Shown: in pieces, positions 1 through 64,000 of the stretch
How the letters are laid out: each line of letters starts with the position of its first letter
How positions within the stretch are numbered: position 1 is the first letter of the stretch
Source of the DNA: Methanocalculus natronophilus
GTDB lineage: Archaea > Halobacteriota > Methanomicrobia > Methanomicrobiales > Methanocorpusculaceae
Direction: 5' to 3'
Length of the DNA stretch: 64,000 bases
Assembly: GCF_038751955.1 (NCBI RefSeq)
Contig: NZ_JBCEXH010000008.1
Span: forward strand, 1 to 64,000
Position numbers and translations under genes: made by a program
Notes under the pieces: generated by a model
The model's input: only the letters and a program-made list of their open reading frames with translations
Databases searched by the model: none
Told to the model about the DNA's origin: nothing

Positions 1-76
1 GAATGCCGGAAAATAGAGGAGGTTTTATAAGTCAGATCTCTGGTTTGATGGGCTCCACGTGAGCTTTCTTCACCCC

Positions 77-86
77 ATTTTATGTA
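77..86 (+). promoter_or_regulatory. TATA-like element before ppsA
   Basis: An AT-rich element (ATTTTATGTA) lies about 31-40 bases before the ppsA ATG. Archaeal transcription normally starts about 25 bases after the TATA box, which would leave only a very short leader. The first 76 bases of the window hold no gene that I can support; an AGGAGG-like run at 17-23 followed by T-rich sequence may belong to an upstream gene outside the window. Confidence 0.4.
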
Positions 87-116
87 TCAGTGGGTTGATT
101 CATACCTGAGATATCT

Positions 117-2408
117 ATGAAGGACGCTCCAAACATTCTCTGGCTTGAGGAGATCAGGAAGGGTGATCTGCCCTCTGTGGGTGGCAAAGGCGCATCGCTT
201 GGTGAAATGGCCTCTATCGGGCTTCCTGTACCCCAGGCATTTGTTGTTACCGCACAGGCATTCCGGCGCTTCCTTGTCGAGACCGGGCTTGAAGAATCAC
301 TCTATTCCATCCTTGAGGGTCTGGATGTCGATGAGAATAATGCGCTTGAGTCTGCTGCGGGTAAGGCAAAGGATCTCATCATGTCTGTCCCGATTCCTGA
401 CTATATGGTGGACGAGATCCGGTCAGCCTATGACAGGATCGGTCACAAGACCGTTGTCGCAGTCAGGTCAAGCGCGACTGCAGAAGATCTCCCTGATGCA
501 AGTTTTGCAGGGCAGCAGGAGACGTTCCTCAACATCATCGGTGGAGATGATGTCATTGAAGCAGTCCAGATGTGCTGGGCATCGCTCTATGGAGCGCGTG
601 CCATATACTACCGGTCAAAACAGGGCTTTGATGACCGGAGTGTCAATATCGCGGTAGTTGTCCAGGAACTGATCTTCTCGGAGAAAGCCGGTGTTCTCTT
701 CACATCCCATCCGGTAACAGGAGAGCCCCTCTCGATCATCGAAGGGTCATGGGGGCTTGGTGAGGCCGTTGTATCAGGCTCGGTATCTCCTGATAACTTT
801 GTCTTCGACCAGTCGAAACAGAAGATTGTCGACCGGATCATTGCCAGCAAAGAGACCGAGATCATTCCTGATGGTACAAAAGGGACAAAGGAAGTCCCTG
901 TTCCCGAAGACCGGCGCACAAAACCCGTGCTCTCAGATGATGAGGTTGCACGCCTCGCCTCCCTTGGCAAACTCTCTGAGGATCACTATGGTGTTCCCCA
1001 GGATATCGAATGGGGAATTGTGGGAGAAGAAATCTATATTCTTCAGTCAAGGCCGGTTACAACGATCAAGGCACAGACCCAGACAAAGGCAGCAGCTCCA
1101 ACCGGTCAGCAGACAGTCCTCCTTGAAGGCCAGGGCGCATCCCCCGGAACGGTTACCGGACGGGTTGCGATCATCAAGCAGATCAAGGATTCAGGCTCTG
1201 TTCAGGAAGGAGATATTCTCGTTGCAAAGATGACAAATCCCGATATGGTGCCTGCCATGCGTCGGGTATCCGGCATCATCACCGATGAAGGCGGTATGAC
1301 CTGTCACGCTGCGATTGTCAGCCGCGAACTCGGCACCCCTGCTGTTGTCGGGACCAAGAAGGCGACAACAACCCTGAAGAACGGCCAGATTGTGACAATC
1401 GACGGTGATAAAGGTGTTGTATACGAAGGCGAGGTCCGGGCAGCCAGGGAGAAAGATGATGCGCCTGTACAGGCAGCCGCAGCACCGCTGGTCACTGCAA
1501 CCCTGATCAAGGTGAATGTCTCACTTCCCGAAGCCGCAAAGCGGGCTGCCGCCACCGGTGCAGACGGTGTCGGGCTCCTCAGGATTGAGCATCTCATCCT
1601 TGGGATGAACAGGACCCCACAGTGGTTCATTGAACAGAAGCGTGAGGATGAGTTCATCGACGAACTCTATGAAGGTATTAAAACGATTCTTGACGCCTTC
1701 CCCGGCAAGCCCGTCTGGGTGCGGACACTTGATGCCCCGACTGATGAGTTCAGGAATATGGAGGGTGGAGAGGACGAGCCGGTTGAGCACAACCCGATGC
1801 TTGGATGGCGTGGAATCCGGCGCGATCTCTCGGTTCCTGAACAGTTCCGGCTCCAGGTGGAGGCATTCAAACGACTCTGGAAAGATGGATACGATAATCT
1901 TGGCCTGATGCTCCCGCTTGTGAACCATCCACGGGAATTTATCCAGGCAAAAGCCCTGCTCAGGGAATGGGGAGTTGCTGTTGACGCAGTCACCCTCGGT
2001 ATCATGGTGGAGGTTCCGTCATCTGCCATCCTGATAGACGACTTCATCAGGGCGGGCATCAATTTTGCATCGTTTGGCACAAACGATCTCGTCCAGTATA
2101 CCCTTGCTGTGGACAGGAACAACGAACATGTCGCCTCGATGTATGAACCAACCCACCCGGCGGTGCTGAAACTGATCGACTATGCGATCCAGCGGTGCCG
2201 ATCTGCGGGTGTTGAATGCTCAATCTGCGGCCAGGCAGGATCAGACCCGGCAATGGTATCCTGGCTTGTCGAACATGGAATCAGGAGCGTCTCGGCAAAC
2301 ATCGATGCAGTACAGAAGATCCGTGAAGCTGCAGCCAGAACCGAGCAGCGGATGGTCCTTGACCTTGCGTATTCGAAGGGTGGCAATGAAGAATACCGGC
2401 TCTTCTGA
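117..2408 (+). CDS. ppsA: Phosphoenolpyruvate synthase
   Basis: Converts pyruvate, ATP and water to phosphoenolpyruvate, AMP and phosphate, the entry to gluconeogenesis in an autotrophic methanogen. The 763-residue length fits the family. The N-terminal nucleotide-binding domain has the GGKGASLGEM and VRSSATAEDLP motifs. The swivelling phosphohistidine domain has GGMTCHAAIVSRELG with the catalytic His at residue 397. The C-terminal TIM barrel carries SICGQAGSDP with the catalytic Cys near residue 704. There is no strong ribosome binding site, which suits a leaderless start behind the TATA-like element. Its last 23 bases overlap mfnA. Confidence 0.96.
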   Translation: MKDAPNILWLEEIRKGDLPSVGGKGASLGEMASIGLPVPQAFVVTAQAFRRFLVETGLEESLYSILEGLDVDENNALESAAGKAKDLIMSVPIPDYMVDEIRSAYDRIGHKTVVAVRSSATAEDLPDASFAGQQETFLNIIGGDDVIEAVQMCWASLYGARAIYYRSKQGFDDRSVNIAVVVQELIFSEKAGVLFTSHPVTGEPLSIIEGSWGLGEAVVSGSVSPDNFVFDQSKQKIVDRIIASKETEIIPDGTKGTKEVPVPEDRRTKPVLSDDEVARLASLGKLSEDHYGVPQDIEWGIVGEEIYILQSRPVTTIKAQTQTKAAAPTGQQTVLLEGQGASPGTVTGRVAIIKQIKDSGSVQEGDILVAKMTNPDMVPAMRRVSGIITDEGGMTCHAAIVSRELGTPAVVGTKKATTTLKNGQIVTIDGDKGVVYEGEVRAAREKDDAPVQAAAAPLVTATLIKVNVSLPEAAKRAAATGADGVGLLRIEHLILGMNRTPQWFIEQKREDEFIDELYEGIKTILDAFPGKPVWVRTLDAPTDEFRNMEGGEDEPVEHNPMLGWRGIRRDLSVPEQFRLQVEAFKRLWKDGYDNLGLMLPLVNHPREFIQAKALLREWGVAVDAVTLGIMVEVPSSAILIDDFIRAGINFASFGTNDLVQYTLAVDRNNEHVASMYEPTHPAVLKLIDYAIQRCRSAGVECSICGQAGSDPAMVSWLVEHGIRSVSANIDAVQKIREAAARTEQRMVLDLAYSKGGNEEYRLF

Positions 2409-3477
2409 AGAGGAGGTCTTCTCCTACCTCTCTTCTGTCAGGGACGAAGACGAACCCTACGATCGCATCCTCTCCTCAATGTGCACAAGGCCGCACAAGG
2501 TTGCTATTGCTGCCCATATGCAGTTCATTGAGACAAACCTTGGCGATCCTGGTCTTTTTCCGGGTACGATGCGGCTTGAGGATGAACTGATCAGGCTCCT
2601 TGGTGATCTCCTCCACTGCCCTGAAGCTGGCGGCTATGCCACGTCCGGGGGTACAGAATCAAATATCCAGGCGCTCCGGATAGCCCAGAAGCAGAAGCCG
2701 GTTGAATCCCCAAATGTCATCATACCTGCATCTGCCCATTTCTCCTTTGACAAGGCGTGTGATATGCTCGGGCTTGAGATGCGGACTGTTCCCCTTGACT
2801 CCGGGTACCGGATGGATACGTCTGCAATTCCTGACTGCATAGACAGAAATACCGTCGGTATTGTTGCTGTTGTCGGAACCACAGAATACGGGATGATCGA
2901 TGCAATTGGAGAGATCTGCGCAATTGCAGAGGAAGCGGATCTCTTCTTCCACGTCGATGCCGCGTTTGGGGGTCTTGTTGCACCATTCCTCCCTGATAGT
3001 GATCCATGGGACTTTTCTCTTTCCGGGGTCTCAAGCGTCTCAGTTGATCCCCATAAGATGGGGATGAGCACGATCCCCTGCGGCGCCCTCCTTCTCCGTG
3101 ATCCTAAAGCATTTGGTTGCCTCAATGTTGATACGCCGTACCTGACCGTCAAGAAGGAATGTACCCTTGCAGGAACACGGCCCGGTGCGCCTGTGGCAGG
3201 TGCGTATGCCGTCCTCCGGTATCTTGGGCGTGAGGGCCTCTCTGCGATTGTCTCCGGGTGCATGGAGAATACCTGGCGTCTCATCGAAGGGATGGAGGCA
3301 TTTGGGTATCCGCGTGCAGTCACGCCTGATGTGAATGTCGCCACCTTCGACTGTCCGCTTACACCTGCCGGGTGGCGCGTCTCCCGAACACGGCAGGGTC
3401 ATATGCGCACCGTCCTGATGCCTCATGTGACCAGGGATGTGGTTGAAGCATTTCTAGAGACAATTGGTGAATCCTGA
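2386..3477 (+). CDS. mfnA: L-tyrosine decarboxylase for methanofuran synthesis
   Basis: A PLP enzyme of the group II decarboxylase family. MfnA makes tyramine from tyrosine for methanofuran, and related archaeal enzymes decarboxylate aspartate to beta-alanine for coenzyme A. The 363-residue protein shows ATSGGTESN, FHVDAAFGG and SVDPHKMG with the PLP-binding Lys near residue 224. The frame is open further upstream, but family similarity begins at the ATG at 2386, preceded by GAAGGGTGG. It overlaps ppsA by 23 bases and the next gene by one, suggesting co-transcription. The choice between tyrosine and aspartate as substrate rests on family membership. Confidence 0.9.
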   Translation: MKNTGSSEEEVFSYLSSVRDEDEPYDRILSSMCTRPHKVAIAAHMQFIETNLGDPGLFPGTMRLEDELIRLLGDLLHCPEAGGYATSGGTESNIQALRIAQKQKPVESPNVIIPASAHFSFDKACDMLGLEMRTVPLDSGYRMDTSAIPDCIDRNTVGIVAVVGTTEYGMIDAIGEICAIAEEADLFFHVDAAFGGLVAPFLPDSDPWDFSLSGVSSVSVDPHKMGMSTIPCGALLLRDPKAFGCLNVDTPYLTVKKECTLAGTRPGAPVAGAYAVLRYLGREGLSAIVSGCMENTWRLIEGMEAFGYPRAVTPDVNVATFDCPLTPAGWRVSRTRQGHMRTVLMPHVTRDVVEAFLETIGES

Positions 3478-4028
3478 TGCTTGAAGTACTGAAAAAAACA
3501 CTCCATACCTGCCCGATCGTGAAGCGGGGTGAATATACATATTTTATCCACCCCATCACCGACGGTGTCCCGCTCGTTGAGCCCGCGCTTCTGCGGGATG
3601 TTGCCTGCTCGCTCTTCAAGGCGCTTGATTTTTCAAATGTCGACAAGATCATCGTCACCGAGGCAATGGGTATTCATATCGGCACTGTCCTCTCCCTGAT
3701 GACCGATATTCCCTATACTATCATCCGGAAACGCGAATACAACCTCCCCGGCGAGGTGGTGATCGGCCAGACAACCGGCTATTCAAAAGGTACGCTCTAT
3801 CTCAACAGTGTCTTTGAGGGTGACCGGGTGGTGGTTGTTGATGATGTTATCAGCACCGGCGGAACGATCCGTGCAGTTCTGCCCGCAATCGAATCCACAG
3901 GGGCGATCATAACCGACCTCTGTTTTGTCATCAACCGTGGCAACCCCGATATCGGGAGACCGTATAAGTCCCTTGTCACCATCGATGTTGATGAAGACGG
4001 CGTCCATGTCATTGATTCGTATTTCTGA
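3477..4028 (+). CDS. hpt: Archaeal hypoxanthine/guanine phosphoribosyltransferase
   Basis: Purine salvage enzyme joining hypoxanthine or guanine to PRPP. The type I phosphoribosyltransferase signature VVVVDDVISTGGT lies near residues 118-130. The 183-residue length and the N-terminal part (TYFIHPITDGVP) match the archaeal HPRT group rather than bacterial Hpt or Apt. The ATG overlaps the mfnA stop codon by one base, and the 3' end overlaps dph2. The base specificity cannot be read from sequence alone; adenine is a possible alternative substrate. Confidence 0.85.
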   Translation: MLEVLKKTLHTCPIVKRGEYTYFIHPITDGVPLVEPALLRDVACSLFKALDFSNVDKIIVTEAMGIHIGTVLSLMTDIPYTIIRKREYNLPGEVVIGQTTGYSKGTLYLNSVFEGDRVVVVDDVISTGGTIRAVLPAIESTGAIITDLCFVINRGNPDIGRPYKSLVTIDVDEDGVHVIDSYF

Positions 4029-4956
4029 GATCCTTGACAGGATCCGCCCTCTCCCTGTCCGGACCGTGGCGCTCCAGGCGCCTGAGGGGTTGAAACGGGA
4101 GCTGGCAGCAGTTGCCGACGCGCTCCGGGACGAAGGCTATCTGGTTGTCATCTCCGGTGATCCCTGTTATGGTGCATGCGATCCGGCACTTGAAACTCTT
4201 GCATACGCCGATATCCTTGTCCATCTCGGACACACGCCGATCCAGGACGACGATCGAATCCTCTTTGAGCCGGTTGTTCTGGATCTGCCTCTTCCGCCGC
4301 TTGATTCCGTCCTGCAGCTCATCACAACCGATACAATCGGACTCATCTCCACAGCCCAGCATGCCGCCGCCCTCCCCCGCCTCGCAGACGAACTGCAGAA
4401 GCATGGGATTGCTGCTGTGATCAGCGATCCCTCGCCCCGCACCCCCCTGCCGGGGCAGGTTCTCGGCTGCACCTATGCAGCAGCACGATGTGCCGGAGCC
4501 GATGAACTGCTCTACTTTGGATCAGGTGTCTTTCACCCGATTGGTGCTGGGATTGCAACCGGCAGACGGGTTGTCACGCTTGATCCCTTCACCGGGGATG
4601 CAGGGATTGTTGAGGCAGATCGGCTTCTCAGAAAGAGGTTTGGTGTTATTGAGAAAGCCCGTCTTGCAGATCGGTTCGGGATTATTGTCTCGACAAAATC
4701 CGGGCAGAACCGCATGAGGCTTGCTGAAGAACTCATGAACCATCACCCTCGTGCAGATGTCATTCTTCTCAGGGAGGTGACTCCTGATCAGCTCCTGAAT
4801 CTCGGTTATCCCTGTTATGTCAATACTGCCTGCCCAAGACTTGCTCTTGATGACCAGATCCGGTTTCCCGTCCCGGTACTCTCCCCTGCCGAGTTTGAGA
4901 TCCTCTGCGGGATACGTGACTGGGAAGCATATGAGATAGATGAGATTGTTGCATGA
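4006..4956 (+). CDS. dph2: Diphthamide biosynthesis protein Dph2, archaeal radical-SAM-like enzyme
   Basis: Transfers the 3-amino-3-carboxypropyl group from SAM to the target histidine of elongation factor 2, the first step of diphthamide formation. Three regions carry the expected iron-sulfur cysteines: CYGAC, VLGCTYAAARC and YPCYVNTACPR. The frame is open from 3925, but homology starts at MSLIRISEILDRI, so I chose the ATG at 4006, inside the end of the previous gene. The resulting 316 residues fit an archaeal homodimeric Dph2. The following gene overlaps by four bases. Confidence 0.9.
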   Translation: MSLIRISEILDRIRPLPVRTVALQAPEGLKRELAAVADALRDEGYLVVISGDPCYGACDPALETLAYADILVHLGHTPIQDDDRILFEPVVLDLPLPPLDSVLQLITTDTIGLISTAQHAAALPRLADELQKHGIAAVISDPSPRTPLPGQVLGCTYAAARCAGADELLYFGSGVFHPIGAGIATGRRVVTLDPFTGDAGIVEADRLLRKRFGVIEKARLADRFGIIVSTKSGQNRMRLAEELMNHHPRADVILLREVTPDQLLNLGYPCYVNTACPRLALDDQIRFPVPVLSPAEFEILCGIRDWEAYEIDEIVA

Positions 4957-5549
4957 AACTGAGGCATCTTGAGATACAGCTCGAAAAAGTGGCAGGGATC
5001 CCGGATCCCGATCCCGCAATGGAGCAGTACATGACGCCCGCGCCCCTTGCTGCCCGGCTTCTCTATGATGCATATCTTGCCGGGGATATCAGCGGGTGTG
5101 TGGTCTGTGATCCCGGATCCGGGACCGGCATCCTGGCGATTGGTGCTGCCCTTCTTGGTGCAGAACAGGTGTATGGGATTGAAAGAGACGAACGCCTGGT
5201 GGCAGTTGCACAGGAGAATGCAAAACTGCTCTCCGTAGACTGTACATTTGTTCCCGGTGAGCTGAGTGACTTTCAGGTTTCGTGCGATACAGTGGTTATG
5301 AACCCCCCCTTTGGCGCACAGAAGCGGCATGCAGATCGCCCCTTTATCGATGCAGCTCTCAGGATAGCACCGGTGGTCTATGGGATCTTTAATAAAGACT
5401 CGATCCCGTTTCTCTCATCCTACATCACAGGGCGGGCAGCGATTGTGGGTATGGTTGCTGCCCGCTTTCCGATAAAACGCTCATTTTCGTTTCATAAGAG
5501 AGCGGTTCTGGATATCCCGGTTGAGATCGTCTGCATGAGGCGGATCTGA
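4953..5549 (+). CDS. METTL5-like RNA N6-adenine methyltransferase
   Basis: A class I SAM methyltransferase of 198 residues. The SAM loop DPGSGTG is at 53-59, an acidic residue follows in YGIERDE, and the catalytic motif NPPFG is at 117-121, as in N6-adenine methylases. The N-terminus (MKLRHLEIQLEKV, then EQYMTPAPLAARLL) is typical of the METTL5 group, whose human member modifies 18S rRNA. An rRNA target is inferred from the family and from the translation-related neighbour dph2, which it overlaps by ATGA. Confidence 0.85.
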   Translation: MKLRHLEIQLEKVAGIPDPDPAMEQYMTPAPLAARLLYDAYLAGDISGCVVCDPGSGTGILAIGAALLGAEQVYGIERDERLVAVAQENAKLLSVDCTFVPGELSDFQVSCDTVVMNPPFGAQKRHADRPFIDAALRIAPVVYGIFNKDSIPFLSSYITGRAAIVGMVAARFPIKRSFSFHKRAVLDIPVEIVCMRRI

Positions 5550-5551
5550 AA

Positions 5552-6715
5552 ATGATAAAAGTTCCCCGCAGCATCCTTGGCTATACCTCAGGCCATATCG
5601 TCATCGATCTCTACAGCCCGGTGATCCCGGCACTCATCCCACTGTTGATCCTCCAGCCAGGGATCGGGTACTTCCTGGCAGGACTGCTCGTCTCGGTCTT
5701 CCAGGTGACCTCCTCACTCTTCCAGCCGGTCGTCGGGTGGCTCTCGGACCAGTCTGGATGGTCAGCACCGATCTGGCTCTGCATCCTGACGAGCGCCCTC
5801 TGCATCGGCCTCTACGGGGTGGTGCAGAATTATTATCTGCTCCTCCTCTTTGCCGCAGGAGCGGGCATCTCGCATGCCTTATTTCATCCTGCTGCGCTCC
5901 TCCAGGTCCACGGGGAGACAACAGTCCATAACAGGGGAACCCTCACCTCCATCTTTGTGACCGGGGGGAATCTCGGGTTTGCGATAGGCCCGGTCATCGT
6001 GGGTATTCTCATCGGGTTTGGGGGGCTTCCCGCGCTCACCCTGATTGCAATCCCCGGTCTTCTGATGGCGGCATTCCTCTACTCTCTCACACGGAGGAGA
6101 GCTCCTCTTCCAAAACCAGTGAGCGCTGAGGTGGCGTCTCCGCGGATCCCGCTTGGCCCGGTCAGCCTGATTGTGACAATAGCGGCTCTCCGCTCATGGG
6201 TGATTATGGCTTCTGTTGCATTCTTCCCGGCATACCTGATCCTGACAACAGGGTCATCACTTGTTTTTGCCAACTTTATGCTGACCGTGATGCTCCTTGC
6301 AGGTGTTGTCGGCCAGGTCACCGGCGGCTTCCTCTCTGATCGGTATGGCAGGCGTGAAGTGACGATCCTGGGTCTCTTTGCCTGCATTATCCCGTACATG
6401 CTCTTCTTCATGACATCGGGGTGGATTGTCCTCATCCTGATGGTGCTCATCGGGTACCTGACCTGGTCGACCTTCTCCGTCACGGTGACGATGGCACAGG
6501 AGTATCTCCCCGGCAGGGTCGGGCTCGCATCAGGGCTGCTTCTTGGCTTCTCGATTGGTGCAGGTGGTCTTGGTGTCTCTATTGTTGGTATTGCAGCTGA
6601 CCTGATGACCCTTCCAACAGCACTCTTTGCACTAACGATACCCCTCATCGCAGCAGCCATCCTCTCACTTGCACTGCCGCGCCAGGCTTCTGCACCTGGG
6701 GTAAACCAGCCATAA
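5552..6715 (+). CDS. Major facilitator transporter, fosmidomycin-resistance-like
   Basis: A 387-residue integral membrane protein with about 12 hydrophobic segments and the MFS loop motif GWLSDQSG after TM2, repeated as GGFLSDRYGRREV in the second half. The opening GYTSGHIVIDLYSPVIPALIPLL and the SHALFHPAA segment resemble the Fsr (fosmidomycin resistance) group of drug:proton antiporters. It follows the methylase gene by two bases, so it is probably the last gene of the ppsA-led cluster. The natural substrate is unknown. Confidence 0.82.
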   Translation: MIKVPRSILGYTSGHIVIDLYSPVIPALIPLLILQPGIGYFLAGLLVSVFQVTSSLFQPVVGWLSDQSGWSAPIWLCILTSALCIGLYGVVQNYYLLLLFAAGAGISHALFHPAALLQVHGETTVHNRGTLTSIFVTGGNLGFAIGPVIVGILIGFGGLPALTLIAIPGLLMAAFLYSLTRRRAPLPKPVSAEVASPRIPLGPVSLIVTIAALRSWVIMASVAFFPAYLILTTGSSLVFANFMLTVMLLAGVVGQVTGGFLSDRYGRREVTILGLFACIIPYMLFFMTSGWIVLILMVLIGYLTWSTFSVTVTMAQEYLPGRVGLASGLLLGFSIGAGGLGVSIVGIAADLMTLPTALFALTIPLIAAAILSLALPRQASAPGVNQP

Positions 6716-6752
6716 CACCTTTTAACTCATGTGACAATTCCATCCTGATCCA

Positions 6753-8411
6753 ATGCTTTCAGGAATGAAACGGTACGGCCAGATTGCGGATATCCTGGTG
6801 AAACATGGCTTTGGTATTGCGGTAGATGAACTCTTCCCCGGTCTTCCGTCACGTGTTCTCTTCAAGAGGAAAGAGGCGGAGACTGATCTCTCGGCATATG
6901 AGCGGATCCGCCTTGCAATAGAAGAACTTGGACCAACATTCATCAAGTTCGGCCAGATCATGAGCACCCGGCGCGAGCTCTTTCCGCCTGAGCTGATCGA
7001 CGAACTCCATAAACTCCAGGACCGGGTGCCTCCTCTCCCCTTTCCGGAGGTCAGATCTGCGCTTGATGAGACTGTCCCCGGATGGGAGGTACTTTTTCAG
7101 CGTATCGATCCGGTGCCTGTTGCCGCAGCATCAATCTCCCAGGTGCACCGGGGGGTATTGGCAGATGGAACTGTTGTTGCCGTCAAGATCATGCGTCCTG
7201 GTATTGAAGAGGTGATCGAGACTGATCTCCTGATTCTCAGGTCGCTAGCGGAACGGCTTGAGGTTGTCTTTCCCGATCTCCGTGTCTACAACCCTGCCGA
7301 ACTTGTCAAAAGCTTTTCCGGCCAGATACGAAAAGAGCTTGACTTTACACGTGATGGGAAGAATGCCGAACGCATCAGGTCCAATATGGCCGAACTTGAT
7401 GGTGTCCGGGTGCCGAAGATCTATTGGGAAGCCAGTTCACGCCGGGTGCTGACCATGGAGTTTATCGAAGGTGTCCGGATCGATAATGTCGAGGCTTTGC
7501 GTGCAATGGGTCATATTCCCCAGGAGATAGCCGACCGGGGATTTCGGGCGTATCTCAAACAGATCATGGTTGACGGCTTCTTCCATGGCGATCCCCATCC
7601 CGGCAACCTTCTTGTGATGGGAAACGGGGATCTGGCGTTTCTTGACTTTGGGATCTGCATGGTGCTGAGGCCTGAGCGGCGAAAAACCTTCATCCAGCTG
7701 CTCTATGGTCTTGTCGAGACTGATGTGGATGTCTGCCTTGAGGCGTTCTATGGTCTTGGAATATCGATCCCACATGAGGATAGGGAGTATTTCAGGGACG
7801 ATCTCTACCTGCTGCTCCTCGACTATGCCGACTATGAGGTGAGGCAGTATGATTTCTCCAGGATGACGATCGAACTCTCCGAGATACTCAGGAAATACCA
7901 GGTTCGTGTTCCCGGAGAGATGATGCGGCTTTTAAAGGTGATAGGCATGGTCGGAGATATTGCTCTAGTGCTTGATCCGACGTTTCGTTTCAGTACAAAG
8001 GCCCGACCTTATGTTGCTGATCTGATTACAGAGCAGTACTTTTCAACAGATGCAATCAAAACGGAGATCACTGCCGGTGTCAGTTCTCTCCGTGCCCTTC
8101 TCAGGATGCCCGAACAGATGAATGCTGCATTCCAGAGGGTGAGTGAGGGGAGAGTCAGGATTGATGTTGTTGCAGGCGATGTCCAGCGGCTCCAGGAGAC
8201 GGTTGACCGCTCAACCGACCGGCTCATGGTCGGGTTGATCACCTCCTCGGTTGTCATCGGATCTTCGCTTCTCCTGCTTGCTCCGGATGCTGTGATACCC
8301 TATGGGAATTATGTCGCTTTCATCGGATATGGCGCAGCGGTCTGTGTCGGGATTTATGCAGTTACCCATGCACTCAGGGTTGCCAGAAAAGCACCGTTTC
8401 GGCGCAGGTGA
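6753..8411 (+). CDS. UbiB/ABC1 (AarF) family atypical kinase
   Basis: A 552-residue member of the ABC1/ADCK/UbiB family, linked in other organisms to isoprenoid quinone or lipid metabolism. The family marks are all present: KFGQ at 65-68, the Ala-rich loop AAASISQVH at 124-132, a lysine near 145 (VAVKIMRPG), HGDPHPGN at 278-285 and DFG at 298-300. The C-terminus has two hydrophobic helices, indicating membrane anchoring. Methanomicrobiales are not known to make ubiquinone, so the physiological target is open. It ends one base before a gene on the other strand. Confidence 0.9.
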   Translation: MLSGMKRYGQIADILVKHGFGIAVDELFPGLPSRVLFKRKEAETDLSAYERIRLAIEELGPTFIKFGQIMSTRRELFPPELIDELHKLQDRVPPLPFPEVRSALDETVPGWEVLFQRIDPVPVAAASISQVHRGVLADGTVVAVKIMRPGIEEVIETDLLILRSLAERLEVVFPDLRVYNPAELVKSFSGQIRKELDFTRDGKNAERIRSNMAELDGVRVPKIYWEASSRRVLTMEFIEGVRIDNVEALRAMGHIPQEIADRGFRAYLKQIMVDGFFHGDPHPGNLLVMGNGDLAFLDFGICMVLRPERRKTFIQLLYGLVETDVDVCLEAFYGLGISIPHEDREYFRDDLYLLLLDYADYEVRQYDFSRMTIELSEILRKYQVRVPGEMMRLLKVIGMVGDIALVLDPTFRFSTKARPYVADLITEQYFSTDAIKTEITAGVSSLRALLRMPEQMNAAFQRVSEGRVRIDVVAGDVQRLQETVDRSTDRLMVGLITSSVVIGSSLLLLAPDAVIPYGNYVAFIGYGAAVCVGIYAVTHALRVARKAPFRRR

Positions 8412-8412
8412 T

Positions 8413-8691
8413 CTACCACCCGTTATTCCTGAAGAAGAGATTGCAATGGCAGTGTCCGTCATCTGCGATCTCAGTTCTGTGATGGGAACACGGGCAGATG
8501 ATTGCTCTGTCAGCTTCAGGATCTCCTTTTTGGATCCTGCATGGGCAGTACCGTTCGCCTTTCTGGATCTGGTTTCTGGCGAGCCCACGGATCACGGCTT
8601 TGAGCTGGGTGGTATCGGGGTTGAGCACCCATCCGTTCTCTTCGGCATATGCTTCTGCCCATACGAGAATCTCGGCACTCCGGGTTTTCAT
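8413..8691 (-). CDS. Ferredoxin:thioredoxin reductase catalytic chain, copy 2
   Basis: A 92-residue protein with the complete cysteine pattern of the FTR catalytic (beta) chain: CPC at 49-51, CPC at 66-68 and CHC at 81-83. In this family four cysteines hold a 4Fe-4S cluster and two form the redox-active disulfide that passes ferredoxin electrons to thioredoxin-like proteins. No variable (alpha) chain is nearby. It is a close paralogue of the gene just upstream, with nearly identical cysteine surroundings but a different N-terminus. It is the last gene of the cofG-pur run. Confidence 0.9.
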   Translation of the reverse strand: MKTRSAEILVWAEAYAEENGWVLNPDTTQLKAVIRGLARNQIQKGERYCPCRIQKGDPEADRAIICPCSHHRTEIADDGHCHCNLFFRNNGW

Positions 8692-8751
8692 ACCATCCTG
8701 TTATCATCTGAGGAGAAAAAAGATCTGGTTCTGACAGATGGAGGGCTTTGG

Positions 8752-9027
8752 TCACGTTCTGAAGAAGAGGTTGCAGTGGCAGTGGCCATCGTTTTCAACC
8801 TCGTCCTTATGATAGATACACGGACAGATGATCTTTTCATCAACATCGGGGTCCCCGCTCATGATCCTGCACGGGCAGTACCGTTCTCCCTGCCGGATCA
8901 TCTTGCGTGCCAGCCCCCTGATGACGGCGTCAAGCTGCTTTTTATCGGGGTTTAGGAGCCACCCCATCTCTGCAGCATACCGTTCTGCCCAGTCGCGGAT
9001 AAGCCGGGCAGCTTCAAGTTCATCCAT
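8752..9027 (-). CDS. Ferredoxin:thioredoxin reductase catalytic chain, copy 1
   Basis: A 91-residue FTR catalytic-chain protein with CPC at 51-53, CPC at 68-70 and CHC at 83-85. The six cysteines provide the 4Fe-4S cluster and disulfide of the family. It begins 17 bases after purQ on the same strand and is followed after 60 bases by its paralogue, so a tandem duplication within the operon is likely. Other methanogens use related proteins to reduce thioredoxins or glutaredoxin-like proteins; the partners here are unknown. Confidence 0.9.
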   Translation of the reverse strand: MDELEAARLIRDWAERYAAEMGWLLNPDKKQLDAVIRGLARKMIRQGERYCPCRIMSGDPDVDEKIICPCIYHKDEVENDGHCHCNLFFRT

Positions 9028-9044
9028 CTGTCTCTCACTCTCCT

Positions 9045-9740
9045 TTACGACTCTTCAGTATATGCAATCATCGAATCGAAGATCTTCTTCCCATCCGTTG
9101 ATCCAAGTATCTCTTCTGCTGCCCGCTCGGGATGGGGCATCATAACGAGCACATTCTCCTGTTCTGAGAGGATACCTGTAATGTTACCGGAAGAGCCGTT
9201 AAGATTTACGTTCGTATTGACATCTCCATTCTCGTCACAGAAACGAAACGCAATCCTGTTGTCTGCTTCAAGACGGCTGATGTCACCAGGAGGGGCAATA
9301 TAGCGTCCTTCCTTATGTGCTATCGGGATGCTGACAATCTCGCCTTGCCGGTAGAGGCGGGTGAAGGGTGAGGTGGTGTTCTCAACCCTGAGGAGAGCCG
9401 GCCTGCAGAGGAACTTCGGATAGGCATTTGTTGTGAAGATGCCGGGGACAAGCCCGCTCTCTGCTGCGATCTGGGCGCCATTGCAGATGCCGAGAATAAG
9501 CGCCCCGTTTGCTGCCGCCCGGATGATATCCTTCATAACCGGTGTCCGTGCGGCTATTGCTCCGGCTCTGAGGTAGTCGCCATAGCTGAAGCCTCCCGGG
9601 AGGATAATAGCGTCATAGCTGCGCCTGAGCCCGTCTTTATACCAGACCAGATCCACATCGGCCCCGCATACCTCTCCGACGACATAGGCGACATCCTGAT
9701 CACAGTTGCTTCCGCCAAACCTGATGACTGCTGATCGCAT
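9045..9740 (-). CDS. purQ: Phosphoribosylformylglycinamidine synthase subunit PurQ
   Basis: Glutaminase subunit of the archaeal/Gram-positive FGAM synthase (PurS-PurQ-PurL), the fourth step of purine synthesis. The 231-residue class I amidotransferase has its nucleophile Cys86 in LILGICNGAQ and the His-Glu pair in MMPHPERAAEE near the C-terminus. The start overlaps the purS stop by one base, so the two are translationally coupled. purL is not in the window. Confidence 0.96.
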   Translation of the reverse strand: MRSAVIRFGGSNCDQDVAYVVGEVCGADVDLVWYKDGLRRSYDAIILPGGFSYGDYLRAGAIAARTPVMKDIIRAAANGALILGICNGAQIAAESGLVPGIFTTNAYPKFLCRPALLRVENTTSPFTRLYRQGEIVSIPIAHKEGRYIAPPGDISRLEADNRIAFRFCDENGDVNTNVNLNGSSGNITGILSEQENVLVMMPHPERAAEEILGSTDGKKIFDSMIAYTEES

Positions 9741-9982
9741 CAGCGGACCTCGATCTCATAGGTGTGGATAACAGGGTTTGCAAGGAGTTTCTCGCAGAGG
9801 GAGATCCCAATCTCCTCTGCTGCTGCTTTGTTCTCCGCTTCAATGGTGATTGTAAACTGGTCTGCAGTAACAAGTTTCTCTGTTGGAAAGCCGAGGTGCG
9901 CGATCGCATGCCGGATCGCTTCTGCTTCCGGATTCAGCATCCCTTCCTTCAACCGGATGGTGATGATGAGATCAAATTTCAT
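9740..9982 (-). CDS. purS: Phosphoribosylformylglycinamidine synthase subunit PurS
   Basis: The small 80-residue subunit that joins PurQ to PurL in FGAM synthase. It has the expected opening (KFDLIITIRLKEGMLNPEAEAI) and the alternating strand/helix pattern with EAENKAAAEEIG. It overlaps purC by four bases (ATGA) upstream and purQ by one base downstream. Confidence 0.93.
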   Translation of the reverse strand: MKFDLIITIRLKEGMLNPEAEAIRHAIAHLGFPTEKLVTADQFTITIEAENKAAAEEIGISLCEKLLANPVIHTYEIEVR

Positions 9983-10695
9983 TCTTTTCTGCTCCCGGTG
10001 ATTCTCGCCGATACTGCACGGTAGGCCTCCATGACATCTCCCTTTTCAAAGCGGTAGACATCCTTGTCCATGGACTTCATCGTGCCTTTCTCCCAGAGCC
10101 GCATCGAATCCATGCTGATCTCGTCGCCAAGGAGTATGGCTCCGTTGCCCTTTCCAAATTCAAGTTTGAAATCCACCAGATCGAGGCCGATACTCTCAAA
10201 AAATGACTTCAAAACATCGTTTACCCTGACTGCAAGCTCTTTGACATGCTGTAGCTCGTCTGCGGTCAAAAGCCCAAGTGCGATGATGATATCATCCTGG
10301 ATTGCGGGATCATTCCTCGAATCGTCCTTGTAGTCGGTCACAACGATCGGTTTTTCAAAGACCTGGCCTTCGGTGAATGGAAAAGTCCTGACAAGTGATC
10401 CTGCGGCACGGTTTCTGACGATCACCTCAAGCGGGATCATCGAGAGTTTTTTGACACGCATCGTGGTCGGATCGTCCATCCGGATAAAATGCGTGGGTAT
10501 GCCAGCCTCCTCAAGGAGCCTGAAGAGAAATGCTGAGACTTCGGCATTTGAGGCACCCTTGCCTTGCAGCTCATCTTTTTTGCCGCCATCAAAAGCAGTG
10601 ATATCATCCCGAAATGATACAATAAGTTCGTCTGGCTTTTCCGATAGGAAGACGGTTTTTGCCTTCCCGCTAATGAGAACGTCGCCCTGGTTCAT
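9979..10695 (-). CDS. purC: SAICAR synthetase
   Basis: Phosphoribosylaminoimidazole-succinocarboxamide synthase of purine synthesis, joining aspartate to CAIR with ATP. The 238-residue length is normal. Signatures include SFRDDITAFDGGKKDELQGKG, the PLEVIVRNRAAGS strand and VDFKLEFGK. It overlaps cofG by four bases and purS by four bases, in a tightly coupled cofG-purC-purS-purQ order. Confidence 0.96.
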   Translation of the reverse strand: MNQGDVLISGKAKTVFLSEKPDELIVSFRDDITAFDGGKKDELQGKGASNAEVSAFLFRLLEEAGIPTHFIRMDDPTTMRVKKLSMIPLEVIVRNRAAGSLVRTFPFTEGQVFEKPIVVTDYKDDSRNDPAIQDDIIIALGLLTADELQHVKELAVRVNDVLKSFFESIGLDLVDFKLEFGKGNGAILLGDEISMDSMRLWEKGTMKSMDKDVYRFEKGDVMEAYRAVSARITGSRKE

Positions 10696-11675
10696 AGGTT
10701 CTGCTCCTGTATCTGTTTGTCAAGCTTCATGATAAGTGGTGCGAGTCCCGGATCAAACCATCCTCTCCTGATATATTGCGGGTGAATGCAGAGGCGTTCA
10801 CGGAGCGCGTATCCTCTCGTAATTCCCTTGAGTTTGTCGATCTCCGGCCATGCATGTTCCGGATTGATGTAATCGACTGTTACCGGTGAGACGCCGCCGA
10901 GGTCGTCTACCCCGTATTCAAGGAAAAAGCGGGCTTCTGCGAGGTTTGGCGGGATCTGGACGGCAACATCCTCCGGCAGGATCGCGCGGGCTGAGCGGAT
11001 CGTCTCTGCGAACTCTTCCCGTGTGACGGTTCCATCCTCGCCCATCGGGGTTCCGGGTTTTGGGCAGAAATTCTGGATAATGACTTCCTGGATGTGGTGA
11101 TACTGCCTGTGGATGGCTGCTATTGTCTCAAGAGACTCTTCACGATCTGCTGCCGTCTCCCCGATCCCAACCAGGAGGCCGGTTGTGAATGGGATCTTCA
11201 GGCGTCCGGCATCTTCGATCATCTGGATCCGGACGCCTGGATCTTTTCCTGGAGACTGTGTATGTGCGGGTATATCCGCTGTTGTCTCAAGCATCAGTCC
11301 CATGCTCGCGTTGACAGCCCTGAAGCGGGCAAGCTCATCATAGGTCAAGACCCCCGCGTTTGTATGGGGGAGCAGCCCCAGATCAATTGCCTCGAGACAG
11401 AGGTCATAGCAGTAATCCAGGATGTCGGTGTACCCGATCGCCTCCAGGTGGCGATCAAAGCCCTCTTCCTCACCGGGCCGCTCTCCAAACGTGAAGAGTG
11501 CCTCGGTACAGCCGCTTGCCGCCCCCCGCCTGAGGGTGTCGCAGACAACGTCGGGCGGCATCAGGCACCCGTCCTGTACTTGTGTCCTGTATGAACAGTA
11601 CCCGCACCTGTTCCTGCAGACGGTTGTAAGCGGAAGGAAGACGTTTTTTGAATAGGTGATCGTTTTTTGCTGCAT
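10692..11675 (-). CDS. cofG: FO synthase subunit 1 (deazaflavin synthase)
   Basis: Radical SAM enzyme that, with CofH, builds the 7,8-didemethyl-8-hydroxy-5-deazariboflavin (FO) chromophore of coenzyme F420, the hydride carrier used by Mtd and Mer. The 4Fe-4S motif CxxxCxxC is C20, C24 and C27 in TVCRNRCGYC. The family marks MLETTADIPAH, TTGLLVGIGET and NFCPKPGTPM follow. Length is 327 residues. It is the first gene of the purine run and overlaps purC by four bases. cofH is not in the window. Confidence 0.95.
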   Translation of the reverse strand: MQQKTITYSKNVFLPLTTVCRNRCGYCSYRTQVQDGCLMPPDVVCDTLRRGAASGCTEALFTFGERPGEEEGFDRHLEAIGYTDILDYCYDLCLEAIDLGLLPHTNAGVLTYDELARFRAVNASMGLMLETTADIPAHTQSPGKDPGVRIQMIEDAGRLKIPFTTGLLVGIGETAADREESLETIAAIHRQYHHIQEVIIQNFCPKPGTPMGEDGTVTREEFAETIRSARAILPEDVAVQIPPNLAEARFFLEYGVDDLGGVSPVTVDYINPEHAWPEIDKLKGITRGYALRERLCIHPQYIRRGWFDPGLAPLIMKLDKQIQEQNL

Positions 11676-11918
11676 AGCCTCTCTCCCTTTCTTATGAATG
11701 TGCCTGAATTATTTCGTCTTCATGGATATGAATGGCTGCCGGATGTCCATATTCCATGCTGCAATCCGGCTCTCCCGGCTGGCTAATCCGAAGATCCCAC
11801 ATTGGATAATCTCTTCTGTTCTGAGATCGCATTAAGGAATTGTTCCTGGTTCTGCTCATCCTGGCACGTGGAAAAGCGGGAGTATGGTGGGACTGAGCTG
11901 TTCTGGTATCTGTTGCAT

Positions 11919-12326
11919 TTAAACATGGCCGAATGTCTTGTCGATCCAGTCGGTGATCCCATCCCGTATCGTCCGGATGCCTGCGAGGATCTCCTCATCG
12001 GTTCCGGTGATCGCTTTGGGATCCGGGAATGTCTGGTGGATCGTCTCCTTTGCCCAGGGGAAGAGCGGGCAGGTTCCGGAATCACAGAGGGTGACCAGGA
12101 TATCCATCTCAACTCCGTCAAATTCATCGATCAGTTTCGGCCTTGTGTCCTGCAGGTCGATTCCGATCTCCTGCATCGCCCTGATAACAAGGGGATTTAC
12201 CTGGCTTGCCGGCTCTGATCCGGCAGAGAAGGCCTGATAGCTGTCATTGTAGCGGGAGTTCAGGTAGCCTTCGGCAATCTGGGAGCGGCCCGCGTTATGT
12301 GTACAGATAAAGAGTATCTTCTTCAT
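11919..12326 (-). CDS. arsC: Arsenate reductase family protein (low-molecular-weight phosphatase fold)
   Basis: A 135-residue protein of the thioredoxin-coupled ArsC group. The phosphate loop CTHNAGRSQ supplies nucleophile Cys8, and Cys81 and Cys86 in LVTLCDSGTCP match the two relay cysteines of this ArsC type. It is the third gene of a minus-strand run with a permease and a small thioredoxin, and the run faces an ArsR regulator. A role in arsenate reduction is inferred from family and context; a protein tyrosine phosphatase role is less likely because the relay cysteines are kept. Confidence 0.85.
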   Translation of the reverse strand: MKKILFICTHNAGRSQIAEGYLNSRYNDSYQAFSAGSEPASQVNPLVIRAMQEIGIDLQDTRPKLIDEFDGVEMDILVTLCDSGTCPLFPWAKETIHQTFPDPKAITGTDEEILAGIRTIRDGITDWIDKTFGHV

Positions 12327-12366
12327 TGGAAATCCCTTACATGCCTAACTTTTTCAGAGGATTTGC

Positions 12367-12609
12367 TTATACTTTTTCAAAGAGTTCCATCAGTTCAGCG
12401 ACTTCAGCAACCCGCCCCGTCACCTTCAGTTCGCCATCGATCATAAGTGCGGGTGTCAGCATGACATCCCGCTCCATGATGGCGGTGATATCCTCAACCT
12501 TCACGATATCGGCTTTGATACCGAGTTCAGAGACTGCTTTTTCAACATTCTGTGCAAGGCGTCTGCATTTCATGCATCCGGTTCCAAGTACTTCTATCTT
12601 CATCTCCAT
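12367..12609 (-). CDS. Small thioredoxin-like redox-active disulfide protein
   Basis: An 80-residue minimal thioredoxin fold of the MTH895 type. The redox motif GCMKC puts cysteines at 12 and 15, and the cis-proline region is LTPALMIDG. It sits between the permease (54 bases upstream) and the ArsC-like gene (40 bases downstream). This genetic pairing is common for such permeases. It may supply electrons to the ArsC relay cysteines, which is an inference. Confidence 0.88.
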   Translation of the reverse strand: MEMKIEVLGTGCMKCRRLAQNVEKAVSELGIKADIVKVEDITAIMERDVMLTPALMIDGELKVTGRVAEVAELMELFEKV

Positions 12610-12663
12610 TCACCAGACTATTGCTTTTCTCACTTTCTGCTTCAGTAACGCTTGTTTTCCTCT

Positions 12664-13734
12664 TCAGACAATAATTATTCCATAGGTAAACCCTGCAAGT
12701 GCAGAGAAGAGTATGACCAGTATTGCATAGACAATTGTTTTCCAGACACCCATAATCCTTGAGATGACAAGGAGTGAGGGGAGGCTCACGGTGGGGCCTG
12801 AAAGAAGGAGGGCGAGTGCCGGGCCGCCTGCCATAACTCCTGATGTGTATCCGAATGTGGTTCCGATCACCGGCACTTCAAGGAGTGTCGGCATGTAGAG
12901 GATCGTGCCGACGAGTGAGGCAAGAAGGTTTGCCTGCAGCGTGTCTGCTCCAAAGTACGGGGTAAAGGTCTCAGGCGGGAGGAAGTAGGCGAGCATCCCA
13001 AGGGCAAATGTGCCGATGAGGAGGATCGGGGCGATCTTCTTCGTCAGATCCCAGGTCTCCCATCCCCATTCGGTCACCTCGCTTCGCTCGAAGAAATAAA
13101 TCAAAAGAATTGCCACTCCTATCGTAAGGGCATAGATGATTGGGAACGTGATCATGAAGCTGATCTCTGCTGTGCCGGTGATCAGGATCCCGATTAAGAG
13201 GATGAAGAAGAGTGGTACAATCCACCAGGGGCGGTTCTCGCGGCCTGCTGGTTGCTGCGGCATCGACGCCATCTTTTTCCGTGCTGCCTCGTCATCTGAT
13301 CTGAAGAGCGCTGCCATGATCATGCCGATTACAATTGCCAGGATGATGGCAAAGACTGCACGTGCAAGGCCGATCTCAAAGCCGAGGACCTGTGCAGTGT
13401 ATGCAAGTGCCAGGATGTTTATGGCTGGTCCGGCATAGACAAAAGTGATGGCAGGGCCGATCCCGCTTCCCCGCCTGAAGAGCCCTGCGAAGATCGGGAG
13501 AATGGTGCAGGAGCAGACAGCGAGAACGGTGCCGGAAACAGAGGCAATTCCATAGGCGCTGCTTTTCTTTGCATCCGGGCTGAAGTACTTCAATATGGTG
13601 TCTTTCCTGATGAAAGCGGCAATAGCACCGGCTATGAAGAATGCCGGGATGAGGCAGGTGACGACATGCTCAGCGAGGTATTCTGCGAGTGTTGTCCATC
13701 CCATCATCAGGGAGCCCGAAAGGATCTCGATCAT
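12664..13734 (-). CDS. Permease of the DUF318/UPF0718 (ArsP-like) family
   Basis: A 356-residue membrane protein with about eight to ten hydrophobic segments. The hallmark stretch AVCSCTILPIFAGLFRRGSGIG has cysteines at 74 and 76, followed by TFVYAGPAINI; the repeat half has YMPTLLEVPVIG and GPTVSLPSLL. ArsP members export organoarsenicals, but others have unknown substrates. It is the first gene of a three-gene run and is divergent from the ArsR gene, with operator-like sequences in between. Confidence 0.85.
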   Translation of the reverse strand: MIEILSGSLMMGWTTLAEYLAEHVVTCLIPAFFIAGAIAAFIRKDTILKYFSPDAKKSSAYGIASVSGTVLAVCSCTILPIFAGLFRRGSGIGPAITFVYAGPAINILALAYTAQVLGFEIGLARAVFAIILAIVIGMIMAALFRSDDEAARKKMASMPQQPAGRENRPWWIVPLFFILLIGILITGTAEISFMITFPIIYALTIGVAILLIYFFERSEVTEWGWETWDLTKKIAPILLIGTFALGMLAYFLPPETFTPYFGADTLQANLLASLVGTILYMPTLLEVPVIGTTFGYTSGVMAGGPALALLLSGPTVSLPSLLVISRIMGVWKTIVYAILVILFSALAGFTYGIIIV

Positions 13735-13835
13735 CGACCTCTCCTGACTGTGTGCATCGTCTGCTGCATGGCTTTCCTCTCTTTGGGAGGCCTGTGATCT
13801 GCCGCACCCGGCCGGTATGGCAATGGGGCAAACGC

Positions 13836-13857
13836 TATTTCAAAACCTCTTGAAATA
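13836..13857. promoter_or_regulatory. ArsR operator O1 (candidate)
   Basis: Inverted repeat TATTTCAA-N6-TTGAAATA, the same 8-6-8 layout as two further copies in this divergent intergenic region. An AT-rich element on the minus strand at about 13873-13881 could be the permease TATA box, which would place this operator over the transcription start of the permease run. Binding by the neighbouring ArsR protein is inferred. Confidence 0.7.
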
Positions 13858-13887
13858 ATGTCTGTGGTTCTGGAATAAATATGCTTC

Positions 13888-13909
13888 TATTTCAACATAT
13901 GTTGAAATA
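13888..13909. promoter_or_regulatory. ArsR operator O2 (candidate), perfect palindrome
   Basis: A perfect 22-base palindrome, TATTTCAA-CATATG-TTGAAATA. Its centre is 52 bases, about five helical turns, from O1. The half-sites are identical to those of O1. Confidence 0.75.
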
Positions 13910-13966
13910 TGTGCGGCATCCACGCTCCCCCAACTCTGTATCTGCCCGATATTCTTATCTGATAGA

Positions 13967-13988
13967 TATTTCATATAAATTTGAAGTA
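13967..13988. promoter_or_regulatory. ArsR operator O3 (candidate), at the arsR start codon
   Basis: TATTTCAT-N6-TTGAAGTA, matching seven of eight bases in each half-site of O1 and O2. It ends on the first base of the arsR ATG, and the spacer holds a TATA-like ATATAAAT. This position suggests autoregulation by blocking transcription or elongation at the regulator gene itself. Confidence 0.6.
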
Positions 13989-14398
13989 TGGCTGGTGCAC
14001 CGGACGATGAACTCAGTGGAAAGGCTCTGCTTGGAAAGAACTGTGCTATCCCGCCGGATGTCGAAGCATCCCTTGCTGCCTCAGGGGGGCTTCAGGGGCT
14101 TCAGGGGCTTCTTGCGCACCTGCCGGAAGATGCGGAAGCTCTGGCTGCCGCATCTCTCTTCCGTGCACTGGCCGATCCATTCAGGCTGAAGATTCTCGCC
14201 CTGCTTGCTGTCCAGCCCCTCTGTGTCTGCGTGATCCGCTTAATCCTTGGTATCTCTGATTCCCGCCTCTCGTACCATCTCTCAATATTGAAGAAGGCAG
14301 GCTTCATTGCAGGAGATCAATCCGGCACCTGGATCATCTACCGGCTGACTGAAGAGGGAGAGCGGGTGAAGGGGCTGGTGGCGTGGGGAGAAGAATAG
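13988..14398 (+). CDS. ArsR-family winged-helix metalloregulator
   Basis: A 136-residue repressor. The core from about residue 55 has ALADPFRLKILALL, the metal-site cysteines 79 and 81 in PLCVCVI, and a recognition helix in SDSRLSYHLSILKKAGFI. The first 50 residues are an extension not usual in ArsR, including a short internal repeat GLQGLQGLL coded by three copies of a GGGGCTTCA-like unit. No later in-frame start codon exists before the core. It is divergent from the permease run that it probably represses until metalloid binds. Confidence 0.88.
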   Translation: MAGAPDDELSGKALLGKNCAIPPDVEASLAASGGLQGLQGLLAHLPEDAEALAAASLFRALADPFRLKILALLAVQPLCVCVIRLILGISDSRLSYHLSILKKAGFIAGDQSGTWIIYRLTEEGERVKGLVAWGEE

Positions 14399-14774
14399 AT
14401 GGCTCTGCATGTCAGGATACGTATGGATTTCAGATCTGCAAAGGCTTTTTCTCCGGATTCAGGCAGAAAATGTACCGATCCGGATTAAATTATGTATGGA
14501 GGATAGTGCTTTCCAAAGGAGCTATATCTGTGTTCCTTCCTCGATTATCCTGTACGTCAACCTATGGTGACGTAGACGACTACCGATCTCTCTAACGCAA
14601 CCAGGCATGACGTACATGCCACAAAGCCATGGAAGTCAAGCTACCTTGACGTAGCTGGCACACTCCTCTCCTAAGGTATAATTGGTTGACGTAGGGAAAA
14701 AAGTAGAGCGGGCTGAATAACGGGCTGAATAATAGATACATGATCGGAGTTGTTTTAGAAAAGTGTTTTAGAAC
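14399..14774. other. Gene-free region with a TGACGTA box array
   Basis: No gene is supported here. The first half shows nothing recognisable beyond a 29-codon frame. The second half contains the regularly spaced TGACGTA boxes listed separately. The region lies between the ArsR gene and the 3' end of tRNA-Ser. Confidence 0.6.
14553..14693 (+). repeat. Array of TGACGTA boxes at ~40-base spacing
   Basis: TGACGTA occurs at 14568, 14608, 14647 and 14687, giving spacings of 40, 39 and 40 bases, and once inverted (TACGTCA) at 14553. The sequence between boxes is not conserved, so this is not a CRISPR array. Further inverted repeats overlap single boxes: GGCATG-N5-CATGCC at 14604-14620 and GTCAAG-N4-CTTGAC at 14635-14650. 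Spacing near four helical turns suggests protein binding on one face of the DNA. Confidence 0.75.
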
Positions 14775-14857
14775 GCTGAGGGGGAGATTTGAACTCCCGA
14801 GAGACAAACGCCTCACGAGGTTTCCAGCCTCGCGCCTTACCGCTAGACTACCTCAGC
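14775..14857 (-). tRNA. tRNA-Ser (anticodon GGA)
   Basis: Read on the minus strand, the acceptor arms GCTGAGG and CCTCAGC pair. The anticodon stem CGAGG/CCTCG encloses the loop CTGGAAA with anticodon GGA. The T arm is GGGAG-TTCAAAT-CTCCC. The long variable arm and 83-base length fit a class II serine tRNA. No CCA is encoded. Its 3' end faces the TGACGTA array. Confidence 0.93.
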
Positions 14858-14888
14858 AGAAGATGCAGTATTCGTGTAGGTTTTGGTA

Positions 14889-15800
14889 TTACTTAATCCT
14901 GCTCTTCTCTCTCCATCCACGGGGGTACGTTCCCGGTTCCATCAGGATTGCTTTTGGCCTGGCGACAAGGCCGTGTCTTCCCGGAACACATTTCTCCGAA
15001 CTGACGCGGGCAGTCCCAAGCCCGATACATTCCCCGGATACAGTCAGGAATGTGACGGTATCGCCTTTTTGAAAAGTTCCGCAGGAGACGATCCCAACGC
15101 CTGCAAGCTGAGCACCCCTGCAGACTGCATCGACTGCGGTGTCGCGAAGGGTAATTGACGGGAGATCGGCAACTGCCCGTTCAACCGGGAGGATCATCTT
15201 CTCAAGGGCTTCTGGATCCCCATCATCTGCTGCTGCTTTTGCGTCCGCAAGCTCATGAAGCGTGTGAGCGAGAGCAGTGGTGAACCCGCCTGACTCTGTC
15301 CGCCGGAGTTCGATCATCTGCCCGCGCACCCCGAGTGCAAGCCCGATATGGACACAGAGTGTACGGATGTAGGTTCCTGCTTCACACCTGACCCTGAAGA
15401 GGACAAGTCTCTCCTTGATATCAAGGATCTGAATCTCGTGGATGGTCCGTATCCGGAGCGCCCGTTTCACCGCACTCCGGCGCGGGGGGCGCTGGTAGAT
15501 CCTGCCGCAGAAGCTGCTGACAACACGCCTGATCTCATCTTCCGGTGCATTGCCATGCAGTTTCAGCAGGCAGATATACTCTTTTTCATGGGCAAGGAGG
15601 TGTTCTGCAATTTTTGCGGCTTTTCCAAGCATCACGATCAGGATACCGGAGACGGCGGGATCGAGGGTGCCTGCCTGCCCGGTTCTGACGCCGAGGATAT
15701 CACGGACCCATGCGGCAACCTCGTGGCTGGTGGGTCCAGGCGGCTTGTCGATGACGATGATCCCATGGGGAATCCCTGAGGCGTGGTTTCCGGTCTTCAT
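14889..15800 (-). CDS. truB: tRNA/rRNA pseudouridine synthase Cbf5 (TruB family)
   Basis: The archaeal H/ACA RNP catalytic subunit, which makes guide-directed pseudouridines and also the tRNA U55 modification. The catalytic Asp47 lies in GQAGTLDPAVSG, the KP motif is IVIDKPPGPTSHEV, and the C-terminus is a PUA domain (ARPKAILMEPGTYPRGW). Length is 303 residues. It overlaps hemD by four bases, and a separate bacterial-type TruB is not expected in archaea. Confidence 0.93.
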   Translation of the reverse strand: MKTGNHASGIPHGIIVIDKPPGPTSHEVAAWVRDILGVRTGQAGTLDPAVSGILIVMLGKAAKIAEHLLAHEKEYICLLKLHGNAPEDEIRRVVSSFCGRIYQRPPRRSAVKRALRIRTIHEIQILDIKERLVLFRVRCEAGTYIRTLCVHIGLALGVRGQMIELRRTESGGFTTALAHTLHELADAKAAADDGDPEALEKMILPVERAVADLPSITLRDTAVDAVCRGAQLAGVGIVSCGTFQKGDTVTFLTVSGECIGLGTARVSSEKCVPGRHGLVARPKAILMEPGTYPRGWREKSRIK

Positions 15801-16483
15801 GGCTGTGTGGTATCCAGGTACTGGTTCAGTGCTGCCAGTGTTCCGGCAAGCGATCCGTCCCCAACAACAACGGGCTCAACGCCACCGTTGCGCATCGCAT
15901 CTGCGGTAATGTCGCCTATTGCAATTGGCATGATGGAGGGTTTTGGATCCCAGATTGCCATTGCAAATGAATTTGCGCTTGTGAAGAGTATTGCATCGGC
16001 ATCAGCAAGATCAAGGGGTATGTTTGTTGGCACAAGACCATAGCACCGGAACTCAAGCGCAATTCCTCCGGCATCTTCGATTGCCTTTATCAGCGCCGGG
16101 TTTGGGACATCTGCACGGGGGATGCCAACTGTCCTGCCATTCAGCCAGTCGCCGAGGTAGGGCGCAAAGTCGCGGGAGTAGAAGGTTGGAAGCATCTCCG
16201 GAGCCAATCCTCCTTCTTTGAGTATACGGGCAGTCTGCGGCCCGATTGCGATGATCCGGGCGTCTGTTTTGAGGAGCGGGGCTATCCGTTCTGCAGGAAG
16301 TGCGCTTGTGAAGAAGATGCAGTCAAAGGCTTCGGTGTTTGCCTCAAGCACAAAAGCCTGTACCTGGTTGTCATAGATCTCTGCTGCCATGGGCGAGACG
16401 ATCCGGCAGGTATGGCCATATTCTGCACAGGTTGCCCGATCCTTGCCTGCTTTTTCCGGAAGCCTGGTTACCGCGATGATCAT
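15797..16483 (-). CDS. hemD: Uroporphyrinogen-III synthase
   Basis: Closes hydroxymethylbilane with ring D inversion, on the path to sirohaem, cobamides and F430, all important in methanogens. The 228-residue protein has low but recognisable HemD features: FTSALPAERIAPLL, IAIGPQTARILKEGG, and LFTSANSF near the hinge. Substrate contacts are poorly conserved in this family, so assignment rests on the overall pattern. It is upstream of and overlaps cbf5. Confidence 0.85.
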   Translation of the reverse strand: MIIAVTRLPEKAGKDRATCAEYGHTCRIVSPMAAEIYDNQVQAFVLEANTEAFDCIFFTSALPAERIAPLLKTDARIIAIGPQTARILKEGGLAPEMLPTFYSRDFAPYLGDWLNGRTVGIPRADVPNPALIKAIEDAGGIALEFRCYGLVPTNIPLDLADADAILFTSANSFAMAIWDPKPSIMPIAIGDITADAMRNGGVEPVVVGDGSLAGTLAALNQYLDTTQP

Positions 16484-16509
16484 TATTCTCTTCTATTAGG
16501 AACGGATGT

Positions 16510-17769
16510 ATGATATTCTTGTCTTCTCATGCTGATCTCTTCACCCGCATGATCGGAGGCATCCTGATAGGAACGGCAATCGGGGTGGTGCTTGGCACCA
16601 TCAGCGGATGCACACCCGGCATCCATTCAAACACGATGGCCGGTATCCTCCTTGGGGTGCATCCCGCACTTCTTGTTCTCTTCGGGCCGGCAGTCTTTGC
16701 CGCATCGGTTACCGCAACTCTTGTGACCCATACGTTCCTTGATGCCGTCCCCTCCACGTTTCTTGGTGTGCCTGATCCCGATACTGCAATCGCTGTTCTA
16801 CCTGCCCACGCACTCTGCATGAAGGGCCTTGGTGAAGAGGCGGTCAGGATAGCTGCTCTTGGATCTGCGGCAGGTGCGGGATTTGGCCTGATCCTCTTTC
16901 CGCTCTTCTTTCTCCTGCTTGCGCCGCTTCAGCCGTACCTGGACTGGTGGATCGGGATTCTGCTCATTACTGTTGCCGGAATACTTATTGTCCGGTCTGC
17001 TGCTCCCGAATGGGCAGCTGCTGTCTTCATTGCCTCAGGTATTCTTGGCTTGTTCTCGATGGGATACTCCTACCTCTCCTGGCAGGTGCTCCCGGGCGGC
17101 AGTCCGCTGCTACTTCCACTCCTCACCGGGCTCTTTGGCCTCCCGGTCCTGTTGAAAGGAGCAGAAGGTACAGTACCTGAGCAGCGGTATAGCGGGATCC
17201 GGATGGAGAAAAAGGAGATTGCAGGTGCTGCGGCAGCCGGAACCGTTGCAGGGGCGATTGTCGGTTGGATGCCGGGGTTCTCAAATGCAACGGCAAATGC
17301 AGTCCTTGCTTCATTCATCTCGTATACCCGGCAGGAACGCGGCTATATTCTTGCGACAAGTGCGGCCAACACGGCAAATGCGTTCCTTGGGATCGCCGCC
17401 CTCTATGCCCTCTCCCGCGTCCGGAACGGCGCGATGGCGGCGATAGCAACCGATGAACTCCCGCCGCTCTTTGGGATCATGGCTGCTGCGTGCCTTGCGG
17501 CAGTTGTTGCATACCCGCTCACCGTGCTTTCATCGAAAGGCTCACAGGTGCTGGCACGGCTCAATATCAGGCGGCTGAACCTGACGGTTATCGTCTTCCT
17601 TCTTCTCCTGACTGCTTTTGTCACCGGGCCGTTTGGCCTGCTGATTCTTGGTCTGGCAACCGCGATCGGATCTGTCCCGCCGCTTGTCTCTGTCCAGCGG
17701 GTCTTCTGCATGGGAGCGATAATGGTTCCGATTATCTGCTGGTCGATCCTGGGTGTGCCGATCTTCTAG
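16510..17769 (+). CDS. DUF112/TctA-like membrane protein
   Basis: A 419-residue polytopic membrane protein with 10-12 hydrophobic segments. It resembles the archaeal DUF112 branch of the TctA tricarboxylate-transporter family: GTISGCTPGIHSNTMAGILLG at the N-terminus repeated as GWMPGFSNATANAVLASF in the second half, indicating an internal duplication. The partner subunits TctB and TctC are absent, so citrate transport should not be assumed. It diverges from hemD across 26 bases. Confidence 0.82.
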   Translation: MIFLSSHADLFTRMIGGILIGTAIGVVLGTISGCTPGIHSNTMAGILLGVHPALLVLFGPAVFAASVTATLVTHTFLDAVPSTFLGVPDPDTAIAVLPAHALCMKGLGEEAVRIAALGSAAGAGFGLILFPLFFLLLAPLQPYLDWWIGILLITVAGILIVRSAAPEWAAAVFIASGILGLFSMGYSYLSWQVLPGGSPLLLPLLTGLFGLPVLLKGAEGTVPEQRYSGIRMEKKEIAGAAAAGTVAGAIVGWMPGFSNATANAVLASFISYTRQERGYILATSAANTANAFLGIAALYALSRVRNGAMAAIATDELPPLFGIMAAACLAAVVAYPLTVLSSKGSQVLARLNIRRLNLTVIVFLLLLTAFVTGPFGLLILGLATAIGSVPPLVSVQRVFCMGAIMVPIICWSILGVPIF

Positions 17770-17817
17770 TGGGAAAGTTCTAGCGGGAAAAGGGGGGTTT
17801 CACGTGCCCTGCCCGGA

Positions 17818-18744
17818 TCAGAGGAGTCCTGCAAGGTGGGCGATATAGGTGCAGTATCCGATCAGCACCGCAAACGAGACGAACCGGGTGAGCCGCTCTC
17901 CTGCAAGGATGATCGGGATGACTGCAAGTGTGAAGGCTGCCATTACCAGGAGGTCAGCCTGTTCCTGTATCGGGAGCTCTGTTATGAGGGCGATGATCCC
18001 AAGGACAAAGAGGAGGTTGAAGATGTTGCTTCCAAGCAGGTTGCCGACTGAGATCCCGCTCTCCCCGCTTTTGATTGCAGCAACAGAGGTGGCAAGCTCG
18101 GGCAGTGATGTTCCGATTGCAACGATCGTCAGCCCGATGAGAAAGGCTGAAACACCAAGGCTGTCTGCGATGCCAACTGCCGAGGTGACGACGAGCTGGG
18201 ATCCGATTATGACGGCGGCAAGTCCGCCTGCGGTCATGAGAATGTCAAGCGCACCTTTTGGCTCCCGTCTCCCGTCCCCGTCGTCCCTGCAGTTCTTCCA
18301 GAGAATCCTGAGTATGATCACAAACGCAATGAGAAGGATGACTCCCGCAGGCGCAGAGAGCGTTCCCTGCCATGCCACCAGCAGGAAGAGGGCAGTTGCC
18401 GCAAGCATCAGGAGGGCCTGTATGCGGATACCCCTGTTGGCTGATCCGTGTGGATTGAGGATTGATGGTTTGAGTATCCCGCAGACTGCAAGCACAAGCG
18501 CGATATTGGCGATGTTGCTCCCGAGGATGTTTCCTGTTGCGATACCGGGGTTTCCGGTGAGGCTTGCGTTTGCGCTGACCACAAACTCCGGCAGCGATGT
18601 CCCAAATGCCACAACCGTAAACCCGATGAGTGAGGGGGTGACCCCAAACCGCGAGGCAAGCCCGCTCCCTCCGCCGACGAAGAAGTCCGCACCCTTGACG
18701 AGAAGCGCAAGGCCGGTTATGAAGAGAGCCGCCTCAAGAAACAT
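17818..18744 (-). CDS. Cation/sodium antiporter of the CaCA family
   Basis: A YrbG-like calcium or other cation/sodium exchanger of 308 residues. The two alpha-repeats are plain: GTSLPEFVVSANASLTG followed by GNILGSNIANI, and GTSLPELATSVAAIKSG followed by GNLLGSNIFN. The frame is open upstream, but the hydrophobic start MFLEAALFITGLALLVKGAD fits an ATG at 18744, 23 bases after the shared TATA box, so it is probably leaderless. The ion transported is not readable from sequence. Confidence 0.9.
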   Translation of the reverse strand: MFLEAALFITGLALLVKGADFFVGGGSGLASRFGVTPSLIGFTVVAFGTSLPEFVVSANASLTGNPGIATGNILGSNIANIALVLAVCGILKPSILNPHGSANRGIRIQALLMLAATALFLLVAWQGTLSAPAGVILLIAFVIILRILWKNCRDDGDGRREPKGALDILMTAGGLAAVIIGSQLVVTSAVGIADSLGVSAFLIGLTIVAIGTSLPELATSVAAIKSGESGISVGNLLGSNIFNLLFVLGIIALITELPIQEQADLLVMAAFTLAVIPIILAGERLTRFVSFAVLIGYCTYIAHLAGLL

Positions 18745-18766
18745 ATGAAGAAGATCCGGTCGCCGG

Positions 18767-18773
18767 ATATATA
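18767..18773. promoter_or_regulatory. Shared bidirectional TATA box
   Basis: ATATATA lies between the minus-strand start at 18744 (23 bases away) and the plus-strand start at 18802 (29 bases away). Both distances fit leaderless archaeal transcripts, and the box can be read in either direction because it is nearly self-complementary. Confidence 0.6.
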
Positions 18774-18801
18774 GGTGCTGAGGTTTCATCACTTCAGTAC
18801 T

Positions 18802-19671
18802 ATGGAGTACTGGTGTGGGAGTGTCGATAGTGAGGGGGTCTTCCGGCCCCGGGAAGGAACACCTCATGAACTGCTGTTGGCAGTGCAATCGACAGAAACC
18901 GATATGCAGGCGTTTTCACCCCTGACAGAGGACCTGATTATGCAGTCGGGGGTATTCCCTGACAGAAAGGAGTATATCAGGAGGCTGAGGGAGGTGATGT
19001 TTCACCATGCCGCCCTGGTTCTTGCGGATGCGGTGTCTGGCAGGGATGCAGAACTTCTCCAGATGGTCAGGACGCTTGACCAGATGGATGAGGCGATCAA
19101 TCTCCTCTCTGAGCGGGTTATCGAATGGTACCTGGTGACAAATCCTTCGTTCTCCCAGAAAGGAAGAAAAGGTTCGATCAAACGTGTACTCCCAAGGATT
19201 CGGCGGACCAGATCCCGGCCACTCAGGGGTATGGCAGATCAGCTTGAAGGGCTCGCCGCTGCCCGGACTGCACTTGCAGCTGATGTCTCGCGGCTGGCTG
19301 GGCGGGTGATCCCAAACACGAGTGAGCTTGTCGGAGGGCTGGTCGCTGCCCGGATCATGGCGCGTGCCGGGGGCTTGCGGAAACTGGCTTCGATGCCGGG
19401 GAGTTCGGTGCAGGTGATCGGGGCAGAAGCAGCACTCTTCTCCCATATCAGAATCGGGTCCCCGTCTCCCAAGCATGGGATCATCTTCCAGCACCGCCGG
19501 GTACATAATGCTCAAAAAGGAGTACGGGGCCGGGTGGCACGGCTGCTTGCGGCAAAGATTGCAATTGCGGCCCGGATTGATTTTTTCAGGGGTGAGCCGG
19601 ACGAGGCGTTTCTGAGGGATGCAAACGGCAGAATCGATCTGGCAGCCGGAGGTAGCCATGATCAGAATTGA
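18802..19671 (+). CDS. C/D box RNP core protein Nop5 (Nop56/58)
   Basis: Scaffold of the archaeal 2'-O-methylation RNP, holding guide RNA/L7Ae and fibrillarin. The C-terminal Nop domain is clear: SELVGGLVAARIMARAGGL, SVQVIGAEAALFSHI and HGIIFQHRRV. The central coiled coil precedes it. At 289 residues it is shorter than the usual archaeal Nop5 (about 370-400), with a reduced N-terminal domain. I chose the ATG at 18802 rather than 18775 because it fits the TATA distance. It overlaps flpA by 14 bases. Confidence 0.9.
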   Translation: MEYWCGSVDSEGVFRPREGTPHELLLAVQSTETDMQAFSPLTEDLIMQSGVFPDRKEYIRRLREVMFHHAALVLADAVSGRDAELLQMVRTLDQMDEAINLLSERVIEWYLVTNPSFSQKGRKGSIKRVLPRIRRTRSRPLRGMADQLEGLAAARTALAADVSRLAGRVIPNTSELVGGLVAARIMARAGGLRKLASMPGSSVQVIGAEAALFSHIRIGSPSPKHGIIFQHRRVHNAQKGVRGRVARLLAAKIAIAARIDFFRGEPDEAFLRDANGRIDLAAGGSHDQN

Positions 19672-20323
19672 CGGGCAGCTCGTCTCGCCGGGTGCTGGTG
19701 GTGTGTATAATGAGCGGATGGTGAAAGGCTACCGGGTCTGGGACCCGTTCCGGTCGAAACTGGCGGCTCTCTGCATGCTGGATGAGACAATTGACCTGAC
19801 GCCTTCCATGCGGGTGCTCTATCTTGGTGCTGCAAACGGAACAACGGTATCGCATGTTGCTGATTATGTGGAGGTGGTGTATGCAGTTGAGTTTGCTCCA
19901 AGGCCCCTGCGTGATCTGCTTGTGGTTGCCGAAAAGCGGGAAAATATCGTCCCTATTGCAGGTGATGCGACCCGTCCTGACCGGTATGCGCCGTTCCTGG
20001 AGGAGGTTGATCTCCTGTACCAGGATGTTGCCCAGCCCGATCAGGCAGGGATTCTGATAAAGCATTTGCCGTTTCTGAAGCGGGCCACGTCCGGGCCGGA
20101 TGAGGTTTCCGGACCAGAGCAGGTGTCCGGGGGAGCTGGCGGGCCAACAGCGATCCTGATGCTGAAGACGCGGTCGGTTGATATCAGGATGACGCCCGAG
20201 GAGGTCTTCTCCGGGACGGTTGAGCGTCTGAGGGAGGCGGGGTTATTGATCCACAAGACCTGCTGGCTTGAGCCCTACCACCATGATCATGCGGCAATTG
20301 TGTGTGGTATCGGGGATCGGTGA
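19658..20323 (+). CDS. flpA: Fibrillarin-like rRNA/tRNA 2'-O-methyltransferase
   Basis: SAM-dependent 2'-O-methyltransferase of C/D box RNPs, working with the adjacent Nop5. It has WDPFRSKLAA, the SAM loop VLYLGAANGTTVSHV, VYAVEFAPRPLRDL and IAGDATRPDRY. The ATG at 19658 follows a GGAGGTAGCC ribosome binding site. Length is 221 residues. Residues 143-163 are an extra Gly/Ser/Pro-rich stretch with a short repeat (SGPDEV, SGPEQV) placed before the strand TAILMLKTRSVD, which is unusual for the family. Confidence 0.94.
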   Translation: MIRIDGQLVSPGAGGVYNERMVKGYRVWDPFRSKLAALCMLDETIDLTPSMRVLYLGAANGTTVSHVADYVEVVYAVEFAPRPLRDLLVVAEKRENIVPIAGDATRPDRYAPFLEEVDLLYQDVAQPDQAGILIKHLPFLKRATSGPDEVSGPEQVSGGAGGPTAILMLKTRSVDIRMTPEEVFSGTVERLREAGLLIHKTCWLEPYHHDHAAIVCGIGDR

Positions 20324-20337
20324 CCGCACCCCAACCA

Positions 20338-20517
20338 TTATTTTTGTTGCAGGAGCTCCTTTTTGAGCCTGAGGTGCTCCTCAAGTCCGGCTTTGAGGTT
20401 TAGAATTGCCTGCTCTTTTGTGGTTCCCTGATCCGCGACATGCGTGAGGTGATCAATAGCAACGTAGCATTTTCCTTCCCTGTGGATTGTGATTCTGGAT
20501 TTCATGTCCGGGTTCAT
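20338..20517 (-). CDS. Small HicB-like protein
   Basis: A 59-residue gene. It resembles the HicB/UPF0150 fold: a beta strand with CYVAIDHLTHVADQG followed by TKEQAILNLKAGLEEHLRLKKE. That is the usual pattern where alternate strands and a helix form a partial RNase H-like fold. No HicA toxin gene is beside it, and there is no added DNA-binding domain, so it may be an orphan antitoxin or a stand-alone member. An internal ATG at 20505 is an alternative start. Confidence 0.7.
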   Translation of the reverse strand: MNPDMKSRITIHREGKCYVAIDHLTHVADQGTTKEQAILNLKAGLEEHLRLKKELLQQK

Positions 20518-21309
20518 TGATAGTATCTGTAATTGTCAGGTCTTTGTGGTATCATTCAGAAGTAGTTCTGTGAATACATGACTGGTATTCTCCTTGGTGT
20601 GCTCAATACTCTTCTGGTTGCCTCTTCTGGCTGCTGTTGTTGTGGCTGTGGTTTTTTTCCCCTCAATCTCCCACAAGTCCCTGATGGGATTTATCTGTTT
20701 TTTGCTTTATTTTGGCTTTAATTAAGGGTTTCCGGCTTAAAGGTACTCTTAATCGCATGGGCTGGCTAAGGGCTGTAAATGTGTCTATAAACTATATGTA
20801 GGTTTATGATGCAATCGGAGAACCGGATGTCGTCCCATTCTATTCAAACCTTAATTGCTGACTGTCTGGCATCTGCGGCTTGCAGGTTCTTTCTTTGTTC
20901 TTCTTTCTTCTGTGCTCTTCGCCTGCCGTGTCCTGCCCCGCCCTGCCCTGTCGTATCCTTCTTTTTTGCACGTTTCCCCTGCGCTGTACTTGCCTTGAAT
21001 TGCTGTTGCCCCGGTTTTGCTTCCGTTCTTCGTCCTGGTGCTCTCTCTTTTCTTCTCCAATCAGCCCTTCCCTTCCCTTCCCTTTCCTACCGTCCTTCCC
21101 TTCCCTATCTCCATTCTCTCCTCTCCTCTCTTTTCCCGCCGCGTGTATTCGCCCATCGATAACCTAATAATGGGGGTGATGCAAGAGAATGGATGACGAG
21201 AGTATGCGGATCAATGATCAATGATCAAGAATCAAGAGTAAAGGATCAAGGATAAAGAAAAAAGCATACAATAAAGATAAAAATAAAAATAAAAAGGATT
21301 TGTCTGTCC
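20518..21309. other. Long intergenic region with strand-asymmetric tracts
   Basis: No gene is supported. A 47-codon frame at 20578-20721 codes for a hydrophobic peptide with a CCCCGC cysteine cluster but lacks a ribosome binding site. From about 20880 to 21150 the plus strand is strongly pyrimidine-rich, with four tandem CCCTT units at 21065-21084. From about 21180 to 21300 it switches to purine-rich sequence with GATCAAT/GATCAAG repeats and A-runs leading into the next gene. Confidence 0.6.
20880..21150 (+). repeat. Polypyrimidine tract
   Basis: About 270 bases dominated by C and T on the plus strand, including CCCTT repeats (21065-21084) and CTCTCCTCTC-type runs to about 21130. The translated frames are low-complexity Ser/Pro/Phe/Cys peptides and are not credible proteins. 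It is followed by a purine-rich stretch. Confidence 0.65.
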
Positions 21310-22035
21310 ATGTCGCGTTATGTCTTCTTCAACCCATTCTCCATTCTGATGGTGATCATCCTCTTTGCTGCCCTCATCATCCTGATACCGTTTCTCTTCC
21401 TCGGGATTGTCGGGGGAGCCCTGACAAATCTTGGGCTTTCCTGGCTCCAGGCAATCGGGCTTCTCATCCTGATTCTGATAGGCAGCCTGGTGAATGTCCC
21501 GGTGACAACCATCCGTGAGGCGGCCGGTGAACCTGTAAAACGCCCCGAGGGCCGCCAGTTTGCACCATCTCTCTATGAGAACATGTACCGGGTGCAGCCA
21601 CCTGCACGGGTTACCCAGATTGCGGTGAATCTTGGCGGTGCGGTGATCCCGGTTCTGTTATCGGCATACCTGCTCTTCTATGCCCTTTTTGGCATTGGAG
21701 ATCTGGGTCTTGCTATCCGTTCTGTCATCGGGGTGCTGGTGGTTACAATCATCGTGCACCGGTATGCCCGCCTGATCCCCGGTGTCGGAATAGGGACACC
21801 CTTCTTCCTGCCGCCGCTTGCAGCTCTTGCCTGTGGTATCCTGCTTGCAGGGGGCTTTGGGCTCTCTGCTGCCATCATCGCCTATACAAGCGGCACACTC
21901 GGGACGCTCCTTGGAGCAGATCTGCTGAATCTCAGGAAGATTGGATCACTTGGAGCACCTGTTGTATCCATCGGGGGTGCAGGGACGTTTGATGGGATCT
22001 TTTTGTCAGGGATTATCGCGGCGTTTCTGGCGTGA
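21310..22035 (+). CDS. DUF1614 family membrane protein
   Basis: A 241-residue protein with about six or seven membrane segments, matching archaeal DUF1614 proteins by NVPVTTIREA after TM2, VTQIAVNLGGAVIPVLLSAYL, and the C-terminal SIGGAGTFDGIFLSGIIAAFLA. The function of the family is unknown. It stands alone behind an A-rich promoter region. I see no catalytic motif, and the conserved polar residues sit near membrane segments, which could suit a transporter or a membrane enzyme. Confidence 0.85.
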   Translation: MSRYVFFNPFSILMVIILFAALIILIPFLFLGIVGGALTNLGLSWLQAIGLLILILIGSLVNVPVTTIREAAGEPVKRPEGRQFAPSLYENMYRVQPPARVTQIAVNLGGAVIPVLLSAYLLFYALFGIGDLGLAIRSVIGVLVVTIIVHRYARLIPGVGIGTPFFLPPLAALACGILLAGGFGLSAAIIAYTSGTLGTLLGADLLNLRKIGSLGAPVVSIGGAGTFDGIFLSGIIAAFLA

Positions 22036-22140
22036 TGTTTTGCAAGAGATTATTGCTTGATAAATTTGGATTTATTTAGCTTCGTTTTTTACAAATTGTT
22101 ATGTATAACCTTAATGTATTATGGACTCTTATAAATCATT

Positions 22141-22380
22141 ATGGCACAAGGGATGACTACCATAGAGATCTCACGATCTGATAAAATGAAGCTCGATAAA
22201 CTCCGTCGCTATCCAAAAGAACCCTATCGTCTGGTTATTCACCGTCTTCTTGAAGTGGCGGAGGATACTGAACCTCTTACAGGTGAGGAGATTGCCGAGA
22301 TCCGGGAATCTCTCGAAGAGATCGAAAGAGGTGAGTATGTTACACATGAGGAACTGAAGCGCGATCTGGGGTTTGAGTGA
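22141..22380 (+). CDS. Antitoxin of a RelBE/ParDE-type pair
   Basis: A 79-residue protein with a short N-terminal strand and helices (MTTIEISRSDKMKLDKLRRYPKEPYRLVIHRLLE) like ribbon-helix-helix antitoxins, then an acidic tail (LTGEEIAEIRESLEEIERGEYVTHEELKRDL) like those that wrap RelE toxins. It is followed after six bases by a RelE-type toxin gene. Autorepression is usual for such pairs; I did not identify an operator. Confidence 0.8.
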   Translation: MAQGMTTIEISRSDKMKLDKLRRYPKEPYRLVIHRLLEVAEDTEPLTGEEIAEIRESLEEIERGEYVTHEELKRDLGFE

Positions 22381-22386
22381 TTCAGT

Positions 22387-22650
22387 GTGATTTTTACTCT
22401 TCGCTATTCGAAAAAAGCTCAAAAGGCTATTAAAAATTTGTCTGCAACGGATGCCCGGCGAATAGTGGGGGCTCTTGAAGATCTTTCAGAAGAGGAAAGG
22501 CCGGAATTGTTTGTGAAACGTCTGACTGACTCTCCATTGTATTCTCTCAGGGTTGGTGTATATCGGGTGATTTTGTCAATCAGTCATGATCAATGTGTAA
22601 TATTAGCATTGAAGCTAGCTCATAGGCGAAATGTCTATAGTAATCATTAA
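22387..22650 (+). CDS. RelE/ParE-type toxin
   Basis: An 87-residue protein with the RelE fold pattern: FTLRYSKKAQKAIKNLSATDARRI, RPELFVKRLTDSPLYSLRVGVYRVILSISHDQCVILALKLAHRRNVY. The conserved core of strand, arginine and terminal HRRNVY element is present, so it may be active as an mRNA interferase. It starts with GTG. Its 3' end overlaps the end of a broken toxin gene on the other strand. Confidence 0.85.
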   Translation: MIFTLRYSKKAQKAIKNLSATDARRIVGALEDLSEEERPELFVKRLTDSPLYSLRVGVYRVILSISHDQCVILALKLAHRRNVYSNH

Positions 22651-22723
22651 TCTGTGCTCTTTCTTTCTTTGTAACGGTTGAGATGTATTTCAGTGCTTCA
22701 TCACTGAATACAATCTCATACAT
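22580..22723 (-). pseudogene. Truncated RelE-type toxin remnant
   Basis: Begins like an intact RelE toxin (MYEIVFSDEALKYISTVTKKERAQIN) but stops after 47 codons, about half the normal length. From about residue 24 it reads antisense to the end of the plus-strand toxin gene, so its 3' half appears to have been replaced by that gene. Its start overlaps the preceding antitoxin gene by eight bases, as in a normal pair. It is unlikely to be toxic. Confidence 0.7.
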
Positions 22724-22955
22724 CGGGAAAAGCCTCGTCAATTGAGTGATATCTGCCCCGCTTATCAACTGCCTTCAAATGATTCAGTACTTTCTCAACA
22801 TCCCAGTTTTCATCATCTTCAGATACCTGGAGTGCCTGATCTGCCATCTCAGAAATAAGGGAATCGTATGTCTGGTTACTCTTGCGCAATTTTGAGAGCT
22901 TCATTCTGGTCTCAAGGCTTATTGATAGTGTTGTCCTGGTGCTATCAGACGCCAT
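22716..22955 (-). CDS. Antitoxin-like protein of the broken toxin pair
   Basis: A 79-residue protein with a ribbon-helix-helix-like start (STRTTLSISLETRMKLSKLRKSNQTYDSLISEMADQAL) and an acidic C-terminal part ending in VDKRGRYHSIDEAFPDV. It is coupled to the truncated toxin by an eight-base overlap. With its toxin broken it may be an orphan or could cross-neutralise others. Confidence 0.78.
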   Translation of the reverse strand: MASDSTRTTLSISLETRMKLSKLRKSNQTYDSLISEMADQALQVSEDDENWDVEKVLNHLKAVDKRGRYHSIDEAFPDV

Positions 22956-23291
22956 ACCTTATCATTGATAGTGAGGACATCGTTATAGTTTTGTTGCCAG
23001 TTCTAAGATTGGTTGAGATGGTATTCGGCTAATAATCAAACGCAGAGAAACATCCTGTGATCCTTCATCTGGCTCTGAAGGCCCTTTCGACTTTCTATAA
23101 CTCTTGTGTTTTCCTTGTATCGTCTCCTCTCTCTTCTTTTGTTATCATCTCTTCATAAACTCACATATGGTTTATGCTGGGTGCAAGGGTAATGCCTCTC
23201 CGGTTGGTAAATCTTATTAAAGAAACGCTATTTTGCAGTTTAAAATGTATTTTAAAGATTTTAATGGTGAAAAAGAAAAAGTAAGAAGAAG
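22956..23291. other. Gene-free stretch between the antitoxin gene and tRNA-Gln
   Basis: I see no gene. The last 30 bases before the tRNA are A/G-rich on the plus strand and therefore T-rich after the 3' end of the minus-strand tRNA (about 23262-23291), which could act as its terminator. The rest has no recognisable structure. Confidence 0.5.
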
Positions 23292-23364
23292 TAGTCCGGA
23301 GCAGATTCGAACTGCTGTCGGGGGATCCAGAGTCCCCCATGATTGACCGCTACACTACCGGACT
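23292..23364 (-). tRNA. tRNA-Gln (anticodon CTG)
   Basis: On the minus strand the acceptor AGTCCGG pairs with CCGGACT, followed by discriminator A. The anticodon stem GGGGA/TCCCC encloses CTCTGGA with anticodon CTG. The T arm carries GTTCGAAT. Length is 73 bases with no encoded CCA. Its 3' end faces the toxin-antitoxin cluster. Confidence 0.92.
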
Positions 23365-23621
23365 ATTGTGCCATTATAGGTGATTCCTGATAACTAATGA
23401 ACCTGACGGAAACCATAGCCCCGCCGAGTGCCGTTTGTGGATCCTGATCGCCAGATCCCGCATACTGGCCAAAGAGCCCATGACGGTCTCATAAAGTTTC
23501 CTTGATCCTCTCATGCTCCTCTTATATTCTCCACATATTCATCTCATACTCTTCTCATGTATCTCTCATGATCTCCTGATTTTAGGGGCCGAGCCCGGCA
23601 GGTTCAGGTCCAGGTTCAGGT

Positions 23622-24410
23622 TCAGTTCCGCCTGGCAAGGCTGCATCCCCTGCATGCAGAACAGACGATCTCACGTGGTTTAAAGTGTGCTCCTTCCCCG
23701 CAGAAAGGCAAAATATCAGCTACGTCCCGGCGGTAGTAGATATGCGGGACAAGCGAGATGTGCGTATAGGCACCCGGTTTAACGCCGACTGCGTCTGCAA
23801 TATACTGCTGGAGCCGTGCGAGTGCGTACATATTTGCACCCGCAGCACTGAGCATATCGTTTGACCGGAAGACGACCTTCATATCAAGGACTGGGCCGCC
23901 CTCCCCATCCCGCATCACGCACTGAACGAGCTGAAGGCAGGGGCAGTCATCCAATATTTCATCCACCGGGGGATTCCAGGTGACGGCGACTGCCCGCCTG
24001 CTTGCCGGTTCCTGCTTCAGCTTCTCTATAATATAGTGTATCTGGTCTGTGTGGATGGCTGCATTAATCTCTGTATGTGACTCTGTCTGGCTCTCTTCCT
24101 CCGCTCCATTCCCTGCTGCACGGGTGAGGCCCTGGCCCCAGTCAAAGAGGCGGGAATGGTAGTCGTATTCAAAGACGGCATCAGATCCTTTGATCAGGTC
24201 ATCAGCATAGCAGTCCAGAAACGATCTCCGAAACCGCGACTTCTCACTTGCCATCGGCTCTGCAAACGGGTTCTCCACCCGGAGCGCGATCTCGTCTGTC
24301 TCAAGTGTTGCTTCACCGTTCTCGGTCAGCCGCTCCCGCCCTTTCTCAAGGATGTGGGCGATTACGAGTTCGTGTGCACGGCCAAGGGTTGCCGCACGGA
24401 TTATCTTCAT
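23622..24410 (-). CDS. thyA: Archaeal thymidylate synthase
   Basis: Methylates dUMP to dTMP; the archaeal form probably uses a tetrahydromethanopterin-type C1 donor. The 262-residue protein has the nucleophilic Cys region DDCPCLQLVQ, the RSNDML and AAGANMYAL nucleotide-binding region and HISLVPHIYY. The C-terminus ends in an extra pair of cysteines, VCSACRGC, which could bind metal. The N-terminus (MKIIRAATLGRAHELVI) fits archaeal ThyA rather than the bacterial enzyme. Confidence 0.88.
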   Translation of the reverse strand: MKIIRAATLGRAHELVIAHILEKGRERLTENGEATLETDEIALRVENPFAEPMASEKSRFRRSFLDCYADDLIKGSDAVFEYDYHSRLFDWGQGLTRAAGNGAEEESQTESHTEINAAIHTDQIHYIIEKLKQEPASRRAVAVTWNPPVDEILDDCPCLQLVQCVMRDGEGGPVLDMKVVFRSNDMLSAAGANMYALARLQQYIADAVGVKPGAYTHISLVPHIYYRRDVADILPFCGEGAHFKPREIVCSACRGCSLARRN

Positions 24411-24939
24411 GAATGAATTGTATGTATCCGAGGCTAATGATAATGTGGGATCTGATTGATTGATGCGTCATATATGGATTCTGCTGCTTCCATCAGGATC
24501 TGTCATCAGGATCTGTCGCATCCGCCGCTTGAATCCGTCCTGCATCATCCCTCGTTTTACGTCCTGATTCTGCATCCTTTTTGCATTCGTTTTGCCCGCC
24601 GGACGCGGCATGACAAGCGCGAAAGCAGGGTAATCCTGGGTGCGGGGGGTGCGCTTCTCCACTGCACTGCTGTTATGCCGGATTCGCAACAATCGTTCGA
24701 GAAGTCTGCGTTCACCTGGGATCATGATTCCATATTGCATTGTCCGGCGACTTTTTCGTGTTTTCCATGAATACATCAGGAGAACTGCACCGGGTTCAAC
24801 CACAAAGGCTATATTAACTGCTCGTCTAAAATAGGAGTATATTCCGTTGATCGGAGTATAATCCTTGCAGAACGGGGATTCGGCAAATGTCGAACTCCTG
24901 AATCGCATGTTGATTGTAAGTAATGTATGGAGGAAACAC
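24411..24939. other. Intergenic region upstream of the S-layer gene
   Basis: No protein gene is supported. It contains an exact tandem duplication of CATCAGGATCTGT at 24491-24516 and, nearer the S-layer gene, AT-rich promoter elements including GCTATATTAAC at about 24808 and the direct repeats listed separately. The transcript leader of the S-layer gene is probably several tens of bases long and ends in a GGAGG ribosome binding site about nine bases before the ATG. Confidence 0.5.
24834..24864 (+). promoter_or_regulatory. Direct-repeat promoter element of the S-layer gene
   Basis: GGAGTATATTCC at 24834-24845 and GGAGTATAATCC at 24853-24864 match in 11 of 12 positions with a 19-base period. 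Each includes a TATA-like core, so this could be a double TATA box or a regulator site in front of a highly expressed gene. The ATG is 75 bases after the second copy. Confidence 0.5.
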
Positions 24940-27387
24940 ATGAAAAACACAACGAAGTTGATGGTTGTTGCCATGGCACTCCTGCTTGCCGCTTCACTGC
25001 TGGTTCTCCCGGCAACAGCGGCACGTGGGGATGAAATCAGAAATATTTCGGATGGCGCCACCATCTTTGTTTGGGAAGAAGATCTCAATCTGACTCCCAT
25101 TAATAAAACTGGAGGAGTAGTAACATCGCTCAACAAATATGTTGATGATGACACATCCAAAGCACTTGTCCATGAAATCCCTGTAGATGAACCAGATGGT
25201 TTCGATGTTCTTGAATCACTTGTAGATGGGCATTATGGCGTTTACTATGTAGAGACGCGTGTGGGTGGTACTGGTCCAGCCGCTTATTCAGAAACCATCA
25301 GAATCCGCAAGCCCGTAATGACTGCGGATGCGGTTTTAACTGAGTCTGTAACAAGTTCTATAGATGGTGCTACAATTGCAAGAACTTCTAATATTACGTT
25401 CAGAATTGATGCGCCACTAGTTGGTCCATTATACAAAAACAATGATGACACTCAGAATGCAACCGCAAAAATTGAGTTTACAACACCTGCCGATGGTATA
25501 ACCACAAGATTTGGTGGTAAACTATTTGAGGGCATTCATGTGAACAAATCACAGGTTTTCACTGATTTCGTCGTTCCTTCGGCTGAGAGTGCAGGTACAT
25601 ACACTGCTGTTGTGAAATGGGATGATGTGCCAACGAGCTTTGACAACTACGCACCCAACTCAAACACAATGACGTTCACACTCACTACCAAGGTAGTATC
25701 CATAACGTCAAATCGTGACTCTGTTATCCGAAACAACAATTTTGCCGTGACAATCACTGGCGAGTCACTGAAAGACTACTATGTTTACATCGAGAATCCA
25801 GCTGATCAGACTGCAAAGAACCCAATGTTCCGTCCAGATCAGCCTAAAGTGAACTCCAGTCAAGCGGCCTTAACTCAGATGGATGACTATACTGATCCAA
25901 AACTGACTAACTTCAAGAATGTATCTGGCACTGGTGCAATCCTTGAAACAAGCGCTGCTGGAACACGCACTGCTGAATTCAACACAACCGGATCAACAGA
26001 CGCCAAGACTTACACTATCCGTGTTGTCGATGCTGAAGACCCTGGTAAGTATGACACCGTCAAAGTAAGGGTTGAAGAGGGTGACATCACCATCACAGCA
26101 GACGGTGACCGAACCTTCTACCTTGGTGAAGAGATTACGTTCTCTGGAACAAACACAGATACTAATAAAGTCTGGCTCTTTGTAACCGGACCCAACCTAA
26201 ACAGGGATGGTGCCTATCCGTACGAGGTGACTGAGTCGGTTGATAAATCTGATCCAGGTACTTTTAAGGAAGTAGATGTTGAAGCTGATGATACCTGGGA
26301 GTGGAAATTTGACACTCAGCGGTTCAATGTCGATGCTGGAACATACACCTTCTATGCACTGACTGAAAAGGAAACCCGGGCAGGACTCTCCAATGTGAAG
26401 TACGATACCGTATCTGTCGTTGTCCGTCAGGGCTTCCTCTCATCCAGTGTATCACAGTCAACTGTTGCAAAGGGTGACTCACTCTTTATCCGCGGAACTG
26501 CCCAGGGCAACCCAAGTGAGGTTGCTGTCTGGATCATCGGTCCAAACATGATAAAGAGCGAAAGAGAAACTGTTGAAGATGATGCATCCTTTGAGTATGA
26601 ACTGAAGAGTGACTCTACAAAGGATCTCGCTGCAGGCCAGTACTTCGTGGTTGTCCAGCACCCAATGGGCAATAACAAACTGGATGTTGTCCGAACTCAG
26701 GCTGCTGCTCCAACAGTTGAAGATTGGGTTGATGGTGAGCATGTCCGTATCAGAGGTACAGAAGAACTGACTGGAACAAATGTCTTCAAGGTACTTGGAA
26801 CAGACCGTCTCCAGGGACCACACGCTGCCCAGGCACTCATTGACCTCCTGAACAACCAGAATGTCGATGACACCTACAACAGGCTGACCTTCCTGGTTCA
26901 GGAACCCTGGATCAGAGTTGACGCAATCAGCGACAAGTATGTCGGCAGCACGTTCACCATCACCGGAACAACCAACCTCGGTGTTGACCACGAACTGCTT
27001 GTTGACATTAAGTCATCTGCGTTCGAGCCAGCCGACAAGGCTGTAACCGGTGAATTCTACGGAGACGCTGGTACCATCAAGGTCGTCGAGGGTGACGCAG
27101 GCTACAACACCTGGTCATTCGAAGTCGATGCAACCGCATTCAAGCCTGATGAGTACATCGTCATCGTTGAATCCATTGAAGCAGACACAACCACAACCGC
27201 AAACTTCAACGTCCTTGAGGGCGTTCCGGCAACACCGACACCGGAGCCGGTAGACCCAACACCGACACCGGAGCCAACCCCGGTTGAGCCAACCCCGGTG
27301 CCAACACCTGAAGCCCCAGGATTTGGAGCACTTGTTGCGATTGCTGGTCTTGGTGCGGTAGCGTTCCTCGTTCTTCGCAGGGACTAA
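24940..27387 (+). CDS. Major S-layer glycoprotein with PGF-CTERM tail
   Basis: Cell-envelope lattice protein of 815 residues. It has a signal peptide (KLMVVAMALLLAASLLVLPATAA), a DUF3821-like N-terminal region, several beta-sandwich repeats, many N-glycosylation sequons (for example NIS, NAT, NTT), then a Thr/Pro/Glu-rich stalk (TPEPVDPTPTPEP) and a PGF-CTERM signal: APGF, hydrophobic helix, RRD. The last is recognised by archaeosortase and replaced by a lipid anchor. Homology starts at the ATG at 24940, behind GGAGG; the frame is open upstream. Codon use in the first third is more AT-rich than that of nearby genes. Confidence 0.93.
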   Translation: MKNTTKLMVVAMALLLAASLLVLPATAARGDEIRNISDGATIFVWEEDLNLTPINKTGGVVTSLNKYVDDDTSKALVHEIPVDEPDGFDVLESLVDGHYGVYYVETRVGGTGPAAYSETIRIRKPVMTADAVLTESVTSSIDGATIARTSNITFRIDAPLVGPLYKNNDDTQNATAKIEFTTPADGITTRFGGKLFEGIHVNKSQVFTDFVVPSAESAGTYTAVVKWDDVPTSFDNYAPNSNTMTFTLTTKVVSITSNRDSVIRNNNFAVTITGESLKDYYVYIENPADQTAKNPMFRPDQPKVNSSQAALTQMDDYTDPKLTNFKNVSGTGAILETSAAGTRTAEFNTTGSTDAKTYTIRVVDAEDPGKYDTVKVRVEEGDITITADGDRTFYLGEEITFSGTNTDTNKVWLFVTGPNLNRDGAYPYEVTESVDKSDPGTFKEVDVEADDTWEWKFDTQRFNVDAGTYTFYALTEKETRAGLSNVKYDTVSVVVRQGFLSSSVSQSTVAKGDSLFIRGTAQGNPSEVAVWIIGPNMIKSERETVEDDASFEYELKSDSTKDLAAGQYFVVVQHPMGNNKLDVVRTQAAAPTVEDWVDGEHVRIRGTEELTGTNVFKVLGTDRLQGPHAAQALIDLLNNQNVDDTYNRLTFLVQEPWIRVDAISDKYVGSTFTITGTTNLGVDHELLVDIKSSAFEPADKAVTGEFYGDAGTIKVVEGDAGYNTWSFEVDATAFKPDEYIVIVESIEADTTTTANFNVLEGVPATPTPEPVDPTPTPEPTPVEPTPVPTPEAPGFGALVAIAGLGAVAFLVLRRD

Positions 27388-27395
27388 ACCAACCC

Positions 27396-27418
27396 AAACC
27401 TAACTTTTCTTTTTCTTT
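27396..27418 (+). terminator. T-rich terminator after the S-layer gene
   Basis: TTTTCTTTTTCTTT follows the S-layer stop codon within about 30 bases. Archaeal termination commonly uses such T-runs without a hairpin. Confidence 0.5.
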
Positions 27419-27518
27419 ACAAAACAGCAAATCAGGGACGCAAAAGCGTCTGCTATCCTTTCAGAAGCAAAAGTCCCGATTAAATGAACCAGTTTTCTCA
27501 ATAAACTGCGGTATTCTC

Positions 27519-27704
27519 ATGAAAGCTCCAAAACTGATGCCTCTCAAAGGAGATGTCGTGGAATATCTCTTCTGTATACTCAAACGTGAGATGACGTTTT
27601 CAGAATGTATTGAAGAGATGGTTGAGAACGAAAAGAAACGGCGTCTTGTTGAAGATATCAGACAAATACAGCATACAGAAGATCTCGTGGAACTATTCTG
27701 TTGA
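27519..27704 (+). CDS. Possible VapB-type antitoxin, remnant
   Basis: A 61-residue frame whose middle (LKREMTFSECIEEMVENEKKRR) resembles the FSDVI/IEEL segment of small archaeal antitoxins. No toxin gene follows; the frame stays open for about 30 codons after its TGA stop but shows nothing recognisable. I am not sure that it is expressed. Confidence 0.35.
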   Translation: MKAPKLMPLKGDVVEYLFCILKREMTFSECIEEMVENEKKRRLVEDIRQIQHTEDLVELFC

Positions 27705-27824
27705 AGTACCCGGGTTGGCTCAGGTGAAGCAGCGTTGGATGCTTTCCAAGCTCTGCCGGAAAAACCCAGACATCTCATAACTGACAAACTCAAATAACGA
27801 ACAACTATCACGATGTATCCTTTT

Positions 27825-28019
27825 TCAGAGTAGTTGCTGAAACTGTTCCCTGGAAATACCGGCCTGAGACAATATTGTCTGAAGTGTCTTTGGTGCAAGA
27901 ATCTTTCCGGAGTGAACCGGGACTGTGATCAGAATTCCACGTTTTTCATGATGGAGATAATGATGGCTTCCCCGGATGCCAACGAGTTCATACCCATCTA
28001 TTTTAAGATATAGGAACAG
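27825..28019 (-). pseudogene. HicA-type toxin lacking a start codon
   Basis: A frame of 64 codons with an almost complete HicA double-stranded-RNA-binding fold: DGYELVGIRGSHHYLHHEKRG, ILITVPVHSGKILAPKTLQTIL and SQAGISREQFQQLL. The active-site histidine in GSHH is kept. Upstream, the frame closes at a stop (28020-28022) without any ATG, GTG or TTG, so the first 10-15 residues are missing or a non-standard start is used. It overlaps the 3' end of hicB. Confidence 0.7.
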
Positions 28020-28218
28020 TTACTTCAACAGGAATTGGTCTGCCAAGCTTCCCGGCAACTTCAATGTAGCCTGCTATTGCCTCTTCGATATGACGTAATG
28101 CCTCTTCCCAGGTTGATCCCTCACTAATGCATCCCGGAAGGAGGGGTACTGAAACTGTATATCCTCCGTCTTCATTCTTTTCCATGAGTACGGTATAGCG
28201 AAGATGTGTCTCTGGCAT
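28003..28218 (-). CDS. HicB-type antitoxin
   Basis: A 71-residue protein with the HicB pattern [56 protein letters not shown]. The frame is open to 28272, but the family normally starts close to the YTVL strand, and a GGAGAG lies before the ATG at 28218. The gene order hicB-hicA is one of the two known layouts. The adjacent hicA lacks a start codon. Confidence 0.85.
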
Positions 28219-28411
28219 ACGAACGTCCAACTCTCCGTGTTGAATCATTGCATCCAGCACTATTAAAGCCATTATGGCAAAGCCTGAGTATTACTCCGCC
28301 TCTCCCTCTTCCAATAATTCCCACGTCTCTCCTCCTCAACCAACCAAGTAAAAAACCAGTGACTTTCCCGGCAACCCTTATCCCTCCCGGCAACCAGATC
28401 CTGTATCATAT

Positions 28412-28466
28412 ACCGGAAACTCACACCGGAACCATATACCGGAACCAAACACCGGAAACACCGGGG
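28412..28466 (+). repeat. 13-base ACCGGAA repeats before the AMP phosphorylase gene
   Basis: ACCGGAA starts at 28412, 28425, 28438 and 28451, exactly 13 bases apart, and is followed by ACCGGGG at 28460. The six bases between units vary. The array ends 12 bases before the AMP phosphorylase ATG, so it could be a regulator site or a leader element. Confidence 0.7.
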
Positions 28467-28478
28467 GTATCTATAGAG

Positions 28479-30017
28479 ATGGTCAGACTCACAGGAAAAG
28501 TGCTTGATATCGAATACCGGGGCGTCCTCCTCAACCGGGAAGATGCCCGCACCATCGGCGTCCTGGACGGCGATCGTGTTGAACTGGTCAATGAAGAGAA
28601 GAAAACTGCTGCCCAGGCATTTGTCACGACAACCGCAACCATGCTGCCGCAGGGAACAGCAGGCGTCTACCAGGTGACAAACCGGCGCCTGGAACTCGAA
28701 GGCAGTGAACAGATCGAGATCCGGGCTGTCGGCAGACCGGCATCAATCGACTTCATCAAGAAGAAGATGGACGGCGGCAGACTCACCATGGAAGAGACGC
28801 GGTCAATCGTCCGCGAGATCGTTGATGACACCCTCTCCCCCGGTGAAGTCAGCGCCTACATCGTCGGCACCTACATCAACGGCCTTGACATGGACGAGAT
28901 CGAGTATCTCACCCGTGCAACTGTTGCAACCGGGGACCAGCTCTCGTTTGCGTCCCGCCCGATAGTCGACAAGCACTCAATCGGCGGCGTCCCCGGCAAC
29001 AAGATCACCCTTCTTGTCGTTCCGATGATCATGGCAGCAGGTCTGAAATGCCCAAAAACCAGCTCACGAGCGATCACCGGTGCAGGAGGAACAGCAGACC
29101 TCATGGAAGCAATCGCTCCTGTCACCTTCACCGCAAGCGAACTCCAGGCAATGACTGAGAAAGCAGGCGGCGCAATCGTCTGGGGCGGCGCAACCAACAT
29201 CGCTCCCGCAGACGACAAGATTATCCTCTACGAGTACCCCCTCAAGATCGATCCGCACGGCCAGATGCTCGCCTCCGTGATGGCAAAGAAATTCGCTGTC
29301 GGCGCAGACCTTGTCGTCATCGATATCCCGGTCGGCCGTGACGCCAAGGTCGCTTCCATTGACGAAGGCAGAAAACTTGCCCGCGACTTCATGGAACTTG
29401 GAGACCGGCTTGGCATGAAGGTTGAATGCGCCCTCACCTATGGCGAAACACCAATCGGCAGATCTATCGGTGTCAATCTGGAAGTTGCAGAAGCACTCTC
29501 GATCCTGAAAGGATTGGATACCCCGGACTCGCTCATCCAGAAGAGTGCGGCAATCGCTGGCATCGCACTTGAGATGGCGGGCAAGGTGCAGGCAGGAACC
29601 GGCACTGACGCCGCACTCGATCTCCTCAGGAACGGCAAAGCAGACGCGATGATGCAGAAGATAATCGAGGTGCAGGGCGGCGACCCCGGCGTCACCGCAG
29701 ATGATCTCCCGCCGGGCGATCATGCATTCACTGTCAATGCCCCGGATACCGGCTACGTTATCGAGATGGACAACCGGGCGCTGATCACCATCGCGCGCGC
29801 AGCAGGCGCCCCCCACGACCACGGTGCAGGTATCCTCTTCCACAAAAAACAGGGCCAGCACGTGAAGCGGGGTGATCCCATCTTTACCATCCATGCAGAC
29901 CGGAGCTGGCGCCTCCAGAAGGCGCTGGAAGAAGGCAGGCGTCTCATGCCTGTTGCCGTGGAAGGCATGCTGATCGATCGGATACCTTCACAACACTGGC
30001 GGCAACCGATGAACTAA
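28479..30017 (+). CDS. deoA: AMP phosphorylase
   Basis: Phosphorolysis of AMP (and CMP, UMP) to base plus ribose 1,5-bisphosphate, the first step of the archaeal nucleoside-monophosphate pathway that feeds type III RuBisCO. The 512-residue protein has an archaeal N-terminal domain ([18 protein letters not shown]) and then the pyrimidine-nucleoside phosphorylase core with [32 protein letters not shown] and [13 protein letters not shown]. The open frame extends upstream, but the ATG at 28479 fits the family. The isomerase and RuBisCO genes are not in the window. Confidence 0.93.
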
Positions 30018-30045
30018 TAGGCAAGAAAAGAAAAGTAACCTGTAT

Positions 30046-31437
30046 ATGCATTCACTTCGGATAGTTGTTGCTCTTATCCTGTTTCTGTCGATGGTGGCAG
30101 CAGCACAGGCTGTTGTCACTCTCAACATCTATGTGGAGGATGCCCGTGGTGACCCGGTTCATGATGCCGCCGTCTATGTGGGTGATAGCTATATCGGCTC
30201 CACCAGTTCTGAGGGCTGGATCTCCTATACGCACTCCGGCACATCCAGTTTCCGCCTTCGGGTTGCCAAAAGCGGCTATGAGAGCCGTTCCGTAACCGTC
30301 CAGAGATCCGAGACAACCCGGACAGTCATGCTCGAACAGAGCTCGGTTATCCTGACGGTGCTCGTCTATGACGAGAATATTGCACCTCTGAAGGATGCCA
30401 TCGTCCGGGTTGTCGGCCCGTCATCTGAAAAGACAGAAGATACGGGCTCCGACGGAAAAGCCGTATTCTCCCTTCCCGATGGGAGTACCTACGAGGTATA
30501 CATCACCTCGCTTGATTACCGGGATACAGAAACCTCTGTTCAACTCTCAGGGTCAAACCGTGAGATCTCGGTTGTCATGGAGCGGGGTGACCGGTTTGCG
30601 TTCCGTGTCATAGACGATGAGACACAGGATCCGGTGAGCGGCGCAGAGGTTCTTGTTGATGGGCGATCAAGGGGCACAACCCGTGACGACGGCGTTCTCT
30701 CCTACAACCTCAGGAAAGGATATGAATATCTGATCACCGTAAAAAAGCCGGAATACGAGGCCTATTCGATGCGCCAGTACATCACCGGTGATCAGCAGGT
30801 TCTGACCATACCTCTCCAAAAAGCGTATCATACATCATTTGTATCAGTCTTTGACACCGATAAACGGGTTGTTGAAGGCGCAGATGTCTTTATGGACGGT
30901 ACCCTGCTCAGAAAGACTGACAGTTACGGCCGTGCATCACTTGGCAAACTCACAACCGGCACCTATCATCTTGAGATCAGAAAAGCCGGATTTGAAGATT
31001 ATAGCGAAGAGATCACTGTTTCTGAAGATTCAATGGATTTCATCGCAAACCTTGCATATTCTGCAGTTCCAATCCGGGTGCATGTTCAGGATTCATCACA
31101 TGCAGTCATACCGGGAGCAACAATAACTGTCAATGAAGAGAATAAGGGGACAACTGACGAGAGCGGGCTTCTCTTCATCTCCTTGAACCCGGGCAGGGAC
31201 TATTCGATTGCCGCAGACAAGGACGGGTATCACCAGGCAACGATCTCCCACACCGTTCCGGTGGGCGGCAAACAGGATTCTGTGACCATCACGCTGAAAC
31301 GATCAATCAATTTCCTGGTAATAGGGGGTGCTGCCGGGGCAGTCATCCTGCTTGCCTTTGGTCTCTACTTCATGAAAGGCAGGATCAAAACCAGGACGCC
31401 GAAATCAGGGTCTTCAAAGCGATATAAGCAATGGTAG
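30046..31437 (+). CDS. Membrane-anchored surface protein with carboxypeptidase-regulatory/PEGA-like repeats
   Basis: A 463-residue secreted protein. The N-terminal signal is IVVALILFLSMVAAAQAV; five beta-sandwich repeats of about 80 residues follow, each with a motif such as DPVHDAAVYVGD, DPVSGAEVLVDG or AVIPGATITVNE followed by T.E.G...; then one membrane helix (FLVIGGAAGAVILLAFGLYFM) and a short basic tail. It lies 28 bases after AMP phosphorylase but probably acts at the cell surface, perhaps in adhesion or envelope structure. No enzymatic motif is seen. Confidence 0.8.
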   Translation: MHSLRIVVALILFLSMVAAAQAVVTLNIYVEDARGDPVHDAAVYVGDSYIGSTSSEGWISYTHSGTSSFRLRVAKSGYESRSVTVQRSETTRTVMLEQSSVILTVLVYDENIAPLKDAIVRVVGPSSEKTEDTGSDGKAVFSLPDGSTYEVYITSLDYRDTETSVQLSGSNREISVVMERGDRFAFRVIDDETQDPVSGAEVLVDGRSRGTTRDDGVLSYNLRKGYEYLITVKKPEYEAYSMRQYITGDQQVLTIPLQKAYHTSFVSVFDTDKRVVEGADVFMDGTLLRKTDSYGRASLGKLTTGTYHLEIRKAGFEDYSEEITVSEDSMDFIANLAYSAVPIRVHVQDSSHAVIPGATITVNEENKGTTDESGLLFISLNPGRDYSIAADKDGYHQATISHTVPVGGKQDSVTITLKRSINFLVIGGAAGAVILLAFGLYFMKGRIKTRTPKSGSSKRYKQW

Positions 31438-31519
31438 GTTGTAAAAAATCTAAAATCTCTCAATTTATCGTTTTCAGACTTTCCAAAGCTATATAAATAA
31501 TAAGGTTTGAGTATACTCA

Positions 31520-34390
31520 ATGGCGCCGACGCCAATCCACCTTCTCATTGCACTGCTGGCACTCCTCTTCCTTGTGAGCCCGGCCGCTGCCATTCCTGAC
31601 ACCATCCATCTTCAGTCAGATACGGAGTGGCTCACCGCCGGGTCATCAGCATATGCAACCATAACCGCGACCATCAGCAACGGCACGACCCCACTCCCGG
31701 CAATCCCGGTCACCTTCTCTCTTGATGATCCCACAATGGGATCACTCAGTAGCGCCTCGACATCAACAACTGGTGAAGGAAAGGCAACTGTGAGGTTTAC
31801 CCCGGCAACCCAGAGCGGCGATGCCGTCATCAGGGTCTCTGCCGGATATGATTCCAAAGAGTCCGCAATACTCCAGAAGATCGATCATGCCGAACCTGCA
31901 AACATAACCGATCCCGTGTACCAGCACGAGGCGACTGTCGGGTCTCGTGCTGAGATCTCAGTCGGGATGAGGGATGCCTATGGAAACCCTGTTGATAACC
32001 GGCGGGAAGCAGCCCTTGGCATCTCTCCGGAGAGTATAGCTCTCACGGTCACCTCTGCCGGAGGAAACGCAGGCTTCCTGACACCTGAGGGCAACAAGAC
32101 CACAATTACTGTCCCTGTGGATGACAGGGGCGCCATCACCGCCTCCCTCCAGCTCGATACCTACCCGGGCGATCACATCATCAGTATCGACCCCTCGCCG
32201 GACGGTATCGCAACCAGGTGGATCACCATCAATGCGATTGCAGATGCCGTGCCGCATGATCTGAGCTATGTCGTCACTCCGGTCACCGGAACAGCCCCTG
32301 CAGACGGGGAGGCCATGTTTACCATCCGCTACTACTTCACAGATGAATATGGGAATCCTGCTGGTGCGCAGGCGATCAACTACCGTATCACAGGACCTGC
32401 AGAGACACAGGAAGACACCTTCACGACAAGCTCCCTTGGTGAGATTGTACTGACCTATGGCCCCGTACTGACAACAGGGACATATGAGATCACCTGCTCT
32501 CCGGCAGACAACCCGGCTCTCCAAAAGACCCTCCCCCTGACATTCCATAGCAGTGAACCTGTTGCTATGCTTCTCACCGCAAACCCGCTGATGATTGCAA
32601 GCCGTGACGCAAAACCTGATACCAGGGCAGATATCAGGGCAAAAGTCATCGATAAACGCGGCCATCCGGTTGCTGGTGAAGAGGTGACTTTTACAGTACT
32701 CCCGGGTGCAACAGAAGGCTATCTCCATGATCCAAAACTGCATGTTGTCAATGCAGTAACAAACGAATACGGCTTTGCAACCGCCAGCTTCTATCCAGGT
32801 GACTTCACACAGGACTGGACATGTGACTCCTTCAACCCAAGAGCTGCCGGAGAAGCGACCATCCATGCAGAATGGATGGACAAGGAGGACGAGGTCACCA
32901 TAATCTGGAAGAACTATCCTTTCCTCAGTATCAGCACCATGATCGAACCCGAGACGGTCAGGGTTAATGAAACCATTAACGTGACGATGCAGATATCCGG
33001 AGATGGCTGGTTTCTCCAGTCCGGGAGCAGGGTGGATGTTGTCCAGGTAATCGACTCTTCAGGCAGCATGAGTGCGGGTGACATCGAGCCTAATCGGTTG
33101 GATGCAGCACAATCGGTCACACATGAGTTTGCTGACATGATCATGGACCTTGCCGGGAACCGTGTTGCGATCTTTTCATCTGCCAACACCATCACCCTCG
33201 AACAGGAACTCACCTATGAGAAGACCCTGATAAACCAGGCAATTGAGCGCTTATCATCAGGTGGGAGCGGCAGACTCATGCGGGCAGGCTGCTACCAGGC
33301 AATTCATCATCTGGAGTTCACCAGCCGCCCGGGCGTGGTGAAAGCAGTCATCCTGCTTGGAGATATGAACAGCTGGAATCCCAAAGGCAACCATCTTGGA
33401 GATGAATATCACTTTGATAACCTCCTCGCCTATGCAAACGAGCATGATGTCCGGATCTATACGGTTATGCTCGCAGCAGACGAATCATCAAATACCTACC
33501 AGTTGTCTGCGAACTTCTCTGAAGCAACCGGTGGCAGGGCATTTAACGCCCAGAACTACATGGATCTGATGGAAGCCTACCTGCAGATAACAGAGGAGCT
33601 CTCCTATGAAGCAGGGGTCAACACGACAATCGATCTCTCCCATGAAAACGTGAAGGTCAACCAGGCAGACCACCCGGGAGGCGATGTCTTTGAATATGTC
33701 CCGCAGACTGTGATTACAAACCGGTACTACAATGGAACTGTCACCAGAACAGAGCTTGATCAGACCGATGACTGGAGGGGAATCACTCCTCCGGCAGCGA
33801 ATGCCCCTGCACACAGCCTCTTCTTTGATATCGGAACAATTTATCTTGGTCAGGTTTGGGAGGCACGGTATCAGCTCAGGGTCTTACAGGAGGGAACAAT
33901 TGAGCTATTCGATCCACGGTCAGCGGTCTCATTTGAAGATGCGCCTGAAGATGGCCAGCAGCTCCAGACGGTCTATATCAATGCACTTCCCGGGATAGAG
34001 GAGATTAAACTGCAGGATCTCCCGCTTAGGATCAACAACCTCAGATCAACAGCAAGCCAGTCGGTAACCGATATTCTTCCGATAACCTGGGAGATCACCT
34101 ATGGTGGTGACGATGATGCCACCCAGCATATCCAGTATACAATCGTTGATCCGATCGTATTTCAGAGATTCAACTATGCCGGCCCATATGACTGGCAGAC
34201 GGCAACAACCCTCACGACACCGGGTCCGGTAGTTGGGCAGAAGATGACCCGCGATATCAATGTGGCTGATCGCCACGGCGTCTGCCTCATCCGCATCCGG
34301 GCATCAGCACCCGGCACACCTGACGATACCGCATGGATGCACGTTCCGGTCGGCCGGGCATCAGCTGAGTCATTCATTAAAATTGAATAA
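31520..34390 (+). CDS. Large secreted protein with invasin-like Ig domains and a von Willebrand A domain
   Basis: A 956-residue extracellular protein. After a signal peptide (LLIALLALLFLVSPAAA) come three or four bacterial Ig-like (Big_1, invasin type) domains with motifs such as DAYGNPVDNRREA, DEYGNPAGAQ and DKRGHPVAGEEVTFTV. A von Willebrand A domain follows with a complete MIDAS start DSSGSMS near residue 512, then a beta-rich C-terminus. No membrane anchor or PGF-CTERM is seen. It probably binds metal-dependently to partners at the surface, perhaps with the neighbouring repeat protein. Confidence 0.85.
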   Translation: MAPTPIHLLIALLALLFLVSPAAAIPDTIHLQSDTEWLTAGSSAYATITATISNGTTPLPAIPVTFSLDDPTMGSLSSASTSTTGEGKATVRFTPATQSGDAVIRVSAGYDSKESAILQKIDHAEPANITDPVYQHEATVGSRAEISVGMRDAYGNPVDNRREAALGISPESIALTVTSAGGNAGFLTPEGNKTTITVPVDDRGAITASLQLDTYPGDHIISIDPSPDGIATRWITINAIADAVPHDLSYVVTPVTGTAPADGEAMFTIRYYFTDEYGNPAGAQAINYRITGPAETQEDTFTTSSLGEIVLTYGPVLTTGTYEITCSPADNPALQKTLPLTFHSSEPVAMLLTANPLMIASRDAKPDTRADIRAKVIDKRGHPVAGEEVTFTVLPGATEGYLHDPKLHVVNAVTNEYGFATASFYPGDFTQDWTCDSFNPRAAGEATIHAEWMDKEDEVTIIWKNYPFLSISTMIEPETVRVNETINVTMQISGDGWFLQSGSRVDVVQVIDSSGSMSAGDIEPNRLDAAQSVTHEFADMIMDLAGNRVAIFSSANTITLEQELTYEKTLINQAIERLSSGGSGRLMRAGCYQAIHHLEFTSRPGVVKAVILLGDMNSWNPKGNHLGDEYHFDNLLAYANEHDVRIYTVMLAADESSNTYQLSANFSEATGGRAFNAQNYMDLMEAYLQITEELSYEAGVNTTIDLSHENVKVNQADHPGGDVFEYVPQTVITNRYYNGTVTRTELDQTDDWRGITPPAANAPAHSLFFDIGTIYLGQVWEARYQLRVLQEGTIELFDPRSAVSFEDAPEDGQQLQTVYINALPGIEEIKLQDLPLRINNLRSTASQSVTDILPITWEITYGGDDDATQHIQYTIVDPIVFQRFNYAGPYDWQTATTLTTPGPVVGQKMTRDINVADRHGVCLIRIRASAPGTPDDTAWMHVPVGRASAESFIKIE

Positions 34391-34418
34391 AAAAGGGCAT
34401 AATCAATATGAAAAAGAG
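34388..34418 (-). terminator. T-rich terminator after tRNA-Arg
   Basis: On the minus strand, TTTTT and TTTTTT runs follow the 3' end of tRNA-Arg. They also face the end of the von Willebrand gene. Confidence 0.4.
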
Positions 34419-34424
34419 TGAAAG

Positions 34425-34496
34425 CGGATCCACCGGGAATCGAACCCGGGTCCTTGGGTTCGAAGCCCAAGAGGATATCCTCTACCCCATAGATCC
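34425..34496 (-). tRNA. tRNA-Arg (anticodon TCG)
   Basis: On the minus strand acceptor GGATCTA pairs with TGGATCC (one T-G wobble), with discriminator G. The anticodon stem TTGGG/CCCAA encloses CTTCGAA with anticodon TCG. The T arm is CCGGG-TTCGATT-CCCGG. Length is 72 bases; CCA is not encoded. Confidence 0.92.
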
Positions 34497-34592
34497 ACGC
34501 TTGTGTATACAGATGTGACTGTATATTATATAGCACTGTGCCGCACGGTCTCTTCCGGCATTCTTTTTCTTCTCATCCACCCATTACTGATC

Positions 34593-35033
34593 ATGATCTT
34601 ATCTGCGGCAGTGATCAAAAGCAGGCTTGCCGATGACAGCAGAAACGGCGATCTCGTGATCCGCCCATTCGGACAATCCTGCCTCCAGCCCGCCAGTTAT
34701 GATCTGAGAGTTGCTGACGAGGCTCTGCTCATCCGGGGGCAGTGTAATCTTGTCCCAACCCTTGAATGGGTGGAGCTCCCCTCAGACATCGCCGCCACAC
34801 TACGCACCAGATCATCCTTTGGGCGGCGCGGCATTCTCCTTGGCGCAGGATATGTGGATCCCGGGTTCCGCGGACAGCTCACCCTCTGCTGCACCAACAT
34901 GGGTACAGATGACATTCTTGTTGCAGAAGGAGATCGGATCGTCCAGATGATCTTCCATGCAGTCGATGGAGGAGACGAAGTCTACACTGGCAGGTACCAG
35001 GATAGCAGCGGGGTTGTCCATGCGAGAGAGTGA
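34593..35033 (+). CDS. dCTP deaminase/dUTPase-family nucleotide hydrolase
   Basis: A trimeric jelly-roll enzyme family that removes dCTP or dUTP and provides dUMP for thymidylate synthesis. The 146-residue protein has LQPASYDLRV, the TRSSFGRRGI substrate motif and AGYVDPGFRGQLTLCCTN. It is shorter than typical Dcd (about 190-200), missing part of the C-terminal region, so either a compact Dcd or a dUTPase-like member is possible. I chose the ATG at 34593; the frame is open to 34503. It overlaps the next gene by 14 bases. Confidence 0.82.
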   Translation: MILSAAVIKSRLADDSRNGDLVIRPFGQSCLQPASYDLRVADEALLIRGQCNLVPTLEWVELPSDIAATLRTRSSFGRRGILLGAGYVDPGFRGQLTLCCTNMGTDDILVAEGDRIVQMIFHAVDGGDEVYTGRYQDSSGVVHARE

Positions 35034-35979
35034 TCCCGGAACCGAGCGGAAATGCCTGGAAATTCTTCGTATACTGGGCGAATCGCGTGAACCGATGGGG
35101 GCAAAACACCTCTCAGAGCGGATGGCAGAACAGGGCTTTATCCTCTCTGACCGTGCTGTCCAGTATTATCTCCATCACCTGGATGAGGTTGGTTTTACCA
35201 AAAAGATTGGAAACCGCGGACGGGTGCTCACAAAACTCGGCATGGCAGAGAGTGAAAGCGCACTTGTTGGAGACCGGATAGGTTTTGTCATCGCCAAACT
35301 TGAGCGTTTGGCCTTCAGGAGCACATTCAACCCCGACACCTGTACAGGCGATGTCGCGTATAACCTCTCCTTTGTCAGAAACGACGACCTGGACAGGGTT
35401 CGCCAGTCTTTTGACGAGGTCATCTCATCAAAACTCGGCTTCTTCAACACCTATGCCGAATCCGAAAATGACCCCCGTATCCCAAAAGACCATACCGGCA
35501 TCATCACGGTCTGCAGCATCACAATGGATGGAATCTTCCAGCATCATGGCATACCTGTCAGGATGGCATACGGCGGGTGTCTCAATCATACAGGCGGGAC
35601 CCCAGCCCGCTTTCTCCACCTGATCGGCTACCGGGGCACAACCCTTGATCCTCTTCAGCTGTTCATATCTGCCGGCATGCCCTCAATAGGCGAGTACATG
35701 CAGACGAAAAACGGTGTCTGCCTTGCCAATATCAGGAACATCCCCCAAGGCGCGGTTCAGTCAGCTGAGGAGATCATGGCTTCCATGCGGAAGAACGGCT
35801 TCCACCTGCCAGCTGCAGTCGGATCAGGGATACTTGGCATTCCCCATGAACCCTACCAGTCGTCTATCATCATCTACAGCGGCATGAACCTGGTCGGCCG
35901 GGCATATGAATCAGGTATCAGGATCAAAACCGAGATAGGCGCAGGAACACTGCCGATAGCACGTATTCTGTCTGGCTAG
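35020..35979 (+). CDS. NrpR-family transcriptional regulator
   Basis: Euryarchaeal nitrogen-response repressor family that senses 2-oxoglutarate. A winged-helix domain (residues 1-80: CLEILRILGESREPMGAKHLSERM, SDRAVQYYLHHLDEVGFTKK) precedes one NrpR regulatory domain (DUF128) with SFVRNDDLDRV, GIITVCSITMDG and GRAYESGIRIKTEIGAGTLPI. With a single regulatory domain it resembles NrpRI of species with split proteins. The ATG at 35020 fits the family; the open frame begins at 34957. Targets such as glnA or nif genes are not in the window. Confidence 0.88.
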   Translation: MRESDPGTERKCLEILRILGESREPMGAKHLSERMAEQGFILSDRAVQYYLHHLDEVGFTKKIGNRGRVLTKLGMAESESALVGDRIGFVIAKLERLAFRSTFNPDTCTGDVAYNLSFVRNDDLDRVRQSFDEVISSKLGFFNTYAESENDPRIPKDHTGIITVCSITMDGIFQHHGIPVRMAYGGCLNHTGGTPARFLHLIGYRGTTLDPLQLFISAGMPSIGEYMQTKNGVCLANIRNIPQGAVQSAEEIMASMRKNGFHLPAAVGSGILGIPHEPYQSSIIIYSGMNLVGRAYESGIRIKTEIGAGTLPIARILSG

Positions 35980-38033
35980 ATCCAGGTGATCCCGCCATCG
36001 CCCTCTTCCGGCTCGTTCTCTGATCCGGATCGCTCACCGATAACAACAAACTTGGATCTGCCTTTTATCCCATCCCGGGGGCGTGGATGGCTGTGAGGTG
36101 TCCGATCCCCTCCCACACTGTCCTTTGGGGTGGGGTGGCCGCCAATACGCAGGTGTGCACCCCCTCCTCCTGCGTATGCAGAATCACTGGGTCGTTTCGC
36201 AGAATCTGGTGCAACACCCTTTCCCATCAGGACATCGTCACGCGGACGGGATGCTCTTCTATGGATAGTGATGGCTTCCCCATCAAAAGCCCGATCATCG
36301 GGGCGGGAGAAGTGTGACTTCAGGGCTATTGCCTTTGCCTCAAACGTATCATCCCTTGCCCTGATGTTCTCGGGGAGTGAGAACGGCCCATCAGTTGTGT
36401 CAGGGGGCATCCTGCCCTTCTCAACAGGTGTCTGCCCAATACGGATCGCCTGTGGATCCATTGTCCCGTCACGTGGCCGGATCCCGCCACCCACAGCTGT
36501 CTGGCGTGATATATCTGCAACTTCTGTTGCCTGCCTGCCGGGAAGTGTTATCTTTCTGGCGGGAGCACTATCCTCTCTTTCGGGAAGTGAAACCTCACCA
36601 CCCGCAAAAACACCATCGTCTTCCACGGGATGATAGACCGGCGAACCTTCATCTGCCACCGGGGTCGGGGCTACACCAGTATCCTGCACAAACTCAACCC
36701 GATCGTCCTGATCTTCTGCTTCCCAGACATTCTCCTGCTGCAGGAGCGCAGCCCGCTCAGCCCGTTCTCTTGCTTTCCGCTCCAGCTCTTCCCTCTTCTG
36801 GAGTATCTCCTCCTTCTCCCGCCTGCTCTCCTCATGGCGGATCATCTCTTCCTCCATCTCTTCGAGATGGGCTTGCCGGATCTCTCTGAGCTCGTTGATA
36901 CGGGGAATATTTTTGATCCCTGCCAGCACGATGATCACGCCGACATATTTCGTGTTTATCACGGGATAATCGCCAGCCCGCATCTCAAGGCCGGTGATAT
37001 TTCTGTCGATCCATTTCCGCACGTTCTGGAATCCCTTCATCGAGAGCTCATCTGTTGGCCCTGCAATCAGGACAAGTGCCTTCTCAGCGCTCGTCAGATC
37101 GCATGGAACCGAGATCTCCTGGTATATCGCCCGTTTGGCAAGTTCAACAACCCGTGATGCACGCATGTGCCCTTCTTCAAAAGATGAATGATTTCTCCGG
37201 AATTTATTGAGAAAACAAAACTTTGGCCTTGAGATGATCTCTGTCGAATACCCGATGGCAACCATCCCCATTCCGGCGATGGTATTGATCACCTCACCCG
37301 CATCAAGAACGACTTCAGCAACCGGTTTTCCCCCCTCAACAAACTCACCAGCCCTGAGAAGAAGCCCGAAGCGCCGGGCAAGCCTCTCATTTAAAAGCCG
37401 GTTTGCTTCGCGGGGGTTCAATGAAGCCGTATCCGGATTTTGTTCCAGAACTGCCTCATCATCCTGTTCCGGATCATCTGTCTCATCATCAAAACCGTCA
37501 TTCTGAATCCGCTCAAGCCTGAGCATCTCGGTCGCAATCTTCCGGTACCAGGTCTCGTTATCAAAGAGAATACAGCCGTCGACAACCGGCTCGATCACAT
37601 CTATCTGATCAGCTGCCCGTGCCGAGATCCGTTTCCCTTCATTTCTGAGGGGAAGGGTGAGGATAGTAATCACCGGCTCATAGAATGAATCACGTATCTT
37701 TTGGACAATGAGCGGAACCGCGTCAGCATGCCGTCCTCCAAGCCCGGTACAGATAATTACAGCATCAATCTCGATGGTTGTGCTCTGCTGAATATGCTGG
37801 ATCATCTCGGCAATATCCAGGATCTCGCCATCAGCTGCCATGTCATCTTCATGAAAAGAAGGAAGGACGATCCGCTCGGAATGGGGAATATGCCGGAGCT
37901 CCCTGATACTTGATATATCAGTATCTATTGCTAATGTCCAGACACTATGCGTTCCGCTTCGTGTGTCATGTTCATGGAGGGTGTCGGCGATCCGCGATCC
38001 TGCTCCGCCAAGTCCGATGATGAGCGCTTTCAT
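35976..38033 (-). CDS. Tubulin/FtsZ-superfamily protein (CetZ-like) with coiled coil and repeat tail
   Basis: The N-terminal region has a tubulin/FtsZ-type GTPase core. From the TTG at 38042, the T1 loop GLGGAGSR is at residues 10-17 and a degenerate T4 loop TGLGGRHADAVP is at 99-110. The CetZ-like TLPLRNEGKRISARAADQ is at 129-146, followed by GCILFDNETW, and the T7-like LDAGEVINTI is at 246-255. Residues 385-437 are a charged coiled coil. From about 487 to 668 the tail has degenerate ~19-residue repeats (RPRDD..F..KAI). The strong ATG is 38033; a TTG at 38042 is an alternative. It ends four bases into the NrpR gene. A cell-shape or motility role is only inferred. Confidence 0.78.
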   Translation of the reverse strand: MKALIIGLGGAGSRIADTLHEHDTRSGTHSVWTLAIDTDISSIRELRHIPHSERIVLPSFHEDDMAADGEILDIAEMIQHIQQSTTIEIDAVIICTGLGGRHADAVPLIVQKIRDSFYEPVITILTLPLRNEGKRISARAADQIDVIEPVVDGCILFDNETWYRKIATEMLRLERIQNDGFDDETDDPEQDDEAVLEQNPDTASLNPREANRLLNERLARRFGLLLRAGEFVEGGKPVAEVVLDAGEVINTIAGMGMVAIGYSTEIISRPKFCFLNKFRRNHSSFEEGHMRASRVVELAKRAIYQEISVPCDLTSAEKALVLIAGPTDELSMKGFQNVRKWIDRNITGLEMRAGDYPVINTKYVGVIIVLAGIKNIPRINELREIRQAHLEEMEEEMIRHEESRREKEEILQKREELERKARERAERAALLQQENVWEAEDQDDRVEFVQDTGVAPTPVADEGSPVYHPVEDDGVFAGGEVSLPEREDSAPARKITLPGRQATEVADISRQTAVGGGIRPRDGTMDPQAIRIGQTPVEKGRMPPDTTDGPFSLPENIRARDDTFEAKAIALKSHFSRPDDRAFDGEAITIHRRASRPRDDVLMGKGVAPDSAKRPSDSAYAGGGGAHLRIGGHPTPKDSVGGDRTPHSHPRPRDGIKGRSKFVVIGERSGSENEPEEGDGGITWI

Positions 38034-38231
38034 ACGGGACAATCCACCTCTGCAGAAAAAACCCGGATACTATTCTGCATGGTACAAATAGTATTATCCC
38101 CAGAACATAAAGCCTTTCAGTTCTTCCTTCCTGATCCTTTAGCCAGATTTTCAGTTTCTTCCTCATTTCCAGGAACTTATTTTCTACCTGGAACCACTGC
38201 CCCAAAAGTAAATGATAATGATTATAAGCAT

Positions 38232-38249
38232 GTGTGTGAAAATACACAC
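38232..38249 (+). promoter_or_regulatory. Inverted repeat before the mer ribosome binding site
   Basis: GTGTGT-N6-ACACAC can form a six-base-pair hairpin two bases before the GAGGTGA ribosome binding site (38251-38257) of mer. It may be an operator or an RNA hairpin affecting translation. Confidence 0.45.
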
Positions 38250-38264
38250 TGAGGTGAAATTACC

Positions 38265-39251
38265 TTGAGCTATGGAATTGAATTCGTGCCTGGAAACCTC
38301 TCTGTCAAGCAGGTAGTAAACTACTGCAAACTTGCAGAGACGAAAGACATCGACTATGCCTGGATCACCAACCACTACAACAATCGTCACTGTTACCCGA
38401 TTCTTGCTGCCATTGCGCAGGCAACTGACGAGATAAAGATGGGACCTGGCATCATGAACGCCTTTACCGACACACCAGCGGCAATGGCCTCGTTCTCCTG
38501 TACATTAAACGAGATTTCAGATGGACGTGCAATCCTTGGTATCGGTCCGGGTGACCTGTCCACACTCCCAAAACTCGCAATTGACCCCTCAAAACCCGTC
38601 AGCAAACTCAAAGAGGCTGTCATTCAGATCCGCGCACTCTGTGCCGGAGAGGAGGTTAATAAACAGGGTCTTGAGTTCTTCGACTATGACGGTGCAAAAC
38701 TCACCGGTGTCCAGCTCCCCGGCAAGAAGGGAATCCCGATCTACATCGGTGCCCAGGGGCCAAAAGTCCTCGAACTTGCAGGAGAAATGGGTGATGGCGC
38801 GCTTATCAACGCATCAAACCCAAAAGACTTCGAAGCAGCAATCCCGATCATCAACGCAGCATGCGAAAAGGTCGGCAAGAAGAAATTCGACATTGGTGCC
38901 TACACCGCCATCTCAGTTGATGATGACGTAAAGAAAGCGCGCAATGCAGCCAAGATCGTTGCTGCCTTCATTGCAGCAGGATCGCCACCGGCAATCCTTG
39001 AGCGCCACAACCTTGACATGGGCAATGTTGAAAAGATCAAAGCTGCACTTTCAAAATTCGACTTTAAGACCGTTGGAGGCCTCGTTGGCGATGCAGAAAT
39101 TGATGCATTCACCATTGCAGGAACTCCGGATGACGTCAAACAGAAATGTGACGACCTGGTTGCATCCGGTGTCACACAGGTCATCTTCGGATCTCCACTT
39201 GGACCTGACATGGTCAAATCGATCCGTCTCCTCGGCAAGTACGTTGTATAA
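38265..39251 (+). CDS. mer: F420-dependent methylenetetrahydromethanopterin reductase
   Basis: Reduces methylene- to methyl-tetrahydromethanopterin with reduced F420, between Mtd and the Mtr complex. The 328-residue protein is a bacterial-luciferase-like F420 enzyme: YGIEFVPGN, AWITNHYNNRH, ISDGRAILGIGPGD and GIPIYIGAQGPKVLELAGE. It starts with TTG at 38265, supported by the GAGGTGA eight bases upstream and by the family start SYGIEFVP; the first downstream ATG would remove conserved sequence. It stands alone, divergent from the tubulin-like gene. Confidence 0.97.
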   Translation: MSYGIEFVPGNLSVKQVVNYCKLAETKDIDYAWITNHYNNRHCYPILAAIAQATDEIKMGPGIMNAFTDTPAAMASFSCTLNEISDGRAILGIGPGDLSTLPKLAIDPSKPVSKLKEAVIQIRALCAGEEVNKQGLEFFDYDGAKLTGVQLPGKKGIPIYIGAQGPKVLELAGEMGDGALINASNPKDFEAAIPIINAACEKVGKKKFDIGAYTAISVDDDVKKARNAAKIVAAFIAAGSPPAILERHNLDMGNVEKIKAALSKFDFKTVGGLVGDAEIDAFTIAGTPDDVKQKCDDLVASGVTQVIFGSPLGPDMVKSIRLLGKYVV

Positions 39252-39301
39252 GCAGGTCATTTGTATAATCTTCCTGATCGTCAGGAAAATTCATACATCT
39301 C

Positions 39302-39316
39302 TCACATTTTTTTTTC
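39302..39316 (+). terminator. T-run after mer
   Basis: A run of T's (CATTTTTTTTTC) about 50 bases after the mer stop fits an archaeal T-tract terminator. It is also close to the promoter of the next gene. Confidence 0.5.
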
Positions 39317-39352
39317 AAAAATCTTTAAAGCGTTATCTGATAATGGTGTAGT

Positions 39353-40297
39353 GTGTCCCTCTTCTCCTGTATTGAGATCCACTCCGCACCCTCGCCCATC
39401 CAGTACCGGAGGGAGTATGCAACCGGTCTCTGCTGCCGCATAAGCCCGTATAGGGGTGTCAGGGGGATAAACGCACACATTGACTCACTCGCATACCAGT
39501 ATGAGGCAGCTGGCTGCCCTTTCTGCAGATCACAGATCTTTGAGGCAACAGAACCCTTTTCAGATGGAGAGTGGATAACCCGGGGAGAGAGCGTCACGCT
39601 CCCAAACCGTTACCCGTATGCCGACCTGCATACCGTCACTATCATCACCGAAGCGCATATGGCGCCATCATTTTCTGCCCGCCAGCTCTCAGATGCTCTT
39701 GCTGGTTCAGCCACATCTCTTGTAGACTATCCGGGCTACCCATCCATCAACTGGAACTTCCTACCCTCTTCCGGCGCAAGCCTGCTCCACCCGCATCTCC
39801 AGGGTATTGCTGATCCAATGCCCACCGCACTCTGCATGCGCTATCTTGAGGCATCTGCACACACAGCAGACGGGGATTACTGGGAACTCTTCTGTGAAGA
39901 AGAACTCCATGGAAGCAGGCATCTCTTTGGGGAGTTGCTTGGAGAAGAACCAGTCTGGTTTGCCTCACCTGTGCCAATTGGCGAATGTGAGATCCGGGGC
40001 ATCCTCCCGGTCAGGACAATCGCAGAGTTTCTCTCGATAACAGACAGGTTTGCAACTGATCTCGAAAGAATCATCAGCCTGTACCGGGGGCTTGGATTCT
40101 ATGCCCTGAATATGGGTATCTTCTTCCAGAAGACCGGATCGTCTGGTGAGAGAGGGATGCATGCATTCTCTTCGATAATTGCACGAATCAATCCAAACCC
40201 GGATGCAATCAGTGACTCGGCTTTTATGGAGCGTATATCGGGAGAACCAATTGTCATGACACTCCCAGAAGATATTCCCGGATATCTTAATCCCTGA
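39353..40297 (+). CDS. GalT-like hexose-1-phosphate uridylyltransferase/HIT-superfamily protein
   Basis: A 314-residue protein like galactose-1-phosphate uridylyltransferase. The zinc-binding CPFC is at 55-58; LPNRYPYADLHTVTIITEAH resembles the FENRYP.F..HEVIVE..H segment; and the nucleophile motif HPH is at 146-148 in LLHPHLQG. It starts with GTG at 39353. The exact sugar or nucleotide is unknown, and GalE/GalK genes are not adjacent. An AP4A-phosphorylase-type role is a second option. Confidence 0.75.
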   Translation: MSLFSCIEIHSAPSPIQYRREYATGLCCRISPYRGVRGINAHIDSLAYQYEAAGCPFCRSQIFEATEPFSDGEWITRGESVTLPNRYPYADLHTVTIITEAHMAPSFSARQLSDALAGSATSLVDYPGYPSINWNFLPSSGASLLHPHLQGIADPMPTALCMRYLEASAHTADGDYWELFCEEELHGSRHLFGELLGEEPVWFASPVPIGECEIRGILPVRTIAEFLSITDRFATDLERIISLYRGLGFYALNMGIFFQKTGSSGERGMHAFSSIIARINPNPDAISDSAFMERISGEPIVMTLPEDIPGYLNP

Positions 40298-40448
40298 AAG
40301 CAACCGCAAAAGAAATCAGGTTGCAAAAATTCCGGGCAGGCAGTCCGGATTCCCCCCCTCCTCGTCAGAAGGAGGTATGCACAGAACGCTGCTGAAAGCA
40401 GCAGGCTCGTTGAAGTAAACAACTGAAAAAAAAGAAAGAAAGTCTGGT
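40298..40448. terminator. Convergent terminator region between the GalT-like gene and mtd
   Basis: Contains hairpins CCTCCT-N7-AGGAGG at 40357-40375 and GCTGCT-GAA-AGCAGC at 40388-40402. On the mtd strand a T-rich run (complement of 40425-40441) follows the mtd stop. These probably end both transcripts. Confidence 0.55.
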
Positions 40449-41291
40449 TTACTCAGGCTTGGTGATCAGCTTCGTCTTTGAGACGCGGACGCCGTCTTTC
40501 TTGTGGGGCTTCCGGATGACCGAGTCTCCGGCCTTCTCAAGCTCACGTGCCTCTTCACAGAGGATAGCAGCAACCCGCATCATCTCGTGTGCAGATGAAA
40601 CGATCGGGATGTACTTCTCCCACTCTTTGGTCATGAAGCAGCCCTTGACATTGACGTCTGCGACAGCCTGTGCAATCTCGTGTGCTGCACGTGCTTTTGA
40701 AAGTGCATAGGGGTTGACAAACTCGCCGTCGACTGCCCTGTCGCTGGTGACAACAAGCTTTGGAAGAACGAGGTCTGCACCCTTCTTGCCTGCCTTCACC
40801 TGGTCGATGACCTCGTCAAGTGCCAGCTGGAGTTTGGTGAATGCACCGGTGAGGGAAAGAACCTTCACAAGGTTACCGTTGAAGTCTGCCATCTCGACGG
40901 GGTCAAGGAACTCACGGCGGGCACCGATCATGGCGTCAGCCTTCATGATGATGTAGCCGAAGTTGCTGGCTTTCAGGCCCTCGAACTTCTCCTTCTTTGA
41001 GGTTATGTCATCAGTGATCACAACAACCGGGATGCCTGCCTTTGCAAGTTCCTCACGTGCGCTTGTTGGTCCGGGGAGTATGCCGTTTGGTGAGACAACA
41101 ACACAGAAGTCAGGTCCCCATGCCTTCATGTTGGAGACGACACGGTCGATATCATCGGTCTGCATCTTTGTTCCGGAGGTTGCCATGAAGCTTTCCATGT
41201 CTTCACGGTCTGCACGCTCGTCAAGGAGCAGCTCAGCCATGACACCTGAGGCGATATTGCCGAGTTTTGCTATGCCTACTTTTACTACCAT
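40449..41291 (-). CDS. mtd: F420-dependent methylenetetrahydromethanopterin dehydrogenase
   Basis: Reversible step that reduces methenyl- to methylene-tetrahydromethanopterin with F420H2. The 280-residue length and features [64 protein letters not shown] and [20 protein letters not shown] are typical. The ATG at 41291 (MVVKVGIAK) follows AGGTGTTAG; the frame extends further but without homology. It is divergent from tfx across about 145 bases containing a TATA box (TTTATATG, complement of 41344-41351) and a palindrome. Confidence 0.97.
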
Positions 41292-41303
41292 AGAACTAAC
41301 ACC

Positions 41304-41319
41304 TCTCAAATATTTGAGA
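41304..41319. promoter_or_regulatory. 16-base palindrome in the mtd leader
   Basis: TCTCAAATATTTGAGA is a perfect palindrome directly before the mtd ribosome binding site and about 25 bases after its likely TATA box, so it covers the expected transcription start region. It could be an operator or a hairpin near the ribosome binding site. Confidence 0.55.
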
Positions 41320-41435
41320 ACACTTCTTTTTTGATAAAAGGGCATATAAACATTTTGAAACTGCTTTTCATACCTGCCAAAAAAAAGTTCCTGTTAGGTA
41401 AAATGTTTAAACTTTGAAGTGAAATATAATACTTT

Positions 41436-41840
41436 ATGAAAGAAGATCTCCTTACCGAGAGGCAGAAGGAAGTCCTCAGGTATCGAAGACAGGGGATGAC
41501 CCAGCAGCAGATAGCCGATCTCATCAGGACCTCAAAAGCAAATGTCTGCACGATAGAAAAATCTGCAACAGAAAATATCAGGCGGGCACGGGAGACGCTT
41601 GAGTTTGTGAACACCCTGGATGCAAAAGAACTCTGCACGATTACGGCTGAAGAAGACCTGCTTGATGCAGTCAATACCATATATGAGGAAGCCGAGCGCT
41701 TTGGCATCAAGGTGCGGTATGATACGGTGACTCTTATTAATCGGGTAAAAGCAGCAAACCCAGAGAAGATCCATGCCCGGTATATCCAGGATTCAATCCA
41801 GGTCTATATCAATGAGAAAGGCGACCTCTTTTTTGAATAG
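41436..41840 (+). CDS. tfx: Tfx-family DNA-binding protein
   Basis: Archaeal helix-turn-helix regulator of 134 residues. The HTH is near the N-terminus (LLTERQKEVLRYRRQGMTQQQIADLIRTSKANVCTIEKSATENIRRA), like sigma-70 region 4/LuxR folds, and is followed by the acidic Tfx C-terminal domain. In Methanothermobacter, Tfx binds downstream of the molybdenum formylmethanofuran dehydrogenase promoter. Here it is divergent from mtd, so control of mtd or other C1 genes is possible but unproved. Confidence 0.88.
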   Translation: MKEDLLTERQKEVLRYRRQGMTQQQIADLIRTSKANVCTIEKSATENIRRARETLEFVNTLDAKELCTITAEEDLLDAVNTIYEEAERFGIKVRYDTVTLINRVKAANPEKIHARYIQDSIQVYINEKGDLFFE

Positions 41841-41899
41841 CCCTGGCAACACCACTCCCAAAACCCAATCACTTTTATAAGCTCTTCCTGTCAATATAT

Positions 41900-42153
41900 T
41901 AGGAAGCCAGATCAGGCTGTCACAGAATGAACCAGGTTTATGCCGATTCATTCTGCGCGAAGAGATCAACCGGCTCTGCTGTTTTCAGGATAGTAACCGG
42001 TACATGCGTGCGAATTATTCGCAGGCTGACGACCATTAGCAGGTCTGATTGACGCGCCGGGCCAACGCACTGTCGAGCCCATTTTCCGGTATCCGGGAAG
42101 CGCGCTTAGGGTCAGGAACTCTTAAGAGAGACTGGGAATCCCGTTTGTGGGAT
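41900..42153 (+). ncRNA. Candidate structured RNA or ribosomal-operon leader
   Basis: About 25 bases after TTTATAA (41874-41880), the sequence forms several strong helices. CAGAATGAA pairs with TTCATTCTG (41923-41955), and TGCGAA-N3-TTCGCA is at 42009-42023. A three-way junction is closed by 42045-42057 with 42100-42115 and contains hairpins GGGC/GCCC (42059-42080) and CCGG/CCGG (42086-42096). A final hairpin ATCCC/GGGAT is at 42138-42153. I looked for RNase P RNA and SRP RNA signatures and did not find them. The ends are approximate. Confidence 0.5.
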
Positions 42154-42310
42154 AAAAAATGACAGTTCTTGAAAGGACGTGCTCTTGAATAATACAACAG
42201 GGCCTCCGTTCTGGAAAAATCGAGCTGGTCTGATCCAGAGATCCTCTTATCCTCCGGCCAACGACTCCCGCCTGTATGCCGTCAAGGTATGGCAGCTGCG
42301 GTGTAGAACG

Positions 42311-42329
42311 GTCTTTTCAGAGAAAAGAC
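42311..42329 (+). promoter_or_regulatory. Hairpin before the L3 gene
   Basis: Perfect eight-base-pair stem GTCTTTTC/GAAAAGAC with loop AGA. It lies in the leader just before the first ribosomal protein gene and could take part in feedback or attenuation. Confidence 0.5.
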
Positions 42330-42363
42330 ATCAAATATCAAGATTTGAAGGATTGAAGAATAC

Positions 42364-43377
42364 ATGCCGAGAATTCACAGGCCACGTTATGGTTCACTTG
42401 CATTCAGCCCCAGGAAACGAGCCAGGAGTGAAGTTCCTAAGTACAAATCCTGGCCAAAATACAATGGCACACCGGTACTGCAGGGATTTGCGGGATATAA
42501 GGTTGGCATGACCCATGTCATCATGATCGACGATCACAAGAGCAGCCCAAGTGAGGGGAAGGATATCATGATCCCCGTGACGGTTGTCGAGGTCCCGGCC
42601 ATGAAGGTCGCTGCTATCCGCGCGTACCGGAAGGACACCTATGGAAAACACCCGATGACCGAAATCTGGGCAGAGAAGCTCGAAGACGGTCTCTCCGAGC
42701 GGATTACGGTACCAAAGAACCATGACCGCACCCGGGCAGCACAGGTAATCTCTGATGCTGTAGCAGCAGACAGTGTCGAAGAGATCATGCTTCTGATGCA
42801 CACCACGCCTGAGATCATCTCGGGGATTCCAAAGAAAATCCCCGATCTCATGGAAATCCGTGTTGCCGGCGGCACAGTCGCCGAGCGGCTTGAGTATGCA
42901 CAATCTCTCCTTGGACAAGACGTTGACTTTGCGTCTGTCCTTGCTGAGGGAGCGTATGCGGATATCACCGCTATCACCACCGGGAAAGGAACCCAGGGCG
43001 CGGTAAAACGCTGGGGTATCAGTATCCGGAAGCGGAAACATTCCCGGGGTGGGAAGAAACGCCATATCGGGACACTTGGTCCATGGACACCTCACCATGT
43101 CCGCTGGCAGGTTCCAAATGTCGGCCAGATGGGATACCAGCAGAGAACCGAATACAACAAGCGCATCATCAAGATCGGTTCAGAGACAGACGAGATAAAT
43201 CCCGAAGGCGGATTCCTCCACTATGGTCTTGTCCGGAACAACTATGTGCTGATCAAAGGATCCATCCCCGGGCCCTCAAAGCGTATTATCAGGTTCCGCC
43301 CGGCGATCCGGCAGGGAGAACACAAAGTCAGGGTTCCGGCTGTCGAATATGTCAGCCTGGAGAGCAAACAGGGGTGA
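42364..43377 (+). CDS. rpl3: Ribosomal protein L3
   Basis: Large-subunit protein uL3, an early-assembly protein near the peptidyl transferase centre. The archaeal 337-residue form has [32 protein letters not shown], and [52 protein letters not shown] with the conserved central basic loop. It is the first gene of the operon, preceded by a long structured leader. Confidence 0.98.
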
Positions 43378-43384
43378 ATGAGAG

Positions 43385-44134
43385 ATGAAAGCAGAGGTAA
43401 AATCACTTGAAGGCTCTTCCCTGAGGGAGATCGAGCTTCCGGACGCTTTTCTGACACCATACCGCCCCGATGTCATCAAGCGGGCGGTGCTGGCACAACA
43501 GAGCAGGCGCTACCAGCCCCATGGCACAGATCCGCTTGCAGGAATGCGGACATCTGCTACCGGCTGGGGATCAGGCAGGGGCGCAGCCAAGATTCCGCGT
43601 ATCAAAAACGGATCCCGTGCAGCCCGTGTTCCAAACGCACGCGGTGGACGTGCATGCCACCCACCGATGGCAGCAAAAAAACTTGTTGAGAAGATTAACA
43701 AGAAAGAGAAAGTTCTTGCGATCCGCTCAGCCATTGCAGCAACTGCAAACCCCGAAATCGTCAGGGGAAGGGGCCACCTCTTTGAGCAGGATGTAGTCAG
43801 CATTGTTGAAGACACCTTTGAGACACTTGGACGCACGTCTGATGTCATCTCTGTTCTTGAAGCGCTTGGTGTCATGAACGATGTAACCAGGTCAAAGCTG
43901 AGCAGGAACAGAAAACCCGGCAGGGCAACCCTCAGGGGAAGAGGCCACAAGCAGAGGAAGAGCATCCTGATCGTTACATCAGACACTCCTCTCCGTGCAG
44001 CATCAAACCTGCCCGGCGTGGACGCGGTTAGTGTTCGTGAACTGAGTGCAGAACTCCTTGCACCGGGCACGCACGCAGGCCGTCTTACGCTCTGGACAGA
44101 ATCTGCAATAAAGCGGCTCTCGGAGGTGAACTGA
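43385..44134 (+). CDS. rpl4: Ribosomal protein L4 (eukaryote-type)
   Basis: uL4 of 249 residues with the long basic tunnel loop: RYQPHGTDPLAGMRTSATGWGSGRGAAKIPRIK...RVPNARGGRACHPP. The C-terminus has PGRATLRGRGHKQRKSILIV. It follows L3 by seven bases. Confidence 0.97.
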   Translation: MKAEVKSLEGSSLREIELPDAFLTPYRPDVIKRAVLAQQSRRYQPHGTDPLAGMRTSATGWGSGRGAAKIPRIKNGSRAARVPNARGGRACHPPMAAKKLVEKINKKEKVLAIRSAIAATANPEIVRGRGHLFEQDVVSIVEDTFETLGRTSDVISVLEALGVMNDVTRSKLSRNRKPGRATLRGRGHKQRKSILIVTSDTPLRAASNLPGVDAVSVRELSAELLAPGTHAGRLTLWTESAIKRLSEVN

Positions 44135-44138
44135 GATC

Positions 44139-44387
44139 ATGGTTCTTCATCATCCATCAGTTACGGAAAAATCAATGGCGACACTTGAACGCGAGAACAA
44201 ACTCGTCTTCATTGTCAGAAAAGAAGCCAGTAAGGAGATGATCCGGCGAGACGTCGAGAACACCTTTGGAAAAGACGTCACCAGTGTACGCACACAGATG
44301 ACGAACAAAGGGGATAAAAAGGCGACTATCAGCTTCGAGGACGATAAAGCCGCAGAAGAGATCCTGAGCCGCCTTGGAATCGTGTAG
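44139..44387 (+). CDS. rpl23: Ribosomal protein L23
   Basis: uL23 of 82 residues at the tunnel exit, a docking point for SRP and translocon. The family start HHPSVTEKSMATLERENKLVFIV and the end KATISFEDDKAAEEILSRLGIV are present. Confidence 0.96.
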   Translation: MVLHHPSVTEKSMATLERENKLVFIVRKEASKEMIRRDVENTFGKDVTSVRTQMTNKGDKKATISFEDDKAAEEILSRLGIV

Positions 44388-44398
44388 GTGAAGTTGAG

Positions 44399-45112
44399 AT
44401 GGGACATCGAATCAGTAGTCAGGCGCGTGGAAAAGGCGGTCCGTCATACCGCGCTCCATCACATAAATACAAATCAGACCTCCGCCACCCTGGCAAAGGC
44501 AATCTGAGGGTGAGTGCAACGATCATCGATATCACTCATGATCCCGCACGCCACGCACCGATCGCCCTTGTCAGGCATGAGAACGGCGAGAAAGCCCACC
44601 ACCTCGTCACCGAAGGTATGGGCATCGGCGATGTGCTGGAATGGGGGCTGGGTGCAGCAGTACGAAATGGAAACACCCTCCTTCTGAAGGACATCCCGAC
44701 CGGTGCTGCGGTCTGCAACATCGAGGCAAGACCAGACGACGGCGGGAAATTTGTCCGTTCAAGCGGGGTGCAGGCACTTGTCATCGGAAAATCCGAAGAC
44801 AGGGTCGGCGTCAGAATGCCAAGCGGCGTCATCAAATGGTTCAACAGCCACTGCCGCGCCACAATCGGTATCGTCGCCGGTGGAGGCCGCGGAGAGAAGC
44901 CTCTTGTCAAAGCCGGAAAGGCCTTCCATAAGATAAAATCGCAGGCAACAAAGTGGCCGCGTGTCCGTGGTGTTGCAATGAACGTCATTGACCATCCGTT
45001 TGGAGGTGGAAACCACCAGCATACAGGCAGGCCAAAGACGGTATCGCGTGGAACGCCACCAGGGCGGAAGGTCGGGCATATTGCCCCGAGGAGAACCGGA
45101 GCAAAGAGGTGA
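44399..45112 (+). CDS. rpl2: Ribosomal protein L2
   Basis: uL2 of 237 residues, essential for peptidyl transferase function. It starts MGHRISSQARGKGGPSYRAPSHKYK and has the conserved C-terminal RGVAMNVIDHPFGGGNHQHTGRPKTVSRGTPPGRKVGHIA region with the functional histidine in GGGNHQH. Confidence 0.98.
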   Translation: MGHRISSQARGKGGPSYRAPSHKYKSDLRHPGKGNLRVSATIIDITHDPARHAPIALVRHENGEKAHHLVTEGMGIGDVLEWGLGAAVRNGNTLLLKDIPTGAAVCNIEARPDDGGKFVRSSGVQALVIGKSEDRVGVRMPSGVIKWFNSHCRATIGIVAGGGRGEKPLVKAGKAFHKIKSQATKWPRVRGVAMNVIDHPFGGGNHQHTGRPKTVSRGTPPGRKVGHIAPRRTGAKR

Positions 45113-45119
45113 ATCAGAT

Positions 45120-45533
45120 ATGGCAAAGAAACAGACCAAACGAATACCCAGGCGCCGTGAGGAATTCACCTATCACGGGTATACCATCCCCGAGCTTCAG
45201 GCAATGTCGATCTCGGATCTTATCCCGATCATGCCGAGCCGCGCCCGCAGGAAGATACAGCGTGGAATGACCAGGGATGAAGAGAATCTCCTTGAGAAGG
45301 TTCGCGCTGGCGATGAAAAGATCCGGACGCACAGCCGTGCCATGGTCATCCTTCCCGAGATGGTTGGAAAAACAATCGAGATCCACAATGGAAAAGAGTT
45401 CCAGCGTGTCGAAATCCCAGTCGAGGGCGTCTTCCATTATCTTGGAGAATTTGCCCAGACCAGGCGGCGAATCTCGCATGGCAGTGCCGGTATCGGTGCA
45501 ACACGGTCGAGTAAGTATGTTCCCCTGAAGTGA
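45120..45533 (+). CDS. rps19: Ribosomal protein S19
   Basis: uS19 of 137 residues in the small-subunit head. It has TYHGYTIPELQAMSISDLIPIMPSRARRKIQRG, the HSRAMVILPEMVGKTIEIHNGKEF core and the archaeal C-terminal extension. The ATG at 45120 (MAKKQTKR) fits the archaeal start; the frame is open upstream. Confidence 0.97.
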   Translation: MAKKQTKRIPRRREEFTYHGYTIPELQAMSISDLIPIMPSRARRKIQRGMTRDEENLLEKVRAGDEKIRTHSRAMVILPEMVGKTIEIHNGKEFQRVEIPVEGVFHYLGEFAQTRRRISHGSAGIGATRSSKYVPLK

Positions 45534-45539
45534 TCTCAA

Positions 45540-46007
45540 ATGGCACGAACAGATTATATCATGAAGATCGAAGGCGAGAACATCGCGAAAGCCAAGGCAA
45601 ACGAGCTGAACTGCTCGCCAAAACATGCAATCGAGATTGCCAGTTTCATCAGGCACAAGGATGTTGATTTCGCAATCGACTACTTAAACGACGTCATTCT
45701 GAAGAAGAAAGCAATACCCTTTGGCAGGTTCCGGAGGAAGGTTGCTCATCAGAAGACCCTGAAAGGGCCGGTCTGCCAGGGACGATTCCCGGTGAAAGCC
45801 TCAAAAGAGTATGTCCGCCTCCTCAACTCCGTGAAGAAGAATGCGGAGTATGCCGGGCTTGCAACAGACAACCTTGAGATCGTCCATGCCGCAGCCAACA
45901 GGGGGAGAAGCATGAAAGGCATCTTCCCCCGCGCAATGGGACGCGCAACACCAAAAGCCCGTGAAACCGTTACCATCGAGGTCATCGTCCGGGAGGTTGA
46001 GGAATAA
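45540..46007 (+). CDS. rpl22: Ribosomal protein L22
   Basis: uL22 of 155 residues that lines the exit tunnel; archaeal form with ANELNCSPKHAIEIASFIR and the C-terminal RGRSMKGIFPRAMGRATPKARETVTIEV loop. It overlaps rps3 by one base. Confidence 0.97.
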   Translation: MARTDYIMKIEGENIAKAKANELNCSPKHAIEIASFIRHKDVDFAIDYLNDVILKKKAIPFGRFRRKVAHQKTLKGPVCQGRFPVKASKEYVRLLNSVKKNAEYAGLATDNLEIVHAAANRGRSMKGIFPRAMGRATPKARETVTIEVIVREVEE

Positions 46008-46726
46008 TGTCATCTGAGAAGAAGTTCGTTTCAGAGGGTGTCCGGAAAGTCCGTGTCGAAGCGTTCCTAACAAAGGAATTGAAGAGAGCCGGATACGGGG
46101 GCATGGACATCTTCAGAACCCCGATTGGCACCCAGGTGGCCATATATGCTGAGAAACCCGGAATTGTCATCGGAAAAGGTGGGAAACTGGTCCGACAGAT
46201 AACGACCGATCTTGCAAACATCTATGGTATCGAATCACCGCAGGTTGAAGTCCAGCAGGTCGAGAATCCGAACCTGAACGCCCAGATCCTTGCAGAAAGG
46301 CTTGCAAACGCCCTTGAACGGGGCTGGTACTTCAGGAAAGCCGGATCAAGCGTCATCAGGCGCGTCATGGAGTCTGGTGCACTTGGGTGTGAAGTGATCA
46401 TTGCCGGTAAACTGACCGGATCACGATCCCGTGTCCAGAAGTTCGTTGAGGGCTATATCAAGCACTCCGGCGAACCGGCGATCAGTCTTGTTGAGACCGG
46501 ATATGCAGTTGCAATCAAGAAGCTTGGCACAATTGGTGTGCAGGTGAAGATCATCCCGCCAGGCGCACGGCTTCCTGACCAGTTTGATATCGTTGCTCCG
46601 GAGAAACCGCTCGAACCTCAGGAGATTGTGGTCGAGGAGATCGAAGAGGATATCGGAGACGATATCGACCGTGAACTCCAGGCTGAATCATCTCCTGAAG
46701 ATGATTATGAGAGGGAGGATATCTGA
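46007..46726 (+). CDS. rps3: Ribosomal protein S3
   Basis: uS3 of 239 residues at the mRNA entry. It has the KH domain PGIVIGKGGKLVRQITTDL and the RRVMESGALGCEVIIAGKLTGSRSRVQKF core. The C-terminus from about residue 200 is very acidic (EEIEEDIGDDIDREL...DDYEREDI), a variable tail. Confidence 0.97.
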   Translation: MSSEKKFVSEGVRKVRVEAFLTKELKRAGYGGMDIFRTPIGTQVAIYAEKPGIVIGKGGKLVRQITTDLANIYGIESPQVEVQQVENPNLNAQILAERLANALERGWYFRKAGSSVIRRVMESGALGCEVIIAGKLTGSRSRVQKFVEGYIKHSGEPAISLVETGYAVAIKKLGTIGVQVKIIPPGARLPDQFDIVAPEKPLEPQEIVVEEIEEDIGDDIDRELQAESSPEDDYEREDI

Positions 46727-46727
46727 C

Positions 46728-46925
46728 ATGGCAATCTTTCGCGCCCGTGAAGTTGCACAGTTCTCGGATGTCGAACTGATGGAACAGGAGAGCAAGCTCC
46801 GAACCGAACTTATCCAGCAGTATGGAAAAGTCAGTGCAGGTGGCGCCCCGGACAATCCGGGGCAGATCCGCGAACTCCGACGAACGATCGCCCGGATCAA
46901 AACCGAGCAGAATAAGAGAAAATAG
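46728..46925 (+). CDS. rpl29: Ribosomal protein L29
   Basis: uL29 of 65 residues near the tunnel exit. It is a two-helix protein: AREVAQFSDVELMEQESKLRTELIQ and IRELRRTIARIKTEQNKRK. I chose the ATG at 46728 after rps3; the frame is open further upstream within rps3. Confidence 0.95.
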   Translation: MAIFRAREVAQFSDVELMEQESKLRTELIQQYGKVSAGGAPDNPGQIRELRRTIARIKTEQNKRK

Positions 46926-46927
46926 TG

Positions 46928-47203
46928 ATGATCACGCCAGAAAACGTTCTCCGTCACGAACTGATCGGGCTGAACGTTCTGGTAGTGCATGCCACAAACC
47001 CTGCCCAGGAGGGAATAACCGGTCTCATCACCGATGAGACCAGGAACATGATCACGATCCAGACACCCGTTGGATTAAAGCATGTTCCGAAGAAACATAG
47101 TATATTCCGGGTTACCCTCCCGGACAGGGTGCAGGTGGAGCTATCCGGGTCGACGATCATCGGGCGGCCCGAGAAGCGGATCACCATGCGCATCAAAAAA
47201 TGA
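46928..47203 (+). CDS. rnp1: RNase P protein component 1 (Rpp29/Pop4)
   Basis: Archaeal RNase P subunit with an Sm-like barrel. The 91-residue protein starts [25 protein letters not shown] and has [28 protein letters not shown]. Its position between L29 and S17 is the usual euryarchaeal arrangement. A GTG at 46925 is an alternative start. Confidence 0.93.
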
Positions 47204-47213
47204 GGGTTACATA

Positions 47214-47540
47214 ATGGCACGAAATATTGGGTTAAATGTTGCACCTCCCAAACAGGAATGCAACGAAGATGATTGCCCGTTTCATGGCACTTTGCCGGTG
47301 CGCGGCCAGGTGATTACCGGCAAGGTCGTGAGCGAGAAAATGAGGGGGACTGTGGTAGTTCAGCGTGAATACCTGCACTTCATCAAGAAGTATGACCGGT
47401 ACGAGAAGCGCTCCTCAAAGCTCCACGCCCATATCTCTCCCTGCCTTCAGGTGAAGGTCGGTGACGAGGTGAAGGTCGCGGAGTGCAGACCCCTGAACAA
47501 AACGACACATTTTGTCGTTGTTGAGGTGAAATCCGCATGA
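47214..47540 (+). CDS. rps17: Ribosomal protein S17
   Basis: uS17 of 108 residues. It has the archaeal zinc-like start [22 protein letters not shown] and the OB-fold core [38 protein letters not shown] chose the ATG at 47214. It overlaps rpl14 by four bases. Confidence 0.97.
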
Positions 47541-47935
47541 AGGCCCTGGGTTCAAAGATTCCCCGCGCACTTCAGACCGGATCAAGAATGATCTGTGCGG
47601 ATAACACTGGTGCGCGTGTCGTCGAGATTGTCTCGGTTGACCGGTATCACGGTGTCAGGAGGCGTCAGCCAAAGCTTGGTCTGGGCGATATGGCAACGGT
47701 ATCTGTCAAGAAAGGCACTCCCGATATGCGCAAAAAACTCGTCAAAGCAGTTGTTGTACGGCAGAAGAAAGAATTCAGGAGGCCAGGCGGTCTTCGTGTA
47801 TCGTTTGAGGAGAACGCAATGGTTCTCGTCAATGAAAACGGCGATCCCCGCGGGACAGAGATTAAAGGTCCGGTTGCGCGTGAAGTTGCTGCACGGTACC
47901 CCAAGATCGCGTCCATGGCGACGATCATCATCTGA
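47537..47935 (+). CDS. rpl14: Ribosomal protein L14
   Basis: uL14 of 132 residues that contacts factors at the subunit interface. It has [35 protein letters not shown] and [28 protein letters not shown]. Confidence 0.98.
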
Positions 47936-47943
47936 GGTGTCCT

Positions 47944-48309
47944 ATGGTGCGAATAGCAAGCAGTCAGCCAAGAAAGCAGCGAAAAATTCGGTATAATGCA
48001 CCGATTCATCAAAAGGGCTCGTTTCTCCATGCAATGCTCTCGCCTGAGCTCCGTGAAAAGTACGGATCCAGGCGCGTCAGGGTTGTCACAGGAGATACCG
48101 TCAAAGTCCTGAGGGGTGAGCACACCGGCCATACCGGTGCTGTTGATGGTGTTGATCTGAAGCGCCTTGCCATCCATGTTCACGGCGCCACCGTCAAGAA
48201 AGCGGATGGAACAGAGGTTGCCCGACCACTTGATCCCTCCAAGGTGATGATCACAAAACTGAACCTGAAAGATCCAAAGCGCGTGGAGCGTATCGGGGTG
48301 AAGGAATAA
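47944..48309 (+). CDS. rpl24: Ribosomal protein L24
   Basis: uL24 of 121 residues with KOW motif VVTGDTVKVLRGEHTGHTGAVDGV and archaeal N-terminus SSQPRKQRKIRYNAPIHQK. It overlaps rps4e by one base. Confidence 0.97.
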   Translation: MVRIASSQPRKQRKIRYNAPIHQKGSFLHAMLSPELREKYGSRRVRVVTGDTVKVLRGEHTGHTGAVDGVDLKRLAIHVHGATVKKADGTEVARPLDPSKVMITKLNLKDPKRVERIGVKE

Positions 48310-49037
48310 TGGCACATGTAAAACGTATAGTCGCCCCAAAGTCCTGGAGTATCGGACGCAAGGCCAGCAAGTTTGTCACTGCCACACGGCCAGGTCCGCA
48401 TAACGCAGGTGCTCTTCCAATTGCAGTCTGGATGCGTGACCACCAGGGACTTGCCAGGAATATGAAGGAGATCAAGCAGATCCTCCGGGACCGGCAGGTT
48501 GTGGTGAACGGAAAAGTCTGCACTGATCCGCATATCGGCCTTGGAGTCTTTGATATCATCTCCTTCCCGCGGCTTGATAAGCACTATATCATGCTTCTTG
48601 ACAAAACAGGCAGGTTTACAGCGAGAGAGATCGATGGCGACGGGGCAAAGCTCCGGCTGGCAAAGATCAGGAACAAGACCACGCTTCCACGAGGCATTGT
48701 CCAGTTAAACCTCCTCTTTGGAGCAAACGTTATCGGCGATAACACATACCGGCCAAAAGATTCGATTGTCCTGACACTCGGTGTCGATGGCGACGAGCGG
48801 TTTGGTATCAGGGATCATTTCCCCTATGCTGTCGGTAACACCGCAATGGTCGTCGGCGGACAGCATTCAGGCAGGGTTGCCAGGATCATTGAGGTTATTC
48901 CTGTGCAGGGGAGTGTTCCAAACCGTGTCAGCCTTGAGGATCTCGCAACCAAAGAGATCTTTGAGACGATTGAACCCTACATCTTCATGGTTGGAAAAGA
49001 AGAGCCGGCTCTTGAAATCTGGGGGATTACGGTATGA
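48309..49037 (+). CDS. rps4e: Ribosomal protein S4e
   Basis: eS4 of 242 residues, found only in archaea and eukaryotes. It has HVKRIVAPKSWSIGRKASKFVTATRPGPHN, an S4-like RNA-binding region (RQVVVNGKVCTDPHIGLGVFDIISF) and a KOW segment (VGNTAMVVGGQHSGRVARII). It overlaps rpl5 by four bases. Confidence 0.97.
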   Translation: MAHVKRIVAPKSWSIGRKASKFVTATRPGPHNAGALPIAVWMRDHQGLARNMKEIKQILRDRQVVVNGKVCTDPHIGLGVFDIISFPRLDKHYIMLLDKTGRFTAREIDGDGAKLRLAKIRNKTTLPRGIVQLNLLFGANVIGDNTYRPKDSIVLTLGVDGDERFGIRDHFPYAVGNTAMVVGGQHSGRVARIIEVIPVQGSVPNRVSLEDLATKEIFETIEPYIFMVGKEEPALEIWGITV

Positions 49038-49546
49038 CCGGCATGCAGGAACTCTACGTCGACAAAGTGGTTGTCCACATGAGTGTTGGTGAAGCCGGAG
49101 AGAAGCTGATCAAGGGAGAGACGCTGATGCAGGAGATCTGCGGCGGTGCAACCTCGGTCAGAACCATCGCCAAAAGAACCGTCCCGGCATTTGGCCTGCG
49201 GAAAGGCCAGGCTCTCGGGTGCAAACTCACGCTCCGCGGTGATAAGGCAGAGCAGTTCCTCAGGACTGCCCTTGACATCGTCGAACGGAAAATCGATTCA
49301 CACCGGTTCGATGAGAATGGCAACTTCGCTTTTGGCATCGAGGAACACACCGATTTCCCGGGCCAGTCGTATGATCCACAGATTGGTATCTATGGTATGG
49401 ATGTCAATGTCGTCATCGAGAAGAAAGGTATCAGGATCGCACGAAGAGCGGCGCAGCAGAAGAAACTCCCATCAAAACAGCACGTCAAAAAGGATGAGGC
49501 TGTTTCGTTTGTGGAAGAGCACTTCAATGTCGAGGTGGTTGAATAA
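49034..49546 (+). CDS. rpl5: Ribosomal protein L5
   Basis: uL5 of 170 residues, contacting 5S rRNA and P-site tRNA. It has [49 protein letters not shown] and [29 protein letters not shown]. Its stop overlaps the start of S14 by one base. Confidence 0.98.
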
Positions 49547-49710
49547 TGGCGGAGAAAGGAAGCGACCAGAAGAAGAAGGTCGCATACGGCAGCAACAAGT
49601 GCCAGATGTGCGGGCGCAAGCAGGGCCTTGTGCGCAGATACAATATCCTGTTCTGCCGCCAGTGCTTCCGTACATGGGCTCCCACGATGGGCTTTAAAAA
49701 GATGAACTAG
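49546..49710 (+). CDS. rps14: Ribosomal protein S14 (zinc-binding type Z)
   Basis: uS14 of 54 residues, a small gene between L5 and S8. The four zinc cysteines are in [10 protein letters not shown] and FCRQCFR, followed by [12 protein letters not shown]. The ATG overlaps the L5 stop by one base. Confidence 0.95.
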
Positions 49711-49721
49711 GTGGCCGGAGA

Positions 49722-50114
49722 ATGACACGACAGAATATTATTGCCGATGCGATGAGTGCCATCAAGAATGCAGGCGATGCAGGCAGGCTTGAGGTGACGG
49801 TAGAACCCGCATCCCGTCTCTTCGGAGCGATGCTTGGCATCATGCAGGAAAACGGGTATATCGCCGGCTTTGAATATATCGATGACGGCCGGGGCGGTCA
49901 GTTCACAATCCAGCTGACAGGCCGGATTAATAAATGTGGATCAATATCGCCACGGTTCGCGGTAAAGATGGAAGACATGGAATCGTGGGAGACACGGTAC
50001 CTCCCTGCAAAGGGGTTTGGCATTCTTATGCTTACCACCTCACAGGGTGTCATGTCGCATGAACAGGCACGAACAGCCGGCATCGGCGGACTGCTGATCG
50101 GGTATGTCTATTGA
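49722..50114 (+). CDS. rps8: Ribosomal protein S8
   Basis: uS8 of 130 residues with the archaeal pattern IIADAMSAIKNAGDAGRLEVTV, LGIMQENGYIAGFEYIDDGRGG and the C-terminal GVMSHEQARTAGIGGLLIGYVY RNA-binding part. Confidence 0.97.
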   Translation: MTRQNIIADAMSAIKNAGDAGRLEVTVEPASRLFGAMLGIMQENGYIAGFEYIDDGRGGQFTIQLTGRINKCGSISPRFAVKMEDMESWETRYLPAKGFGILMLTTSQGVMSHEQARTAGIGGLLIGYVY

Positions 50115-50126
50115 GGAGCATCAGAG

Positions 50127-50651
50127 ATGGTATACACTGTAACAATACCTATACCAGAAACGGTGCAGGTCTCAATGACTGATGATCTGCTGAAGGTGAA
50201 AGGCCCGCTTGGAGAACTTGAGCGTATGATGCTTTATCCAAACATCATAATCGAAATCCAGGATGACTCTCTCCAGATCAGCACATTATCCACCCGGAAA
50301 GCCGTCTATGCGATGGCCGGAACCTTTGCCTCACACGTGCGCAACATGTGCACAGGTGTGACCGAGGGATACGAACTCTCGATGAAGGTCGTCTACAGCC
50401 ACTTCCCGATCCAGCTCAAGCTCCACCCGGGATTACTTGAGATCGGCAATTTCCTTGGCGAGAAGATGGTCAGGAATGCAAAAATTCCAGACGGTGTCGA
50501 GGTAAAGGTCGGATCTGACGAACTCTCCCTGAAAGGGATTGACAAGGAGAAGGTAGGTAATGCCGCAGCCAATATCGAGAAGGCGACAAAGATCAGAAAG
50601 CGTGATCCGCGTGTCTTCCAGGACGGCATTTACAGAGTTGAGAGGGTGTGA
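50127..50651 (+). CDS. rpl6: Ribosomal protein L6
   Basis: uL6 of 174 residues with duplicated fold. It has TVQVSMTDDLLKVKGPLGELERM, NMCTGVTEGYELSMKVVYSHFP and FLGEKMVRNAKIPDGVEVKVG. Confidence 0.97.
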   Translation: MVYTVTIPIPETVQVSMTDDLLKVKGPLGELERMMLYPNIIIEIQDDSLQISTLSTRKAVYAMAGTFASHVRNMCTGVTEGYELSMKVVYSHFPIQLKLHPGLLEIGNFLGEKMVRNAKIPDGVEVKVGSDELSLKGIDKEKVGNAAANIEKATKIRKRDPRVFQDGIYRVERV

Positions 50652-50656
50652 TCCTG

Positions 50657-51163
50657 ATGGCTGGTATAAAGAAACTTATTGCGGACCGTCGGGCAAAGAG
50701 AGGCAGTTTCAAGCGCCAGTGCTATACTGCCAAAGCCAAACTGGACGATGTCTGGCGGAGACCCCGTGGCGGCCAGAGCAAGCAGCGCAGACACAAGAAA
50801 GCAAAGGGTGCGCACCCAACGCCCGGGTTTGCCGGACCTGCCGCCGTCAGGGGATACCACCCCTGCGGAATGAAAGAGACGCTCGTCATGACTGTTGCGG
50901 CTCTTGAATCCCTTGATCCGGCAACTACCGCAATCAGAATCGGTGGTACTGTCGGGATGAAAAAACGCCTGGAAATCCAGGAAAAAGCAGTCATCGGTGG
51001 CTTCAAGGTTCTGAATCCAAAGGTTATCCCGGAAGACGAACCTGCTGACTCTCCTGAAGAGGATCTGGATGAAGAAACCCGGGAAGATGAGGATCTTGAT
51101 GAAGAGGATGATGATTCCTCTTCTGATGAGGCCGATGACGACGAGGTGAAAGACGATGAGTAA
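50657..51163 (+). CDS. rpl32e: Ribosomal protein L32e with acidic C-terminal extension
   Basis: eL32 of 168 residues. The core has [28 protein letters not shown] and [22 protein letters not shown]. Residues 125-168 form an unusual acidic tail in which 29 of 44 residues are Asp or Glu; the eL32 core normally ends before it. I chose the ATG at 50657, eight bases after AGAGGGTG; a GTG at 50648 is possible. The 3' end overlaps rpl19e by eight bases. Confidence 0.95.
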
Positions 51164-51608
51164 TCTCGGAAGCCAGAGGCGTATTGCAGCAGCAATCCTC
51201 AAATGTGGAGAAAACCGTGTCTGGTTCGATCCCGAACAGATCACCGAGATAGCCAATGCCATCTCCCGTGACGATATTCGTGGATTAATTGAAGATGGCG
51301 TGATCACGGCACACCAGAAGAAAGGTGTCAGCCGCGGCCGTGCCCGTCTCAGGATAGCAAAGCGTGCATACGGCCACTGCAAAGGGCATGGGCGGAGAAA
51401 AGGTGCACAAGGCGCCCGCACACCCTCCAAAAGGGTATGGATCAAAAAGATCCGGGCACAGCGCACTGTCCTTCGCGAGATGCGCGACTCCGGTGCCATT
51501 GAACGCTCGGTATACCGGAAGATGTACCGGCGTGCAGCAGGTGGTCAGTTCAGGAATGTATCGCACCTGAAACAGAATATCGAGCAGCAGACAGGGAAGG
51601 TGAACTGA
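51156..51608 (+). CDS. rpl19e: Ribosomal protein L19e
   Basis: eL19 of 150 residues, specific to archaea and eukaryotes. It has [54 protein letters not shown] and [19 protein letters not shown]. Confidence 0.97.
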
Positions 51609-51609
51609 T

Positions 51610-52137
51610 ATGGCGACAGGTGCGCGATACTTCGTCCCGTTCAGGAGACGAAAAGAAGGAAGAACTGACTACTATCAGCGGATGCGCCTGATCATTTCGA
51701 GAAGGCCACGTTTTGTCGTCAGGAAGACATCCCGCCAGATCATCGTCCAGCTCGTTGTCGCTGAGATGACCGGTGATCGGACACTTGTTTCTGCAACAAG
51801 CAGCGAGCTCAGGAACTTCGGGTACACCGGATACACCGGAAATACTCCTGCAGCATACCTCACAGGCATGCTCTGTGCGGTTCGTGCCCAGAAGGCCGGA
51901 CATGAAGGCGGGATTCTCGATATTGGTCTGAACCGGGCATCAAAGGGTGCACGTGTTTTTGCAGCCCTGAAGGGAGCAGTCGAAGCCGGGTTTGATATTC
52001 CATACGGTGAGGAGATTCTCCCGGATGATGAACGGGTCAAAGGCGAACATATCGCCGCGTATGCTCCGGAGAGGGCAGGCGGACTCGTTGCGAATGTGGA
52101 TGAAGTGGCAGATGCCATTATGAAGGAGCTTGAGTGA
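51610..52137 (+). CDS. rpl18: Ribosomal protein L18
   Basis: uL18 of 175 residues, the 5S rRNA-binding protein. It has [38 protein letters not shown] and [21 protein letters not shown]. It follows rpl19e by one base. Confidence 0.97.
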
Positions 52138-52138
52138 C

Positions 52139-52759
52139 ATGGCAATAGAACATGAAGAGTGGATCCCTGTCACCGGCCTTGGAAAAGCGGTTGCAGCAGG
52201 TGAATTCGCCACCCTGGAAGAGGTGCTCGCAAGCGGCCGCCCCATCAAAGAGGCGGGGATTGTAGATGCGTTCCTCCCCGATCTCAGCGATGAGGTGCTC
52301 GCCATCGATATGATGCAGAGGATGACCGACTCCGGCAGGAGGATTAAATTCCGTGCTGTTGTTGTTGTCGGAAACCGTGACGGGTATATCGGCTACGGCC
52401 AGGGGAAGGATGTTCAGGTTGGAACAGCAATCAGAAAAGCGATCGCCCAGGCCAAACTGAATATTATCAAGGTACGGAGAGGCTGTGGAAGCTGGGAATG
52501 TGGATGCGGAAACCCGCACTCATTACCAATGCAGGTGGAAGGAAAAGCCGGCAGTGTCCGTGTCACCATGAAACCCGCACCACAGGGTATCGGTCTTGTG
52601 ACCGGTGAGATTGGAAAGAAAGTGCTTGATCTGGCAGGTATGAAGGATGTCTGGGTAATGACCAAAGGCCATACCAGGACTACCATCAATTATGCCAAAG
52701 CCACCTATGAGGCACTGAAGGCGACGAACATGGTTCGTATCGGAGGAGGGCGACACTGA
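52139..52759 (+). CDS. rps5: Ribosomal protein S5
   Basis: uS5 of 206 residues, part of decoding accuracy. It has [33 protein letters not shown] and the archaeal [29 protein letters not shown] chose the ATG at 52139 just after the rpl18 stop; an in-frame TTG at 52130 exists. Confidence 0.97.
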
Positions 52760-53220
52760 TGTACGCAGTCGTGCAGGTGCGCGGCGTCGTCAATACCCGC
52801 CGTGAGATCAAGGAAACACTGAAGATGCTCCGTCTTCACCACATCAACCACTGTGTCCTCGTCCCGGAGACGCCCGAGTACCTCGGGATGATCCGGAAAG
52901 TGAAGGATTTCGTCGCCTATGGTGAGGTTGATGCCGAAACGCTTGAGACGATTCTCAGGACACGCGGCCGCCTCCTTGGCAACAAACCTCTCACAGACGA
53001 GTACCTGAAGAGCGCTTCAGACTATGGAAGCGTCAGCGAACTTGCAGGGGCTCTCGCCGAAGGCAAAGTGAAGCTGAAGGATATCCCCGAGCTCAAACCG
53101 GTGCTCAGGATGCATCCGCCAAGAAAGGGATATAAGACCATCAAACGGACCTTTAACCAGGGTGGAGCGCTTGGTTATTATGGGCGGGAGATTAACGCTC
53201 TCCTGTATAAGATGAGGTGA
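52759..53220 (+). CDS. rpl30: Ribosomal protein L30
   Basis: uL30 of 153 residues, the longer archaeal/eukaryote-type form. It has YAVVQVRGVVNTRREIKETLKMLRLHHINHCVLV and the C-terminal HPPRKGYKTIKRTFNQGGALGYYG. Confidence 0.97.
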   Translation: MYAVVQVRGVVNTRREIKETLKMLRLHHINHCVLVPETPEYLGMIRKVKDFVAYGEVDAETLETILRTRGRLLGNKPLTDEYLKSASDYGSVSELAGALAEGKVKLKDIPELKPVLRMHPPRKGYKTIKRTFNQGGALGYYGREINALLYKMR

Positions 53221-53227
53221 GTATCCG

Positions 53228-53650
53228 ATGCCAGTAAATAAGAGATCAAAATACCGTGGATCGAGAACCTGCGGCGGCGGTACACACAAGAACCGCCGGG
53301 GAGCCGGTAATCGCGGAGGCCGTGGTGCAGCCGGATGGCGTGACCACAACTTCACCAGGTTCCACCTTCTTGGCAAGCGTGAAGGAAAGTACGGGTTTGT
53401 CTCACCCACCTCCGTTGATGTGACGGTTCTTGATATCGGTGAGATCGACCAGATGATTCCCATGCTGGTTGTGCAGGGGATTGCCCGCGATGAGGATGGA
53501 ACAATCGTCCTTGACGCACGCGATCTCGGTATCGGGAAAGTCCTCGGAGGAGGGAAGGTGCATCACAAGATGCAGATTACAGCACGTTTCTTCTCTGATC
53601 GGGCAAAAGTAAAGATCGAAGAGCTTGGTGGCCAGGCACTGGCCCTCTGA
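53228..53650 (+). CDS. rpl15: Ribosomal protein L15
   Basis: uL15 of 140 residues. It starts NKRSKYRGSRTCGGGTHKNRRGAGNRGGRGAAG, a basic extended tail typical of the family, and ends with the globular FSDRAKVKIEELGGQAL part. It precedes secY by 17 bases. Confidence 0.97.
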   Translation: MPVNKRSKYRGSRTCGGGTHKNRRGAGNRGGRGAAGWRDHNFTRFHLLGKREGKYGFVSPTSVDVTVLDIGEIDQMIPMLVVQGIARDEDGTIVLDARDLGIGKVLGGGKVHHKMQITARFFSDRAKVKIEELGGQALAL

Positions 53651-53667
53651 TAATTTTTTGGTGACCT

Positions 53668-55101
53668 ATGGGAGAGCTGCTGGATCGAATGGAGCCTCTG
53701 CTGGCAAGGATGCCGGCTGTGAAGGGTCCTGAAGGGCATGTCCACTTTAAAAGTAAGTTACTCTGGACACTTGCTATTCTGCTTCTGTATTTTATTCTCA
53801 CAAATATTCCTGTATTTGGACTATCTCCGGATTCAATGGATATTTTTCAGTTCTACCGTGCACTCCTTGCCGGTGAGAGCGGATCAATTGTGCATGTCGG
53901 TATTGGGCCGATTGTGACGGCATCCATTGTCCTCCAGCTCCTGAAAGGTGCAGATTTAATTCCCCTTGATACATCGGATGCACGTGGACAGGTTATGTAT
54001 ATGGGCCTGCAGAAGGTGCTCATCATCGTGATGATCCTTCTCCAGGCAGCACCCAACCTGGTCGGCGGTTTCCTGCTGCCTGACCCGATTGTCGCGAATG
54101 CATTCTTTGGAGGCAGTCTTGCTGCGGTATCGTTTCTGATATTTATCCAGATCTGTATCGGCGGTGTCCTTATCGCCCTGATGGACGAGGTGGTGACGAA
54201 ATGGGGCATCGGCTCAGGTGTCGGCCTCTTCATTGTTGCAAGCGTCTCACAGGGTCTTATTAACGGGTTCTTCAACTGGACACGTGTGGAGGATCCCTAT
54301 CCATTAGGGTTCTTCCCCCGTCTCTTTGCCCTTATATTCGAAGGAGGGAATTTCCTCCAGTATTTCACACCGAATATTATTGCACTCCTGACAACGGTCA
54401 TTATCTTCTTTATCATCGTCTATGTTGAGTCGACGAGGGTTGAGATTCCGCTTGCCCATGCAAATGTCAGGGGATCCCGTGCCAAGTTCCCGGTGAAACT
54501 GATTTATGCAAGCGTTCTCCCGATGATCCTTGTCCGTGTTCTCCAGGCGAATATCCAGATGTTTGGGATGTTCCTCTCAAGCATGGGTATCACCATCTTC
54601 GGACGATTTGACCAGACACAGCCGCTTGACGGGATTATGTACTATCTTGCGCCGATAAACTACCCGACAGACTGGATGTGGTGGATGTACGATCTCACCC
54701 ACGCCCCGTGGCAGATCTTATTACGTCTTGGAATCGATACTGCTATCATGGTCGTCGGCGGTGCGATATTTGCTCTCTTCTGGGTGAAGACTGCCGGACT
54801 TGATTCAAAGCATGTTGCCCGCCAGATCCAGAACAGCGGTATGCATATCCCCGGTTACCGCCGCAGCCCACAGGTGCTTGAGCGGTACCTTGACCGGTAC
54901 ATTCCGCGTGTCACTGTAATTGGTGGTGTCTTTGTCGGTGTACTCTCGGTTACCGCAAACCTCTTTGGTGTCATTGGCGCTGTCGGAGGTACCGGACTCT
55001 TGCTTGCAGTCAGTATCGTCTACCGTATGTACGAACAGATCGCAAGCGAACAGATCATGGAGATGTATCCGTTTATGCGGCCATTCTTTGGCAGGGAGTG
55101 A
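53668..55101 (+). CDS. secY: Preprotein translocase subunit SecY (Sec61 alpha)
   Basis: Central channel of the archaeal Sec translocon, 477 residues with ten membrane helices. It has TNIPVFGLSPDSM, GIGPIVTASIVLQLLKGADLI, VVTKWGIGSGVGLFI and ESTRVEIPLAHANVRGSRAKFPVKLIY (cytosolic loop contacting ribosome). Its place after L15 is canonical. Confidence 0.98.
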   Translation: MGELLDRMEPLLARMPAVKGPEGHVHFKSKLLWTLAILLLYFILTNIPVFGLSPDSMDIFQFYRALLAGESGSIVHVGIGPIVTASIVLQLLKGADLIPLDTSDARGQVMYMGLQKVLIIVMILLQAAPNLVGGFLLPDPIVANAFFGGSLAAVSFLIFIQICIGGVLIALMDEVVTKWGIGSGVGLFIVASVSQGLINGFFNWTRVEDPYPLGFFPRLFALIFEGGNFLQYFTPNIIALLTTVIIFFIIVYVESTRVEIPLAHANVRGSRAKFPVKLIYASVLPMILVRVLQANIQMFGMFLSSMGITIFGRFDQTQPLDGIMYYLAPINYPTDWMWWMYDLTHAPWQILLRLGIDTAIMVVGGAIFALFWVKTAGLDSKHVARQIQNSGMHIPGYRRSPQVLERYLDRYIPRVTVIGGVFVGVLSVTANLFGVIGAVGGTGLLLAVSIVYRMYEQIASEQIMEMYPFMRPFFGRE

Positions 55102-55109
55102 TTTCGCTA

Positions 55110-55682
55110 ATGTCAGGAAAGAAGATTATTATTACAGGTGTTCCCGGTGTCGGAAAGACAACGGTGATTAATCGGGCAATGGAGATCCTTGCTGCTGCTG
55201 GTATCTCCTACCAGAATATCAATTTTGGATCGTTTATGTTTGAAGTTGCACAGTCCGAGGGACTTGCAGAAGATCGCGACCAGATGCGAAAACTGGATCG
55301 GACTGTCCAGAAACGTCTCCAGAAACGTGCAGCTGAGGAGATGGCAAAAATTGAGGGGAATGTGATCATTGATACCCATGCCTCGGTCAGGACCCCGGCA
55401 GGGTATCTCCCCGGACTTCCCGAATGGGTTTTAACTGCCCTGATGCCTGACGGTATCGTCCTTGTTGAAACCGATGATGATCAGATCCTGCTCCGCCGGC
55501 TCTCAGATACAACCCGGGAGAGGGATATGGAGGGCGCCGGCTCAATCCGTGAACACCAGCAGATGAACCGTTCGTTTGCGGCTGCATATGCGATGCTGAC
55601 CGGATGCACCGTCTCTATTGTAACAAATGCAGATCATCTTCTTGAGCAGGGTGCAGACGCTCTTGCAGCAGTTCTGCGGTAG
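55110..55682 (+). CDS. adkA: Archaeal-type adenylate kinase
   Basis: AMP + ATP to 2 ADP, in the trimeric archaeal AdkA group. It has the P-loop IIITGVPGVGKTTVINR, INFGSFMFEVAQSEG and VIIDTHASVRTPAGYLPGLP. Length is 190 residues from the ATG at 55110; a GTG at 55098 overlapping the secY stop is an alternative. Confidence 0.93.
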   Translation: MSGKKIIITGVPGVGKTTVINRAMEILAAAGISYQNINFGSFMFEVAQSEGLAEDRDQMRKLDRTVQKRLQKRAAEEMAKIEGNVIIDTHASVRTPAGYLPGLPEWVLTALMPDGIVLVETDDDQILLRRLSDTTRERDMEGAGSIREHQQMNRSFAAAYAMLTGCTVSIVTNADHLLEQGADALAAVLR

Positions 55683-55694
55683 GGTGTGCATCGT

Positions 55695-56324
55695 ATGCTG
55701 GATCTGATGAAGCAGTACGGGACATATATCGCCTTTATCCTGGCGTTTGGCCTGATGATGGCATATGCAGTAGACTGGGTGCGTATTGGGATTGCAGATA
55801 CGATTGATATCTTCATCGGACCGCTCTCTGATACATTCGGGTTGCCGTTTTTTGCTGTCATCCTCTTTCTCTCAGGTCTTACCGGCCTGTACTCATCACT
55901 GATCCAGAAGTATACAATCGACTACGAGAAGATGCAGGAAGTCCAGGCGAAGATGAAGGATTTCCAGATGAAATACCGTGAAGCCCAGCTTTCAGGTGAT
56001 GAGAAAGCCATCAAGAAGCTTGAGGTGAAGCGGGATGCAATGATGAAGGACCAGCTTGAGATGTCCAAACAGCAGTTTACTCCAATGGCCTACATCATTC
56101 TGGTTACCGTTCCGATCTTCTTCTGGTTCCTGCACCGGTTCCATACCATGGATGTTGACTGTCTTCTCACCACCGACACGGCAATCGTCTTTCCGTTTGC
56201 CGGTGTCATCGGATTGCATGAGATGGCGATCTGGATCATCCCTGCATGGATTCTCTGGTATATGATCTGTTCGCTGACGGTCAGCCAGGTGATCAGGAAG
56301 GCCCTGAATATCGGGGGCATCTGA
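55695..56324 (+). CDS. EMC3/YidC-like membrane insertase (DUF106)
   Basis: Archaeal member of the Oxa1/YidC/EMC3/GET1 superfamily (DUF106), helping insertion of membrane proteins beside SecY. The 209-residue protein has three membrane segments and a cytosolic coiled coil (YEKMQEVQAKMKDFQMKYREAQLSGDEKAIKKLEVKRDAMM) between TM1 and TM2, then FTPMAYIILVTVPIFFWFLHRF. The ATG at 55695 is preferred over the GTG at 55686. Location after secY-adk is typical. Confidence 0.9.
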   Translation: MLDLMKQYGTYIAFILAFGLMMAYAVDWVRIGIADTIDIFIGPLSDTFGLPFFAVILFLSGLTGLYSSLIQKYTIDYEKMQEVQAKMKDFQMKYREAQLSGDEKAIKKLEVKRDAMMKDQLEMSKQQFTPMAYIILVTVPIFFWFLHRFHTMDVDCLLTTDTAIVFPFAGVIGLHEMAIWIIPAWILWYMICSLTVSQVIRKALNIGGI

Positions 56325-56854
56325 TGCGTATCACGGTAAGCGGCCTTCCAGGGAGCGGAACCACCTCTCTTGGCAAGGGTATTGCCAGTGAATGCGGCTA
56401 TACTTTCATATCTGCAGGCGAGGTCTTCCGTGAGTGTGCACGTGAGCGTAATATGGATCTTGCCTCGTTTGGCAAACTTGCCGAGAATGATCCCTCAATA
56501 GACCGTCTCATTGATGAACGGCAGAAAGAGATCGGGATGAGTTCTGATGATATCATCATCGAGGGAAGGCTTGCCGGCTGGATGGTCGAAAATGCTGATC
56601 TCCGGATCTGGCTCTCCGCAAGCCCAAAATGCCGCTCAGCAAGGATTGCGGAACGTGATATCCAGGATGGCGATACCGCAACTGCAATAACGCTTGAGAG
56701 GGAGCGATCAGAAGCACAGCGGTACACCTCGTATTATGGTATCGATATCAATGATCTCTCCTGTTATGATCTGATCCTCTCGTCTGAGCTGTTTGGACGA
56801 ACATCTCTTGTAGCCATTGTGGGAACCGCAGTCAATTGTCTCCTGAAGGACTGA
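56324..56854 (+). CDS. cmk: Archaeal cytidylate kinase
   Basis: Phosphorylates CMP to CDP. The 176-residue protein has P-loop VSGLPGSGTTSLGKGIA, FISAGEVFRECARERNMDLASFGKLAENDP and IIIEGRLAGWM. The ATG overlaps the insertase stop by one base. It probably ends the operon that began with L3. Confidence 0.93.
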   Translation: MRITVSGLPGSGTTSLGKGIASECGYTFISAGEVFRECARERNMDLASFGKLAENDPSIDRLIDERQKEIGMSSDDIIIEGRLAGWMVENADLRIWLSASPKCRSARIAERDIQDGDTATAITLERERSEAQRYTSYYGIDINDLSCYDLILSSELFGRTSLVAIVGTAVNCLLKD

Positions 56855-56915
56855 TCCGGTTCTCATTACTTTTTTATAGTTCATCTCCCATTCACTGGTC
56901 TGGAGATGATCATGT

Positions 56916-57260
56916 ATGGATATCAACCGGTTTGAAAAATACCTCTCCCTGATTACTGATCAGCCGCTTGTCCTCAGCCCTGCAGAGCGGGGAGGTATCC
57001 TGCTCACCAGAAAGGAGCACTGCCGCTGTCCTGACTGCCCGACATACCAGGAATGTGCGGAAAAGGCAGATGACCGCATCTTCTGCACGCTTGGAGCAGG
57101 CAGGGAGGGGTGTATCACCGATGAGGAGCTGGGCTGCATCTGCAGTACCTGTGCCGTATACCATGATGTCGGGTTTGAAAAGCAGTTCTTCTGTACACGC
57201 GGCAATGAACAGCAGCAGCGGATACTCTCGGTTCTGGAGATGCGGGAAAAGGTCTACTGA
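56916..57260 (+). CDS. DUF2769 cysteine-rich protein
   Basis: A 114-residue small protein with nine cysteines in a duplicated arrangement: CRCPDCPTYQEC, then FCTLG, then CICSTCAVY and FFCTRG. This matches DUF2769 proteins found in methanogens, whose function is unknown; the spacing suggests metal or iron-sulfur binding. It stands 61 bases after cmk and ends facing the next gene. Confidence 0.82.
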   Translation: MDINRFEKYLSLITDQPLVLSPAERGGILLTRKEHCRCPDCPTYQECAEKADDRIFCTLGAGREGCITDEELGCICSTCAVYHDVGFEKQFFCTRGNEQQQRILSVLEMREKVY

Positions 57261-57266
57261 TCGTTG

Positions 57267-57611
57267 CTACCCACATCCCGCATCATTTTCGTATATTGTC
57301 ACAAGTTCCTGGCCGATTCGTTTGGAGAGCCGTCTGGTGACCAGGTCAAGGAGTCCTGAGAAGAAGAGAGGGGATATACAACCGACACTCTCGGTTCCGT
57401 TCCGCATCTCGTCAATCAGGTACTGCAGCTCCTCATCAGTCAGCCGGTCAAGCCTCGCTGCAAAGTCAGATTCATCCACCGAGTAATGGTTTGCAACCGG
57501 GGGCAGGATTGACCGGAACTCAGTCCTCGATCCATTGCAGATCAGGTCTTCGCATTCGGGTGCAAGCTTTCTGAGAATGGCAATGTCATGCGGTGTCAGC
57601 TCACGAGCCAT
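57267..57611 (-). CDS. Small helical protein of unknown function
   Basis: I do not recognise this 114-residue protein. It is acidic and mostly helical (LTPHDIAILRKLAPECEDL, DESDFAARLDRLTDEELQYLIDEM, LLDLVTRRLSKRIGQELV) with four cysteines and no membrane segment. It is the third gene of a minus-strand run after a TPR protein and a double binding-fold protein, starting 36 bases after the latter, so it may serve the same system. Confidence 0.6.
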   Translation of the reverse strand: MARELTPHDIAILRKLAPECEDLICNGSRTEFRSILPPVANHYSVDESDFAARLDRLTDEELQYLIDEMRNGTESVGCISPLFFSGLLDLVTRRLSKRIGQELVTIYENDAGCG

Positions 57612-57647
57612 GATACACGTATCTCTCTCAAAACATTTCAGTGCTTC

Positions 57648-59774
57648 TCAGACTGAGAAGGGCCGGATGCTGCTTTTGCTGATACCGGTATGGGTGGATA
57701 CGGTTCTATACACCCCTCCTCTCAGCTGTACGATGACTGTTTCGCCCTCATAGAGAGCTCCATACTCATGCGTCAGCTCTGCCTGCCTGAGAGCGGCTGA
57801 TACTGCTGCTGGATCGGTATCTCCTGCCCGGTTCGCTGCATCTGCAATCAGCATGATTCCGGTGAATGCCCGTGCGGAAATGTCGTTTAGCTCCCCTCCG
57901 GTCTGACGGACTACCAGGCTGTTTACATCTCTCTGAACCTGATGTCGAGCGAGCTGCTCTCTCTGGTACACGCTTCCTGCGAAAATTCCATCTGCAAGAA
58001 TGCCTGCACGCATCAGAAAAGCCCGTGATTTCCAGGCATCGCCGATGGTAAAGACTGCCTCCGGGCTGTATCCGGATTCACGTGATTGCATGATGAACAA
58101 GACAGCGTCTTCAGGGGTTTTGGCAGATACAAAGATCGGGTGATCCGGGCTTTCGGCTGTGATTATGTCAACTGCCTCCCGCAATGTCATGGCATCCCGG
58201 TAGGTCTGGTCTGTTGCAATCCTGTACCCACGCATCTCTGCAGCTTCCAATACGGCTTCACGACTCTTCTCATCTCCTTCCTCAAAGAGGAGAGCGATAC
58301 CGCGTTCACCTGGTGCTGCGGTATACACGCTGTCAAGAAGATCAAAACACCGGTTGATATAGTCAGCTTCACTTACCCCAATCGGAATCAAGGGATCAGC
58401 ACCCCCGCCAGTGACAAACCCGCCCCCATCCGGTGTGATGGTAAGGGTTCCGATCAGGTGTCTGTCTCCATCCGGTATCGGATCATAGGTGGCTTCGACG
58501 CGGGCGTCAAAGAGTGATGGTATCCCGCTCTGCATGGCAAGCGGAAGCGCGATGGTTGTCTTTGAATTGAGAACAAAAAGCGCCGGGTCAACCCCTCGTC
58601 TCACCGCATCTGCAAACCAATCAGGAGCGCCACGGGTATCGATCCTGATAGAGACAACAGATGGTGGTGGCCGGATCTCATCGACTGCCTCCTGCTCTCC
58701 GAAACGGATCTGCGAGATCTCATACCGGTAGCGCGCTTCTCTCTTCTCATTGAAGTGAATAATACCCAGCGCGCCTTCATAGGTGCGGTTCCAGAACCAC
58801 CCAAGGATACAACCGCTCATCCCCTCACAGGAAAGGATGCGTGTGGAGAGGGTGTATGCTGCATCATAGGCTTCCGCAACAGTTCCCGCTGGCATCAGGA
58901 GAGCTTGATATCCCTCATCCATGAAGACAGGGTGGGTTTGTATTGTCCGTGGTGCCAGTACAAAGACTCCCTCGGCAAGGTGGGGCGCCTCTGCACGAAG
59001 CTTCAGACCTCCTTCTTCAAACACAAGAATAACAGGGTTTCCTCCCCTGCTCCTGAGTGCGGAGATGAGTGCCGGAACCTGGTCATCACCTGCAATAAGA
59101 TAGACCTCGGGAGGGTGTGCGAGGAGAGGCCGGACAAAAGCCGTATAATCGGTCTCATCCGGATCATACGCTTTCACTGTCAGGCGTAGTGCAGTGATAT
59201 GATCCTGGATCAACGCTGCCCTTGCCCGCCCCTGCTCGCTCTCCGGGTAGAGAAATGTAACATCTGTATATCCTGAGAGAAACGGTTCAAGGATTGCAAT
59301 CTCCTGCTCCGCAGGTGGGGTGAACCAGATCTGCGAAGAGAAACCCTCACTTTTGTCAGGCTGCCGGGGAGCAGCAATAGATACCAAAGGTATGGCAGAT
59401 TCTGCTGTAATCGGGGCAACTGCAAATGTAGCGGCTTTTCCGGAGACGATTATCCCGTGGATTGAGTGTTTATTCATCTGCTCCTCCACAAGAGCTGCCG
59501 CATGATCTGGATCACTCCTTGAATCCCTGACATAGAGGTTCAGAGGCTGGTCCGATGGCTGCACAGTTCCCTTTCTGATTGCATACTCCTGTGCTTTTCC
59601 GATCCCTGCATCGTCACCGGTGAGTGGGAGGATCGCAAGGATATTGAGAGGTTCTGCCCGGTCAGGACCCGATATATCCTCACTGATCCCGTTCCCAGCT
59701 GGCAGTACGGTCACCAGGATGATGAGCAGAAATGCGAGTGCGATGATTGAAGATAGCAGAATCCGGTTGTCCAT
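57648..59774 (-). CDS. Membrane-anchored protein with two type 1 periplasmic-binding folds
   Basis: A 708-residue extracellular protein. One N-terminal membrane helix (ILLSSIIALAFLLIILVTVL) is followed by two periplasmic-binding-protein type 1 folds. The first, at about 40-385, is LivJ-like: LNILAILPLTGDDAGIGKAQEYAI, HGIIVSGKAATFAVAPI, PVILVFEEGG. The second, at about 395-700, has ADYINRCFDLLDSVYT, GIALLFEEGDEKSREAVLEAAEMRGYRI and DAVLFIMQSRESGYSPEAVFTIGDAW. No ABC transporter genes are near. It could bind amino acids or related ligands as a receptor. Confidence 0.78.
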   Translation of the reverse strand: MDNRILLSSIIALAFLLIILVTVLPAGNGISEDISGPDRAEPLNILAILPLTGDDAGIGKAQEYAIRKGTVQPSDQPLNLYVRDSRSDPDHAAALVEEQMNKHSIHGIIVSGKAATFAVAPITAESAIPLVSIAAPRQPDKSEGFSSQIWFTPPAEQEIAILEPFLSGYTDVTFLYPESEQGRARAALIQDHITALRLTVKAYDPDETDYTAFVRPLLAHPPEVYLIAGDDQVPALISALRSRGGNPVILVFEEGGLKLRAEAPHLAEGVFVLAPRTIQTHPVFMDEGYQALLMPAGTVAEAYDAAYTLSTRILSCEGMSGCILGWFWNRTYEGALGIIHFNEKREARYRYEISQIRFGEQEAVDEIRPPPSVVSIRIDTRGAPDWFADAVRRGVDPALFVLNSKTTIALPLAMQSGIPSLFDARVEATYDPIPDGDRHLIGTLTITPDGGGFVTGGGADPLIPIGVSEADYINRCFDLLDSVYTAAPGERGIALLFEEGDEKSREAVLEAAEMRGYRIATDQTYRDAMTLREAVDIITAESPDHPIFVSAKTPEDAVLFIMQSRESGYSPEAVFTIGDAWKSRAFLMRAGILADGIFAGSVYQREQLARHQVQRDVNSLVVRQTGGELNDISARAFTGIMLIADAANRAGDTDPAAVSAALRQAELTHEYGALYEGETVIVQLRGGVYRTVSTHTGISKSSIRPFSV

Positions 59775-59835
59775 GCTCGTGTGAATCTCCGTGTATACTC
59801 TGTTCTATTGCGTTCCTGGTATTCAAACCCTCTTT

Positions 59836-62046
59836 TCAACAGGCAAGCATATCGTTTCGCATCCTGACTGCTTCATCAAGTGATACCATGCCGGTCTTTT
59901 CCGGGTTCCGGATGTCGTGTCTGCTCTCTTCAGTCGCTTTTCCGGTGACATCATGATACTGGCGGACATATTCGAGCGGAACCTGCACTCCCCATGTAAA
60001 GAGCCTCCGATCAAGCCTGTTGATTGCCTGGAGAAGGTTTTTGTCGGGATCAGCCGGGTAGCGGATTTCACTGATACCTCGTTCAAAGATCCGGAGATCG
60101 TCTCTTTCAGGCCCATACCTGATGGCTTCTGCGATAGCCTCTCCAGCTGATTCATAATCAAGGAGCATGGCGGATGTCCGGGCAAGCCCATACCAACCTC
60201 CTGGAAACTTCGGGTTGAGCGCAACTGCCTGCCGGTATACATCTGCTGATCGCTTTGCCTGGCCGCCTGTCTCGTACCAGTAGGCAATCTCTGAGAGTAT
60301 CATGGCACGCTCTTCCTTCTCAGTGGTTGCCCTGAGGGCTTTGCGGTAGAAGGTGAGTGCATCCGGAATACCACATTCAGAGAAGACTTTCCCAGCTATC
60401 CTGAAGATGCGGGCTTTCCGTGCCTGGTCACCCTCTGCCTCCCGGATCATCCCTGCAAGTTTTGTGCCTGCATCAGCAGCTGAATCTTTCATCAATGCTT
60501 CAAGAAGGACAAGCACTCCGTCATAATCCTCATCCACCTCTCTTCCGCCAGCCAGAAGTACAGCTACTGCCTCGTCTGGACGCCTTGATACAGACAATGC
60601 ATGGAGTATCTGTGTCTCAAGGGTATCGTCTGGGGATACCTCGAATCCAAAGAGTTTCGTGCCGGCATACCATGCAGAGCGAATGTGCCAGAGTCTTCCC
60701 TCCGGGGTATTTTGGAGTCCACGTGATCGGTTGAACCAGATTTGTGCATCAGAAAAACCAAATGATCCAAATGCAAGAATCCCGCGACTGAGTGTCCGGT
60801 TGGATTCAGCCTGCACCTCGAGGTTTAAAAGGAGTTTCGTATCATGGGTTCCATCTCCCTTCATTGATTTATTCAGGATATCAAGACGTGAAAAGACCAT
60901 CTCATCGGTGTCATCTTCGTCCAGCAGCAACTCAAGGATGGTATATTCACGGTCAAACAGACCGCATCTCCTGCAGGATGCAGCCATATGGAGGAGCGCA
61001 TGTATACGCTGCTCTCCGGCAAGTGTTTCTGCAAGCCGGATTAGCCGATCAAAACAACTGCCCCGCTCTTCTGCGATCCTGAGTTTCTCAGTGGTTTCAC
61101 AGAGATAGATGAGTTCATCCTCGATCCCGGCAGATCTGGTTTCCTCTCCCGGCAAAATCTCTTTTGCTGCCTGGTGCGCAGACTGAAACTCTGAAAACGC
61201 ACGGTCATCGTCTCCCAGCCAAAGTGATAAGAGTGCCATCTCAGAAAGACAGGTGCGCCGGGTTGCCGGATTGTCAGTTTTCGTGCATGCGGCGGAGTAG
61301 AGTGTCCGTGCTGCTTCATTAAGCTGGTATCCCATGCAGAACTGTGCTCCCTCAAGCAGATCATCTGCAGATGGATCAAATGGGAGGAGTGCTTCAACAA
61401 AATTCTGCCACGCATCTTCGGGCTGCTGTTTGTTCAGGATTGTATGCGCACCATCCCGTGGAAGGTGTACGAACCACTGGACCGCAAAAGCTGTGATTGC
61501 GTCTGAGCATGCAGCATACATATCCAGTTCAGGTGTCGCTACCTCACCACCGGTATCTGCATGCGTTCCCTGCCAGAAGAATCTGATGATGGCGCGATCC
61601 ATTGGATGCGGGATGGGAGGGGGAACAGGTGTTGCTGTCTGAAATGCTGTTGGGTATATGAAGGTATTGAAGAGGATTTTGGTTCTCCGTCTCTGCCAGA
61701 ACTGGATTGGACGATCTGTTCCTTTAGCAAAGAGAGACGAGAGTATCTCCGGATCATCTGCGAGCATCCGGATCCATTCATCCTGCGCTGACCGGTCCCT
61801 GTTGTATTCCCGCAGAACCGGTATTATCTTCTCCCCAAGTGACGCCGATGCCTGGCTGTCACCGATGATTTCAGACAGGATGGAAAACCGGAATGCCGGA
61901 TCTGATCGAATCCTCCTGACAAAAAATGAGAGAAATGTACATTCATCAAAGAGATCCACGGATTCGTCAGGAGGAATTGTCCTGAGCAGCTCTTTGAGGA
62001 GTGAATACTCGAGAACCCCCTCCGATATCCCAGATGGCTGGTGCAT
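59836..62046 (-). CDS. TPR-repeat protein
   Basis: A 736-residue soluble protein. The C-terminal half has tetratricopeptide repeats such as ALTFYRKALRATTEKEERAMILSEIAYWYETGGQAKRSADVYRQAVALNPKFPGGWYGLARTSAMLLDYESAGEAIAEAIRYGP; the N-terminal 300 residues are helical without a clear domain. It is the first gene of a run with the double binding-fold protein (61 bases downstream) and the small helical protein. A scaffold role is likely; partners are unknown. Confidence 0.8.
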   Translation of the reverse strand: MHQPSGISEGVLEYSLLKELLRTIPPDESVDLFDECTFLSFFVRRIRSDPAFRFSILSEIIGDSQASASLGEKIIPVLREYNRDRSAQDEWIRMLADDPEILSSLFAKGTDRPIQFWQRRRTKILFNTFIYPTAFQTATPVPPPIPHPMDRAIIRFFWQGTHADTGGEVATPELDMYAACSDAITAFAVQWFVHLPRDGAHTILNKQQPEDAWQNFVEALLPFDPSADDLLEGAQFCMGYQLNEAARTLYSAACTKTDNPATRRTCLSEMALLSLWLGDDDRAFSEFQSAHQAAKEILPGEETRSAGIEDELIYLCETTEKLRIAEERGSCFDRLIRLAETLAGEQRIHALLHMAASCRRCGLFDREYTILELLLDEDDTDEMVFSRLDILNKSMKGDGTHDTKLLLNLEVQAESNRTLSRGILAFGSFGFSDAQIWFNRSRGLQNTPEGRLWHIRSAWYAGTKLFGFEVSPDDTLETQILHALSVSRRPDEAVAVLLAGGREVDEDYDGVLVLLEALMKDSAADAGTKLAGMIREAEGDQARKARIFRIAGKVFSECGIPDALTFYRKALRATTEKEERAMILSEIAYWYETGGQAKRSADVYRQAVALNPKFPGGWYGLARTSAMLLDYESAGEAIAEAIRYGPERDDLRIFERGISEIRYPADPDKNLLQAINRLDRRLFTWGVQVPLEYVRQYHDVTGKATEESRHDIRNPEKTGMVSLDEAVRMRNDMLAC

Positions 62047-62221
62047 GCATCAGGGTTATGCCTGTTGGGATATATGATTATCCAAAAAGTCTTTTTCTGC
62101 ATCCGGGCAGTTTGGTTTCAAACAAACTGTATGCTTCAGCAGACTCTTCAACGCATGGATTGCTTTCTCGAAATATAGGCTGAAACGCAAAGGCAGTGAA
62201 AAACTCAAATAACGTGTGAAT

Positions 62222-62246
62222 CAAAAAAGCGTGCCAAAAAAAAGAA
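62222..62246 (-). terminator. Terminator after mtrH
   Basis: On the mtrH strand two T-runs, of eight and six T's, follow the stop codon at about 20-45 bases. They fit a tandem archaeal terminator and mark the end of the mtr operon. Confidence 0.65.
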
Positions 62247-62267
62247 TGTGGACGGAACGTATCCGTC

Positions 62268-63305
62268 TCACACGAGTTTCATCAATGGGTGGTTTGGATC
62301 CTGCACCTCTCCACCGAGTTCACGGCATGCCTCTGCGAGGACGATGTCAGTGAATGCAGTTGCGGTAGCAGCACCTTCGCAGTTCTCGATTGGGCCGAAC
62401 ATGATTAAGTCGGCACCAAGCGTCATTGCCATGATGTTGCACCCGATATCGGGGCTTGACCATGCAGCCTGCTTGATACCATCCATTCCGCCAAAGTGGT
62501 GATGGCCCATCTGCTCAAGGAGGACATCCTTACCCTCGTACTGGCTCACAAGCACGGAGGGACTCTTTGCAGTTCCCCTCCAGCGTTTCAGCCAGGTCCA
62601 TGATACGGTCATGTTGTGGTATGCACCACCGGTTGGGAGACCGTGAATTGCCTTGCAGGCGAGAATCTCACGGAATGAGCCGCCAGAGCCAAGTCCGAGC
62701 GGGGTGGCTGCAGTGTCGAGGATTGGCCGGGTGATCCCGCACTCCTCTGCGATCTGCAACATACCCTTCTCCTGGCCAGCAACGCCTCCTTCAACAAGCA
62801 CCTTCTCACGTCCGGGAACCGATGGGTCACCGGGGTTGAAGGCGAGGACGATTGCGGAGTTGACATCTGAGGCAGCGATTGCATCGATGTTCTCCTGCGG
62901 GATCGATCCATTGATCGAGTTGTAGATGGCACGGTCTGCAAGACCTACTTCAGTTACATACTCGCAGGCATGTGCAAGTGCTGGTGGTGCTGAAGAGTCC
63001 ATCAGGAAGGGGGTCTTGTTGTCAATAGAGTCAAACCAGCTGAAATAGCTCTCAAAAGCCTCGCCGTATTCAGCGATGATCTGGATCATGTAGGGGTTGC
63101 CGGTAATATCTGATAACTCCATACAACGATTCCAGAGAGCCTCTGCCTTTGCTTTGTCAATCTTTCCTGTGTGGTCATCGAGCACGGTCTCGTGCTTGTT
63201 ATAGAAGATGGATGCGCCGAGTACCCTTGGGTATTCACCGGGCTGTCCACCGATCTTCATTCCATTAAAGTCGAGAACGGTCTGTTCTTTCTCAAACCTG
63301 AACAT
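62268..63305 (-). CDS. mtrH: Tetrahydromethanopterin S-methyltransferase subunit H
   Basis: Transfers the methyl group from methyl-tetrahydromethanopterin to the cobamide of MtrA, part of the sodium-pumping Mtr complex that forms methyl-coenzyme M. The 345-residue TIM-barrel protein has MKIGGQPGEYPRVLGASIFY, NPYMIQIIAEYGEAFESYFSWF, FLMDSSAPPALAHACEYV and GCNIMAMTLGADLIMFGPIENC. A GAGGTG lies before its ATG. It follows the mtrA-type gene by 17 bases and ends the operon. Confidence 0.97.
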   Translation of the reverse strand: MFRFEKEQTVLDFNGMKIGGQPGEYPRVLGASIFYNKHETVLDDHTGKIDKAKAEALWNRCMELSDITGNPYMIQIIAEYGEAFESYFSWFDSIDNKTPFLMDSSAPPALAHACEYVTEVGLADRAIYNSINGSIPQENIDAIAASDVNSAIVLAFNPGDPSVPGREKVLVEGGVAGQEKGMLQIAEECGITRPILDTAATPLGLGSGGSFREILACKAIHGLPTGGAYHNMTVSWTWLKRWRGTAKSPSVLVSQYEGKDVLLEQMGHHHFGGMDGIKQAAWSSPDIGCNIMAMTLGADLIMFGPIENCEGAATATAFTDIVLAEACRELGGEVQDPNHPLMKLV

Positions 63306-63322
63306 AGTTGGAACACCTCACG

Positions 63323-64000
63323 TTAGAGCATACTAATTCTCGGAAGGAGCATCAGGAGCATGATAAATACAACGACTCCGGCTACAAGGCCATAGAGGAT
63401 GCCGATGTCCCGTCCGATCTTCCTGCCCACCCTCTGGGCAATCTCAGCGTCTGCAAATTCAATCTTCTTCTCGATTGCGTTAAGCCGCTTCTCTATCTCA
63501 AGGAACTGGGGGTTTGCTCCGGCAACGGAGGTTTCCATACCTGCGCCGCCAGCTTCTTTCACCTCGACAACAATCGGGTCGGCACCAAACGCTCCCGGAT
63601 CTCTGCCGGTGAGCTCAGCGATCTTTGCTTTAATCTCGCCTAGGTCTTCTGACTCCATGATGTCGACGTATTCGACCTGTTCCTGGAACCGCGTGATAGC
63701 TGCATCGTCAAGGTTCTCGATGAAGGGAATTGCACCCTCTGCCCCGACGATCTTTCCGCCTGCCACTCCTCCTTTGTGGAGTGCTTCAAGCGACTGACCG
63801 CTCAAGTGGCCTTTCACTTCAGTTCCACAGGCGAGTACAAACCTGATGTTTGGATTCGAGATGATGTTGGCGATGATCTTCTCAAGACCAAGGTTCTCGG
63901 TCTTGCAGGATCCGCATAATGCAGCCCCGCTGGCGCAGATGCCTGCCTCATCAAGGTGCGATCCCATGGTGACGACTGCAACACAGCTGTTTGCGTCGCC
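63323..64000 (-). CDS. mtrA: Mtr subunit A with an MtrG-like C-terminus (partial)
   Basis: The 5' end is beyond the window; the reading continues upstream of the internal ATG at 63967 as ANSCVAVVT. The corrinoid domain is clear: [46 protein letters not shown] with the likely cobalt-binding His, then [11 protein letters not shown] and DPGAFGADP. The last ~60 residues ([39 protein letters not shown] plus a membrane helix) resemble MtrG rather than the normal MtrA tail. No mtrF or separate mtrG lies between it and mtrH. Confidence 0.9.

Follow-up and report, generated by a model that had tools for sequence, protein, structure and literature searches.

The Methanomicrobiales carry an order-wide family of CetZ-allied paralogues of the tubulin superfamily that have lost the T4 signature of the nucleotide site, retain the T7 catalytic loop and, in the tailed members, continue into a long disordered tail bearing diverged repeats. 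The Methanocalculus natronophilus member is encoded in the window, by which we mean the whole stretch of 64,000 nucleotides analyzed here (contig NZ_JBCEXH010000008.1, positions 1 to 64,000). The open reading frame that contains it spans positions 35976-38042 on the minus strand. An initial sequence-only reading had counted residues from the TTG at 38042; we prefer the ATG at 38033, because the Methanocalculus relatives begin at the same Met and because a GAGGTG (38050-38045) precedes this ATG by 11 nt but stands just 2 nt from the TTG. Residues are numbered from the ATG (adding 3 gives the TTG numbering), and the features of the gene are as follows.

35976..38033, minus strand: whole gene, 685 aa, with ATG at 38033-38031 and stop at 35978-35976 (ORF list and the start of relatives)
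37539..38033, minus strand: N-terminal GTPase-type domain, residues about 1-165 (Pfam Tubulin, match at 7-167, E=2.5e-11; AlphaFold)
37722..37745, minus strand: altered T4 loop GLGGRHAD, residues 97-104, with the GGGTG[ST]G signature lost
36879..37403, minus strand: CetZ_C (PF21011), residues about 211-385 (Pfam, match at 214-388, E=5.8e-47)
37281..37310, minus strand: retained T7 catalytic loop VLDAGEVINT, residues 242-251, including Glu247 (motif alignments)
36717..36905, minus strand: long charged helix after the core, residues 377-439 (AlphaFold, pLDDT mostly >90)
35979..36716, minus strand: disordered tail, residues 440-685 (pLDDT <50 almost throughout 450-685)
36498..36545, minus strand: conserved tail motif LPGRQxxEVADISRQT, residues 497-512 (alignments, by eye)
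36039..36482, minus strand: array of seven repeat units of the form x[RK]P[KRSND][DE]-x2-hydrophobic/G..., residues 518-665 (cross-genus profile)
35979..36008, minus strand: acidic C-terminal peptide EEGDGGITWI, residues 676-685, a Trp near the C-terminus being frequent in tailed orthologues

The CetZ-like tubulin-superfamily core that had been proposed from the sequence was borne out by both domain and structure comparisons. Pfam detects Tubulin and CetZ_C, and no other family, in 41/41 orthologues, and an AlphaFold model computed with 41 orthologues as input has a tubulin fold; the tubulin GTPase-domain fold and the PF00091 match together place the protein in the superfamily. H. volcanii CetZ1 is the best PDB sequence match (4b46, 8.4e-49), and the modeled core is nearest to 4B46, 4B45 and 3ZID (TMt 0.79-0.86). 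The pLDDT of the core exceeds 80 in most blocks and is low in a charged loop near residue 65, in an insert at ~180-200 and at residues 228-241. With CetZ1 (4B46) and CetZ2 (4B45) the family shares the fold, CetZ_C, the T6 motif FDN..W, the H7 Asn and the T7 pattern D..E..NT. Assignment to FtsZ was rejected, as the protein scores 44.8 bits against TIGR00065, for which the equivalog cut-off is 295 bits, and its T7 loop reads VLDAGE, not N[LI]D[FY]AD.

The protein was at first described as a singular one, which proved too narrow. Matches at E<=1e-30 were found in 196/199 genomes, a few of which match by canonical CetZ alone, and all 38 of the 38 Methanomicrobiales genera searched are represented. 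Outside the order, matches are exclusively canonical CetZ-like (about 1e-43 or weaker). Syntenic orthologues located between mer and nrpR occur throughout the Methanomicrobiales, forming a family larger than the single-protein description; the closest named ones, from Methanocalculus species, are 57-63% identical over the full length. Nearly all genomes searched also have a second match, to canonical CetZ, and the genome of the window encodes five tubulin-domain proteins: two FtsZ, two canonical CetZ and the tailed relative. The two canonical CetZ proteins (L003 and L004, contigs C7 and C9) are 386 aa each and highly alike.

In an IQ-TREE phylogeny, 46 orthologues and 20 canonical CetZ fall on separate sides with solid but not decisive support (89/88 and 94/89); the branches of a few orthologues are long. 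The split is present in 92-94% of bootstrap trees, and quick trees give the same split. The orthologues thus branch beside canonical CetZ, and they have neither its T4 GGGTGSG nor its T1 G[FY]GQAG; they are a CetZ-allied paralogue and should not be filed as canonical CetZ. A 3ZID-like lineage was also considered as the parent, but a quick tree placed the Methanosarcinales-type proteins resembling 3ZID elsewhere.

The gene order hth-mtd-galT-mer / tailed-relative gene / nrpR-dcd is retained at most loci, including those of tailless and very divergent orthologues, and is lost in Methanocorpusculum and Methanomicrobium. We therefore regard these genes as true orthologues at one vertically inherited locus. 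An operon partner was sought at the locus and none was found, the gene being divergent from mer and convergent with nrpR; its neighbors are methanogenesis and nucleotide genes held by synteny and not functional partners. One neighbor (39353-40297, plus strand), conserved at 68 of the 99 mer-containing loci, matches nothing in Pfam or NCBIfam at E<=0.1 and by eye resembles galactose-1-phosphate uridylyltransferase-like proteins. Further along, 31520-34390 (plus strand) encodes a secreted-looking protein of 956 aa with three Big_1 domains and a vWA domain, and a similar sequence was found downstream of dcd in 43/99 orthologous loci. In a Methanocalculus-like MAG, the orthologue (L012, G003:C13, and L065) is split into two overlapping frames, reflecting a frameshift or an assembly error.

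The altered T4 loop noticed in the window sequence is indeed present, as GLGGRHAD at residues 97-104, and characterizes the whole family. GGGTG[ST]G occurs in 0/116 orthologue sequences in which T4 was located, a set containing duplicates shared by two genome collections, whereas the canonical signature is present in 100% of the 20 CetZ compared. When 46 diverse orthologues are aligned with 20 CetZ and 15 FtsZ, GGGTG proves invariant in CetZ and FtsZ; past GLGG, the orthologues have nothing in common with it, and the second half of their T4 has no consensus. In the AlphaFold model, helix H4 begins at residue 102, inside the expected position of the loop. The other motifs are nearly invariant in the 46 orthologues: T1 GxGGAG, the T5 Glu, the T6 Asn, the H7 Asn and the T7 Asp/Glu. 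T1 is of the GxGGAG type (GLGGAG) where CetZ has G[FY]GQAG (Gln in 100%). The T7 motif was found in 120/120 retrieved orthologues, although it was itself part of the retrieval filter; in the independent alignment of 46 orthologues, the T7 Glu is present in 98%.

Constraint on the two halves of the core is reversed relative to canonical relatives. In 98.6% of orthologue pairs it is the C-terminal half, not the GTPase half, that shows the higher conservation, vs 5% of pairs for CetZ and 18% for FtsZ, percentages that are descriptive and carry no P values, since the pairs are non-independent. At a C-terminal identity of 0.5-0.6, identity in the GTPase half is 42% in orthologues compared to 63% in CetZ. 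The C-terminal half of the orthologues shows 36% resemblance to CetZ and 17% to FtsZ. Selection has shifted away from the handling of nucleotide and toward the half in which T7 lies.

Behind the core, the segment proposed as a 50-residue coiled coil appears in the AlphaFold model as a single helix of 63 residues. Of four Methanocalculus tails examined, three have the long helix; in other genera it is shorter. No Pfam domain was detected in the tail across 41 orthologues, and a search for the same tail elsewhere in the genome of the window returned the self-match only. By eye, LPGRQxxEVADISRQT is akin to LPGRPARTVADMTRMT and LPKKPDAIILDMTRQT of other genera, giving a common motif LPxR..(V/I/L)D(I/M)(S/T)RQT. 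A Trp lies within the last six residues in 56/69 tailed orthologues. Substitutions in the Methanocalculus tails are biased to third positions, as in the core, which fits a translated and constrained protein.

For the repeats, we used a profile of 16 columns derived from 225 units of other genera, with a threshold of >=4 bits. It finds seven ~19-residue units in the window's protein, at residues 518, 557, 576, 595, 613, 634 and 650, compared to a mean of 0.14 and a maximum of 2 in 2000 shuffles of this tail; profile columns beyond the RP[KR][DE] anchor are also above chance at the anchors. Nine units had been proposed. Seven of these stand (521, 560, 579, 598, 616, 637 and 653 in TTG numbering), and those at 487 and 544 are unsupported by the profile. 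That a profile built from other genera recovers the seven also upholds the conservation of the tail repeats in homologues. No DNA-level tandem repeat was found, so the repeat is a diverged one at the protein level. Motifs of the form x[RK]P[KRSNDT][DE] are more numerous than in shuffles in most of the tailed orthologues, with spacing peaks at 19 and 15: the originally noted spacing of ~19 residues holds for Methanocalculus and Methanoculleus but not for Methanocorpusculum, where it is 15, nor for the lineages that have no tail.

A disordered, repeat-bearing tail is present in most lineages. Tails differ in Methanoregula and are absent in Methanolinea and several other lineages; the tail is therefore not needed for the core function. 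Proteins of ~380-440 aa without a long tail include L131, L135, L136, L137, L174-L177 and L180, as well as L231-L235, in which T1 is GLGTAG. The tailless members among L131-L180 are in the conserved gene order where examined, and most cluster together in the tree. At the other extreme, two Methanomicrobium proteins (L121 and L123) reach 1110-1134 aa, with a long Q/N/P-rich, prion-like stretch preceding the repeats and a tail longer than the core.

Several known systems share parts of this architecture. Canonical CetZ has GGGTGSG, T1 GFGQAGGK, a short tail ending near ..DPLFE and a better conserved GTPase half, whereas the tailed family lacks GGGTGSG, has T1 GLGGAGxR and a long repeat tail, forms a separate clade and conserves its C-terminal half better. 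FtsZ and TubZ cores have a working T4 loop, unlike the tailed family, and no comparable tandem array of motifs is known to us from FtsZ or TubZ tails. FtsZ, with its linker and C-terminal peptide, and TubZ, with its flexible tail (PMC5322520), are alike in combining a tubulin-fold core, a disordered tail and a short conserved C-terminal peptide. FtsZ-like 1 (FtsZl1) is likewise a divergent superfamily member beside a normal FtsZ; its T6-H7 region is unrecognizable and it occurs in vWA operons (Makarova and Koonin, 2010; PMC2875224). We rejected it as a match, as the tailed family has intact T6, H7 and T7, has lost T4 and has no operon. The vWA gene in the window was likewise discounted as an FtsZl1-like link: nrpR and dcd separate it from the tailed-relative gene, it is encoded on the opposite strand, and T6 and H7 of the family are intact.

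Brown and Duggin (2023) reported two CetZs per Methanomicrobiales genome, one of them deep-branching and diverse, and grouped a 'Non-Halobacteria-like' deep Methanomicrobiales set with Methanosarcinales CetZ (PMC9856176). This deep-branching group probably includes members of the tailed family; the main text makes no mention of T4 loss, a long tail or repeats. No comparable protein was found in the other openly searchable literature. The claim that no homologue with this architecture had been described holds for the searchable literature, although members are probably already present in the CetZ tree of Brown and Duggin (PMC9856176).

Our preferred interpretation, which we hold tentatively and with somewhat less than even confidence, is that these proteins are order-specific paralogues of CetZ with a defective nucleotide site, which attach to CetZ filaments or cap them and present a multivalent tail. 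Active sites in the tubulin superfamily are formed jointly by adjacent subunits, one giving its nucleotide face and the other its T7 loop. Because its T7 is intact and its T4 degraded, the protein would be suited to sit on CetZ and not to receive a subunit. Without T4, it would run no GTP-driven polymer of its own; its T7/C-terminal face would bind a canonical CetZ subunit on the GTP side and complete the active site there, and its degraded nucleotide face would take up the next subunit poorly. It may occupy filament ends or act as an occasional non-cycling subunit, and its tail, with a row of RP[KR][DE] motifs and an acidic, Trp-containing C-terminus, would engage a partner, or more CetZ subunits, at several sites simultaneously. 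The state of T4 suggests the loss of GTP cycling, similarity to and co-occurrence with CetZ suggest the interaction, and the repeats suggest recruitment. The reversed constraint, the closer resemblance of the C-terminal half to CetZ than to FtsZ and the single vertically inherited locus also favor this reading, as does the finding that one substitution in the T4 region, G105S, takes the GTPase of E. coli FtsZ from 7 to 0.47 GTP/FtsZ/min (PMC4603965). As a counterpoint, T1, T5, T6 and H7 are kept, so GDP or GTP might still be bound, and neither the gene context nor the genome-wide search with the tail pointed to a partner for it. A filament cap with a built-in tail, whose repeats of 15-19 residues would run back along the CetZ filament, one per subunit, seems to us highly improbable; the subunit rise is about 43 Å, which an extended stretch of 15-19 residues could span. 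Tau on the microtubule likewise has repeats, and the proposed cap would differ by joining repeats and cap in one polypeptide.

The proteins could instead bind nucleotide in a rebuilt pocket and form slow or static filaments of their own, linked by the tail to a partner or the membrane in the manner of FtsZ, which we consider unlikely, though worth weighing seriously. The near-invariance of T1 GLGGAG, the T5 Glu, T6 Asn, H7 Asn and T7 Glu is consistent with this, as is the FtsZ-like layout of a bulky linker and conserved C-terminal peptide, and FtsZ substituted in the T4 region retains some activity (PMC4603965). However, the change in T4 goes beyond mere substitution, to a second half without consensus, the whole GTPase half is under relaxed constraint, and no membrane-targeting segment was identified; membrane binding by the tail has no particular support in this analysis. 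It is more doubtful still that the family is a non-polymerizing, CetZ-independent scaffold, the fold dimerizing or anchoring while the tail recruits envelope, S-layer or metabolic proteins. The degraded nucleotide site and the Methanomicrobium tail that exceeds its core (in proteins of 1110-1134 aa) would suit a scaffold, but the most conserved part is the T7/C-terminal half, which in the superfamily meets the next subunit, and tailless orthologues retain the same core and locus. Finally, a CetZ copy in decay, weakly constrained and carrying a functionless low-complexity tail, could account for the relaxed GTPase half, the absence of the tail in some lineages and the gene in two frames in one MAG (G003), yet we give it almost no credence given the order-wide presence and the gene order held in most genomes, the invariant T7 and C-terminal residues, the repeat profile recovered across genera, and the third-position-biased substitutions in tail and core, an order-wide purifying selection that contradicts decay.

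To our knowledge, lineage-wide, fixed pseudo-GTPase members of the tubulin superfamily have hardly been described in prokaryotes. The combination of an intact T7 and a dead T4, in cells that also contain a normal CetZ, makes it testable whether dedicated non-polymerizing paralogues regulate archaeal CetZ filaments. The repeat tail, through its motif peptides and the DDGITWI C-terminus, provides a concrete handle for identifying a first binding partner for the tail of a cytoskeletal protein in archaea.

Follow-up and report, generated by a model that had tools for sequence, protein, structure and literature searches.

The mtrA-mtrG fusion of Methanomicrobiales in an otherwise complete mtr operon from a relative of Methanocalculus

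The mtrA-2b gene, a fusion of mtrA and mtrG, was described in eight Methanomicrobiales. It shows a mean identity of 92.4% to the mtrA-1 of the same species, and long-lasting gene conversion between the two was inferred (Wang et al., 2015, G3, PMC4632066). A parallel fusion, mtrA-2a, joins mtrA to mtrF in Methanococcales and in Methanocella arvoryzae and is held to have arisen independently (PMC4632066). Mtr complexes solved by cryo-EM (8q3v and 9qtq) contain a single MtrA in each protomer, with MtrG free, unlike the complex encoded at the locus described here, in which MtrG bears an extra MtrA domain. Helices of MtrA, MtrB, MtrF, and MtrG, each starting with its N-terminus at the cytoplasmic end, make up the stalk of the solved complexes (PMC10998594; PMC12774963), and a disordered linker rich in Glu and Gly tethers the soluble MtrA domain (PMC10998594). 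Neither structural nor biochemical work on an Mtr complex containing an MtrA-MtrG fusion was found in the literature.

The window analyzed here, a stretch of 64,000 nucleotides, comprises bases 1-64000 of contig C8. At its far end, a single minus-strand frame (63323-64000) matches both Pfam MtrA and Pfam MtrG; it holds the 3′ 225 of 245 codons and is still open at the window edge. On the contig the frame extends a further 60 bases beyond the window, up to an ATG at 64060, and the complete gene (63323-64060, minus strand) encodes a product of 245 amino acids. The MtrA corrinoid domain is complete and spans residues 4-172 (Pfam, E 2.8e-81); it lies at 63545-64000 of the window and extends on the contig to 64051 (272 bits in a genome search). 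Residues 184-237 form an MtrG tail (Pfam, E 6.9e-23; genome search, 82 bits at 63350-63511), whose section of the gene (63323-63511, minus strand) encodes a cytoplasmic stalk helix followed by a membrane helix. Both E-values are far past chance level.

The fusion protein was found to match solved MtrA chains as well as solved MtrG chains, and when the tail was queried alone only MtrG chains were matched. Against the MtrG of 9qtq and 8q3v the tail aligns without gaps over 48-50 residues, including the GRDIGILYG stretch, and it exceeds the cut-offs of the MtrG families in Pfam and NCBIfam. From the two Pfam matches and this gap-free alignment, the fusion proposed in a preliminary description of the window is therefore real. 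A reading of the tail as a normal MtrA C-terminus was rejected because the Pfam MtrA model stops at residue 172, and the tail scores above the MtrG cut-offs and matches MtrG chains only. Its alignment with the MtrA C-terminal helix is weak and no better than the match to MtrG. Both comparisons that had been suggested for the tail, with the subunit families and with the cryo-EM structures, thus came out as MtrG.

Downstream, mtrH (62268-63305, minus strand; TIGR01114 and PF02007) follows after a gap of 17 bases, as had been noted, with the fusion stop codon ending at 63323 and the first base of mtrH at 63305. When the flanking sequence of the contig was read, mtrE, mtrD, mtrC, and mtrB were identified, together with two genes just outside the window: mtrF (64071-64256; Pfam) and an ordinary mtrA-1 with its own membrane tail (64263-64988; Pfam). 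The Pfam-confirmed order in the direction of transcription is mtrE-D-C-B-A1-F-(A2::G)-H, which places the fusion between mtrF and mtrH with the ordinary mtrA-1 upstream. The preliminary description had mtrF missing, which does not hold; its alternative, that an ordinary mtrA and mtrF lie just outside the window, describes the locus correctly, and one of the findings it had named as contrary evidence, a full MtrA bearing a membrane tail of its own, is present. Across the genome MtrA domains occur twice, and MtrF and MtrG once each, the MtrG being the fusion tail; a genome search for a separate mtrG found none. All eight Mtr subunit families, ordinary MtrA and MtrF included, are present in the operon. 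Because the sole MtrG of the genome is the fusion tail, no Mtr subunit has been lost, and the net change in the operon is one added corrinoid domain. What differs in subunit composition is the second MtrA domain gained on MtrG; the set of families is kept whole.

Immediately 5′ of the mtr operon are the mcr genes, in the same orientation, with mcrA at contig positions 68151-69857 (positions 2269-9858 of locus L003 correspond to 62268-69857 of C8). Two proteins are encoded on the 3′ side of mtrH: one matches TPR weakly (59836-62046, minus strand), and the other resembles periplasmic binding proteins, with matches in two stretches (57648-59774, minus strand).

The two MtrA domains of this genome are nearly the same sequence. 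Over the first 520 nucleotides, 511 are identical between the fusion and mtrA-1, and the edges of similarity are sharp, lying a few bases 5′ of the start codons and just past position 520, where the linkers begin. Both copies contain the motif GTEVKGH with the corrinoid-binding histidine, which we take to be HisA84 in the numbering of PMC10998594. The fusion domain is closer to mtrA-1 of its own genome than to mtrA-2 of other species, and the two copies pair in a tree of MtrA domains with a support of 100/100. The host falls within Methanomicrobiales, its nearest named relative being Methanocalculus taiwanensis (92% protein identity).

Based on the presence of all eight families, the count of one MtrG and two MtrA domains, the 511/520 match, and the agreement with the published gene and gene order, the gene is identified, with a probability of roughly 90%, as the mtrA-2b of Methanomicrobiales, within an operon, mtrEDCB-A1-F-(A2::G)-H, that is complete in other respects. 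It shares with the published gene the fusion itself, the place between mtrF and mtrH, the ordinary mtrA-1, and the homogenized MtrA domains; there is no essential difference, and the present locus adds one further species close to Methanocalculus (PMC4632066). Similar to mtrA-2a, it carries a second MtrA domain on a single-helix stalk subunit and is kept alike by gene conversion; in contrast, mtrA-2a is fused to MtrF rather than MtrG and sits between mtrA-1 and mtrG. The guess that the fusion might be a feature of the whole lineage was correct, as the fusion is already known throughout the order (Wang et al., 2015, PMC4632066).

Further survey covered 78 loci, taken from named genome records and almost all belonging to Methanomicrobiales. 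The order B-A1-F-A2::G-H was found in all loci long enough to show it except L050, L054, and L065; the match to the first MtrA domain of L069 is partial, and two loci, L111 and L108, stop inside the region. In a scan of 232 genomes of the order, every genome among the matches listed has exactly one MtrG. At least two MtrA domains are present in 27/27 single-contig genomes, and in all 21 single-contig genomes among the matches listed the MtrG match lies within a frame of 244-303 amino acids. Four genomes (G089, G059, G160, and G017) have short MtrG frames, which were rejected as standalone mtrG genes, the match being close to a contig end in each. Such positions are what would be expected of assemblies that broke off within the near-identical MtrA repeat. 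The GTEVKGH motif was found in 57/57 MtrA-1 and 66/66 fusion copies with readable protein. Moreover, the two MtrA domains of one genome share a mean DNA identity of 93.8%, versus about 74% between orthologs of different species (56 loci).

The three exceptions, all metagenome-assembled, read mtrB-mtrA::G-mtrH without mtrA-1 or mtrF, and a search for mtrF in their assemblies found none. They would fit the reading of the preliminary description, in which the fusion replaced the ordinary MtrA and MtrF in this lineage. In the genome studied here that reading is refuted by the adjoining mtrF and mtrA-1, and the MtrA counts in single-contig genomes argue against it for the order. Moreover, the left part of L054 resembles the mtrB-A1 side of its relative L063 and the right part resembles the A2::G-H side, and the junction falls within the MtrA domain that both sides share, a pattern expected from an assembler merging two near-identical copies. 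A second MtrA fragment was found on another contig in one of the three assemblies; none was seen in the other two (G233 and G234). With the L054 junction and this fragment in view, a true loss of mtrF and mtrA-1 was set aside; the three loci are probably assembly collapses of the MtrA repeat, and replacement as such is extremely improbable.

A likely mechanism, as far as it can be read from sequence and from the solved complexes, gives each protomer two methyl carriers. Following duplication of mtrA, the membrane helix of the duplicate was replaced by MtrG on fusion with the downstream mtrG. All subunit families of the cryo-EM complexes are encoded here, and MtrF as well as the MtrG tail aligns with its solved counterpart (PMC10998594; PMC12774963). 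The tail would take the position that MtrG usually has in the stalk of the trimer, and the fused MtrA domain, on a linker similar in length to that of the solved MtrA, would hang near the same height as the ordinary one. With the tail in the normal stalk place, each protomer would carry two flexibly linked corrinoid domains, attached to the MtrA-1 helix and the MtrG helix respectively, and a trimer up to six as opposed to three. MtrH would methylate both domains, with demethylation at MtrCDE, although the second domain could instead be structural or regulatory. If the two-carrier reading is true, the sodium-pumping methyltransferase of a whole methanogen order has two methyl-carrier domains per protomer. 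The fusion is worth remembering because both solved structures have a separate MtrG. Given that MtrG without an MtrA domain suffices in these two complexes, post-translational cleavage might free a stalk MtrG and a soluble MtrA domain, and the fusion would then merely fix their ratio. However, this is very unlikely, as the fusion in a single frame and the length of its linker are conserved throughout the order, and the linker resembles an ordinary MtrA tether.

In the MtrA-domain tree, which includes several species per genus, copies from the same genome pair in most of the order. In Methanospirillum (n = 6; L096, L097, L099, L100, L101, and L103) and Methanomicrobium (n = 2; L081 and L089), MtrA-1 and fusion copies instead form two well-supported clades. 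The two copies are 79-83% identical in these genera, differing at about 19-30 of 172 residues, and both keep the corrinoid-histidine motif. From the separate clades and this identity, gene conversion between the copies seems to have lapsed in both genera, and conversion activity would therefore be uneven across the order. An older conversion at the base of these genera would be compatible with the separate clades and is not contradicted by them.

The divergence in these genera also bears on whether the second domain, instead of duplicating the work of the first, does something of its own, for instance in regulation or in certain conditions. As a general explanation this is possible but unlikely: the near-identity of the domains in most of the order favors the same job for both, and the histidine motif is kept by both copies wherever readable. 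It is quite doubtful that in Methanospirillum and Methanomicrobium conversion lapsed and the MtrG-tethered copy took on a role of its own, which would give each Mtr two kinds of corrinoid carrier. The clade separation is a small addition to the published picture. In Methanocorpusculum the two copies are partly separated in the tree. One contig with a Methanocorpusculum-like mtr operon (L091) is assigned to a metagenome assembly of Bacilli, most likely as the result of a binning error.
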